44,302 bases of DNA, from positions 1 through 44,302 of the forward strand of contig JAJFUG010000132.1 in the NCBI GenBank assembly GCA_021372515.1. Direction: 5' to 3'. Made by a program: the position numbers and the translations under genes. A model generated the notes under the pieces. The model saw only the letters and a list, made by a program, of their open reading frames with translations. It had not been told where the DNA came from and made no database searches. This DNA comes from a bacterium (GTDB lineage Bacteria; Gemmatimonadota; Glassbacteria; GWA2-58-10). Below, in pieces: positions 1 to 44,302 of the stretch (position 1 is the stretch's first letter; the number at the start of each line of letters is the position of its first letter).

Positions 1-1836
1 GCCGCCCCACTGCTCGCCCGGCCCGGCACTGTAGTGGGTCAGCGCCGGCGGGTAGTTGCGGCCGAACACCACGAACTCGTTGCCCCGGCCCCCCAGCTTG
101 TTCAGCTTGGCATCCTGCGGGAACACCGAGCGCAACAGCAGCCGCCCGCCGCGCTCGCGGGCCGTGGCCTCGCGGCGTCGCACCCAGGGCTCGTTGACCG
201 TGTGCAGGAGCCAGTACTTGCGGTACTCCGGCCGGGTCGACTCCACCCGGTCGTAGACCAGGAACAGGTCCGGCTGGAGGTGCAGGAACTGGCGGGTGAA
301 CGATTTCAGCTTGTGGGGGCTGTAGGCCCGGGCGGCGTCCCCGCAGACATAGCTGTACCAGCGGTTGGTCTCGAAAGCCGTGATGTCGCCGGTGTCCCAT
401 TCCGTTCCACGGGCATCCCCCAGGGCGGTGCGCTCGGGCTTGGGCCAGCGCTGGCCCCCGTCGTTGCTGAGCTCGCGGCCGTCCGGCCCATTGTTCGCCT
501 CCTCATCCCCCCCGGCGGTGACAAATTTCTCGTCCTCGTCGTAGATCAGCATCGTGTTGCTGGCGATTGTGCGGGCCATGTAATTGGGACGGTGCTCCGA
601 GCCCCATTCGTAGCGGCCCGAGTTGATCGCCAGGCTGCCGTTGCGGAAAATCACGAACCCGCCCTCGGCCGGGTGCTGGTGCCCGTAGTAGAAATCGCCG
701 CAGTCGAACACCGCGTGCACGGCCAGGCTGTCCCAGCCGCTACGCATCACTACCCAGCCCAGGCCCTCGAAATGACGGGCCAGGGGCCAGGAGCTGTCGG
801 GTCCGGCAGGGCTCAGGCCCAGGTCGCCCGGGTCCCAGAGCACGTCCCAGACTGTCGATACGGACTTCTCGGCGCGGTTCTGAAGGTACCACAGGGCCAG
901 CGGGTCGCGGTAGCGCGAGGCCAGGTACTTGAAATGCCAGGGTGCGATCTCGCCCGCCACGCTCCCTGCGTCGTCGATCCGCAGCCACTCGCCGTTGGGC
1001 TTGGTCGAATACAGCCACCAGAGGGGGAACAGGCTCAGGTAGGCGTTGTTCTCGGCCAGGTCCTCGCCGGTCAGGCTTTTCCAGACCTCGAAATCAAAGA
1101 TCGGGGTGCGCACGTAGTTGTAGGCGGCGTAGGCCATCCCGGAGTACATGCCGCCGTCATCGCCTGCCACCTGGTCCTGCATGGCGCGCCACTGGTGGAT
1201 GCAACTGTCGCTCCAGGCCATCCAGCGCGCGGCCAGGCTGTCGTTGACCCCGCTTTCGGCCAGGCTCACCGCGGGCCAGAACACCGGGTCCAGCGTGCCG
1301 TAGCCTCCGCCGCCGTAGGGGGTGAAATAGCGTTTCTGCCAGGCCAGATTGCCAGCCTGCACGATCCGTTCGCCGAACGCCAGGCGAAGGTTGTCGCTCA
1401 TCCCCGGCCAGAGCCAGTCGTAGGCGAACGCGCAGCGGCGGCGCAGCTCCACTGTCTCCCAGAATCCGCCGCTCTCGCTGTCCTCCAGCTCGACCCAGCG
1501 CTCCAGGGCGCGCTCCAGGCATGCCGCGCCCGGGGCATACATTGTGGTGTCCCCGGCGGCTAAGTAGAGGAAAGCGCATTTCTCGGCCAGCTCGCCGGCA
1601 GTGCGTTGTTCGAGGTTCTCGATCGGGATTTCCAGCCGGTCGCGCACTGCCGCCGTCAGGCTGTCGCAGAGCGCCTTGCGGCTGCCCGCGCAGCGCTCGC
1701 GGGTCTCCTCCAGGAACGGGCCGCTCAGGATCAGGCGGGGATGGGCGGGATACTTGGGGGGAGTCCGGTGGCAGGCGCCGCACAGTGCAATCAGCGCCAG
1801 GCCGATCAGCAGACACTTGACCGAGCTGTATCTCAT
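1..1836 (-). CDS. Heparinase II/III-family lipoprotein, 3' end outside window
   Basis: The reading frame is open from an ATG at 1836 to the window edge (612 codons), so the C-terminus is missing. The start has a GGGAGAGG ribosome site just upstream. The N-terminus is a lipoprotein signal ending in LCGAC, predicting a lipid-anchored exported protein. The middle has the tryptophan-, tyrosine- and glycine-rich helical region expected of the alpha/alpha toroid. The C-terminal half carries the beta-sheet signature of the family, including GWVVMRSGW, FYYGHQHPAEGGF and RQFLHLQPDLFLVYDRV. Members are usually polysaccharide lyases acting on uronic-acid glycans, but the substrate cannot be read from sequence. 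It is divergent from a second heparinase-like gene at 2065, sharing the upstream region 1837-2064. Family is fairly sure; lyase activity is inference. Confidence 0.85.
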   Translation of the reverse strand, partial: MRYSSVKCLLIGLALIALCGACHRTPPKYPAHPRLILSGPFLEETRERCAGSRKALCDSLTAAVRDRLEIPIENLEQRTAGELAEKCAFLYLAAGDTTMYAPGAACLERALERWVELEDSESGGFWETVELRRRCAFAYDWLWPGMSDNLRLAFGERIVQAGNLAWQKRYFTPYGGGGYGTLDPVFWPAVSLAESGVNDSLAARWMAWSDSCIHQWRAMQDQVAGDDGGMYSGMAYAAYNYVRTPIFDFEVWKSLTGEDLAENNAYLSLFPLWWLYSTKPNGEWLRIDDAGSVAGEIAPWHFKYLASRYRDPLALWYLQNRAEKSVSTVWDVLWDPGDLGLSPAGPDSSWPLARHFEGLGWVVMRSGWDSLAVHAVFDCGDFYYGHQHPAEGGFVIFRNGSLAINSGRYEWGSEHRPNYMARTIASNTMLIYDEDEKFVTAGGDEEANNGPDGRELSNDGGQRWPKPERTALGDARGTEWDTGDITAFETNRWYSYVCGDAARAYSPHKLKSFTRQFLHLQPDLFLVYDRVESTRPEYRKYWLLHTVNEPWVRRREATARERGGRLLLRSVFPQDAKLNKLGGRGNEFVVFGRNYPPALTHYSAGPGEQWGG

Positions 1837-2064
1837 CCGTCCTCTCCCGCCGGCGCCGATGCAAGTAATTACATTCGTTATGCGGAAAGCTGTATTTTAA
1901 CCCCGCCCGGCCCGCGGCGCCAGTGCCAATTTTCTTCCCGCGCAGCCGGAGAAGGTGCATATTTGGCGGCAAGTGCTTATCTTGAAAATTGAGTCCCCAT
2001 TACTGCCCGGCAAAGCCGGCCCTGCCTGTACCGGGACTGAAAGTCCTCAACCGGAGACACCCCG

Positions 2065-4239
2065 ATGAAAAGGTTCCTTGCAGTCCTGCTGTTCCTTGCC
2101 ACCATAGCCGTTTCCAGCGCGTCGGGCTACGAGCTGGCCCCGCACCCGCGCATTTTCATCACCTCCGCGAGCCTGCCCGGCCTGGCCCAGCGTTCCCAGG
2201 GCGTGCTCTCAGCGGAGTACGCCGCGGTCAAGGCCCAGGCCGACAGCGCGGTGGCAGGCGGAGTGGAGCGCACCCGCAGCCGTTTCCGCCCGCCCATGCG
2301 ACTGGTCTGCGCCGGTATCTGCTACCTGGTCGAGCGCCAGCTCGGCCACGAGTGCTCCCAGTACGTGGAGGTGGCGCGCAAGTACTGGGGTGACGGCAGC
2401 GTGCTGGACCTGGACGGGGATGGCTATTTCGGCTGGCACGGGATCGTGTTCGACTGGGTCTACGACGGCCTCACGCCCGCCGAGCGCAAGCTCTACGGCG
2501 ACTGTCTGGGCAAGTGGCTGCGCTACTGGAGTGAAACCCCCGAGATAACGCTCAACAACGGCGGCTGGCTCTACAACCAGACCTGGGGGCCGGCGCACCT
2601 CAACACGCCCAACACCCGGGACGGGATCACGCCCAAGCTGATGGTGGCCCTGGCCCTGGAGGGCGCGGGCACCGCCGTGCAGCCGGACTGCAAGCGCTTC
2701 CTCGACTCCTGGGCCGCGCGCGTGCCCACCGAGTGCATCCCGGCTTTCGATGAAATGGGCGAGGTCTGGTCCGAAAGCATGGGCCACGGCGGCTACGGCC
2801 CCCTCGAAGTGATCCCCTGGTCCTTCGAGGCCTGGCGCACCGCCACCGGCCAGGACCTTTTCGCCGCCTGCGCCCCCACCAGCTACCTGCCCGGCATGAC
2901 CCGCTGGGCCGTGAACCTGGTGGTCCCTTTCGCCGACCATACCGCCTGGATCGACGACAACGGGGCCGACAAGCTGCGCGACTACGCCCGGATCGCGCCC
3001 CTGCTCGCCGCCCGCTATCACGACCCGGTGGCGAATTTCATCTGCGACCAGGCCTGGCGCGAAAAGTGGAACCGTCTGCCCTGGGACCGTTTCCTGTTCT
3101 ACGATCCTTCCATAGAGGGCAAATCGCCCGCTGCCGCGGGCTATCCCACCGCGGCGTGGTTCAAGGGCGCGGGCCATGTCTACATGCGCTCGGCCTGGGA
3201 TGACCCCAACGCCGCCTGGGCCTTTTTCGGGGTTGGGCCCAAGTTCGAGGGGCACTCGCGGGATGACGAGGGCGCGTTCCTCATCGCCAAGAAAGGCTGG
3301 ATCGCCCTGCGCGCCGGGGGGCAGGGGCACAACGACGGGGACTACTACATCGGCGGCTCCCTGGCCTACAACATCGTGACCATCTACGACCCGGATGAAA
3401 AATTCCGCCGCACCGACCCGGGCCCCGGGGAGCAGGACGGGATCAAGAACGAGAACGACGGCGGCCTGATCCGCTGGGTCTATTCCAGCCACCAGCGGGA
3501 TGACCGTGGGAAAATCGTGGCCTACAGCCACAACGACCGCTACACCTATGCCGCCGGCGATATCAGCCTGGGATATTCCAGGAGCAAGGCCGCCGAGGTC
3601 ACGCGCCAGTTCCTTTTCCTGCGCGGGCCGCGCGAGTTCTTCGTGGTGTTCGACCGGGTCGAGTCCACCCGTCCCGATTTCCCCAAGATCTGGTTCCTGC
3701 ATGTGCCGACCGAGCCTAAGGTCGACGGTCACGAAGTCCCCCTGGTGCCGCAGCACGTGTTCAACTACGACAGCGCGGCGGTCTCCACCTGGCTCAGCGA
3801 CCCGGCCGGCGAGGAGGGCACGCTCTCCAGCGGCAAGTGCAGGGTCTTCCTCAAGACCCTGCTGCCGTACCGCGCCCGGATCACCAAGCGCGGCGGCGAG
3901 GGCTACACCCACTGGGGCCATCCCTACGAGCCCACGGCCCAGTACAACCATGTCAACAAGAACAGCCTGCGGCCGCCCATTGTCCCCTGGCGCCTGGAGG
4001 TGGAGGCCCCGCAGGGGTCGAAGCGCAACTTCTTCCTGCACGTGTTCGAGCTGGGCGAGGAGGCCGACAGCCGGATGTCGGACGTGGAGCTGATCCAGGA
4101 GCCGGACGGCCTGGGGGCGCAGATCGACGCCGGCGGGCGGAAAGTGCGGGTGCTGTTCGCGCAGAGCGGGCCGCTCACCGCGCGGATCAAGATCGGCGAG
4201 GCGGCCGAGGAGACTATCGAGCCGCTTAAGAGCGAATAG
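2065..4239 (+). CDS. Exported heparinase II/III-like protein
   Basis: A 724-residue protein with a Sec signal peptide (about residues 1-21, ending near SSASG) and no lipobox cysteine, so probably periplasmic or secreted. Residues about 40-330 form the helical toroid part (NGGWLYNQTWGP is near residue 170). Residues about 365-600 carry the heparinase C-terminal beta-sandwich pattern (HVYMRSAWDD, GHSRDDEGAFLIA, TRQFLFLRG, FFVVFDRVEST). This matches the same segments in the divergent gene ending at 1836, so the two are homologues. The likely role is cleavage of acidic polysaccharides by beta-elimination, inferred from the family. The start has GGAG eight bases upstream. The next gene begins about 37 bases downstream and may be co-transcribed. 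Confidence 0.88.
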   Translation: MKRFLAVLLFLATIAVSSASGYELAPHPRIFITSASLPGLAQRSQGVLSAEYAAVKAQADSAVAGGVERTRSRFRPPMRLVCAGICYLVERQLGHECSQYVEVARKYWGDGSVLDLDGDGYFGWHGIVFDWVYDGLTPAERKLYGDCLGKWLRYWSETPEITLNNGGWLYNQTWGPAHLNTPNTRDGITPKLMVALALEGAGTAVQPDCKRFLDSWAARVPTECIPAFDEMGEVWSESMGHGGYGPLEVIPWSFEAWRTATGQDLFAACAPTSYLPGMTRWAVNLVVPFADHTAWIDDNGADKLRDYARIAPLLAARYHDPVANFICDQAWREKWNRLPWDRFLFYDPSIEGKSPAAAGYPTAAWFKGAGHVYMRSAWDDPNAAWAFFGVGPKFEGHSRDDEGAFLIAKKGWIALRAGGQGHNDGDYYIGGSLAYNIVTIYDPDEKFRRTDPGPGEQDGIKNENDGGLIRWVYSSHQRDDRGKIVAYSHNDRYTYAAGDISLGYSRSKAAEVTRQFLFLRGPREFFVVFDRVESTRPDFPKIWFLHVPTEPKVDGHEVPLVPQHVFNYDSAAVSTWLSDPAGEEGTLSSGKCRVFLKTLLPYRARITKRGGEGYTHWGHPYEPTAQYNHVNKNSLRPPIVPWRLEVEAPQGSKRNFFLHVFELGEEADSRMSDVELIQEPDGLGAQIDAGGRKVRVLFAQSGPLTARIKIGEAAEETIEPLKSE

Positions 4240-4276
4240 GGCTTTGTCAGGCAAAATATCGGAAAGGCGAACGGAA

Positions 4277-4942
4277 ATGCGATTCGGTGAAAGGTGTCTC
4301 GATGCGGGGATGGACAGCCTGGAGCAGGCCCTCGCCCTGGCACGGGACGAAGCCTGGGAGCTTGAGGCCGATGCTGCCGGCCTGGGCGCGGACTGCCTGC
4401 TCTGCCTGGGCGAGTACCGTTGCGGGCGCCTGGAGCACTCCTATTCGCGGGCGCTGATGGAGTTCAAGGACAACAAGGGACGGTTCGGGCGGGCCGGGGA
4501 CGGGGCACGCCACAATATGATTTTCTTCGCCCGTTGCCTGGCCGTCGCGATCCTGGCCGGGCCGCTGGGCGATAACCTGAGCCTGGGGGCCATCGTGCCG
4601 CCCAAGCTCAATCAGCCCCCCGCGGACTACCACCTGAGCGGGCTGGCGCACGCGGTCGGCTGCATTCTGGAGGGCGCCTGCGCTCCGGGCTGTTTCCGCC
4701 TGGAGCAGGGGCTGCTGGCTTTCCGCAGCGAGATCCCGCCCCTCAAGAGCGTGGCCCTGAGCTGCCGCGAGGAGGTGATCCACCGCGGCATCCTCTGCCG
4801 CCGCGAGTTGAACGGTTGCCCCGTGCTTCTGCTGGATGACATCCTGGCCAGCGGGGCCACGGTCCGCGAGTGCGTGCGCGCCCTGCGCGAGGCCGGAGCG
4901 GGCGCGGTGGCCGTGCTGGCCCTGGCGCGCCGGGTGGAGTGA
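4277..4942 (+). CDS. ComF-like phosphoribosyltransferase-domain protein
   Basis: A 221-residue cytoplasmic protein. Near the C-terminus it shows the PRPP-binding signature of type I phosphoribosyltransferases, VLLLDDILASGATVRE, followed by the usual helix. The rest resembles ComF/GntX-type proteins, with an N-terminal cysteine group (ADCLLCLGEYRCG) that could be the remains of a zinc ribbon. ComF relatives are linked to DNA uptake, but many are of unknown function. I chose the ATG at 4277, which follows GGAAAGGCGAACGGA; a TTG at 4244 would add 11 residues. It lies just after a heparinase-like gene, with no functional link evident. A strong terminator hairpin follows at 5033. Confidence 0.75.
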   Translation: MRFGERCLDAGMDSLEQALALARDEAWELEADAAGLGADCLLCLGEYRCGRLEHSYSRALMEFKDNKGRFGRAGDGARHNMIFFARCLAVAILAGPLGDNLSLGAIVPPKLNQPPADYHLSGLAHAVGCILEGACAPGCFRLEQGLLAFRSEIPPLKSVALSCREEVIHRGILCRRELNGCPVLLLDDILASGATVRECVRALREAGAGAVAVLALARRVE

Positions 4943-5032
4943 GACGGAAGGGCTTGAATCAAAATAAATTCGGGTACAAGCGCCGGGGCGGACGGCCGGT
5001 CGCCTGTCCAGTATAGTCCACATCTGTCGTAG

Positions 5033-5058
5033 GGGCGACATATATGTCGCCCTTTTTT
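5033..5058 (+). terminator. Perfect palindrome with T run after the ComF-like gene
   Basis: A 20-base perfect palindrome (5033-5052, starting GGGCGACATA) is followed at once by six T residues. This is a textbook rho-independent terminator for the plus-strand gene ending at 4942. The GGGGCGAC...GTCGCCC form also resembles a dispersed palindromic repeat, see the similar one at 5168-5195. Confidence 0.7.
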
Positions 5059-5076
5059 ATCAAATCCCCCTCAATT

Positions 5077-5095
5077 CCCCTTTGGAAAAGGGGGC
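5077..5095. repeat. Short inverted repeat CCCCTTT/AAAAGGGGG
   Basis: An imperfect inverted repeat with C-rich and G-rich arms around TTTGGAAAA. Similar C-rich/G-rich pairs are common as interspersed intergenic repeats in bacterial genomes. It sits between two other palindromes in the same 200-base gap. Confidence 0.4.
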
Positions 5096-5167
5096 GGCCG
5101 ACGCCGACCTTCCTGCCGGCAGATTATAAATTCGTACGGAAAAAGAGAACTCCAGGGGGGTAAAAAC

Positions 5168-5195
5168 GCAGGGGCACGGCGCGCCGTGCCCCTGC
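5168..5195. repeat. 28-base perfect palindrome in intergenic gap
   Basis: Positions 5168-5195 are a perfect 28-base palindrome with half-site GCAGGGGCACGGCG. The outer AGGGGC core is shared with the palindrome at 5032-5052. There is no T run on either side, so it is less likely a terminator and more likely a dispersed REP-like element or a protein-binding site. It lies between the convergent genes ending at 4942 (plus) and 5241 (minus). Confidence 0.6.
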
Positions 5196-5240
5196 AGATT
5201 TCGTAGCTGTGTAACCAGTTCCGTCTTGTAAAAACCCGCC

Positions 5241-6917
5241 TCAGTCGTACAGCAGGCGCAGGATCGCGCCTATGAGGAAGATGATCATGCCTATCGCCGA
5301 GACGGCCCCGGCATGCGGCACGGCGAAAGCGCCCAGGCCGATGCCCAGGAAGAACAGGGCCAGGCCCAACAGATGCACGGTCATCCAGAAACGGCCCTTG
5401 GGTGAGACAGGCCAGAGATGGAAGAATTTGTCGTCGGTGGCTTCCTGCTCCGAGGGACGGAAAGCGGAATGCACGCGCTCCAGCTTGGCAGCCGGGGCGG
5501 GTTTGGTGACGAGGGAGAGCGCGACCGCGGCCACCAGAGTCGCCGCCGAGGAGATCAGGGTGGTGTCGGCGAAGGGCAGGCCGGTCAAGGGCGCCCAGTG
5601 TTCGATCTGGCAGTACGCCCCGGCGCCGATGCCGCAGGCGAAGCCGCCCACGGCGCCGAAGGAGTTCACCCGGCGGATGAACAGGCCGCAGATGATGAAA
5701 ATGACGAAGCTGGGCATGTCCACCATGCTGACTACGGTCAGATAGGCTTCCACCGCCGAGCCGATGCGGGGCACCAGGTAGCAGAAGGCGATCATCATCC
5801 CGCCGATGACCACCGTGGCCCAGCGGGCGAAAACGAGCAGCTGGCGGCTGGTGGCGTCCTTGTTGATCAGGCTCTGGTAGAGGTCTTTGGCGGCGATGAC
5901 CGAGTTGGCGTTGAGGCTGCCGGTTATGGTGGACATGTTGGAGGCCATGAACCCGCAGAGCACTATGCCCAACAGGCCGGTGGGCATGTACTTTTGCAGC
6001 AGTATGGGCAGGGCGCTGTCCACCGCCGGGCCGGTCAGACCGGGGAGGATCTGGGTCGCAGCCAGGCCGGGCAGGACGATCAGGTAGGCAAACGGCACCA
6101 TCACCGCGCCGGAGAGCACCCAGCCGATGGCCGAGGTGCGCGGGGAGGAGGCGCCCAGGGCGCGGACCACCAGGTCGTTGTTGGTGCTGCAGTACTGGAT
6201 GCCCAGCAGCCAGATGGCCAGGACAAAGGCCCAGTTGTAATCACCGTGCTGCGGCATCAGGTTGAAAGTCTCGGGGGCCAGCACCTGGCGCAGTCCCGGC
6301 ACCCAGCCCACGCTGGGCATGACTATGGGGATGATGATCAAGGTGCCCAGGAGCAGAAGCATGAACTGGGAGACATCGGTCATGGCCACGGACCAGGCTC
6401 CGCCCATGGCGGTGAAGGCGATGACGAACAGGGTGATGACGCTGAAAATGAACACCCACAGTTCGCGGTTGTCGATTCCGGTCACTCCGATGGCGATGGT
6501 CACCGAGAGGTAGAGGATCACGCCCATCCAGAAAGCGCCGCGCAAGATCATGAATACACCCATCACCGCCCGCAGAGGTTTGTTGAAGCGAAGTTCCAGG
6601 AATTCCGGGACGGTGCTGATCTTGAGCCGCCAGAGCAGGGGATGGATGAACATGCCCACCGTGACCATGCACATCAGGCCGGTCCACTCCTGCCAGACGA
6701 TGGAGACACCGGTCTTGTAAGCGATCCCGGCGTAACCCACGTAGTTGTAAAGGTTGATGTTGGTGGCGGCCACCACCGCGGCCAGGATGAAGGGCGGCAA
6801 CTGACGTCCGGCCAGAAAGTGGTCCTCGGCTCCGCCGACCCACTTGTTGAAGTAAAACCCCATGCTGATCAGACCGATAAAGAAGAGGATCACAAGCGAA
6901 TAATCGATTATCGACAC
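5241..6917 (-). CDS. Sodium:solute symporter (SSS family)
   Basis: A 558-residue inner-membrane protein with about 13-14 hydrophobic segments. The N-terminal part has the SSS pattern: a short first helix (IIDYSLVILFFIGL), then FLAGRQLPPFILAAVVAATN, NYVGYAGIAYKTG and the conserved tryptophan-rich WQEWTG. These sodium symporters import sugars, sugar acids, myo-inositol, amino acids or similar small solutes; the substrate is not readable here. I chose GTG at 6917, preceded by GAGG at proper spacing. A TTG 48 bases upstream would lie inside the T tract of the terminator at 6951-6991. The gene sits downstream of the phytase-like gene on the same strand but is separated from it by that terminator, so it is probably its own unit. 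Confidence 0.9.
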   Translation of the reverse strand: MSIIDYSLVILFFIGLISMGFYFNKWVGGAEDHFLAGRQLPPFILAAVVAATNINLYNYVGYAGIAYKTGVSIVWQEWTGLMCMVTVGMFIHPLLWRLKISTVPEFLELRFNKPLRAVMGVFMILRGAFWMGVILYLSVTIAIGVTGIDNRELWVFIFSVITLFVIAFTAMGGAWSVAMTDVSQFMLLLLGTLIIIPIVMPSVGWVPGLRQVLAPETFNLMPQHGDYNWAFVLAIWLLGIQYCSTNNDLVVRALGASSPRTSAIGWVLSGAVMVPFAYLIVLPGLAATQILPGLTGPAVDSALPILLQKYMPTGLLGIVLCGFMASNMSTITGSLNANSVIAAKDLYQSLINKDATSRQLLVFARWATVVIGGMMIAFCYLVPRIGSAVEAYLTVVSMVDMPSFVIFIICGLFIRRVNSFGAVGGFACGIGAGAYCQIEHWAPLTGLPFADTTLISSAATLVAAVALSLVTKPAPAAKLERVHSAFRPSEQEATDDKFFHLWPVSPKGRFWMTVHLLGLALFFLGIGLGAFAVPHAGAVSAIGMIIFLIGAILRLLYD

Positions 6918-6950
6918 GGGGACCTCGGCGCAGAGGATTTGGTTTTGAGG

Positions 6951-6991
6951 AAAAACAAAAAACAAGCGGGGAATATAAGCATATTCCCCGC
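6951..6991 (-). terminator. Rho-independent terminator after phytase-like gene
   Basis: On the minus strand an 11-bp stem (6966-6976 paired with 6981-6991, four-base loop) is followed by TTGTTTTTTGTTTTT. It lies 37 bases after the stop of the phytase-like gene and just before the symporter start. Confidence 0.85.
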
Positions 6992-7027
6992 CCTTGACAA
7001 GGCTTTGACCTCGAACTGTTTACCGCC

Positions 7028-8137
7028 TCAATTCCCCTGCGACTGCATCCCCAATCCCAAGGCTTTGACAATCTCGTTCCAGTCGAAAGCCGCGCAGCCG
7101 CAATCGTTGTGCACGGCGATCAGCGCCCCGGCGGCGAACGGGCCGAAAGCCCGGCTGGTCACCGCTATGCCGTCGGTGTTGGCTGTCACCTCGCCGCCGA
7201 ACGAGCCCAGGAATTTGAAATCCTTGCGCCCGAACACGTGAAAAGTGTTGTTCTGCATGTCCTGGTCGGTCATCACCCAGTAGCCGCCGCCGTCCGGGCT
7301 CTCGTACAGGGCGATCCCCTCGGGCTGGTAACGGAACAGGCCGTGGCCGATCACCCGCCCGCTGAAATTTCCCTCCAGGTCGTAAACCTTGATATCGTTG
7401 TAAATTGCATCCTCATCCGCCACCAGCAGCACCCCGGAGGACGGGTCGGCGCAGATCGATTCCACCACGTGCAGAACGCCCAAGCCATTGGTTTCACCAA
7501 AAAACTTTTCCAGGTTCGCCTTGACAGCCCCGCTCTCCACGCGCAGGCTGAAGAGCTTCACCCGCGCCCCCAGGGCCGAGTCAGGCGGGGTGTTCCCCTC
7601 GGCGGTCTCGTAGTTGTCGGTCACGTACAGACGGTAGCCGCCGGAGGCGGCGGGCAGCACGTACAGCCCGTAGGGCTTTATCAGCTCGGCCGCGCCGAAC
7701 GTGCCCAGCGGGTTGAACGCCGGCAGACCGAACACCTGCACGCGGTGGTTGTCGCGTTCCACCACCACGCACAGGTCATCGATCACCGCCACGCCGTTGG
7801 GGCGGCGCATCCGGCCCGGGGCCTCGCCGGGGGCGCCCACGCGCCGCAGTTCGCGGCCGTCGGCCCCGTTGTACACCACCAGCTCATCCGTGCTCTTGGC
7901 CGTGCAGATCACCCAGTCCGCGCCGTCCGGGGCGCGCCACAGGGCCGGCGAGTCGATGTTGTCGCCCGGCGTGCAGGGGCTGATCCAGCTTTCGGCCAGC
8001 ACTTTCCTGGCCGTGGCGGCAGAGGAATCGGCAGCCGCCGCCTGAGCGCCGGCGCCCTGCGGCTGCGCCGCGCCGCCGCAACGCACGAACAACGCCACGG
8101 TCAGAAGCAGGTATAAAAAGCTCAGATACTTTTTCAT
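7028..8137 (-). CDS. Phytase-like beta-propeller lipoprotein
   Basis: A 369-residue protein with a lipoprotein signal (lipobox LFVRC), followed by an Ala/Gln-rich linker and a beta-propeller. Motifs match the 3-phytase family in order: DSPALWRAPDG, RPNGVAVIDD, KPYGLYVLP, VADEDAIYNDIKVYD, YQPEGIALYES, NNTFHVFGR, LGSFGG and NTDGIAVTS. The family hydrolyses phosphate esters such as phytate using bound calcium. Whether every calcium ligand is kept cannot be judged without alignment. The ATG at 8137 has AAGGAG seven bases upstream, better than the TTG two codons earlier. The gene follows a TonB receptor by about 70 bases, a pairing known for beta-propeller phytases, which suggests uptake of a phosphorylated substrate. 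The operon ends at the terminator at 6951-6991. Confidence 0.82.
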   Translation of the reverse strand: MKKYLSFLYLLLTVALFVRCGGAAQPQGAGAQAAAADSSAATARKVLAESWISPCTPGDNIDSPALWRAPDGADWVICTAKSTDELVVYNGADGRELRRVGAPGEAPGRMRRPNGVAVIDDLCVVVERDNHRVQVFGLPAFNPLGTFGAAELIKPYGLYVLPAASGGYRLYVTDNYETAEGNTPPDSALGARVKLFSLRVESGAVKANLEKFFGETNGLGVLHVVESICADPSSGVLLVADEDAIYNDIKVYDLEGNFSGRVIGHGLFRYQPEGIALYESPDGGGYWVMTDQDMQNNTFHVFGRKDFKFLGSFGGEVTANTDGIAVTSRAFGPFAAGALIAVHNDCGCAAFDWNEIVKALGLGMQSQGN

Positions 8138-8210
8138 CGGCAAGCTCCTTGTTAATGGACCGGCCGTGCCCCGCGCGGGACACGGCCGATGACAGTCGTC
8201 CGCTGCCGGA

Positions 8211-11015
8211 TTACAGCTCGAACTTCACGCCCGCGTCACCCCACCAGCGGTAGAACTCCTGCTGCACCGGGTGCGCGGTGACACCCTCGTAGTAGCGCAG
8301 CGGCTCGTTGCCCAGGTTCAGCATGTCCATGTAGAGCGATATCTTAGGATGTATCTTCTGGCTGAGCGAGATGTCCCACTGCGTGTGGTTGTCGTAGTAG
8401 CGGTCGAAATCGCTGCTTTCGCCCACCTCGGAGATGTACTTGCCGTGCATGTTCATCGAGATGCGGCCGGCGAACCCGTATTTCTCGTAGCTGAGCGAAA
8501 AATTGGCGATGTGCTTGGCCTGGCCCGGCAGGCTGGCGTCGTTCCCGGTGCGGCCGGGGAATTTGGCCTTGGAGTCGGTGTAGGTGTAGTTGGCGTACAG
8601 GCCCAGGCCGTTGAGCGCCCCGGGCAGGAACGTGAGCTGGTGCTGAAGGTTCAGCTCGAAACCCCAGAGCGTGGCGTTGTCGCCGTTGAGCGGCTGATAG
8701 ATCTTGTACCCGTCGAAATCTCCGCCGCGCTGCGTGTAGACGCTGCTGTATATGTAGTCTTTGAGGTCCTTGTAGAAAAACCCGCCCGAGACCACGCCCA
8801 TCGGCCGAAGGTAGTGCTCCAGCATCAGGTCGAAATTGATCGCCTGTGTCGGCTTGAGCGCGGGGTTGCCCATCTCCATCTCGGTGTCGCTCACGTTGTT
8901 GATCCGGTATGGCACCAGGGAATAGTAGTCCGGCCGGGCCAGCGATGTGGTGAACGAGGCGCGGAAATTGGTGTTCTCGTCAAATTTGTAGCGGTAGTGC
9001 ACCATCGGGAACAGGTTCGTGTAGTTGTTGGTGTTGTTCAGACGGGTGGTGCTCAGGTAGTCCCCGTCCTCGTTGGTCTCCACGTCGTAGCCCGTGTAAT
9101 CGATGTTGGTGCGCTCCACGCGCAGGCCGAACAGCAGCATGCTCGGGCCCCAGTTCAGCCGCGACTGGGCGTAGCCGGCATAGATGTTCTCGGTCGCCTC
9201 GTAATTGGAGGGATCGGTGTCCAGACGGGAATCGCTGGGCAGGTACTCGAAGCTGCCGTAGTTCCGGCCGAAGAAACTGCGCACTTCCTTGGGGCCCTGG
9301 AATTTGCCCAGAGTGTAGCGGCCGTCCAGGAAATCCTTGCCCTCGAAACCGCTCGCCACCATGGCCAGGGTGAAATCCTCATCCCCGGCCCAGTCGTAGT
9401 AGCGCACGTCGTTGACCCGGTTCTTGTCCTTGTTGCGCACCTTGAACCCGTACTTGAGCGAGCCCGTGCCGCCGTCGAAGCTGAACGGGTGCTCCAGGTC
9501 CAGCTTGCCCGTGATGTCCCGGTCGCGGGTGGCGTTGTGCTCGTGCGAGAATGAGCTGAAATCCCAGTCCTCGTTGTCGAACAGGTTCTTGCCGTTGGTC
9601 ACGTTGAACACCGGGAAATCCGGGTCGGCCACGCTCCAGTCCAGGTTGACTTTCTTCTGGCGGAAGGTGCTGTAGAAACTACCCGGCTCCTTTTCCTGGG
9701 CCCAGGTCCAGGAGAGCTGGTAGTCCACATTCACCTTGTCCAGCTTGTGCTGGCCGCTGCCGATCACACCCACGATACGCTGCTGCTCGAAACGGTCCTT
9801 CAGCTCGCGCTCCACCGTGGCGCCGGTGGCGCTGGTGGCGCTCTCGATATCGCCCTTGCCCGGGCGGTAGCGCAGGCGGCGGCGGTTCTCGGTGTCGTCG
9901 AAGTCGTTGAAGAAGCCGCGCACCGAATAGCTCGAGCGGTCATCGGGACGGAAATCCAGGGTGGAGCTGATCCCGAAGCGCTCGCGGGTGATAACGTAGT
10001 CGCGGAGCTGGTAGTCCTCCAGCACCTTCACGTCCGGTCCGCCGAAATTCTCGACGCTGTAGGCGAGCTCGTTGTTGTCCGAGCCCTTGTTCGACTTGTA
10101 GTAATCCGTGCTGACCAGCAGGCCCAGTTTCTTTTCCGCGCCGAAACGGTTGCCCAGGGTGATGCCGGCTTTGTAGATGCCGTCCTCGACTATCGAGTTG
10201 TAGCCGCCGGAGAAACTGCCCTTGACCACCGGCTTGTCGTAGTCCATGGCGCTCTTGGTGATCAGGTTGACCGAGCCGCCGATCGCGTCGGCGTCCATGT
10301 CCGGGGTGATGGCCTTGATCACCTCGATGCTGGAGAGCACGTCCGCCGGGATCACATCCAGCGCCACGGTGCGGATATCGCCCTCGGGCGATGGCAGGCG
10401 CTCGCCGTTCACGGTCATGGCGTTCAGCCGGGCCTCCATGCCGCGGATCAGCACGTAGCGTCCCTCACCCTGGTCGCGCTCGATCGAGACGCCGGGAATG
10501 CGCTGCAAAGCCTCGGCCGTGTTCGGGTCCGGGAACGCCTCGATCAGGTCCTCGGCCGCCACGTTCTTGATGTTGTCGGCGCTCTTCTGGCGGGTCAGGG
10601 CCTCGGCCTGGCCGTGACGCAGCCCGCCCTCGATCACGATGCTCTCACCCTCGATCACTATCGACTTGAGCTGATAATTCTGGGCCGAGGTGCTGCCCGC
10701 GCCCACGGTGATCTCGCGGCTCTCCCGGTCGTAGCCCACATAGGTCACAACCAGCTTGTAGTTGCCGGCCGGGACGTTGCTGACACGGTAGTAGCCCTGA
10801 AGGTCGGCCACCGCGCCGTAGGAGGTCCCCTCCACGAACACCTGGGCGCTGGGCAGGGGGGCGCCGCTTTCGCCGACCACCCGGCCCGCGATCACCCCGC
10901 GGCCGCTCTTGAGCGCCACATCCGACCCCTGGGCCATCACAGCCGCGGGCAGAACCAGGAACAGGCACAACGCGACGCCGACAAAGCGCCGCAAACCAGA
11001 CTCGACACTGCGCAT
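8211..11015 (-). CDS. TonB-dependent outer-membrane receptor with regulatory-like N-domain
   Basis: A 934-residue receptor. Signal peptide about residues 1-28 (VLPAAVMAQG), then a carboxypeptidase-regulatory-like beta domain (about 38-120: GVIAGRVVGESGAPLPSAQV), a plug (about 140-270) and a 22-strand-type barrel to the C-terminal aromatic end (GVKFEL). The plug has RIPGVSIERDQGEGRYV, RGMEARLNAMTVNGERLP and TPDMDADAIGGSVNL, the pattern of the TonB-Xanth-Caul type receptors (TIGR01782). These often import carbohydrates or other large polar solutes. The ATG has GGAGG four bases upstream. The phytase-like gene lies 73 bases downstream on the same strand, so the pair is probably one operon that binds and processes a phosphorylated compound. 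Substrate is inference. Confidence 0.92.
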   Translation of the reverse strand: MRSVESGLRRFVGVALCLFLVLPAAVMAQGSDVALKSGRGVIAGRVVGESGAPLPSAQVFVEGTSYGAVADLQGYYRVSNVPAGNYKLVVTYVGYDRESREITVGAGSTSAQNYQLKSIVIEGESIVIEGGLRHGQAEALTRQKSADNIKNVAAEDLIEAFPDPNTAEALQRIPGVSIERDQGEGRYVLIRGMEARLNAMTVNGERLPSPEGDIRTVALDVIPADVLSSIEVIKAITPDMDADAIGGSVNLITKSAMDYDKPVVKGSFSGGYNSIVEDGIYKAGITLGNRFGAEKKLGLLVSTDYYKSNKGSDNNELAYSVENFGGPDVKVLEDYQLRDYVITRERFGISSTLDFRPDDRSSYSVRGFFNDFDDTENRRRLRYRPGKGDIESATSATGATVERELKDRFEQQRIVGVIGSGQHKLDKVNVDYQLSWTWAQEKEPGSFYSTFRQKKVNLDWSVADPDFPVFNVTNGKNLFDNEDWDFSSFSHEHNATRDRDITGKLDLEHPFSFDGGTGSLKYGFKVRNKDKNRVNDVRYYDWAGDEDFTLAMVASGFEGKDFLDGRYTLGKFQGPKEVRSFFGRNYGSFEYLPSDSRLDTDPSNYEATENIYAGYAQSRLNWGPSMLLFGLRVERTNIDYTGYDVETNEDGDYLSTTRLNNTNNYTNLFPMVHYRYKFDENTNFRASFTTSLARPDYYSLVPYRINNVSDTEMEMGNPALKPTQAINFDLMLEHYLRPMGVVSGGFFYKDLKDYIYSSVYTQRGGDFDGYKIYQPLNGDNATLWGFELNLQHQLTFLPGALNGLGLYANYTYTDSKAKFPGRTGNDASLPGQAKHIANFSLSYEKYGFAGRISMNMHGKYISEVGESSDFDRYYDNHTQWDISLSQKIHPKISLYMDMLNLGNEPLRYYEGVTAHPVQQEFYRWWGDAGVKFEL

Positions 11016-11348
11016 TTCGCCTCCGGGATATGGTTATAAATCAATCCGCATCCCTTCCGGAACGAACGAACAGTCGCACGTACCGAAGTTCTGCGGAATA
11101 CCCGACCACACGGAGGCAAGTTAACGGCCGTATGTTGCACTCAAATTTGCTGAACATTAGAATTTCTACAGGCACAGTTATGCGGAGAGCCTGGCACGCG
11201 GGTACACGAGGCGGGGAATCTATTTAGTTTTTATACGTTAACAGATACAGCCCGGAACTTGATTCCGGCTGAAAAGGCATATATTCCGTTTTCCTCTTGC
11301 GCTTCAACCTGCCTCTCTGCCGGCAGATTTCTCATCTCCCCCTGCCGT
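11016..11348. other. Intergenic region upstream of TonB receptor operon
   Basis: This 333-base stretch has no convincing gene. It is AT-richer than its surroundings and must hold the receptor promoter. One imperfect stem (CAGCC-GGAA paired with TTCCGGCTG, about 11248-11271) lies between the small lipoprotein and the receptor, but it lacks a clear T run, so I do not call it a terminator. Confidence 0.5.
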
Positions 11349-11717
11349 TCAATTCGCCTTGAACCGGATCGCGATGGCCCGCATCAGCACCTCGGTGGTG
11401 GCGAACTGGCCCTGGTGCTGCTCCTTGATGCCGCTGGTCCGGGTCTGGGTCGGGGTGAGGATGATCGCCTCCGCGCCCACTTCCATCGCCTGCTTGCGGA
11501 TGCGCTCCAGCATCCTGTGCTCGTCCTGGCCCCGGGCGGTTATCTCGCCCAGCTCGATGTAGGGCTTCTCGGGGATGCCCTTGAGAACCATCACGTTTCT
11601 TGTGGCGGGGTAGCTCGGTGCTCCGGGCGCGGGATTGAACTGGGCGTTCACGCAGCCGGCGGTCAGAAGGAGCAGGAACGCCAGGGCATACTTGAGGTCT
11701 GTCCGGGTGGAATGCAT
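11349..11717 (-). CDS. Small lipoprotein of unknown function
   Basis: A 122-residue protein with a lipoprotein signal ending LLLLTAGC (Cys22). The mature part is short and mixed alpha/beta: a strand with a conserved-looking YIELGEITARG, a helix (EHRMLERIRKQAMEVGAEAI) and a strand ILTPTQTRTSG, ending with an IAIRFK strand. This order recalls small lipoproteins with YbjQ- or DUF4156-like folds (label-gain of a redundant beta-alpha-beta unit), but I cannot assign a family with certainty. The ATG has AAGGAG five bases upstream. Its strand matches the receptor operon at 8211-11015, but a 330-base gap separates them. Confidence 0.75.
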   Translation of the reverse strand: MHSTRTDLKYALAFLLLLTAGCVNAQFNPAPGAPSYPATRNVMVLKGIPEKPYIELGEITARGQDEHRMLERIRKQAMEVGAEAIILTPTQTRTSGIKEQHQGQFATTEVLMRAIAIRFKAN

Positions 11718-12023
11718 GTTTTCTCCTTTTTGGGGTCACGGGTTCGAATGGATTTTATTCCACCGCGCCCGTATTTGCAATAGAATAGAGGCTCTAAACC
11801 CCGCTCTCTAACGGCTTGGCGGGCCGCCGTCGCAGCGGGCCGGGCCCCGCGCGGCGTCCGACCGCCCCGGAGGCGCGCCCGTCGGGCATCTGGACGTAAA
11901 GGCCGCCTCCTTTGCCTCGCCTGCCTCCCTTTTTGCCCGAAAAATTTCCTCCCACGGCCAGTTCTCGCTTATATTTAACGGTGTGCTTTCCTCGGCCTGT
12001 ATTCAACTTCACGGACAACCGAT
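11718..12023. other. Intergenic region with extreme-GC tract before amidoligase operon
   Basis: A 306-base divergent intergenic region. Positions about 11816-11890 are almost wholly G and C; about 11935-12000 is AT-richer, with TTATATTTAA near 11968 that could be a -10 region for the operon starting at 12024. I see no RNA gene. An 80-codon minus-strand frame across it is basic and glycine/arginine-rich and looks like chance. Confidence 0.4.
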
Positions 12024-12755
12024 ATGCAGAACACAATTCACATGGAGATACTGCCCCAGCCGGATGACATCACCTGCGGCCCGACCTGCCTGCATGCCGT
12101 ATACAATTACTACGAGGACGAGCGCAACCTCATGCAGGTCATCCGCGAGGTGCCCAAGCTGGCTGACGGCGGGACGCTGGCCGTGCTGCTGGGGCTGCAC
12201 GCACTGGAGAACGGCTATGACGCCACGCTGTACACGTACGACGTTAAGGTGTTCGACCCCACCTGGTTCAGGTCCGCGGCGCAAGTCGATCTGAGCGCCA
12301 AGCTGAACGAGCAGATCAAGCACAAGAGCGGCAAGAAAATCCGTTTCGCCTCCGAGGCCTACCTGCGTTTCCTGGGCTTGGGCGGACGGATCACTTTCGA
12401 GGACCTCAAGCCCTCGCTCATCCGGCGACTGCTCAAGCACGACACCCCGATCCTCACCGGCCTGTGCTCGACCTATCTCTACCGCACGGCCCGCGAGATC
12501 GAGCAGGGCAACCGGATGATCTACGACGATATCCGCGGGGTGCCGGTCGGGCATTTCGTGGTGCTTTGCGGCTACAACATGGAAGAAAAAACCGCGCGCG
12601 TGGCGGACCCGTTGATGCCCAACCCGGTGAGCGACACGCAGATTTACGAGGTCGAACTTAACCACCTCATCTGCTCGATCATGCTGGGCATCCTGACATT
12701 CGACGCCAACCTGCTGGTGATCACCCCGAGCAGGCAAAGGCGAGGGAGGCATTAA
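12024..12755 (+). CDS. C39-like cysteine peptidase of an amidoligase cluster
   Basis: A 243-residue cytoplasmic protein with no signal peptide or membrane segment. The N-terminal DDITCGPTC (Cys18) and the later VGHFVVLCGY (His177) followed by Asp195 (ARVADP) form the Cys-His-Asp triad of papain-like C39-family peptidases. Unlike bacteriocin C39 domains it is not fused to an ABC transporter. It opens a four-gene set: its stop TAA is immediately followed by the GTG of the ATP-grasp gene. In this context it probably hydrolyses, trims or transfers the peptide or amide made by the two ligases; it could also be a transamidase. The start ATG has only a weak ribosome site (CACGGACA); another ATG six codons on is possible. 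Confidence 0.82.
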   Translation: MQNTIHMEILPQPDDITCGPTCLHAVYNYYEDERNLMQVIREVPKLADGGTLAVLLGLHALENGYDATLYTYDVKVFDPTWFRSAAQVDLSAKLNEQIKHKSGKKIRFASEAYLRFLGLGGRITFEDLKPSLIRRLLKHDTPILTGLCSTYLYRTAREIEQGNRMIYDDIRGVPVGHFVVLCGYNMEEKTARVADPLMPNPVSDTQIYEVELNHLICSIMLGILTFDANLLVITPSRQRRGRH

Positions 12756-14237
12756 GTGTCGGTTATAGTAGTGATCGAAAACCCCGAGGATTTCCCACTC
12801 AGGGTGGACGGGATCGGCCCGGTGGCGGCGCGCTCCTACCTGGCCGATGAATTCTACTCCGTACTCAAGGGCGACAAGGTCTTCAACATCTGCCAGAGTT
12901 ACCGTTACCAATCCATCGGCTACTATGTCTCGCTGCTGGCCGAGGCCCGCGGCCACAAGCCCGTGCCCAGCGTCACCACCATTCAGGACATGAAATCGGT
13001 CGGCATCATCCGCCTCGCCTCGGACGAGATGGACGAGCTGATCCAGAAAACCCTGGCCGGCTGCGATGTCGGCGAGGCCAGGAAAACCTCGGTCAACATC
13101 TATTTCGGCCGCTCGCCGGACAAGCGGTTCGAACAGCTCAGCTCCAAGCTGTTCAAGTATTTCCCCACGCCGTTCCTGCGCGCCGATTTCAGTTTCATCG
13201 CCCAGCAGTGGCAGCTGGTCAATGTCAGTCCTCTGGGAGTCAAGGAAATCCCCTTGGAGGAGCGCGAATTCGCCGAGCAGGTGTTCAGCGAGTTCTTCGG
13301 CGGCAAGAAACTGGTCATCCCCAAGCGCCCGGTGGCGCGCTACGAGATGGCGATCCTGCAGGACCCGCAGGAAAAGCGCCCGCCCTCCAACCAGAAAGCG
13401 ATCAAGAAATTCATCAAGGCCGCCGAATCGCTGGAGATGAGCGTGGAGCTGATCACCCGCGATGACTCCAACCGGCTCTCCGAGTTCGACGCCCTGTTCA
13501 TCCGCGAGACCACCAACGTCGACCACCACACCTACCGCATCGCCCGCAAGGCCGTGGCCGGGGGCCTGGTTGTGATCGACGACCCCGAGTCGATCCTGCG
13601 CTGCTCGAACAAGGTCTACCTGGCCGAGCTGCTCAGCCGCTACCGTGTGCCCACGCCCAAGACCCTGATCGTGCACAGCAAGAACTACGATCAGCTCCTG
13701 GAGGAGTTCAGCCTGCCCTGCATCCTCAAGCAGCCCGACAGCTCGTTCAGCCAGGGCGTGGTGATGGCCTCCGACCGCGAAAGCCTTCTGCGCGAGGCCC
13801 GCGCCCTGATCAAAAAAAGCGAGCTGGTGATCGCCCAGGAGGTCCTGCCCACCGATTTCGACTGGAGAATCGGCATCCTCGACCGGCGGCCCCTGTTTGC
13901 CTGCCGCTACTACATGGCCCACAAGCACTGGAAGATCGTGGGCAAGGACAAGAGCGGCAACGATGTCTACGGGCGCTTCGACACCCTGCCGATGGGCAAG
14001 GTGCCCAAGGGCGTGGTCCGCACCGCGCTCAAGGCGGCCAACCTTATCGGCGACGGCCTCTACGGGGTGGACCTCAAGCAGATCGGCAACAAAGTCTACG
14101 TGATCGAGGTCAACGACAATCCCAATATCGATGCCGGGGTGGAGGACGAGGTGCTGGACGAGGAGCTCTACATCCGGATCATGGAGGTCTTCCTCCGCCG
14201 CCTCGAAACCCGCAAGCAGGGGAGCGCCACGGTTTGA
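12756..14237 (+). CDS. RimK-type ATP-grasp ligase with N-terminal accessory domain
   Basis: A 493-residue cytoplasmic enzyme. Residues about 1-185 match the accessory domain found ahead of some RimK-like ligases (RLAN type). Residues about 195-485 are an ATP-grasp fold: Lys325 in ILKQPDSSFSQG, Glu362 in VIAQEVLP, and the metal-binding end GVDLKQIGNKVYVIEVNDNPN with Asp439, Glu451 and Asn453. All key ATP and metal residues seem intact. RimK enzymes join an amino acid, often glutamate, to a carboxyl group of a peptide or protein through an acyl phosphate. GTG start directly after the C39 stop, with GGGAGG eight bases upstream. The last four bases overlap the next gene. It probably acts with the GCS2 ligase on a shared, unknown product. 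Confidence 0.88.
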   Translation: MSVIVVIENPEDFPLRVDGIGPVAARSYLADEFYSVLKGDKVFNICQSYRYQSIGYYVSLLAEARGHKPVPSVTTIQDMKSVGIIRLASDEMDELIQKTLAGCDVGEARKTSVNIYFGRSPDKRFEQLSSKLFKYFPTPFLRADFSFIAQQWQLVNVSPLGVKEIPLEEREFAEQVFSEFFGGKKLVIPKRPVARYEMAILQDPQEKRPPSNQKAIKKFIKAAESLEMSVELITRDDSNRLSEFDALFIRETTNVDHHTYRIARKAVAGGLVVIDDPESILRCSNKVYLAELLSRYRVPTPKTLIVHSKNYDQLLEEFSLPCILKQPDSSFSQGVVMASDRESLLREARALIKKSELVIAQEVLPTDFDWRIGILDRRPLFACRYYMAHKHWKIVGKDKSGNDVYGRFDTLPMGKVPKGVVRTALKAANLIGDGLYGVDLKQIGNKVYVIEVNDNPNIDAGVEDEVLDEELYIRIMEVFLRRLETRKQGSATV

Positions 14238-15481
14238 GCGACGCGAGCCCCATCCACCTGTTCCAGGCTTTCGGGGTCGAGCTGGAATACATGCTGGTCG
14301 GGCGGGACAGCCTGGAGGTCCTGCCCGTCGCCGATAAGCTCCTGGCCGCCCAGGCCGGTGAGCTGGCCGGTGATGCCGAGGGCCTGGAGCGGATCGACTG
14401 GTCCAACGAGCTGGTGCTGCACGTGCTGGAGTTCAAGACCGCCGGCCCGGCCCCGGCGCTTTCCGGCCTGGCCGGGGCTTTCGGGCGCAACGTGGCCCGC
14501 GCGTCCGAACTCGCCGCGCCGCTCGGCGCGCGCCTGATGCCCGGCGCGGCCCATCCCTGGATGGACCCCCACACCCAGACCCGTCTCTGGCCCCACGAGT
14601 ACAGCGAGGTCTACCAGACCTACGACCGCATTTTCGGCTGCAAGGGCCACGGCTGGTCGAACCTGCAGAGCATGCACATCAACCTGCCGTTCAGCGGGGA
14701 TAACGAATTCGGCCGCCTGCACGCCGCCATCCGGCTTCTGCTGCCCGTTATGCCGGCCCTGACCGCCAGCTCGCCTCTCTTGGACAGCCGCCCCACCGGC
14801 TGGCTCGACTCGCGCATGGAGGTCTACTGCCACAACTCCGAGCGCCTTCCCGCCGTGGCCGGGCAAATCGTGCCCGAGGCCGCGTTCTCCGAGGCGGAAT
14901 ACGAAAGCCGTATCTACCAGCCCATGCTGGCCCAGATCGCCCCGTTCGACCCGGCGGGCATACTCAAGAAAGAGTTCCTCAACTCCCGCGGGGCCATCGC
15001 CCGTTTCGACCGCGGCTCAATCGAGATACGCGTCCTCGACCTCCAGGAGTGCCCCCCGGCCGACCTGGCCGCGGCCGCGCTGATCTGTGCTGTCCTGAAA
15101 AAGCTTTCCATGGAAGACTGGATCGACCCAGAGGCTCAGAAACGCTGGGAGGTGGAGCCCCTGGCCACGCTTTTCCGCGAGGTGATCCGTGATGGACACG
15201 CCGCCCGGATCGCGGACCGCGGCTACCTGGCCCTGTTCGGGTTGAATCCGGATAGGCCGGTGACCGCCCTGGAGTTCTGGAACCACCTGGCCGCGCTCTG
15301 CCTACCGGGCTTCGAGCACGACCCGGCCTGGGAGAAGCCGCTGGAAGTCCTGCTCCGGCGCGGCTGCCTGTCCGGGCGCATCCTGGCCGCCCTGGACGGC
15401 GACTGCCGCCGCGAGCGTCTCAAAGAGGTCTACCTTGAGCTCTGCCGCTGCCTCGACCACGGCGCAATGTTCCTGCCCTGA
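14234..15481 (+). CDS. GCS2-family carboxylate-amine ligase (glutamate-cysteine ligase-like)
   Basis: A 415-residue protein of the glutamate-cysteine ligase type 2 fold. Signature pieces: FGVELEYMLV at residues 12-21 (metal/ATP-binding acidic pair), MHINLPFSGDNEF, a basic/aromatic segment SSPLLDSRPTGWLDSRMEVY and later SIEIRVLDLQECP. Such enzymes form gamma-glutamyl or other amide bonds using ATP; true glutathione synthesis is only one option. The TTG start overlaps the ATP-grasp stop by four bases and has GGGGAG upstream, so translation is coupled. It could supply the first amide bond that the RimK enzyme extends, or the reverse. No glutathione synthetase partner is present, which speaks against simple glutathione synthesis. 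Confidence 0.87.
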   Translation: MSDASPIHLFQAFGVELEYMLVGRDSLEVLPVADKLLAAQAGELAGDAEGLERIDWSNELVLHVLEFKTAGPAPALSGLAGAFGRNVARASELAAPLGARLMPGAAHPWMDPHTQTRLWPHEYSEVYQTYDRIFGCKGHGWSNLQSMHINLPFSGDNEFGRLHAAIRLLLPVMPALTASSPLLDSRPTGWLDSRMEVYCHNSERLPAVAGQIVPEAAFSEAEYESRIYQPMLAQIAPFDPAGILKKEFLNSRGAIARFDRGSIEIRVLDLQECPPADLAAAALICAVLKKLSMEDWIDPEAQKRWEVEPLATLFREVIRDGHAARIADRGYLALFGLNPDRPVTALEFWNHLAALCLPGFEHDPAWEKPLEVLLRRGCLSGRILAALDGDCRRERLKEVYLELCRCLDHGAMFLP

Positions 15482-16175
15482 GACCGCTGTTATAATCACC
15501 TGCGAGCACGGCGGCAACTCCGTGCCCCGGTCCTGGGCCGCCCTGTTTGCCGGCTGCGGTGAATTGCTGGCAAGCCACCGCGGCTGGGACCCGGGCGCGC
15601 TCGCGCTCGCCCGTGAGCTGGCCGCGGCCCTGGGCGCCCCGCTGTTCTATTCCACCAACACTCGCCTGCTGGTGGACCTCAACCGCAGCCTGCACCACCC
15701 GCGCCTTTTCTCCGACCGGACCAGCGCTCTTGGACCATCACAGAAAAAGAGCCTGATAGATAAGCATTATCTGCCCTTCCGCAACGCGGTGGAGTCTGAA
15801 ATCCGAGCCGCGCTGGAACGCGGGCAGCAGGTGCTGCACCTGTCCGTGCACAGTTTCACCCCGGCTCTGGAGGGCGTGGTCCGCAACGCCGGCCTGGGGC
15901 TGCTCTACGACCCGCGCCGCGCGGCGGAGAAAGCTTTCTGCCGCAAGCTCAAGGCCACTCTTGCCGCCGCCCTGCCGGAGTTGCGCGTGCGCTTCAACTA
16001 CCCCTACCGCGGCGTGTCGGACGGCCATGTCACGGCGCTGCGGCGGCTGTTCCCCGAGCGCTACGCCGGGATCGAGATCGAGCTGAACCAGTCGCTTCTG
16101 ACCGGCCGTAAAGCGCCCTGGCGGCAAATCGGGGACAGCCTTATCTTTTCTGTGGCCGCCGCGCTGAAAGACTGA
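15435..16175 (+). CDS. N-formylglutamate amidohydrolase-like enzyme
   Basis: A 246-residue protein of the HutG-type N-formylglutamate amidohydrolase family (zinc hydrolases of the carboxypeptidase-like fold). Visible motifs: VIITCEHGGNSVP (zinc site), HRGWDPGALALARELA, TRLLVDLNRS, HLSVHSFTP, GLLYDP and GIEIELNQ. The TTG start has AAAGAGG six bases upstream and overlaps the GCS2 gene by 47 bases; no other in-frame start precedes the core. There are no other histidine-utilisation genes nearby, so a role in histidine breakdown is unlikely. In this operon it more likely removes an acyl or amino acid group from the product of the two ligases. Confidence 0.85.
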   Translation: MSSAAASTTAQCSCPETAVIITCEHGGNSVPRSWAALFAGCGELLASHRGWDPGALALARELAAALGAPLFYSTNTRLLVDLNRSLHHPRLFSDRTSALGPSQKKSLIDKHYLPFRNAVESEIRAALERGQQVLHLSVHSFTPALEGVVRNAGLGLLYDPRRAAEKAFCRKLKATLAAALPELRVRFNYPYRGVSDGHVTALRRLFPERYAGIEIELNQSLLTGRKAPWRQIGDSLIFSVAAALKD

Positions 16176-16266
16176 TCCGCGCAGACTGCTCCTCGCAGAC
16201 ATTGCCCGTCTATACGATAGAAAATGCGCTTTTCCACCCACGTTTCCCCGCTCCCGGAGGACCGTA

Positions 16267-19032
16267 ATGCAAACGCGCCTCTCGCTCTGCCTGTTCAGCC
16301 TGATCCTCATCGTTGCTCTCGCCGCTCCGGCCCAGACCCCGCCGGCGCGCACCGCCCACTACATCGCCAGCACGCACTGGGACCGCGAGTGGTACGAGCC
16401 GTTCCAGGGTTTCCGCATGCGCCTGGTCTCGCTGCTGGATGAGGCTTTCGACACGTTCGGGAAGGAGCCGCAGTTCCGGAACTTTGTGACCGACGGCCAG
16501 GCAATCCCGGTGTTCGATTATCTGGAGGTGCGGCCCGAGAAGCGCGAGCTGGTCGAGCGCTACGTGCGCGAGGGACGGCTCCTGCCCGGGCCCTGGTACG
16601 TGGAGCCGGATGAGTGGCTGGTCTCGGGCGAGTCCCTGGTGCGGAACCTTCAGCTCGGGACTGACCTCTGCCGCGAGCTTGGCTCCACTGCCACTGTCTG
16701 GCCCGGCTTTGTCAACGACCAGTTCGGCCACACCGGCCAGATGCCGCAGATACTGGACCAGATGGGCTGCCCGGTGGCCTTTGTCTGGCGCGGAGCGCCG
16801 GTGGGGGTCGACACGGCCTGTTTCAACTGGCGCGCCCCGGATGGCACCACCGTGCCCACCTACCGTTTCGGCGCGGAGGGCTACACCACGTTCCAGGCCC
16901 GGGTGCGCGATTTCGGCCGCGCGCCGTTCGACCCCGACAGCGCCCTGGAGCGCCTGATACGGTTTGTCCACGCCGAGTCCGCCCGCAGCGCCACGGGGAC
17001 GCTGCTTCTGTACGACGGGCGCGACCACATCGAGATCGAGCCGCGCATGCCCGCGGTCCTGGCCCGCGCCAATGAGCGCCTGGCCGCCGAGGGCATCCGG
17101 GTGGTCCATTCCACCCCGGCCGACTACATGCGCGACCTGCTGGCCGAGCGCGGCAAGATCACCCGCAGCGTGACCGGTGAGCTGCGCATGAGCTGCCGCA
17201 CGCAGCGCGACGGAAAACTGATACCGGGCGTGCTCTCCAGCCGCATACACCTCAAGCAGAAAAACGCGCGGTGCGAGGATGAGCTCACGCTCTGGGCCGA
17301 GCCGTTCAGCGCTTTCGCCGCCCTGGCCCTGGGCGCGGAATACCCAACGGACTACCTGCGTCTGGCCTGGAAACAACTGCTCGAGAACCATCCCCACGAC
17401 AGTATGTGCGGCTGCTCGATCGACCAGATCCACCAGGACATGCTCTACCGCTTCGACCAGTCGCTCGGCATCTCGAGCCACCTGAGCGCCGCGGCGCTCA
17501 AGTCCCTGGCCGAGGCCGCCGCGCCCAAAACCCCGCTTCCCGAGAGTGCGCTGTTCATGGCCGTGTTCAACCCCACCGCCTCGGCCCTGGATGAGCCGGT
17601 CGATCTGGATATCTGTCTGCCCACCGACTGGGCCACCACGTTCGAGGAGTTTTTCGGCTACGAGCGCAAGTTCGCTTTCATCCTGCGCGGGCCTGACGGC
17701 GCCGTAATTCCCTGGCAGCTCTGCGGTCAGGCGCAGAACCGGGAGGGTTTCCGCCGCGAGCGCTACCAGGGCCCGGAGTGGGACCCCCGGAACCTGGTGC
17801 GGGTCTGCTGCCAGCTCAAAGTTCCGGCTTTCGGCTACACCACGCTGAGCGTGGAGCCCGCGCCCGGTCCGGTGCGCTACTCGGGCAGCCTCAAGGCCGC
17901 CTCCGGCGCCATCGAGAACGAGTTCCTCCTGGTCCGGGCCGAGCCGGGCGGCACGCTCAGTGTCACCGACAAGCGCAGCGGGCGCACCTACAGCGGCCTG
18001 CTCGCTTTCGAGGACTGCGCGGATATCGGCGACGGCTGGTTCCACGGAGTGGCGGTCAACGACCGGGTGCAACTGTCCAGCGCCTGCGGGGCGGATATCT
18101 CGGTGCTGGAGGACGGGTTCGCGCGCTCCACCCTGCGGATCGATTTAACCATGAACCTGCCCGCGGAGTTCGATTTCCGCGACATGCGGCGCTCCGAGCG
18201 CACGGCGGCTTTGCGCATAATCAGCGACATCACCCTGCGCCGCGGCGCGGACCGCCTGGAGGTCAGCACCCGGGTGGAGAACAACGTCCTGGACCACCGT
18301 CTGCGCGTGCTCCTTCCCACCGGGGTCAAGGGCGGCGCGAGCCTGTCCAACTCGGCGTTCGACATTGTCGAGCGCCCCGTGGCCCTGCCCGCGGACAACG
18401 ACAGCCGCGATGAACTGGCAGTGGAGACTGTCCCGCGCGAAAGCTGGACCGCGTTCGGCGATGGCGCCGCGGGGCTGGCCGTGATAGCCCGCGGCCTTCC
18501 CGAGTGCGCCGTGCTCGACACCCCGCAGCGCCCCCTGGCCCTGACCCTGTTGCGCTCTTTCCGCAAGGCCGTGTTCGCCGACGACAACCCTGGCGGACAG
18601 ATACAGGGCCCACACGAGTTCCGCTACGATATCCTGCCGCTTTCCGGCCCCGTGCCGGTGGAACGTCTCTGTCTGCTCGGCCAGCGGGTCGGCGGCGCGG
18701 CGCGCAGCGCCACCCTCCTGCCGCGTGACCTCTATGTGGCGCGCGAGAGGGCCGGCGCACTGCCGCGTGAGCATTCGTTCCTCGCTGTCGAGGGCCCGGT
18801 GGTGGTGACCGCGGTGCAGGAAATGCCGCAAGGCCTGGCGGTGCGCTTTTTCAACCCGCGCGCCGCGGCCTGCCGGGCGCTTCTGTCCTCCGGCTCCGGC
18901 CTGACCGGCGCGGAGAGTATCACCCTGGCCGGAGCGCCGGACAACCGCGCCGCCGTGCATATGGCCGGGGAAAAGGCCCAGGTGGACCTCCCCGGCAAGC
19001 GTATCTGCACGCTGGTCCTGAAAAGCCGCTGA
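16267..19032 (+). CDS. Exported GH38 alpha-mannosidase
   Basis: A 921-residue protein with a Sec signal peptide (about residues 1-23, ending APAQ). The catalytic domain shows the GH38 hallmarks: STHWDREWY (His37 and Asp39, zinc ligands), PGFVNDQFGHTGQMPQ (Asp151, predicted nucleophile and zinc ligand), and ENHPHDSMCGCS (residues 373-384, final zinc histidine and helical bundle start). The rest is the usual large beta-sandwich. It should remove alpha-mannosyl residues in the periplasm or outside; many bacterial GH38 enzymes act on N-glycan-like or mannan-derived oligosaccharides. The ATG has CGGAGG six bases upstream. It starts 91 bases after the amidoligase cluster with no terminator seen, so read-through is possible but a functional link is unproven. 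Confidence 0.93.
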   Translation: MQTRLSLCLFSLILIVALAAPAQTPPARTAHYIASTHWDREWYEPFQGFRMRLVSLLDEAFDTFGKEPQFRNFVTDGQAIPVFDYLEVRPEKRELVERYVREGRLLPGPWYVEPDEWLVSGESLVRNLQLGTDLCRELGSTATVWPGFVNDQFGHTGQMPQILDQMGCPVAFVWRGAPVGVDTACFNWRAPDGTTVPTYRFGAEGYTTFQARVRDFGRAPFDPDSALERLIRFVHAESARSATGTLLLYDGRDHIEIEPRMPAVLARANERLAAEGIRVVHSTPADYMRDLLAERGKITRSVTGELRMSCRTQRDGKLIPGVLSSRIHLKQKNARCEDELTLWAEPFSAFAALALGAEYPTDYLRLAWKQLLENHPHDSMCGCSIDQIHQDMLYRFDQSLGISSHLSAAALKSLAEAAAPKTPLPESALFMAVFNPTASALDEPVDLDICLPTDWATTFEEFFGYERKFAFILRGPDGAVIPWQLCGQAQNREGFRRERYQGPEWDPRNLVRVCCQLKVPAFGYTTLSVEPAPGPVRYSGSLKAASGAIENEFLLVRAEPGGTLSVTDKRSGRTYSGLLAFEDCADIGDGWFHGVAVNDRVQLSSACGADISVLEDGFARSTLRIDLTMNLPAEFDFRDMRRSERTAALRIISDITLRRGADRLEVSTRVENNVLDHRLRVLLPTGVKGGASLSNSAFDIVERPVALPADNDSRDELAVETVPRESWTAFGDGAAGLAVIARGLPECAVLDTPQRPLALTLLRSFRKAVFADDNPGGQIQGPHEFRYDILPLSGPVPVERLCLLGQRVGGAARSATLLPRDLYVARERAGALPREHSFLAVEGPVVVTAVQEMPQGLAVRFFNPRAAACRALLSSGSGLTGAESITLAGAPDNRAAVHMAGEKAQVDLPGKRICTLVLKSR

Positions 19033-19155
19033 TTTTCGTGAAATTCGGGCGGACTGTAATTCGGAAGCTTGACCTGAAGGGTGAGCCGGGCTAAATTGGT
19101 TTTAATTAAGAACCATTCAGCCACTATCCATGTCACCCCGACCGGGAGCCGATAA

Positions 19156-20844
19156 GTGCGGAAAACCGTTCCTGTACTGATCCTGTTCCTTCTGCTTGGC
19201 CTCTGCCCGGCCGCACATGCGGCGAAACAAGCCGCCGCGGCGCCGCCCGCGGGCGCCTCCTGGCTGGGGGATGTCAACGACGACGGTGTGCTGGGGGTGT
19301 TCGACCTGCTGGACCTGCTCAAGATCCTGGGCGGGGCCACAGCCCCCACCGAGCGCCAACGTGTCCTGGCCAACGTGGACAAGTCGGCGGACGGCGCAAT
19401 CGGCGTGTTCGACCTGCTGGCCCTGCTCAAGGTGCTCGCCGGCGTGCTGGCGCCCGAGGCGGTCTACTGGGGCCCGCCCAGCCTGGTCGAGGTGTCCCCG
19501 GCCCACGCCCTGCCCGGCGATACGGTCACGCTCACTTTCCAGAACCTGCACGGCTCGGCGCCGCTGCGCCTGTACCTGCGCGAGGCCGAGACCGAGTTGC
19601 TGTCCGTGCGGGCCTCCGCCGCCACGTTCGTGGCGCCGGACAGTTTCGTGGGCGGGTTCCTCACCGTGGTCTCGGGAGGCGACACCCTGGGCACCCGTTT
19701 CCTCAACCTGCGCAACACCAATGTCCACACCCTGGGCGGCTGCCGGCTGTTCCCGGCCGACAACCCCTGGAACCAGCCGGTCGAGGGTTTCCCGGTGCAC
19801 GCTCTGTCGGACAACATTATCCGAACTATCGGTAGCGCCCCGCTGCATCCGGACATGTCCGCCATACCCTACAACGTGGTGGGAGGCGACCAGCCGCTTG
19901 TGCCCATTACAATGGTGACCTACCCGAACGACAGCGACCCCGGCCCCTATCCAGTCCCAGACGACGTGCTGATCGAGGGCGGGCCAAGCTCCACTGGCGA
20001 CCGGCATTCACTGATCCTCGACTCGACGAACTGCGTGCTCTACGAACTGGGCCGCGTTTTCCCCAACCCTCCGGGCTGGAGCGCAGGCTGCGGAGCGATT
20101 TTCAACCTCAACTCCAACGCCCAGCGCCCGGACACCTGGACCAGCGTGGATGCCGCCGGCCTGCCGATGCTGCCCGGAGTGGTGCAATACGACGAGGTGG
20201 CCGCAGGGGAGGTCAACCATGCCATCCGTTTCACCGTGGAGGTCACCCGGCGGGCCTATGTCTACCCGGCCTCGCACTATGCCTCCAGCCGCACCGACCC
20301 CTACCTTCCGCCCATGGGCCTGCGGGTGCGGCTCAAAAAGAGCTACGACATCTCCCGCCTAACCGGCCAGTCGCAGGTGATCGCCCAGGCGCTCAAGAAA
20401 TACGGCATGATCCTGGCCGACAATGGCGGCGACTGGTTCTTCTCCGGAGGGGTTAGCCGCAAATGGAACGACAACGAACTTGACCAGCTTAAAACCATCA
20501 ACGGCTCGAACTTCGAGGTGGTGGACGCCGAGAGCATGGTGGTCTCGGGACGAGGCTCGCGCTATAGAATCCGGCCGTTCTCGGATGTCACCTCGCCCTC
20601 GCCCGGGGCCGTTTTCGCCGCCGGGGCCGACATCCCGATCCGGGTCGCGGCCAGCGACAACGACGGCTCAGTGGTGCGGGTCGAGTTCTTCGCCGACAAG
20701 ACCAAGTTGGGCGAGGTCAGCTCACCGCCCTACGAGTTCAACTGGAGCGGCGCCTCCGCGGGCAGCCATGTCATCTCGGCCCGCAGCACGGACAACGACG
20801 GGGTGAGCAACACCTCCTGGGGCGTGCCGGTCACGGTCCAGTGA
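19156..20844 (+). CDS. Exported protein with N-terminal dockerin-like and C-terminal Ig-like domains
   Basis: A 562-residue protein with a signal peptide (residues about 1-22). Just after it come two dockerin/EF-hand-like calcium repeats (about 38-97): DVNDDGVLGVFDLLDLLKIL and NVDKSADGAIGVFDLLALL. The central 170-470 region has the features of an uncharacterised exported family (FPADNPWNQPVEG, HPDMS, GDRHSLILDSTNC, AGCGAIFNLNSNAQRP, PPMGLRVRLKKSYDI, GMILADNGGDWFFSG). The last 90 residues are a Big_7-type bacterial Ig-like domain (ASDNDGSVVRVEFFAD, STDNDGVSN). I do not know the function. GTG start with GGGAG eight bases upstream. Dockerins normally sit at the C-terminus, so the N-terminal position is unusual. 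A terminator follows at 20884. Confidence 0.85.
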   Translation: MRKTVPVLILFLLLGLCPAAHAAKQAAAAPPAGASWLGDVNDDGVLGVFDLLDLLKILGGATAPTERQRVLANVDKSADGAIGVFDLLALLKVLAGVLAPEAVYWGPPSLVEVSPAHALPGDTVTLTFQNLHGSAPLRLYLREAETELLSVRASAATFVAPDSFVGGFLTVVSGGDTLGTRFLNLRNTNVHTLGGCRLFPADNPWNQPVEGFPVHALSDNIIRTIGSAPLHPDMSAIPYNVVGGDQPLVPITMVTYPNDSDPGPYPVPDDVLIEGGPSSTGDRHSLILDSTNCVLYELGRVFPNPPGWSAGCGAIFNLNSNAQRPDTWTSVDAAGLPMLPGVVQYDEVAAGEVNHAIRFTVEVTRRAYVYPASHYASSRTDPYLPPMGLRVRLKKSYDISRLTGQSQVIAQALKKYGMILADNGGDWFFSGGVSRKWNDNELDQLKTINGSNFEVVDAESMVVSGRGSRYRIRPFSDVTSPSPGAVFAAGADIPIRVAASDNDGSVVRVEFFADKTKLGEVSSPPYEFNWSGASAGSHVISARSTDNDGVSNTSWGVPVTVQ

Positions 20845-20883
20845 ATGCTGTCGTGGAATATTCCGGATTACTGCTGGAACAAC

Positions 20884-20913
20884 AAGGGCCGCCCGTGGCG
20901 GCCCTTTGTTTTC
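20884..20913. terminator. Bidirectional terminator between convergent genes
   Basis: A 10-bp stem (20884-20893 with 20897-20906, three-base loop) followed on the plus strand by TGTTTTC; on the minus strand it is followed by a T-poor TTGTTGTT run. It sits between the convergent genes ending at 20844 and 20930 and can serve both, more clearly the plus-strand one. Confidence 0.75.
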
Positions 20914-20929
20914 AGCGTTGCTGCAGAGT

Positions 20930-23542
20930 TTAGAACTGCCATTCCAGTCCGAAGATGGGCATTAAGCTCCACTGGTCATCGCGGTCCTGACGGTTTTCAG
21001 TTTCGTTCCAGGAATAACTGGATATGTTCTTCCGGTTGTAGACATTCCAGATGTCCCAGTACAAGACGAGGTTGGAGTTCTTGAAGTTGAAGGTCCGGTC
21101 GGCGCGCAGGTTCAGCGAATGGTAGGCCGGGAGGCGCTCGCCGTTGATCCGGTCCAGATCGAAAACCCCCGAGTCGAGGCTCTTGGAGGCCTCCTGGTCA
21201 TACGGCGTGTAGGGCCTTCCCCCAGCCACGATCCAGCGGAAGCTGTACTGCCATTTCTTGCTCGCGATGTACCCGCCCTCGGCGCTGAACGTAAAGCGGT
21301 TACCGTAGATACGGTCGCGCCAGCGCCCGTCGTAGCCCCGGTAGCGTGAGGTGTAATACGAGCCGCTGACCAGGCCGAACAGGTCGCGGGCCAACTTTTT
21401 CTGCAGCACCACCTCCACGCCCCGTGCGTAGGCCTGTCCGTTGTCGGTCAGCGAGGTGCGGTTGCCACCCTCGTCCGCGATGAAAAGCGCCGGCTGGCTC
21501 GGGTCGAGCGGGAAATGGCGATACTGCTTGTCGTAGACTTCCACGGTCAGGCGCGTGTTCTCGGATAGAAGTTGGCTCAGGCCGATCACAGTATGGTAAG
21601 CCGCCGGATCGTTCAGTTTCTCGTATTTCGGGTCCTGCGACAACAGGGTCAGCGGCAGGCTCTGACGGTAGACCCCGCCGGCGGCGGTGAGCGAGGTCCG
21701 CTCACTCAGGCGGTAGACAAGCGACAGCCGCGGCTGAAAGTGCGTGTGGCCGTTGACCGTGTAATGCTCCAGGCGCAGCCCCGGGCTCAGGTCCAGGCTG
21801 GGGGTCACGCTCCAGGTGAAGCTGGCGAACGCACCCAGGCGGGAGGCGTTCAGCTTGCGGCGGATGACTGTCTCCGGATAGTTGTTGCCGTAGTGATCGA
21901 AATAGGGTTTGAAGTAGTAATCATAGTCGTTGAACATGGAGCGCGCCTCCACCCCGAAACGCAGGGTGCGGCCCAGGCCGAGACTCAGGGTGTTGACATT
22001 CCTGAGACCCACCGCCTGCTCGTTTGTCCCGTCGGTCACCTCCAGGCTGTCATCCGTGGTGGCCCAGAACTTATACTTGTAGCTGGTGAACATCTCCGAC
22101 AGCGAGGTCTCGCTGTGGAAACCGCCCCGGGTGTATTTCCAATTCACGCCAAACAGGTGCTCCACGTTGTCCGCGTCCCCGTAGTCATCATCGCCGTTGT
22201 CCACGGCGTAATCCTTTTTATGGTTGATATGGTCCACCCCGGCCACGCCCAGGAATTCAAGGCTGCTGTTACCCGGCAGGTCGAACACCACCTTGCCCTG
22301 GTAGTCCCCGTAGCGCGGGGCCACGCCTGTTCCGATCGCGCCCACCAGAAGGTCAAGGTAGCTCTTGCGCGCCGAGAACATCCAGGAGCCTTTGCCCCCG
22401 GCCAGCGGGCCCTCGCCCACCAGGCCCAGGCCAATCATGTTCAGGTCCACCTGGGACTGAAACTTTTCCCGGTTGCCCTCGCGGAAATTCAGTTCCATCA
22501 CCGAGGAAAGCTTGTCGCCGTAGAGTGATGAAAAACCGCCGGCGTTGAAATTGACATCCTGCAGGAAATCCAGGTTGATCAGCCCGATCGGTCCTATGCT
22601 GCTGCCCTGGGCCGGGTAGTGGTTGATGTTGGGAATCTCCATGTTGTCAAGGTAGAACGCGTTCTCCACCGGGTTGCCGCCGCGCACGATCAGGCCGTTC
22701 ACCGTATCGTCCACCTTGGCGATGCTGGGCAGCACACCCACCAGACGGCTGACATCCCCCGCCGTACCCGAGGCGCGGCGGACCTCCTCGTGCGAGAACC
22801 CCACCGTGCTGACCGGCTCCTGCTCCGACTGGTAGAAATAGTTCCCGCTCACCGTGATGCTGTCCATCTCGAACACCATCTGGGTCAGGGCGCAATTGAC
22901 CGAGGCGTCACGGCCCGAGCGGACCACCACGTCCGGGATGACCGAGGGCTTATACCCGGTCAGGCTGACCCGCAGCACGTAGATTCCCACCGGCACGTCC
23001 TCGATCGTGAAAGAGCCGTCCCCGGCCGAGGTGACCCCGATATGCGTGCCCAGCACCTCAACGCTCGCCCCGGCCAGGGGTGCACCGGTCTGGGCCTCCA
23101 GCACGGCGCCCTTGATCGCGCTTGAGGGGGCCTTGTCCGCGCTGCGGTACTCGTTGCGGGCCACCGGCTTGTCCGAGGGCACCACGGCCAGTTGCCCGTC
23201 CCGCGTGATCACCAGCCCCGTCCCCGTGGCCTTGAACAGGCTGAACAGCACCTTGAGCAGCGGGGCCTTCTCCAGCTTGAGGCTCACTTTCTTGTCGCTC
23301 AGGATACGGTCCTGGTTAAAGTTCAGCCGGATCTTGCCCTTGTCGGCCACCGTTTTCAGCGCGTCCTCGAACCGGACATCTTTCAGCTCGATCGAGACCG
23401 TGTTGAACAGTGACTCCGGCACCCGTCCCCGGTAGCGCTCCACCTCCGCTGTCAGGCTGTCGCTCTGGGCCAGAAGGGAATGACAGGCAATACATATGAA
23501 AACTTGAATAAGAATGAATATCTTTCGCTGCGTAAACCACAT
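20930..23542 (-). CDS. TonB-dependent receptor with STN signalling domain
   Basis: An 870-residue outer-membrane receptor. After a signal peptide (MWFTQRKIFILI...SLLAQ) comes a secretin/TonB N-terminal (STN) domain (about residues 45-125: VSIELKDVRFEDALKTVADKG, LLKVLFSLFKATG), then a carboxypeptidase-regulatory-like domain (about 140-225), a plug with LPSIAKVDDTVNGLIVRGGNP, and the barrel ending in GLEWQF. STN plus the FecR and sigma genes just upstream make this a transducing receptor: substrate binding should signal via FecR to the sigma factor. I chose ATG at 23542 (GGAG five bases upstream, short signal n-region); an ATG at 23569 also has a GAGG site. Substrate unknown; iron chelates or glycans are both possible. 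Confidence 0.92.
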   Translation of the reverse strand: MWFTQRKIFILIQVFICIACHSLLAQSDSLTAEVERYRGRVPESLFNTVSIELKDVRFEDALKTVADKGKIRLNFNQDRILSDKKVSLKLEKAPLLKVLFSLFKATGTGLVITRDGQLAVVPSDKPVARNEYRSADKAPSSAIKGAVLEAQTGAPLAGASVEVLGTHIGVTSAGDGSFTIEDVPVGIYVLRVSLTGYKPSVIPDVVVRSGRDASVNCALTQMVFEMDSITVSGNYFYQSEQEPVSTVGFSHEEVRRASGTAGDVSRLVGVLPSIAKVDDTVNGLIVRGGNPVENAFYLDNMEIPNINHYPAQGSSIGPIGLINLDFLQDVNFNAGGFSSLYGDKLSSVMELNFREGNREKFQSQVDLNMIGLGLVGEGPLAGGKGSWMFSARKSYLDLLVGAIGTGVAPRYGDYQGKVVFDLPGNSSLEFLGVAGVDHINHKKDYAVDNGDDDYGDADNVEHLFGVNWKYTRGGFHSETSLSEMFTSYKYKFWATTDDSLEVTDGTNEQAVGLRNVNTLSLGLGRTLRFGVEARSMFNDYDYYFKPYFDHYGNNYPETVIRRKLNASRLGAFASFTWSVTPSLDLSPGLRLEHYTVNGHTHFQPRLSLVYRLSERTSLTAAGGVYRQSLPLTLLSQDPKYEKLNDPAAYHTVIGLSQLLSENTRLTVEVYDKQYRHFPLDPSQPALFIADEGGNRTSLTDNGQAYARGVEVVLQKKLARDLFGLVSGSYYTSRYRGYDGRWRDRIYGNRFTFSAEGGYIASKKWQYSFRWIVAGGRPYTPYDQEASKSLDSGVFDLDRINGERLPAYHSLNLRADRTFNFKNSNLVLYWDIWNVYNRKNISSYSWNETENRQDRDDQWSLMPIFGLEWQF

Positions 23543-23587
23543 GTTTTCTCCATTAATTAAACTTTCCATTGATATTTCCTCACCCCG

Positions 23588-24661
23588 TTAAGGCTTCCCA
23601 TCCGGCCCGGCGCTCAGATACACCGTGTCCGCTTTCTGCTCGCATTGCAGCTCGGTCAGCAGGGCCAGCAATTCCAGTGCGCTCCCCAGCGACTGGTTGT
23701 CCAACTGCAGAGTCAGGCGCTCGTTCAGGCGAGACGAGTCGGTCAGGACAAATCTTACCCCGTACCAGCGCTCCAGGCAGGCCAGCACCTCGGACAGGGG
23801 CGCGCCCTCGAAATCCGCCTCCCGCTTGAGCCAGCCCAGTTGCCGGGCGATATCGGCCTCGACCGGCGGGCTGATCCCGTCCCCGCGCTGCATCAGGCTC
23901 AACTGGCCGCCGTGCACCACCACTTTGCCGTTCCGCCACAGACGGTCGTGACTGAAAGAGACTGCCCCCTCCAGCACCGCCACCTGCACTGAGCTTCCCT
24001 GCGGCCAGGCCCGGACATCGAACTTGGTGCCCAGCACCCGGACCAGCGCCCCGGTGGCCCGCACCTCGAACGGGTGCTCCTTGTCGGGGGCGACCTCGAA
24101 ATAGGCCTCGCCCTCCAGCTCGACCCGGCGCTCGCCACCGCTGAAACTCTCCGGATAGCGGAAAATGCTCCCCGCCTCCAGCGTGACCCGGCTGCCATCC
24201 GCCAGGACCACCGACTCCATCCTGCCCATCTCGACCCTGATTTCCTTCAGCTCGGCCGCGGAGTAGTCCGGCCCCAGGCGTGTCAGCAGGTGGCCTCCCC
24301 AGTAGGGCAGCAGGGCCAGCAGCGCCACGGCCGCCGCGATCCGCAGCCAGCGTCCCGCCTTGTTCCCACCGGTGAACCACCCCGCGGCGCGGGTACCGAG
24401 CGGCCGCACGTTGTCCGCAGCGCTCTCGGACCGTGCCGCCTCGATGAGTCCGGCTTTCTGCGCCACCGAGGTCCAGGCTTTCTCCAGGTCCGGCGCCGGC
24501 AGGCCAGGGGAGGGCGCCGCCCAGACTCCGGCCAGCCTTTCCAGGAGAGCATGGTTCTCCCCGTCCGCGGAGAGCCACTGGTCGACCCGGCTTTCCTCGG
24601 CCGGATCGCACTCCCCGTGCAGGTAGCGCAGCAGAAGCTCGTACTCGATATCCTCTTTCAT
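23588..24661 (-). CDS. FecR-family anti-sigma factor
   Basis: A 357-residue inner-membrane protein. The cytoplasmic N-terminus (about 1-100) has the helical sigma-binding pattern (LLLRYLHGECDPAEESRVDQWL). One membrane helix follows (about 104-124), then the FecR periplasmic domain (about 145-245: VVLADGSRVTLEAGS, RRVELEGEAYFEVAPD, VRVLGTKFDVRAW) and a C-terminal DUF4974/STN-like segment (about 285-350). It should hold the ECF sigma encoded upstream and release it when the receptor downstream is occupied. It lies between those two genes on the same strand, 18-45 bases from the receptor start depending on which start is used. Confidence 0.93.
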   Translation of the reverse strand: MKEDIEYELLLRYLHGECDPAEESRVDQWLSADGENHALLERLAGVWAAPSPGLPAPDLEKAWTSVAQKAGLIEAARSESAADNVRPLGTRAAGWFTGGNKAGRWLRIAAAVALLALLPYWGGHLLTRLGPDYSAAELKEIRVEMGRMESVVLADGSRVTLEAGSIFRYPESFSGGERRVELEGEAYFEVAPDKEHPFEVRATGALVRVLGTKFDVRAWPQGSSVQVAVLEGAVSFSHDRLWRNGKVVVHGGQLSLMQRGDGISPPVEADIARQLGWLKREADFEGAPLSEVLACLERWYGVRFVLTDSSRLNERLTLQLDNQSLGSALELLALLTELQCEQKADTVYLSAGPDGKP

Positions 24662-24807
24662 CCTCCGCCCCTTCGCGGCAAAACGGTTTCAGGGACAGGA
24701 GCCATCCCTGGCTCTCTGGATATAATGACAGTCCTTTGCCCGGCATGGGTGACAAAGCGGCGAAGAAAAATCACCGCCCTCTGCCCGGCGTCCTTTTACC
24801 GGCCGTA

Positions 24808-25380
24808 TCATTGGCCCGGCATGAACTTAAGAAGCGCTTTCAGCGCGCGCGAAAGCTGGGTCTTGACCGTGTTGACCGAAACGCCCTGCAGCTCTGCGAT
24901 CTCGGCATAGGACAGGTTGTCCTGCTTGCGGAGCAGGAACGCCTCGCGGCAGGCCGGCGGCAGCGCCTCCACCGCCCGGCCCACCGCCCGCTCGAAATCC
25001 CGGGCCTCCAGCACCTGGTCCGGGGTCGGCTCCGGGGCCGCCGCCTGCTGGATCTCATCGCGGCGGCTCTCGCGGACCTGCAGGTGCTGGATATGGTTGA
25101 AACAGCCGTTGCGCACCGCGGTGTAGAGATAGGCGCGCAGGCTGGTGTGGATCGCCAGGCCCACCCGGCCGGCCCATAACTTGACAAACACTTCCTGGAC
25201 AATGTCCTCGGCGGTCTGTGGGTCGCGCACCAGACGGCCAGCGTACTGGAACAGGCGGCCGTAGCAACTGCGGAACAGGGCCTCGAAAGCCCGGCTGTCC
25301 CCGGACCGGATGCCGGCGGCCCACTGCGCTTCGGGCAGCTCATCCGGCTGCGGCACGTATGGTTTTCCCGGGAGTGTCAT
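24808..25380 (-). CDS. ECF RNA polymerase sigma factor (FecI-like)
   Basis: A 190-residue sigma-70 family protein. Region 2 (about 32-100) includes FEALFRSCYGRLFQYAGRLV and AEDIVQEVFVKLW; region 4 (about 135-185) includes PACREAFLLRKQDNLSYAEIA and SVNTVKTQLSRALKALL, the recognition helix-turn-helix. It has no regions 1 or 3. The order sigma, fecR, receptor is the classic cell-surface signalling set. Its target is probably the receptor operon. The ribosome site is weak (GACGGAACTCT). The fecR gene begins about 146 bases downstream, so a separate promoter between them is possible. Confidence 0.92.
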   Translation of the reverse strand: MTLPGKPYVPQPDELPEAQWAAGIRSGDSRAFEALFRSCYGRLFQYAGRLVRDPQTAEDIVQEVFVKLWAGRVGLAIHTSLRAYLYTAVRNGCFNHIQHLQVRESRRDEIQQAAAPEPTPDQVLEARDFERAVGRAVEALPPACREAFLLRKQDNLSYAEIAELQGVSVNTVKTQLSRALKALLKFMPGQ

Positions 25381-25907
25381 AGAGTTCCGTCTGGTCTGTC
25401 GCGGTGGATTGTAGTCTTCGGCCGGGGGGACGGCCGGTGCGAACCGGGTCTATTGAGTGTTTATATTATTACAAGAGCGGATAAGTTTCAACTATCTGGA
25501 AAGACACCTTGCTTTTCTGTACAAAAACTCATTTCCCTGTACCCATCAGAAACACACGTCCAGGTCCGCCCGAAACCCGGAAAAAATTCACCGGCAGGCT
25601 GTTACCGGTTGCGATGTAAAGAGAAAAACTGGAACCACGCGTTTCGAATCGTGTATTCTTGAATGAGTGGTAAAATTAGTTCCGGCGCCCGCCTGTGATT
25701 GACCGGCCGGCAAAGCCGCATTGCGCCTGCGGCGAAGTCCGGATCGACACAACCACCTCCCTTCCCGGGCCGGACGATAATGTCGAGGCGTCGCCCCGAG
25801 CCAGGCATTTCGATCAAATCGAGCTCCCCGAAGAACAGGACCGGCTCACACGTTCCTCTGTGTCCACCCGAACCGCCTTTCAACGTCTTACGCGAGGGAT
25901 GATCGCC
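25381..25907. other. Divergent intergenic region between sigma factor and TonB receptor
   Basis: 527 bases with no convincing gene. The left half (about 25440-25680) is AT-rich and should hold promoters for both directions. GGAACC at 25631-25636 resembles an ECF -35 element, but no matching -10 is clear. Positions 25690-25890 are GC-rich and could be a long leader; I looked for B12-box or TPP-type riboswitch sequence and saw none. An in-frame open stretch upstream of the receptor start is not a plausible extension because it would bury the signal peptide. Confidence 0.5.
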
Positions 25908-28136
25908 ATGCTGCGTGGAATCCTGATACTCCTGCTGACAGCGATCGCCGCACCGGCTTTAGCCGCCGGCACCGGCACTGTCCGCGGGACCGTGCTGACG
26001 GAAACAGGCCAGCCGCTCAAAGGGGCTCAGGTGTCCATCCGCGGCACCAAGCTGGGGACGGTCGCCCTGAGTGACGGCAAGTACGAGATCATGCAGGTCC
26101 CCTCCGGCTACTGCCAGTTGATCGCCTGGATGACCGGGTTCGAGACCCGCACCGAGCGGGTCTATGTGCCCGAGGGCCAGGCCGTGGTGGTCCGTTTTGC
26201 GCTCAAGGAGAGTATCATCCCCCTGCCGGCGGTGGAGGTCAGCGATTCGGTGCCCCGGGTCTCTGTCACCGCCACCATCGTCCCCATGGACATCAAGGTG
26301 GTGCCCTCGGCCGTGGAGATAATCAGCGACGAGACGATCCAGGAGATGGGCGCCCTGACCGTGGCCGATGCCCTGATGGACGCCCAGAGCCTCTACCTGC
26401 AGGGGGACGAGGAGCGCTCCCTGTCGGCCAGCCTGCGCGGGCTGCGCACCAACCAGACCCTGATCCTGATCAACGGCCGCCGCGTGGCCGCCGGCCTGCG
26501 CGAGAATGTCAACCTGGATGACCTTCCCACCGCCATGATCCAGCGCATCGAGATCGTCCGCGGGCCCAGCAGCGCCCTTTACGGCTCCGACGCCATCGGC
26601 GGGGTGATCAACATCATCACCAAGAAACCGCCCGAGGACATGGTGGCCGGGGTCTCGGTCCGCTACGGCCAGAGCAAGTACGGCGAGGACCAGAACCCGT
26701 TCATCAAGGGCTACATGGCCGAGCGGGTCGGCCAGCTCGGCTATTCCCTGTTCGCCTGTCTGGACCACGAGGGCCAGTTCGACCGCTACAAGGAAACGCC
26801 CTGGACCGACGGGGACCGCAGGAACCTGCGCTCGGGCGGAGTGGACCTTTCGATGGACCTCACCGGCCGCCAGCTCGTCCAGGGCGGCTTCGAGAAATCC
26901 CTGGTCAAGCGCCGCGGTGTGCGGCCATACGACTGGGGCGACGGCAAGCGCCGCACGGATGACAACCGCAAATCGTTCTACCTGGAGTACAACTACGTCA
27001 TCCCAGAGCGAACCGAATTCACCCTGCGCGGCAACTACTACCAGTTCAACACCGACATCAGCATCGACCCGGAAATCTACGGCGATGTGACCAACCCCCT
27101 GACCGGCAGCGACCAGGACTACAACCTGGAGCAGCGTCTCAAGCAGGTCGAGACCCGCCTGACCCAGCACCTGCCCGCGGGCAACAGCCTGACCCTGGGC
27201 GCCGAGAGCCGCTGGGAACAGAGAAACGACAACACCACCTACCACGAGGTGCGCAACACCGCCGCTTTCCTGCAGGACATTTTCCAGCCCCGCGAGCGGT
27301 TCCTCACTGTCCTGGGCGCGCGGGTGGATGACCATTCCCAGTTCGGCGCCACTTTCAGCCCCAAGGCCAGTTTCACCCTCGGCCTGTTAGAGCCGCTGCG
27401 GCTCAAGGGCAGCTACGGACGGGGCGTGCGCGCACCCAGCATCTATGAGCTCTACATCGAGAACCCGAGCAAGGAAAGCCTGGTCCTGCCGAACATCGAC
27501 CTCAAGGCCGAGAAATCGAACTCCTGGGAGATCGGCCTGGAGGGCGAGTACTGGAAGCTCAAAGGCGATGTGCGCTATTTCCGCAACGACCTGACCGACA
27601 TGATCAACCCGGTGCAGACCGGCTTCGACACCCTCGGCCAGTCGGCGATCAGCCATAGCACGCCCGCCTGGGTGCGCCCGGTGCTGCAGTACAGAAACGT
27701 GGAAAAGGCCCTGAGCCACGGTTTCGAACTGAGTCTCAGCGCCCGCCTGACCGACAGGATCGTTTTCAGCGACGACGCCACGGTGATGCAGACCAAGGAC
27801 AAGACCACCGACAAGCGTCTGCTCAACAAGCCCGACATGCTCAACACGGCCGAACTGCGCTGGGAGGACTCCAAGCGCAGGTTCAAGACGGGCGTCCGCC
27901 TGGCCTCGGTCGGCACGCGGATAATCTCGGACACCTACCGGGCGGACGGCTACTCGCTGGTGCACCTGTTCGCCTCCAAGCGTTTCAGCGAATCGTTCGA
28001 AGTTTACGGGGGAGTGAACAACCTGCTCAACAACGATCCCAACATCTACGGTTTCACCGAGGGCGCCGGCACGCCGGGGACCTATTTCTTCCTCGGCTTC
28101 ACCCTGGAGACCTGGGACCACAACCGGCAGTATTGA
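25908..28136 (+). CDS. TonB-dependent receptor (BtuB/CirA-like plug) leading a lipoprotein operon
   Basis: A 742-residue receptor. Signal peptide about 1-19 (MLRGILILLLTAIAAPALA), carboxypeptidase-regulatory-like domain about 24-105 (GTVRGTVLTETGQPLKGAQV), plug about 120-235 with SLRGLRTNQTLILINGRRV and EIVRGPSSALYGSDAIGGVI, then a barrel. The plug pattern is like siderophore and vitamin receptors rather than SusC. The ATG at 25908 follows GAGGG by nine bases; an ATG three codons earlier lacks spacing, and longer starts would disrupt the signal peptide. Three related lipoproteins follow, the first 56 bases on. No SusD-like gene is present, so those lipoproteins may take the surface-binding role. 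Substrate unknown. Confidence 0.92.
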   Translation: MLRGILILLLTAIAAPALAAGTGTVRGTVLTETGQPLKGAQVSIRGTKLGTVALSDGKYEIMQVPSGYCQLIAWMTGFETRTERVYVPEGQAVVVRFALKESIIPLPAVEVSDSVPRVSVTATIVPMDIKVVPSAVEIISDETIQEMGALTVADALMDAQSLYLQGDEERSLSASLRGLRTNQTLILINGRRVAAGLRENVNLDDLPTAMIQRIEIVRGPSSALYGSDAIGGVINIITKKPPEDMVAGVSVRYGQSKYGEDQNPFIKGYMAERVGQLGYSLFACLDHEGQFDRYKETPWTDGDRRNLRSGGVDLSMDLTGRQLVQGGFEKSLVKRRGVRPYDWGDGKRRTDDNRKSFYLEYNYVIPERTEFTLRGNYYQFNTDISIDPEIYGDVTNPLTGSDQDYNLEQRLKQVETRLTQHLPAGNSLTLGAESRWEQRNDNTTYHEVRNTAAFLQDIFQPRERFLTVLGARVDDHSQFGATFSPKASFTLGLLEPLRLKGSYGRGVRAPSIYELYIENPSKESLVLPNIDLKAEKSNSWEIGLEGEYWKLKGDVRYFRNDLTDMINPVQTGFDTLGQSAISHSTPAWVRPVLQYRNVEKALSHGFELSLSARLTDRIVFSDDATVMQTKDKTTDKRLLNKPDMLNTAELRWEDSKRRFKTGVRLASVGTRIISDTYRADGYSLVHLFASKRFSESFEVYGGVNNLLNNDPNIYGFTEGAGTPGTYFFLGFTLETWDHNRQY

Positions 28137-28192
28137 GCAGGGAACGCCCAAGCGGGGTGTCTGACGCCTTAACCTTTTCAGGGAGGCCGGCC

Positions 28193-28918
28193 ATGACAAC
28201 AACGCTCGTCCGGTTCGCTCTGCTTTGCCTGTTCCTGGCCGCCCCGCTCGCCTGCAGCGGCGGCCGCGGCGACCCGCTTGCCTCCGACCGGAACGCCACC
28301 GCCTACGGCGGCCGTCTGACCCTGGGCCAGGACCGGGTCAACACCCCGGTGTCGTCAAGCAACAAACTGAGGATCTGCCAGTTGTTGAACGGAGAGATCT
28401 ACGGCGCTTACCAGAGTGCGCTGAAAGGGCTCGCCGACACGCCGCAGAAAGAGGACAGCCTCGGCATAGTGCGGGTCAGCGGCCGCTATTCGGGCTACAT
28501 GCAGGTCCAGGGCGCCACGACATATCAGCCCGACACCACGGGCCAGAATTTCTGGGTCCGGATGACTTTCTTCGACTATTCCGATTCGGCGGCCGTGTTC
28601 ATGGGCGGCCAGGTCGACTGCAGCGGGTACATGGACGTGATCGGCCTGCACAGGTACAGCGTCAAGGTAGTCCTGAACGGCGGCCTGGCTTTCGCCGGCG
28701 GCTACTCCGGCGAGGCGCTCTACGAAACACAGAGGCTGCCCATCGACCCCTGCAACCAGATAATCAGCCCCGACGCCCCGGCGAAAGTCCTTCACTGCTA
28801 CCCGGAGCTGGAGCAGGGCAGCATGACCTTGATAAGCGGGGATACGAGATTTAATTTTAAGCCGTATTTCAAGGACGTTTATGTCGATCCCGATTCCCTG
28901 GATTGCGGCTGCCAGTAG
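28193..28918 (+). CDS. Lipoprotein, first of three paralogues after TonB receptor
   Basis: A 241-residue protein with a lipoprotein signal (lipobox APLAC, Cys21) and the start CSGGRGDP. I do not recognise the family. It shares with the next gene YGGRLTLGxDRxNTPVSS, a LLNGEIYGAY segment, VSGRYSGY, a MTFFDYSD strand followed by AVFMGGQ, GLAFAGGYSG and LPID, so the fold is likely all-beta with one helix. It contains extra cysteines near its C-terminus (HCYP, DCGCQ). ATG at 28193 with GGGAGG six bases upstream; the frame opens 60 bases earlier, but there is no signal there. It probably helps the receptor capture its ligand at the outer membrane. Confidence 0.85.
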   Translation: MTTTLVRFALLCLFLAAPLACSGGRGDPLASDRNATAYGGRLTLGQDRVNTPVSSSNKLRICQLLNGEIYGAYQSALKGLADTPQKEDSLGIVRVSGRYSGYMQVQGATTYQPDTTGQNFWVRMTFFDYSDSAAVFMGGQVDCSGYMDVIGLHRYSVKVVLNGGLAFAGGYSGEALYETQRLPIDPCNQIISPDAPAKVLHCYPELEQGSMTLISGDTRFNFKPYFKDVYVDPDSLDCGCQ

Positions 28919-28993
28919 AGCGCACCCCCGCGGAGCCATGCAGGCCTGGGCTGAACGGACTGTTTTTGAGGCTATGTATACCCGGAGGAGTGA

Positions 28994-29686
28994 GTGAAAA
29001 GCAACACCCTTTTTCCGGCAGTTCTGCTGCTGGCGGTGGTGCTTGCCGGATGCAGCAGCGGCCGCGGTGACCCGACATCCGGTGGAGCGAATTCCACCCT
29101 CTACGGCGGCCGCCTGACCCTGGGCGCCGACCGCTTGAACACGCCTGTTTCCTCCGATAACCAGCTGGCGGTCGCGCAGATACTGAACTCCGAGCTTTAC
29201 GGCCTCAGCCGTCGCGCCCTGGCCGGGATATCCAACAGCCCCCAGACAGTCGGCGACAGCCTGCTCACCACCCGGGTCAGCGGACGTTATTCGGGCTATG
29301 CCGAGGTTACGGGGAACAGGCAGATGCGGGAGTCGGACAAGCAGGTGGTCGACTTCTCTTTCCGCATGACCCTCTACGACTTCTCGGACTCGGGTTTCGT
29401 CTTCATGGGCGGCGAGCTGGGGGCCGAGGGCTTTGTCCGGTCCGCGGGCGGCCAGGTCACCCAGTTCCGGCTGGTCCTGACCGATGGCCTGGCGTTCGCC
29501 GGCAATTACACCGGCGCGGTGGAGTACAATTCCATGCGGCTGCCGATAGACGCGGCTGACCGGATCACCAGTGTCTACGCCTCGGCCGGGGAGCTGAGCT
29601 ACTTTAACATAGAGGGGAGCCAGACCCTGATCTACGGGGACCTGCGCATTCGGTTCAACCCCTATTACCGTTCGCCCCGGCCGTGA
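28994..29686 (+). CDS. Lipoprotein, second of three paralogues
   Basis: A 230-residue lipoprotein (lipobox VVLAGC, Cys20; then SSGRGDP). It is a clear paralogue of the preceding gene: YGGRLTLGADRLNTPVSS, ILNSELYGLSRRALAGI, TTRVSGRYSGY, FRMTLYDFSDSGFVFMGG, GLAFAGNYTG and LPIDAADR align in the same order. GTG start with CCGGAGGAG just upstream. The gap to the first paralogue is 75 bases, without an evident terminator, so one transcript is likely. Function unknown; outer-membrane location inferred. Confidence 0.85.
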   Translation: MKSNTLFPAVLLLAVVLAGCSSGRGDPTSGGANSTLYGGRLTLGADRLNTPVSSDNQLAVAQILNSELYGLSRRALAGISNSPQTVGDSLLTTRVSGRYSGYAEVTGNRQMRESDKQVVDFSFRMTLYDFSDSGFVFMGGELGAEGFVRSAGGQVTQFRLVLTDGLAFAGNYTGAVEYNSMRLPIDAADRITSVYASAGELSYFNIEGSQTLIYGDLRIRFNPYYRSPRP

Positions 29687-29825
29687 GGCCGGGACGGGCT
29701 GCCCCCCCAGGCGGAAAACCTTGTAAATCAGAAGCCATGTTCGCACATTCAAGTCAATGTCGGTTGACTCGGGGGCCGGAGGCAGATTGCTCCGACCCGC
29801 TGCTCATTATGCTTCGGAGACCCGG

Positions 29826-30536
29826 ATGAAAAAGAGACTGACCTTTCTGAGCGTAACTGTTTTATTCCTGCTCGCCGTCGCCTGCGGCGGAAGCGACAAC
29901 CCCAACTCGCCGGATAACGAGAACAACCTGGACGGCAGTCTGACCATGGGCGGCAGCCGCGACAACCAGACTGTCTCCGAGCTGACCCGGAACACGGTCT
30001 GCCAGGACATTTTCAGCATGGTCTACCGGAGCTATGTCCAGGCCGCGCGCGAGCTGATGGTCGATGCGGAGTACGGCACCAAGACCGTGCGCGTCAGTGC
30101 CGACATGTACGGCTACGCCGTCACTCCGGGCTTCACCGAGCTGTCCGGCAACACGCTCGACGGGGTGAAGTTCAAGTTCGAGCTGGCCTACAACGACTTC
30201 ACGGACGACGGGCACCTGTACCTGGGCGGCAAGCTCAAGTTCGACGGGACCATGAAGTTTCGCGGCGATTACTGGGTTCCGAAGACTCTCTATATCAGCC
30301 AATCGACTGACTTTGCCGGGGATTACAAGGGCTCAATCCAGTTCAATGACCTCAGGCTCCCGCTGGATTCACTCGGCCGCCTGGTCGCCGTGACCGCCGA
30401 GGACACTGTCCTGCGCCAGTACCCGGTCGATGGCAGCGTGAACCTCAAGTCCGGCTCGAACACCTTCCGCTACAACCCGTTCTACCGTGTCTACCGTCCC
30501 ACCGACGACGAGGACCAGACACTGCTGTTAGAGTAG
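29826..30536 (+). CDS. Lipoprotein, third and most divergent paralogue
   Basis: A 236-residue lipoprotein (lipobox LAVAC, Cys20; then GGSDNPNSPDN linker). It keeps the order of the other two in weaker form: LDGSLTMGGSRDNQTVSE, a helix with IFSMVYRSYVQAARELM, VRVSADMYGYAV, FKFELAYNDFTDDGHLYLGG, STDFAGDYKGS and LRLPLDSLGR, ending YNPFYRVYRP. The second paralogue ends FNPYYRSPRP, so the C-terminal tail is also shared. ATG at 29826 with CGGAG six bases upstream. It closes the receptor unit; a terminator hairpin follows at 30573. Function unknown. Confidence 0.83.
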   Translation: MKKRLTFLSVTVLFLLAVACGGSDNPNSPDNENNLDGSLTMGGSRDNQTVSELTRNTVCQDIFSMVYRSYVQAARELMVDAEYGTKTVRVSADMYGYAVTPGFTELSGNTLDGVKFKFELAYNDFTDDGHLYLGGKLKFDGTMKFRGDYWVPKTLYISQSTDFAGDYKGSIQFNDLRLPLDSLGRLVAVTAEDTVLRQYPVDGSVNLKSGSNTFRYNPFYRVYRPTDDEDQTLLLE

Positions 30537-30572
30537 CTCAGACAGCGGAGATTGACAGGTTGAAAAGAAAAA

Positions 30573-30612
30573 GCCCGGAGCGTTGAGTTTCCCCCCTGCG
30601 CTCCGGGCGTCG
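30573..30612. terminator. Bidirectional terminator between lipoprotein operon and modC
   Basis: A 10-bp stem (GCCCGGAGCG at 30573-30582 with its complement at 30599-30608) followed by GTCGTTTT on the plus strand; on the minus strand it is followed by TTTTTCTTTTC, a strong T run. It serves both convergent units. Confidence 0.8.
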
Positions 30613-30630
30613 TTTTCCGACAGGATACGC

Positions 30631-31743
30631 TCACTCCCCCGGCTGCCCGAGCACCACCGTGCGCAGGCTGCGGGCCTTGACAATCGCGAACACCTCCACC
30701 CCCGGGGCCAGCTCCAGCTCGCGCACCGCCGCCCGGGTGACCTCCACCGCAATCGGTATCCCCACGTCCACTGTCACCACCGTGGTATGCTCCAGGCAGC
30801 GCACGCCGGTCACCCGGCCCGGCCAGACATTGCGGCTGCTGAGCGCGGGCGGACGGCTGCGGGCCAGGATCACCTCATCCGCGCGCAGGCTGACATAGCA
30901 GCGCGCGCCGGGGGCGCCGTGGTCCAGGGCCACGTGCAGCTTCAGTCCCTCGGCCTGGACCGTGCGGCAGTCCGTCACCGGGGCAGCCTCCGCGAGAGCG
31001 CCCGGGATAATGGTCTCAAGCTGGTCCAGCCCCACCACTTTCTCAGCCGCGGCGATCACCGCCTGCGGCTCACCCTGTGCCGCCACGCGCGCGCTCTTCC
31101 GGCCGTCCCCGGCCTGCTCCACCTCCAGCAGGGCCACCGAGTCGGCCAGGCAGAATATGTCCGCGAAACGGTGGCTCACGAAGATCATCGGGATAGCCAG
31201 TTCCTGCTTCAGCCGCAGAAGGTAGGCCAGCACCCGGTCGCGCAGGGCGGCGTCCAGGCCGGTGAGCGGCTCGTCCAGAAGGAGCAGCACCGGGCTTGCC
31301 AGCAGCGCGCGGCCAAGCGCCACCCGGCGAGCCTCGCCCCCGGACAGCCCGGCGGTGCCCCGCCCAAGGAGCGGCCCCAGGTCGAGCAGCGCACAGATTT
31401 CCTCCGGCTCCAGACGGCGTTCGCCCGGCGGCACGCGACGGTAGCCGAACAGGAGGTTGTCGCGCACGTTCAGGTTGGGAAAGAGCAGGTTTTCCTGGAA
31501 CACCACCCCCAGGCGGCGACGCTCGGCCGGTATGTCGATCCCTTGGGCCGAGTCGAAAAACACCTGCCCGTCCGCCAGCGCGATCCGCCCGGAGGCGGGC
31601 CGCAGCAGCCCGGCCAGGGCCTCCAGAAGCGTGGTCTTGCCGCTGCCCGAGGGGCCGATCAGCCCGGTCACTCGGGCGCGGCTGGAGAGGGCCGCCTCCA
31701 GGCTGTAGGCTCCGCGCCGCACGCGCACCGCAAGCTCGATCAT
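30631..31743 (-). CDS. modC: Molybdate ABC transporter ATP-binding protein
   Basis: A 370-residue ATPase: Walker A GPSGSGKTT (residues 30-38), Q-loop VFQENLLFPN, signature LSGGEARR (133-140), Walker B LLLLDEP (about 153-159) and switch histidine in FVSHRF. The C-terminal 70 residues are a Mop/TOBE molybdate-binding domain (SLRADEVILAR, VWPGRVTGVR, EVFAIVKARSLRTV), typical of ModC. The ATG overlaps the modB stop by ATGA, so the two are translationally coupled. The frame stays open far upstream, but that part is a shadow of modB. Confidence 0.93.
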   Translation of the reverse strand: MIELAVRVRRGAYSLEAALSSRARVTGLIGPSGSGKTTLLEALAGLLRPASGRIALADGQVFFDSAQGIDIPAERRRLGVVFQENLLFPNLNVRDNLLFGYRRVPPGERRLEPEEICALLDLGPLLGRGTAGLSGGEARRVALGRALLASPVLLLLDEPLTGLDAALRDRVLAYLLRLKQELAIPMIFVSHRFADIFCLADSVALLEVEQAGDGRKSARVAAQGEPQAVIAAAEKVVGLDQLETIIPGALAEAAPVTDCRTVQAEGLKLHVALDHGAPGARCYVSLRADEVILARSRPPALSSRNVWPGRVTGVRCLEHTTVVTVDVGIPIAVEVTRAAVRELELAPGVEVFAIVKARSLRTVVLGQPGE

Positions 31744-32447
31744 CCCTGCCTCCCGCGCTCGGCACGGTAGCGCGCTGCGGCCGAGCGGCCGATCAGGTAC
31801 TCGCTCGCAGCCAGGGCCAGGGCGCTCAAGGTCACCGAGATCAGGGCCAGGCGCAGGACTTCCCAATCCTGTCCCGGGGTCTGGTAGTGGCGGAATATTT
31901 CGAGGGCGATCGTGCGGTTGCCCCGTGTCCCGGCCGAGAGCATCGCCGTGGCCCCGAACTCGCCCAGGGCGCGGGCGAAGCAGAGCACCAGCCCGGCGGC
32001 TATCCCCGGCCAGGACAGCGGCAGGGTGACCGTGAAGAAAGTTCGCAGCGGCGAGCAACCCAGGGTGCGCGCGGCCTGCTCCAGGCGCGGGTCCACGCTT
32101 TCGATGGCGTGGCGCGCCGTGCGCACCAAGAGAGGCAGGCCCATCACCGCCGCGGCCACGGCCATGCCGCCCCAGGTGAACACCAGCCGCACGCCCAGCG
32201 CGTCAAGCAGACGGCCCAGCGGGCTGTGCGCACCGAACAGCATCAGAAGCGTATAGCCGGTCACCACCGGGGGCAGCACCAGGGGCAGGAACACCACTGT
32301 CTCCAGCACGCTCTTGCCCCGGAAACTGTGACGGCTGAGCAGCCAGGCCAGGGCCACTCCCGGCCCCACGGCCAGAACCGTGGCACCCACGCCCATCAAC
32401 AGCGACAGCCCCACCGCCATCCATTCCGATTCCTGGATCCCCAGCAT
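31740..32447 (-). CDS. modB: Molybdate ABC transporter permease
   Basis: A 235-residue inner-membrane permease with five to six hydrophobic helices and the EAA-type loop ARALGEFGATAMLSAG that contacts ModC. LPLVLPPVVTGY near residue 55 is also typical of ModB. Molybdate moves from the ModA lipoprotein through it. The start has GGAG seven bases upstream and lies 21 bases after modA. Confidence 0.93.
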   Translation of the reverse strand: MLGIQESEWMAVGLSLLMGVGATVLAVGPGVALAWLLSRHSFRGKSVLETVVFLPLVLPPVVTGYTLLMLFGAHSPLGRLLDALGVRLVFTWGGMAVAAAVMGLPLLVRTARHAIESVDPRLEQAARTLGCSPLRTFFTVTLPLSWPGIAAGLVLCFARALGEFGATAMLSAGTRGNRTIALEIFRHYQTPGQDWEVLRLALISVTLSALALAASEYLIGRSAAARYRAERGRQG

Positions 32448-32468
32448 CCGTTCGCTCCGGGTAAGCGC

Positions 32469-33251
32469 TCAGGGCAGTGAAAAGCCGTAGCCGGTCAGGA
32501 TATCGCGGAACTCGGCGCCCTGCATGAATTCGAGCAGCCTGGCCGCCTCGGCGGCGTGGCCGCTCGTTGTCACCACCGCGGCGTAGTAGTCCACCGGGTC
32601 GTGGGATGCCTCCGGGAACGTGAACGCCAGGCGCACGCGCCCGCTCATCCGGGCATCCGTGGCGTATACTATCCCGGCGTCCACCGCCCCCTGCTCCACC
32701 AGGGCGAGCACCGCGCGCACATCCTGGCTCAAAACCAGGCGATTGTTATTCTGCAGCGAGTCCCAGACAGCCGAATATTGCAGCGCCTGGCGCGCGTAGA
32801 TTCCGGCTGGCACGTGCTCCGGGTCGCCCAGGGCCACTCTATCCAGGCCGGCCAGCTCCGCCGCCGACCTCGGGACTGCTTTGGCCTCCGCCGGGACCAC
32901 GCAGACCAGAGTGTTCAGCGCCACGCGCACTCCGGCGCCCGAATCCACCCGGCCGTTGTCCTCCAGGAACTTCAGCCACTGGAGATTGGCCGAGACGAAC
33001 AGGTCGAACGGCGCGTCCCCGGCCACCTTGCGCGCCAGGGCCCCGCTCGAGCCGAACTCGCACTCCACCTGCACCCCGGTCTTTGCCGCGTAGGCCTTGC
33101 CCGCCGCCTCCATCACATCGGTCAGGCTGGCCGCGCAGGCCACGTTCAGCCGTAGGGGCTCCTTCTTCGCGCCGCCGCAGCCGGCCGCGGACAGCGCCAC
33201 CACGACCGCCAGGGCCAGGGGAAAAAATGACCTGACACGACCATTCCACAT
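32469..33251 (-). CDS. modA: Molybdate-binding protein, predicted lipoprotein
   Basis: A 260-residue substrate-binding protein. The signal ends in LSAAGC, a lipobox, so it is predicted to be lipid-anchored instead of free in the periplasm. The mature part has the ModA pattern: VACAASLTDVMEAAGKAYA, FGSSGALARKV, PFDLFVSANLQWL, LGDPEHVPAGIYARQAL and GIVYATDARM. It leads the modABC order. ATG at 33251 with CAGGAG six bases upstream; the frame extends further up but without a signal peptide. No clear ModE site or molybdenum-cofactor riboswitch was seen in the 170 bases upstream. Confidence 0.93.
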   Translation of the reverse strand: MWNGRVRSFFPLALAVVVALSAAGCGGAKKEPLRLNVACAASLTDVMEAAGKAYAAKTGVQVECEFGSSGALARKVAGDAPFDLFVSANLQWLKFLEDNGRVDSGAGVRVALNTLVCVVPAEAKAVPRSAAELAGLDRVALGDPEHVPAGIYARQALQYSAVWDSLQNNNRLVLSQDVRAVLALVEQGAVDAGIVYATDARMSGRVRLAFTFPEASHDPVDYYAAVVTTSGHAAEAARLLEFMQGAEFRDILTGYGFSLP

Positions 33252-33423
33252 AGCTCGCTCCTGTCTGAGAGAAAGCTTGAAACAGAGCCTGAGAATACTT
33301 CTTATATACGTTATTTCGCCGCTGCCCGCCACCGCAACCTTGAAAGAAAGGGCTGCGCGGTGGGTTGACGGCACCGGGGCGGAGAGATTATCTGCAAACG
33401 GGGTGGAGAAACAAGGCCAGCTC

Positions 33424-34620
33424 TCAGACGCTCTGGGCCGGATGGCTGAAAAGCGGCTCGACGTTGATCAGCACGCGGGCCTGGGGGAAGCTGCTCCCCC
33501 GCACGCTGTCGGTTATCGACTGGCGGCACTGCTCGATCTGAGACTCGGTGGGACGGCCGTTCAGGGTGATGTCCAGGATGACCGTGAAATGCTCCTCGCC
33601 GCCCACGATCCGCAGGTCGTGGTAGGTGCCGCAGTACGGACTGCTCTCCACCGCGGCGGCCACCCGGGCCTGGACCGCGGCGTAATGCGGGTGGTTGAAA
33701 TCTATCGGGTCCACGTGCACCACGGCGTGGCCCGGGAACCGGCGGGCGATGTTCTCCTCGATCCGCTCGCTCGTGTCGTGCAGTTCGATTGCGCTGCGGT
33801 CGCCCGGCACCTCGATGTGCACCGAGATCACGTGGGTCAGGCCGTAGCGGTGGACTATGATGTCGTGCACGCCGCGTACGCCCTCGCCCGCGGCGGCGAT
33901 CCGTCCGATCTCGCGGTATACCTCGTCCGGGGCCGGCTCGCCCAGCAGGGGACCCACGCTCTGGCGGATGATGGCCCAGGCCGCCCAGCCGATGAATATG
34001 CTCACCCCCAGGCCCATCACCCCGTCCAGCCAGGGCAGGCCCAGGCGCCCCCCGAAAAAGGCCACAACCACCAGCGAGGTGGCGAACACGTCGCTGCGGT
34101 GGTGCCAGGCATCCGCCACCAGGGCGTCCGAGCCGATCAGGCGGCCCAGCTCCAGCGAGAAACGCGACAGCCACTCCTTGACCAGCACCGAGGCTGCCAC
34201 CACTGCTATCACCCAGAACGCGGCCTCCACCGGCTGCGGGTTGACAATCCGTTCCACTGCGGCGCGGCCGCTCTCGAACGACACCACAGCCAGCAGCACC
34301 GCTATGGCCAACCCGGCCACGCTGTCTATCCGGCCGTGGCCGAACGGGTGCTCACGGTCTGCCGGCTGACGGGCCAGCCAGAAACCCAGCACCACCACGG
34401 CCGAGGTGACCGAATCGGCCAGGGTGTGGAACGCGTCCGCCATAAGGGCCAGGCTGCCGGTGACGAGGCCGAGCCAGATTTTCAACGCGCCCAGCAGGGT
34501 GTTGACCACGATGCTGACCCAGCCCTCGAGCAGGCCCACCCGGCTGCGCGCTTCTATATTGTGCGGATCGCCGTAGCCCGGCGCAAAACGTTCCGCGATC
34601 TGTTTCGTCAGTTTCTTCAC
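33424..34620 (-). CDS. Cation diffusion facilitator with extended C-terminus
   Basis: A 398-residue inner-membrane metal exporter of the CDF family. It has six membrane helices and the two metal-site motifs LMADAFHTLADS (helix 2) and LVADAWHHRSDV (helix 5). The usual cytoplasmic dimerisation domain (VRGVHDIIVHRYGLTHVISVHIEV) is followed by a second, similar alpha/beta segment (YHDLRIVGGEEHFTVILDI, INVEPLF), making the protein about 100 residues longer than a minimal CDF. Likely cargo is zinc, iron or manganese; not readable here. GTG at 34620 has CGGAG six bases upstream; a TTG ten codons earlier is possible. It lies upstream of modA on the same strand with a 170-base gap. Confidence 0.92.
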   Translation of the reverse strand: MKKLTKQIAERFAPGYGDPHNIEARSRVGLLEGWVSIVVNTLLGALKIWLGLVTGSLALMADAFHTLADSVTSAVVVLGFWLARQPADREHPFGHGRIDSVAGLAIAVLLAVVSFESGRAAVERIVNPQPVEAAFWVIAVVAASVLVKEWLSRFSLELGRLIGSDALVADAWHHRSDVFATSLVVVAFFGGRLGLPWLDGVMGLGVSIFIGWAAWAIIRQSVGPLLGEPAPDEVYREIGRIAAAGEGVRGVHDIIVHRYGLTHVISVHIEVPGDRSAIELHDTSERIEENIARRFPGHAVVHVDPIDFNHPHYAAVQARVAAAVESSPYCGTYHDLRIVGGEEHFTVILDITLNGRPTESQIEQCRQSITDSVRGSSFPQARVLINVEPLFSHPAQSV

Positions 34621-34761
34621 GTGGGTCTCCGAATCCGGTGCCAAGCACAAGTTTGATAGAATTTATTCAATCTATCCATTTTGGCAAGAAAAACGCAACC
34701 GCCACGCTTGCCTTGAATGGTATCACCCGCCAGCAGTTGCGCTCATAGTCCTCAGCGGGGG

Positions 34762-34797
34762 AAAAAAATCCCGGAGGACCGGTGTCCTCCGGGATTT
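34762..34797 (-). terminator. Strong terminator after DUF6807 lipoprotein
   Basis: A 14-bp perfect stem (34766-34779 with 34784-34797, four-base loop). On the minus strand it is followed by a run of T residues (34762-34768 complement). It lies 24 bases past the stop of the gene ending at 34821. Confidence 0.9.
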
Positions 34798-34820
34798 CTC
34801 ATTCCTGACACAATAGCGCT

Positions 34821-36128
34821 CTACTTGCCTTCCCGGTTGCGCTCCGGGTTGGAGGTCTGGCTCTCCAGCGCCCCCGGCGGGGCTTCCTGCAGAAGGCGGG
34901 CCTGGATCGGAGTCAGGGAGATCTTGCCTGTGCTCGCCACCCGTCCCCAGTCCACGTCCCCGCGATGCACCCAGACCCGGTAGCGCATGGTTACCGGCGC
35001 CCCGGGCTGGAACGTGAACGGCTCCAGGGCTGGCCAGGCCACTCCGATATAGCCGTAATGGCGCAATGTCCAGCCGTTGGGATAGCCCGGGTTGGCCGGG
35101 TCCGGGAAAATCGCCGCGCCCGAGGCTTTCTCGCTCTGGCCGAAACGGGCCGAAAAATCGGCCCACCCGAACGGCTGACGGTTGCTGTCCTCGGCCTGCG
35201 GGCCGCTGTCGGTGGTGATAACCGGCTCGGTGAACGGGGCCATGCGTATGCCGAACCCGCCGTAGCCCTTGTCCTCCTCCGGCGCGCCGATCACCTTTAC
35301 AGGCTCGTCCTGGGCGGTCCAGCGAAACTCGAAATCCACGATCCGGCCGAAATCGCCGGCGCGGAACACGGTCAGGCGCACCTGCTCGTCCATCACGCGC
35401 TTGTCACCCGCGTACCAGCCGTTCTGCGCCCCGAACGAGGCGAAAGTCGGCCCGGCCTTGGGCGGCTCGAACCAGCTCTCGAAGCGCTGCTGGATGCCGC
35501 GGATGTCCCAGAGCGAGAGCGTGTCCGGGCTGTCGCCCACCAGTATCTCGGGCCAGGTCCAGAAAATGCCGCGGTGGTGCGGGTGATCCTCTGGGAAATC
35601 GTCGGTCAGCACCTCCTTGTCCAGGCCCCAGAGCGGGTGGACGTAGCAGGAGCGGATGCGGTCGGCGGCCATGCCCGCCTTGAGGTTCATCCCGTAGACA
35701 TAGGACAGCACCGGCTTTCCCTCCTGCAGCACGGTGAGGGTCTTCGTGCTGTCATCCTGGAAACTGAACAGCGGGGCCACGTCCTCGCGCGACTTGCGCC
35801 AGATAAAATATTTGGTGTTGCCCTTGCTGCCGGTGGCCGGGTCCCAGAGGAAAGTAACTTTCCAGCGGGTGGTGTCGCCGTGCTCCAGGCCCCAGCGGTC
35901 GAGGAACGGCTGGGCGTAGGCTTTCTTGCCGCGCTTGCAGTCGGGCGGGATCACCTCCCAGAGCGCCGAGCTGTCCAGCATGCCGGCGGGCAGGGCCAGG
36001 CTCACCTGCACGTCCTGGCCCTCGATCCCGGGCGGGAACGGAATCTCCAGCACCTCGTCGCTGGTGCAACCCAGGGCCAGGGCGACTGTCACAGCCAAAG
36101 CCGCGTAAAGCATCGCACGGATTCTCAT
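34821..36128 (-). CDS. DUF6807 (PmoA-like) family lipoprotein
   Basis: A 435-residue lipoprotein (lipobox LALGC). The central region has the signature of the DUF6807 family: PVLSYVYGM, CYVHPLWGLDKEVLTDDFPEDHPHHRG, followed by FWTWPE and later EFRWTAQDEPV. The histidine-rich DHPHHRG block is the most conserved part. This family was once labelled methane oxygenase PmoA, which is misleading; members are common beside glycan-degrading genes in Bacteroidetes and Planctomycetes and have no established reaction. ATG at 36128 follows GGGAGAGG; a GTG five codons earlier is less suited. A strong terminator follows the gene. It stands alone, with a large empty region upstream. Confidence 0.85.
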   Translation of the reverse strand: MRIRAMLYAALAVTVALALGCTSDEVLEIPFPPGIEGQDVQVSLALPAGMLDSSALWEVIPPDCKRGKKAYAQPFLDRWGLEHGDTTRWKVTFLWDPATGSKGNTKYFIWRKSREDVAPLFSFQDDSTKTLTVLQEGKPVLSYVYGMNLKAGMAADRIRSCYVHPLWGLDKEVLTDDFPEDHPHHRGIFWTWPEILVGDSPDTLSLWDIRGIQQRFESWFEPPKAGPTFASFGAQNGWYAGDKRVMDEQVRLTVFRAGDFGRIVDFEFRWTAQDEPVKVIGAPEEDKGYGGFGIRMAPFTEPVITTDSGPQAEDSNRQPFGWADFSARFGQSEKASGAAIFPDPANPGYPNGWTLRHYGYIGVAWPALEPFTFQPGAPVTMRYRVWVHRGDVDWGRVASTGKISLTPIQARLLQEAPPGALESQTSNPERNREGK

Positions 36129-36882
36129 CTTTGCCTCTCCCACAAGATGCCGAATTTCTGCCTCAGATTGAAGATACTGTCTCAGACTCCAGCTATTGAA
36201 CGCGCAAGCGGGTCGAAAGTCTCACGGTGTCCACGTAGAAGCTTCTGACCGGGTGCTCACGTTGAGCCGTAAACTGGGTTAAAACTTTGTACAGGATGGA
36301 TAATAAAACGCCGGCTGAGAAAGGTCAATCAATGCGGGAGGATTCGGAGGCGGAAATCGGGCGGGTCTTGATTCATCAGGGCCATTGATAGAGAAAGTGT
36401 CTGTCGACAAACCGGTGCAACAAAACAGGCAGGGGGGTTACAAGGCGCCATAATCGCACTTATAGACACACTGCAGAACACCAGGGCCATGTGAACCATA
36501 TGCAACCATAGCATCCTGTTTCCTTCCTGCATTTCAGCCCTCCTGCATCACCCAAAGGCACCAGGTCAGGCCGGCCGCACAGTCCGCTTTTCGGTCGCAA
36601 CAGCCGCAGAACCCATTTTCCCCTCCCCGCCGATCACGGCAATCGATTAAGATGTCATTTTTAGATGCAATCCAGTAATTCATTCCTTTCAAAGAGTTTT
36701 GCCGCAACATGACATTCACAGGTAAGCTTGTCCAGCGCGTTTAGTTCACATAATAACGAATAGAGCGAAAAGTGCAAAATATCTTTCACTGGCGTTAATC
36801 CTCATCTCCTGCCAGTAAAACAGGCCGCCCCCGGAGCGCCCTCGGGAAACGGCCTTTCGCGCTTGCACATTTTTATCCGGCC
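36129..36882. other. Long gene-poor region
   Basis: 754 bases without a convincing gene, less GC-rich than the genes around it. Two small minus-strand frames overlap here. One (36329-36532) has AGGAGGG six bases before its ATG and a hydrophobic N-terminus; the other (36534-36719) ends two bases before it and has a cysteine-rich tail. Their codon use lacks the strong G/C third-position bias of the real genes, so I list them only as weak candidates. No tRNA or mobile-element remnant was seen. Confidence 0.4.
36815..36855 (-). terminator. Probable terminator after epimerase-like gene
   Basis: On the minus strand AGGCCG and CGGCCT (36822-36827 and 36850-36855) enclose a GC-rich inner stem and are followed by TGTTTTAC. 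It starts 28 bases past the stop of the gene ending at 36883. The stem is imperfect and the T run short. Confidence 0.5.
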
Positions 36883-37971
36883 TCAGATCGCCAGGCCCAC
36901 CTTATGGTCCAGGTGCAGCGAGCGCCCGCCGCGCGCGATCCAGGTCGCCTGGGCCGCCAGCAACTCATCCAGCGAGTCCAGGGGCGGGCCGTAGAGCGCC
37001 TGGGTGCGGCTGTCATCCGCCAGAAGGTGGAAACGCTTGGGCGCGCCGAACAGCCGCGGCTGCCGTCCGAACTGACGGGCCGCCACATCCGCCACCCGGT
37101 CCAGGGTCACGGTGTAGCCCGAGATGTTGAGCACGCTCACCGGGTTGGAGGCCGACTGCACGGCCAGGATCGCGTAGATGTTGGCGTCGCGGTGGCTGAT
37201 TATGTTGAACGCCCAAAGCTTGCGCCGGTCCAGCTCGGCCCCGTCGCGCACGGCCAGCATCACCGGCTCCAGCCCGCCGTAGGTGAAATTGGTCATGTAC
37301 ATGGCGCGCAGGATCACCCCGCGCGAGGCGTCCGCCTCACCGCTCTCCACCACCAGGCGCAGGATTTCCTCCTTGTTGCGGATCGACTCGCCGTAGATGT
37401 TGCCCGGCTTGGCCATCAGCCAGGCATCCTCGCGGGCCTGACGGTCGAGCGGGGTGAGCGGCAGCGGGTTGCCCGAGCCGATCATCGCGATATCCGACCC
37501 GCAGCGGTGCAGGGTGAAAATCAGCGAGGGGATCACCTTGCCGTAGATGTCGCACAGGCGCATGTACTCCTCGCGCGTCTCCGTGGTGCGGAACTTGTAA
37601 CCGATGCCGTAAATCACCCAGCGTGCGTCCGCGGGCACCCCGGCCAGGCCGCGATAGCTCAGGCGCAGCATGTCCACCCGGTGCACCTCGAACAGGCCTG
37701 CGTAGGGGGCGAAACGCCCTTTCAGCTCGCGGTCCGTGCTGAACCGGCTGATCAGGTGGACCTTGCGCGAGGTGGTTCCGGTTATCTGCACCGCGCGCAG
37801 CACCATCTCGGTCAGGTCACTCATCCACTTGCCGGTGGCGCCGTAGATCACTATCTCATCCCGGCCGCGGCGTGCGATCAGCTCCAGCACGCGCTCGTCC
37901 GGGCGGGACATGTACTCGTTGAGGTCGTCCTGGTCCACCGAGTCCAGGTCCGCCAGATTGTTCCAGCTCAT
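36883..37971 (-). CDS. NAD-dependent epimerase/dehydratase-like protein (extended SDR)
   Basis: A 362-residue cytoplasmic Rossmann-fold protein. VIYGATGKWMSDL at residues 41-53 is a nucleotide-binding loop in which the usual third glycine is replaced (GATGKWM). Later features: VHRVDMLR, WVIYGIGYKFRTTE, and MAKPGNIYGESIRNKEEIL, which resembles the tyrosine/serine/lysine helix of extended SDRs. It probably acts on a nucleotide sugar or a sugar acid. The ATG has AAGGAGAG eight bases upstream. The aldolase-like gene lies 24 bases upstream on the same strand, so they are probably one operon and may act in one catabolic route. Confidence 0.8.
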   Translation of the reverse strand: MSWNNLADLDSVDQDDLNEYMSRPDERVLELIARRGRDEIVIYGATGKWMSDLTEMVLRAVQITGTTSRKVHLISRFSTDRELKGRFAPYAGLFEVHRVDMLRLSYRGLAGVPADARWVIYGIGYKFRTTETREEYMRLCDIYGKVIPSLIFTLHRCGSDIAMIGSGNPLPLTPLDRQAREDAWLMAKPGNIYGESIRNKEEILRLVVESGEADASRGVILRAMYMTNFTYGGLEPVMLAVRDGAELDRRKLWAFNIISHRDANIYAILAVQSASNPVSVLNISGYTVTLDRVADVAARQFGRQPRLFGAPKRFHLLADDSRTQALYGPPLDSLDELLAAQATWIARGGRSLHLDHKVGLAI

Positions 37972-37995
37972 GCGAAAAACTCTCCTTCCTTGCCC

Positions 37996-39129
37996 TTACC
38001 GGCCCTGCCGCCAGGCGGCCACTTTCTCGGCTGTCACAAAGGAATCGTCCGTCAGGTAGCCCCGCGCCCCGTAGGCCAGATCGATCTCGCGCTCCAAGGC
38101 CGGACGGCCGGTCTCGATACGCACCGCGCCGCCACGGCCGAACCAGCGGATGTCGGTCTGCGGCTCGAAGATCAGGCCCAGGCGCCGCAGACGGTAATGT
38201 ATGCCATGGACACTGTTCTCGAACGGCGGCGACCCCGGCAGGGCCATGCTGTCGAACACGGCCCAGTTCATCGCGGTCACGTCCGCCGCCAGCTCGGTGA
38301 GCTGGTCCCGGCTCAATATCTCGTCGCCGCGGCCCTGGTCCGCCAGCTCGCGCCACTTTTTTAGCTTCTGCACCAGACCCACCGCGGCGTGGGTCTCGCT
38401 GGCGAAATGGCCTAACAGGCCGACCGTGATCCGCAGGCGCAGGCCCGGGTTCTCCGGGTGGACCCAGGTGCGGGCCAGGTCGCCCACGATGTAGTCATCG
38501 TTGCCCGTGGCCATCACCAGTTCGTCCGTGCGACCGCTGCGCAGCGCGGCGAACATCAGGTCATCCGTGCGCCCCCGGTCGAACGGGGCGGCCTTGGCCC
38601 CGGCGGCGAACTCGAACAGTCCCTCCCAGAACGACGGGCTGAAATCACGCCCGCCCACGGCCCGCTGGAGGTAGAACCCGTAAACCGGAACCAGGGCGGC
38701 CATCTCGCGCAGAAGCGCCAGGCTATCGGCCTCGTCCAGCGGCTGGCCGTCGCTTCCCACCAGGGCGGTCGGGGCGACCATCACCACCTCATAGCCGGCG
38801 GCTTTGGCCAGACGCAGCATCTCGAAACCCTTAGGCCCGCCCACCGCGGCCAGACGGAACATGCGTCCGCTGTCGCCGTGGCGCTCCTGTATCCTGGCCA
38901 CCAGTTCCAGCCACTGGGCGTAAAGCTCCAAATCTCCGCGGGCGAACTGGCCGGTGTGGGTGCCCGGCACCACCGCGCTGGCCCCGGCCTCTATGTAATA
39001 ACGGGTGAGAAGCTCCTGCTGGGCCACGAGCATGCGGCCCTTGTCGTCCAGCATCAGCGGGCAGGGGACCAGCACATCGGCCTGTTTCATTTTTTCGAGC
39101 GTGGCGCCCGGGACTTTGGCAAAGGTCAT
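37996..39129 (-). CDS. Dihydrodipicolinate synthase-family aldolase/lyase
   Basis: A 377-residue protein of the DHDPS/N-acetylneuraminate lyase TIM-barrel family. Visible: AGASAVVPGTHTGQF (the substrate-binding threonine loop), LVPVYGFYLQR (Tyr150, catalytic) and AAGAKAAPFDRGRTDD (Lys179, predicted Schiff-base lysine). The extended C-terminus after about residue 300 is longer than in DapA. Members like this usually cleave 2-keto sugar acids instead of making lysine precursors. ATG at 39129 has GGAG nine bases upstream; an ATG at 39144 adds five residues. Pairs with the SDR gene downstream, consistent with sugar-acid breakdown. Confidence 0.85.
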   Translation of the reverse strand: MTFAKVPGATLEKMKQADVLVPCPLMLDDKGRMLVAQQELLTRYYIEAGASAVVPGTHTGQFARGDLELYAQWLELVARIQERHGDSGRMFRLAAVGGPKGFEMLRLAKAAGYEVVMVAPTALVGSDGQPLDEADSLALLREMAALVPVYGFYLQRAVGGRDFSPSFWEGLFEFAAGAKAAPFDRGRTDDLMFAALRSGRTDELVMATGNDDYIVGDLARTWVHPENPGLRLRITVGLLGHFASETHAAVGLVQKLKKWRELADQGRGDEILSRDQLTELAADVTAMNWAVFDSMALPGSPPFENSVHGIHYRLRRLGLIFEPQTDIRWFGRGGAVRIETGRPALEREIDLAYGARGYLTDDSFVTAEKVAAWRQGR

Positions 39130-39348
39130 AGAAATTTTCTCCATATTTTCCGGCCCGGAAAGCGAAAGGCCGCGCAGACCCGGCCCGCCGCGGACTTCCG
39201 GTGAACCTGGCCGCCCGGCACCGGGCGTTACACGACAACTGAGCAGGCTGATTGTTGACTACACTTAGAATATTAGCGCATTTCGGGCCGCGGCGCAATG
39301 GCGGGGACCGCGGCAACCGGAATGACAGTCGACATGGTAAAAGGACAA

Positions 39349-42300
39349 CTATTTCAGCAATTTCAGCAGGCCGAGCAGGTCGAACACATCCAGCTTGCCG
39401 TCCGAGTTGAGATCAAAGCTCGCAATGCCGGAGCCGCCAGGGTTGCCCAGCGCGTGCAACATTGCGAGCAGGTCGTAAACATCCGCCCGGCCGTTACCGT
39501 CCACATCTCCCGTGTCTCTGTCTCCGGCCGGGGTGATGACCCACATCAGGCGGGTGCCGTACATGGGTGGGCTGCTGAAAGTCTCGCCGGTGTATGGTGA
39601 ATAGAACGGCTCCCGCACCTGCGCTGCGTCAAGGTCGATCAAGGCCAGGCAATTGTGGTCGCCTGACAGGGTGAACAGGAGCCGTCCCTTGTCGCTGCTC
39701 CGGTAGACAGAGTTCGAATGGTATTTTTCGTAATCGAAAGCGAACCTGGCGACTGAATCGGTGCGGGTCCAATCCCAGATCAAAAGCGCAGTAACAGTGT
39801 CCTCCACCTCCGCCACGAGCGTGTTTCCTCCATCCAGGAATTTCGTGCTGCCGGCACCCAGTATCATCGTGGTCGGGAAAGAGAAAGACTCCCCCCGGCT
39901 GACAGAGGAATTGAGCAAAACCGGCTTGTCACTGGATATATCGTAGCGCCGCACGACCAGATAGCGCCGCCTCGTGTCTCCCGAGAAATAATCTGTTGGA
40001 TTGATATACAACTCGGCGGTAAGCATGACACTATCGCTCAGAAGTGTCGGAAACTCGTTGGTCCCGTCCATCTCAATCTCACGCAACAGTCCCCCGCCGG
40101 AGCGGGAATACAACTGCACAAGGCTTCTGTTCTTCAGCAACAAAATGTCCTTGCCCGGATACAATTCCAGTTGCATCGGCACAATAGCGAAAGTAGTGCC
40201 CCCTTCCTGTCCGGCGATAATCCTGAAAGCGCCGCTGGCCAGGTCCACCCGGTACAGGCAGTCCCAGTCGAGCAGGTACAGCGCGTTATAATCCTCATCC
40301 AGCAGGCTGTAGAGGGTCCTGGAATAATCGAGCGACACTCCCTCCGGCACCGGAATTTTTCGCTCGATGGCCCAGGAATCGAGGTCCACTACATCGATCG
40401 TGTTGGTGAACCAGTTGTAACAGTAGCATTTCTTTTGCTCCGAATCCACAACCGGCGCGAGGTTGCCCGCTCCGTAGAGAATACCGAAAACGCTCAGGTC
40501 CTCGGGGTTGAAACACAGCAGCCCGGCCCTCTGCGCCGGGAATATTTCCTCTTCCGAGGGATGGGTCAGCGGGGGGTCCATTTTCCTCGGCTCGAAACCC
40601 GCCAGCGCCCGCCGTCCCGGCCGCGGAAGAGCCTTGAATTCAAGCCGGGCCACGCTGTCCGGCGCGCTCTCGGGGAGATTGAATTCAAGCCCGCTCCCGT
40701 TTGTCACCCGGATATAGTATTCCACTTCCACGCCTGCGTTCTGAGGCGGCAGGTCCAGCCCCAGGAAACCGCCCGGCGCGCCCGGAGACAGGATGCGGAC
40801 CGAATCCCAGTCCGCGCCGCCGGCCCTGTAAAACAGGGTGGCATCCCGATAGATCGAGGAGCTGTCGAGGTAGAGTTCCAGCCGGTGGCTCTGTCCGCCC
40901 GGAGCCACGCCCTGTGGCGCGAGCGCCATCTGGGGCTGGTAGGTCACATCCATCAGCGTTTTCACCCCGGGGTCCAGGCGGATGGAATCGGGTATCGCCG
41001 CCAGAGACAGGGTGACCGTGTCCGCCTTCCCTGCCAGATGAATCTCCGTCAGTTCCGGAACGGCCTGGCCCGGTGGATACACTCCCAACTCGACCGGAAT
41101 ATCGAACAGGCCGTCGGTCTGCTCGAGCACCAGCCGCCCGGAAAGGCTTTCTCCATCTTTCCGATAGGACGACCTGAGCCTCACCTGGGGATAGCCGGCC
41201 TTTTCAAACCACTCCCGCCTGAACCAGCCCAGGTCGCGGCCGTAGCTTCTTTCCAGAATTGAGAAGAAATCCGTCAATGAATTTTCCTGATACGGAAAAC
41301 CAGTCTGATATTCTTTGAGACAGGCGATAAAAGCGTCCTCCCCGAGCATGGATTCCAGCATATACAGCACCCAGGGGCCTTTCAGATAATAGAGTGACCT
41401 GTCTTCCGTGGGTTGCACATCGACCAGTGGCTGGTCCGCTTCGGTGCCGAGGATCGTTTTCAACGCTTTCTGCAGGTTGTTTCGATAGCGGTTTTTAAGC
41501 TCGTTCTTGTCCGGCCACATCACCCGGAGGGCGGAATACTCGGCCCAGCCCTCCATCGTGTACAAGTGTTCCGGCGACCAGACCCGATGCGCCCACCACT
41601 GGTGGGCCAGCTCGTGGACCTGAGATTTCTGCATCAGATAGGGAGAATTGCCGATAATATAGTTCTCGCCGCCCAGATGCCCCTCGGGAACGAAAAACGT
41701 CCCGGGCAAGGAAAAGTAGGGCGTCGTTTGCGAACTCCATTGTGTGAGTTCAACCATATTGACCGTCTGGTATTCAATTCCGCCGAACCACGTTTCATAT
41801 TTTTTCCAGGCCTCGAACTGCCATTCGGCCCGCCTGTCGAGCAGGCTGTCCGGCGCTCCGAGATGATAGATGTTGAAACGCCTGGCCTCACGTTCGTATG
41901 TTTTAACCTGGTACTTGTCCACAACAAATATCGGAGTATCTTTGGCCGGGTATTTCGTTCTCCATTCAAAGCACGTGAGTCCGGGCGAGGGTTCCCAGGT
42001 GCGCTCCAGCTCACCCATGGCCACGGCCTGATATTTCTGCGGCGCAGTTATGTCGAACGAGACTTTGTAGGCCCCCGCGAAACTCGGTTCAGCCGGGAAC
42101 GGGCTCCAGTAGAAAATCCCGTAATAGTTGTGATAGAACCGGTCCGGGCCTTGAGACAGGGGACGGTAGCCGCGAAAATCAGTCTTGTTCTTGAACCAAA
42201 AAGTCAGGGTGTCGACCTGGCCGGCCTCGACCTGTCCCTGGTAAATCAACATTACGCCATAATTTACATAGAGTTGCATCGAGTCGATTCCGATCACTGA

Positions 42301-42615
42301 AAGGACCGAATCCACCCGCGAATCCAGGCTCAGGGCGTCGAAATACAGGAACAGGGGCTCTGTTCCCGACTTCAGATGACGGATCGTGAGATCGGTGCGG
42401 CAGGTCAGACGGGTGCTGTCGGGCAGGAACTGCACCTGTGCCTTGAAATCCAGCACTGTCACCTGCTCATTCGCGGCCGCGGCAAGCACGGGGGCGGCTT
42501 TCTGTTTCCGCTGGCGGCTCTGATGCAGGTCCAGCTCACGGACATCCTCTGCCATCGAGTTTTGGAGATCGATTAAACAGAAAAAAGCCATTAACAGGAA
42601 AAATTTCGTTCGCAT
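39349..42615 (-). CDS. Exported M1-type metallopeptidase with C-terminal dockerin
   Basis: A 1088-residue protein with a signal peptide (about 1-22). Residues about 50-500 form an M1 aminopeptidase-like unit: the substrate-anchoring LGGENYI, the zinc site HELAHQWW (His334, Glu335, His338) and MEGWAEY with Glu355. Spacing from the second histidine to this glutamate is 16 residues, against 18 in typical M1 enzymes. A segment of beta-rich and propeller-like repeats (about 690-1010) follows. The last 50 residues are a dockerin-like pair: GDVDGNGRADVYDLLAML and DLNSDGKLDVFDLLGLL. ATG at 42615 with GGCGGAAA upstream. Extracellular peptide release is likely. A lipoprotein gene lies 57 bases upstream on the same strand. 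Confidence 0.88.
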   Translation of the reverse strand: MRTKFFLLMAFFCLIDLQNSMAEDVRELDLHQSRQRKQKAAPVLAAAANEQVTVLDFKAQVQFLPDSTRLTCRTDLTIRHLKSGTEPLFLYFDALSLDSRVDSVLSVIGIDSMQLYVNYGVMLIYQGQVEAGQVDTLTFWFKNKTDFRGYRPLSQGPDRFYHNYYGIFYWSPFPAEPSFAGAYKVSFDITAPQKYQAVAMGELERTWEPSPGLTCFEWRTKYPAKDTPIFVVDKYQVKTYEREARRFNIYHLGAPDSLLDRRAEWQFEAWKKYETWFGGIEYQTVNMVELTQWSSQTTPYFSLPGTFFVPEGHLGGENYIIGNSPYLMQKSQVHELAHQWWAHRVWSPEHLYTMEGWAEYSALRVMWPDKNELKNRYRNNLQKALKTILGTEADQPLVDVQPTEDRSLYYLKGPWVLYMLESMLGEDAFIACLKEYQTGFPYQENSLTDFFSILERSYGRDLGWFRREWFEKAGYPQVRLRSSYRKDGESLSGRLVLEQTDGLFDIPVELGVYPPGQAVPELTEIHLAGKADTVTLSLAAIPDSIRLDPGVKTLMDVTYQPQMALAPQGVAPGGQSHRLELYLDSSSIYRDATLFYRAGGADWDSVRILSPGAPGGFLGLDLPPQNAGVEVEYYIRVTNGSGLEFNLPESAPDSVARLEFKALPRPGRRALAGFEPRKMDPPLTHPSEEEIFPAQRAGLLCFNPEDLSVFGILYGAGNLAPVVDSEQKKCYCYNWFTNTIDVVDLDSWAIERKIPVPEGVSLDYSRTLYSLLDEDYNALYLLDWDCLYRVDLASGAFRIIAGQEGGTTFAIVPMQLELYPGKDILLLKNRSLVQLYSRSGGGLLREIEMDGTNEFPTLLSDSVMLTAELYINPTDYFSGDTRRRYLVVRRYDISSDKPVLLNSSVSRGESFSFPTTMILGAGSTKFLDGGNTLVAEVEDTVTALLIWDWTRTDSVARFAFDYEKYHSNSVYRSSDKGRLLFTLSGDHNCLALIDLDAAQVREPFYSPYTGETFSSPPMYGTRLMWVITPAGDRDTGDVDGNGRADVYDLLAMLHALGNPGGSGIASFDLNSDGKLDVFDLLGLLKLLK

Positions 42616-42631
42616 TTTCCGCCCCCAAGGA

Positions 42632-42660
42632 CCGCCGCCCGGCTTGACACCGGGCGGCGG
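42632..42660 (-). other. Strong GC hairpin between lipoprotein and M1 peptidase genes
   Basis: An 11-bp stem (42632-42642 with 42650-42660), seven-base loop, in the 57-base gap on the minus strand. It has no T run, so it probably does not fully terminate transcription. It could protect or uncouple the upstream message within an operon. Confidence 0.5.
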
Positions 42661-42672
42661 CACTGTTGTCTG

Positions 42673-43890
42673 CTAATTCCACGGATCGAAAACATCATTG
42701 TGACAGGTTATGGATGGATTGGTAAGGACATACACCAACTGCATTATATCAGCAACATCCAGGTCTCCATCGTCGTCCTTGTCCGCGCTCCAGTGCTCGT
42801 AGGTAGTCGCCTGCGTAAAATCCGCCCAAAGATCTATCATCCTGTTATAGTCATAGATGTTATAATATGCATTCCCGAGTACATCGCACTTGCCGCCCAT
42901 GATGAACGTGTTGCCGTTCTGTGGATAATCAATAAAGGCAATATTAGTCGTTTGAAGAGTCTCAGTACCCTGGCTATTCAGGTCAACGTTACAAATATAA
43001 GAAGCAACAAAGCTCCACGACGAAGATGCCATGAAGCATTTATTGAGAGCAGGAGTCCCAAAATCATTATAACCGGTGCTCCCATAATTACCGCTGAAAG
43101 ACTGGGAATATAGCCCGGTAAGGAAAGGTGTCCAACTGCTGTCTGGTACATAACAGCCGCCGTTGGTAGCTGCAATGGCGCCGCCGACCAGACGATTGAA
43201 CGCGGTTTCTGATGTGGGTACTGACCATTCGGTCCGGAAATCGTGCAATCTGCGATCCGTGTATCCGGTCGGCCTTGTATAAAGGAGCCTCAAGGTGGAA
43301 TTGACAGCCGGTCCATAATATGTTGCGATATCGGCCTGAGCGGTCAGCGTTATCCTTGCTCCATCCACAGGATGAGGGTTCTCCGAGGCTAATCTGGCAG
43401 AGCTATACCGCTTCGCTTTGTTCGGTAAATTGAGATAATTCTTGAGCATAAGATCAATCTCTCCGGCATACTTCTCCTTTTCCTCCCGGCTGATTTCGCC
43501 CTTGTCATAGGCCGCGGCCAGCCAGTCGTCGCTCTTGGCCTTCAGCTTCTCGTAGTCGGCCTGGGTGATTCCCCTGGCCTGGCCCCAGAATTCCCGGCCC
43601 TGCTTCTCCGCCTGGTCGAACATTTTATCCACGATGCCGTCCCCCATGGCCTCATCCAGACGGTGCTGCTTGCGGAACTCGATATAGGCGCCCAGGTTCT
43701 CGTGATAGACCCATTTGCCGTAATCGGGCGAGGCCTTGATAATGGCCTCCCTTTCCGCGTCGGTGAGCTTCGCGCCGCTCAGAGACATGCTCTCCTCTGC
43801 CAACGGGGCCAGCGACTGGTCCGAGTCATCCTTGCAGGAGACGAAAAGCAGAGCCAGACCGAGCAACAGACAGCCAAGATACCTGTACAT
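42673..43890 (-). CDS. Lipoprotein with C-terminal dockerin-like repeat, unknown function
   Basis: A 405-residue lipoprotein (lipobox LFVSC). A charged helical region (about 60-165: LTDAEREAIIKAS, EKLKAKSDDWLAAAYDKGEISREEKEKY) is followed by a beta-rich middle. The tail holds DKDDDGDLDVADIMQLVYVL, a single calcium-binding dockerin-like repeat, then a short end with one cysteine. I recognise no enzyme family. The ATG at 43890 has a perfect GGAGGAAAACA site. Its 3' half is markedly AT-richer than other genes here, for example around 42700-43100. It may be co-transcribed with the M1 peptidase. Confidence 0.8.
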   Translation of the reverse strand: MYRYLGCLLLGLALLFVSCKDDSDQSLAPLAEESMSLSGAKLTDAEREAIIKASPDYGKWVYHENLGAYIEFRKQHRLDEAMGDGIVDKMFDQAEKQGREFWGQARGITQADYEKLKAKSDDWLAAAYDKGEISREEKEKYAGEIDLMLKNYLNLPNKAKRYSSARLASENPHPVDGARITLTAQADIATYYGPAVNSTLRLLYTRPTGYTDRRLHDFRTEWSVPTSETAFNRLVGGAIAATNGGCYVPDSSWTPFLTGLYSQSFSGNYGSTGYNDFGTPALNKCFMASSSWSFVASYICNVDLNSQGTETLQTTNIAFIDYPQNGNTFIMGGKCDVLGNAYYNIYDYNRMIDLWADFTQATTYEHWSADKDDDGDLDVADIMQLVYVLTNPSITCHNDVFDPWN

Positions 43891-43946
43891 TGTTTTCCTC
43901 CGGAGTGTGTCGAGAGTATTATCCACCCAAAAAAGAGATACGGATT

Positions 43947-43955
43947 CTACTCCAT
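43947..43955 (-). other. Two-codon mini-ORF with a perfect ribosome site
   Basis: On the minus strand AAAGGAGG (43961-43968) is five bases before ATG GAG TAG. This start-stop unit lies 57 bases upstream of the ATG of the lipoprotein at 43890. It may be chance, a remnant, or a translational leader. Confidence 0.3.
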
Positions 43956-43999
43956 GCCAACCTCCTTTCGCGTGGTGTAACCACCCATACACAAAGAGG

Positions 44000-44029
44000 T
44001 TGACAATCCCCGGGGGATGCTGTTATGCT
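44000..44029 (+). promoter_or_regulatory. Sigma-70-like promoter TTGACA / TATGCT
   Basis: TTGACA at 44000-44005 and TATGCT at 44024-44029 are separated by 18 bases. The -35 overlaps one arm of a long dyad (44004-44022 with 44034-44054), which could act as an operator. The transcript would start near 44036. Confidence 0.5.
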
Positions 44030-44035
44030 TAATCA

Positions 44036-44110
44036 GCAGTCCCCCAGGGGATTGCCACACGAGCCCATACCGGGGAGATCTTGGCGGATTGATTCGGTAT
44101 GGGCTTTTTA
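44036..44110 (+). ncRNA. Candidate small RNA ending in an intrinsic terminator
   Basis: Predicted from the promoter at 44000-44029 to a rho-independent terminator: stem AGCCCATACCG (44062-44072) paired with 44095-44105 (11 bp), then five T residues. No ribosome site or ORF fits inside, giving a transcript of about 75 bases. I do not recognise the RNA family. An alternative reading is that the hairpins belong to the 5' leader of the minus-strand lipoprotein gene. Confidence 0.4.
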
Positions 44111-44178
44111 TTGAGTGTTTACGCAACGCTTATGTGCTATTCATTGCTCTTATTAATTCTACCCCCCCTGAATAATTG

Positions 44179-44241
44179 TCAAGTCTTTCTCATGTTGTCT
44201 GTTTTCCAATTGTTGCATTTGTCATATTTTGAAACATTCAT
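44179..44241 (-). CDS. Possible 20-residue peptide with extended -10 promoter and strong ribosome site
   Basis: ATG at 44241 has AAAGGAG nine bases upstream, and TGCTATAAT (extended -10) lies at about 44272-44280 on the same strand. The ORF would encode a polar, lysine/asparagine-rich 20-residue peptide (starting MNVSKYDKCNN). The region is AT-rich, so chance is possible. If transcription continued leftward, the message would be antisense to the candidate small RNA at 44036-44110. Confidence 0.25.
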   Translation of the reverse strand: MNVSKYDKCNNWKTDNMRKT

Positions 44242-44302
44242 ATCAAATATCTCCTTTAACACCAAAGTATTATTATAGCATTTACCTAATAACATTTCCC
44301 GT

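Follow-up and report, generated by a model that had tools for sequence, protein, structure and literature searches.

Gene neighbourhoods built around RLAN-RimK amidoligases, with GNAT and papain-like domains, were reportedly predicted by Iyer et al. in 2009. A DUF3335-GNAT fusion is described in PMC10318531, which cites Iyer et al. 2009 (Mol Biosyst 5:1636) for it. In Legionella adelaidensis, RimK, GCS2 and FGase genes lie side by side and are annotated by PGAP with no function assigned, and the literature that we searched returned no experimental work on the cluster and no product of an RLAN-RimK. The locus analysed here belongs to this kind, predicted earlier and without a characterised member, and this copy is new. 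It shares with the GNAT/DUF3335-type loci the RLAN-RimK core (PF14401) and an adjacent C39-like papain fold. However, where those loci carry a GNAT, this one has no GNAT but a GCS2 ligase and an FGase, and it falls in a separate half of the family tree. What is new in our analysis is the quantified conservation of the gene set, a RimK-GCS2 fusion, the split between GCS2 and GNAT partners, and the way in which FGase depends on GCS2.

Four coupled genes and their enzymes

The window is a 44,302-nucleotide stretch of DNA. At 12024-16175 it holds four same-strand open reading frames whose ends abut or overlap, and our check of the ORFs bore out the coupled row that the initial annotation had described. 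The first gene (12024-12755, forward strand like the other three) starts with ATG and encodes a C39-like papain-fold Cys hydrolase or transpeptidase of 243 aa. The RLAN-RimK ATP-grasp ligase (12756-14237, 493 aa), whose N-terminal part holds the RLAN domain (12828-13277, a PF14401 match), starts at a GTG directly after the C39 stop; the GCS2-family carboxylate-amine ligase (14234-15481, 415 aa) starts at a TTG inside the RimK stop; and the FGase-family (N-formylglutamate amidohydrolase-like) metallohydrolase (15435-16175, 246 aa) starts at a TTG and overlaps GCS2 by 47 bases. By eye, purine-rich, RBS-like stretches lie 5' of RimK (GGGAGG), GCS2 (GGGGAG) and FGase (AAAGAGG), consistent with coupled translation. 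Long antisense ORFs lie opposite the C39 and RimK genes, and the strand of both genes is fixed by domain matches and homologues.

The active sites of the C39 and ATP-grasp enzymes had been called intact from residues Cys18, His177 and Asp195 and from Lys325, Glu451 and Asn453. Alignment with homologues confirmed this and extended it to all four proteins, with catalytic residues essentially invariant in 77 C39, 102 RimK, 79 GCS2 and 44 FGase sequences.

The C39 protein passed the Pfam cut-off of Peptidase_C39_2 only narrowly (27 versus 24 bits), so we also predicted its fold; Guanylate_cyc_2 stayed under its cut-off at 21 bits, NCBIfam gave zero matches, and no signal peptide was evident. Residues Q12, C18, H177 and D195 are kept in 76-77 of the 77 homologues. 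The AlphaFold model (pLDDT 95) lies nearest to double-Gly proteases, the pseudomurein isopeptidase PeiR, a C39-like peptidase and phytochelatin synthase, and also matches phytochelatin synthase-glutathione complexes; overall, these are likenesses to generic papain-like enzymes, with modest TM-scores. Exporter and processing systems of the Peptidase C39 type have an ABC transporter fusion and a GG-leader precursor, whereas the enzyme here stands alone. Phytochelatin synthase carries out transpeptidation on gamma-glutamyl peptides, and the C39 model resembles it in fold.

RLAN-RimK, a single-copy gene in the window genome, scores 149 bits against Pfam RLAN (cut-off 25) and 37 bits against RimK (cut-off 21). 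K286, K325, D439, E451 and N453 are kept in all 102 sequences, and the RLAN domain has a conserved block from N44 to P71 plus W152. With RimK, LysX and ArgX, its best PDB matches by sequence and fold, it shares the ATP-grasp fold, the metal-binding D-x(n)-E-x-N and the ATP lysines. Those enzymes lack the extra RLAN domain, and where RimK has NxxPG the protein here has NDNPN. The best folds listed for the structure model (pLDDT 92.6) were LysX, ArgX, RimK and Ddl; because these matches span about 300 of the 493 residues, the RLAN domain has no counterpart among them. The protein fails the NCBIfam cut-offs of rimK_fam (RimK alpha-L-glutamate ligase, S6 modification; 62.3 versus 143.4 bits) and of LysX (52.7 versus 275.6 bits), and with the latter LysX/ArgX membership. 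Together, RLAN-RimK and GCS2 lie far under the NCBIfam cut-offs of RimK, LysX, MptN, CofF, YbdK, GshA and EgtA.

GCS2 is likewise single copy in the window genome, matches Pfam GCS2 at 86 bits (cut-off 21), and keeps E16, E18, N58, E59, H63, E66, K68 and E264 in 79 of 79 sequences. The ExE and other invariant residues and the GCS2 Pfam domain are common to YbdK, to GshA of the plant or cyanobacterial type and to EgtA, and YbdK also has the HP motif found here. Nevertheless, the protein fails the models of YbdK (TIGR02050; 52.7 versus 176.4 bits), GshA_cyano (35 versus 249 bits) and EgtA (19 versus 371 bits). On the GshA_cyano score, and with no match to GSH-S_ATP (the glutathione-synthetase ATP domain) in the window genome, we rejected glutathione synthesis itself as the function.

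The FGase protein matches its Pfam family at 88 bits (cut-off 29), keeps E24, H25, R77, N83, R84 and H139 in 44 of 44 sequences, and has Atu2144 (2odf, E 1.9e-42) as its closest solved relative. It shares the FGase domain with the HutG/Atu2144 family. Unlike HutG of histidine utilisation, it had no match in the NCBIfam search, the HutG equivalog included, and no urocanase match was found in the window genome. The initial annotation had noted that histidine-utilisation and glutathione-synthetase genes are missing next to the cluster; our searches did not find them elsewhere in that genome either.

Conservation and partner choice

An alignment search with RLAN-RimK returned at least 592 relatives; our analysis took in the 80 best of them together with 22 loci from the window's phylum. 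These 80 are the top matches to an alignment led by the window, so the GCS2 branch is over-represented. Gene order and strand were fixed in these loci: 43 read C39-RimK-GCS2-FGase, 23 C39-RimK-GCS2, 7 C39 followed by a RimK-GCS2 fusion, 8 RimK-GCS2 and 1 RimK-GCS2-FGase, some of the shorter forms being truncated at contig edges. No alternative order was seen among the loci analysed. C39, RimK and GCS2 thus stand in the same order on one strand in 73 RLAN loci. These span about 15 phyla, among them Planctomycetota, Pseudomonadota, Bacteroidota, Spirochaetota, Thermodesulfobacteriota, Balneolota, Nitrospirota and Omnitrophota. The fusion occurs in seven genomes of the window's phylum, which form one supported clade, and points to adjacent reactions.

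The search for the same four-gene order, which the initial annotation had proposed together with the active-site alignment, found it dozens of times across some 15 phyla, far beyond chance, and within the GCS2-type branch neither homologues set apart nor lost catalytic residues turned up. Divergence was correlated among RimK, GCS2 and C39 (Spearman 0.69-0.70, reached in 0 of 200 permutations) and at 0.25-0.53 for pairs with FGase; such correlations of pairwise distances are partly due to shared ancestry. The lack of an adjacent precursor peptide or transporter, recorded earlier for this locus, holds across homologues. To look for a precursor peptide or tag gene, we clustered the small ORFs lying up to 800 bases from every locus, which yielded just out-of-frame shadows of coding genes or pieces of GCS2. 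Among the neighbours, no fifth gene or transporter recurred beyond close relatives, the widest cluster covering 8 loci at scattered distances. It is almost certain that the four genes make up a single small pathway. Of the versions seen, the four-gene set is the most complete, with two ligases, two hydrolases and no other conserved gene.

Partner choice was scored over the wider RLAN family, with a Pseudomonadota sample drawn by the RLAN domain to offset the bias toward the GCS2 branch. Of the 349 Pseudomonadota genomes sampled, 62 have an RLAN-RimK; in the window's phylum, 23 of 298 genomes do. Among 60 Pseudomonadota loci of this domain-drawn sample, 25 had no recognised partner and 35 had GNAT, the C39-like DUF3335 or both (34 with GNAT, mostly fused to the C39-like domain); GCS2 or FGase was found in none of the 60. 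In a tree of 162 sequences (midpoint root, support 91), GNAT and stand-alone loci fell on one side and GCS2 loci on the other, with 3 changes between GNAT and GCS2 whose direction is not readable from the tree. The window locus is of the GCS2 type and not of the GNAT type on this tree: it carries the RLAN-RimK fusion of the amidoligase module, with C39 directly upstream as in most GCS2-type loci, and the neighbouring genes scanned included no GNAT, GCS2 being there in its stead.

FGase was seen only with GCS2, beside 44 of 82 GCS2 loci and 0 of 10 GNAT loci, an association that rests on few independent events. Where RLAN-RimK had no adjacent GCS2, 10 of 11 genomes had no such GCS2 elsewhere; where GCS2 had no adjacent FGase (20 genomes), 13 had none at all and 7 had a match elsewhere, six of these strong and near full length. 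Thus, RLAN-RimK is the core, GCS2 or GNAT is its alternative partner, and FGase is an optional accessory of GCS2. Because half of the RLAN family does without GCS2 and FGase, the core reaction is independent of both.

Two sets of loci add detail. In five loci from Nevskiaceae and kin (L099, L124, L134, L136 and L137), a GNAT gene (about 8455-8940) directly follows RLAN-RimK at the usual place of GCS2. The RimKs of these five loci sit within the GCS2 branch, and their GNAT is likely a partner swap. On the Pseudomonas aeruginosa plasmid pZYPA1927, a stand-alone RLAN-RimK (L148, 5001-6479) lies near a glutamate/aspartate ABC transporter. By gene order, the stand-alone RLAN-RimK of P. aeruginosa is probably PA1345. 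PA1345 is listed with a predicted CpxR site, from the motif only (PMC12802237), and carries no weight in our reading.

A candidate amide pathway and its rivals

ATP-grasp and GCS2 enzymes make amides via acyl phosphates, papain-fold enzymes cut or transfer via a thioester, and enzymes of the FGase family are metal-dependent amidases that cleave N-acyl-glutamate. We propose that the four genes form a self-contained cytosolic module of amide metabolism in which two ligases act in sequence to build a short non-ribosomal amide or isopeptide, following the logic of glutathione without making it; we put the probability of this reading at roughly 0.48, close to an even chance. RLAN-RimK and GCS2 would work consecutively, as the RimK-GCS2 fusion and the fixed adjacency suggest, each converting a carboxylate into an acyl phosphate and then coupling it to an amine. 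The product would be a short non-ribosomal amide or isopeptide, built as glutathione is, by a GCS2-type glutamyl ligase and an ATP-grasp ligase, but by enzymes that are not those of glutathione. C39 might cut or transfer part of it by way of a Cys thioester, much as the related phytochelatin synthase handles glutathione, or prepare the acceptor. FGase would hydrolyse the bond that GCS2 forms, glutamyl or N-acyl-glutamate, in proof-reading, turnover or deprotection. Since GNAT and GCS2 both acylate amines and alternate with each other, the partner may serve to cap an amine of the RLAN-RimK substrate or product.

The initial annotation held that the set makes and edits a small peptide, amide or protein tag. 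The idea that the four genes, two for ligases and two for hydrolases, function together in conserved order stands. Our analysis refines it: RLAN-RimK is the core, FGase is optional, and the other half of the RLAN family lacks GCS2 and has a GNAT acyltransferase or no partner. A further reading, in which bacteria of about 15 phyla use the module to make a shared metabolite not described before, a glutathione-like gamma-glutamyl or isopeptide compound (or else a new small tag), and the sister RLAN branch makes GNAT-acylated analogues, strikes us as unlikely. The four-gene system is compact enough for its product to be found by expression, and the choice between GCS2 with FGase and GNAT predicts which part of the product should differ.

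With no conserved carrier, precursor or transporter, the module probably works on common metabolites or on a protein whose gene lies elsewhere, and it is the latter case that gives the best-surviving rival, which we consider rather doubtful. It holds that RLAN-RimK adds amino acids such as Glu to a C-terminus or side chain, GCS2 makes a second linkage, C39 trims the target or removes the tag, and FGase removes a terminal Glu. GCS2 belongs to the same superfamily as the Pup ligases. The nearest solved relatives of the core, RimK-S6, LysX-LysW and ArgX-LysW, act on protein C-termini; RimK and LysX relatives can thus modify proteins, and a RimK fold does not imply a small-molecule product. The C39 model, too, resembles peptidases and the isopeptidase PeiR. 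E. coli S6 ends in Glu-Glu; the S6 of the window genome, the only one considered, ends in EDDDA. Further against modification of a protein, none of the analysed loci has a conserved small-protein or tag gene next to it, and RLAN-RimK is under the cut-offs of RimK alpha-L-glutamate ligase (62 versus 143 bits) and LysX (53 versus 276). Counted in its favour is a Pseudomonas precedent, in which RimK adds and RimB removes Glu on RpsF (PMC12239564). On balance we infer that a small molecule is ahead of a protein tag by about 2:1.

A quite improbable alternative is that the product is a glutathione-like or other low-molecular-weight thiol, GCS2 making gamma-Glu-Cys (or gamma-Glu-X), RLAN-RimK adding a third residue and C39 acting like phytochelatin synthase. 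The glutathione/phytochelatin pathway likewise combines a GCS2-type ligase, an ATP-grasp ligase and a papain-fold enzyme, the two ligases being the enzyme pair of glutathione synthesis, but its enzymes are not orthologous to those here. The window genome has neither a glutathione-synthetase ATP domain nor a second GCS2, the C39 model fits the phytochelatin synthase-glutathione complexes, and RimK-GCS2 fusions are in principle like GshF. However, GCS2 is far under all glutathione, ergothioneine and YbdK cut-offs, the GNAT-partnered relatives have no glutamyl ligase, and at least two module-bearing genomes (G099 and G146) also have a strong glutathione-synthetase match, strong matches alone being counted since PF02955 is unspecific as a GshB marker (it matches B. 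subtilis). That FGase serves histidine catabolism or salvage beside three incidental neighbours, as its family name and fold might suggest, is hardly credible and contradicted by the same neighbours in conserved order at 43 other loci, the failed NCBIfam HutG match and the urocanase missing from the genome.

Origin of this copy and neighbouring genes

The window RimK and the Desulfosediminicola flagellatus copy group together (support 99) at 67-68% identity, and copies from the window's phylum reach at most about 51% identity. Module RimK was absent from each of five same-family genomes. The window locus was likely acquired laterally. The C39 and RimK genes have 61-62% GC and the GCS2, FGase and downstream GH38 genes 67-69%, a split from which a mosaic origin of the cluster is possible. 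The module gave no phage match and 11 plasmid matches, mostly to Azospirillum megaplasmids.

Directly downstream of the cluster, 16267-19032 (forward strand) encodes a member of the GH38 alpha-mannosidase family that appears to carry a signal peptide; it resembles mannosylglycerate hydrolase but scores below the cut-off of that enzyme (365 versus 1138 bits). Upstream, on the reverse strand, a phytase-like protein (7028-8143; PF02333, 29 bits) adjoins a TonB-dependent receptor (8211-11015) with a carboxypeptidase-regulatory-like N-terminal domain; the two (7028-11015) are a possible phytate-uptake pair. A peptidase M1 domain lies in a 1104-aa protein encoded at 39349-42663 on the reverse strand.
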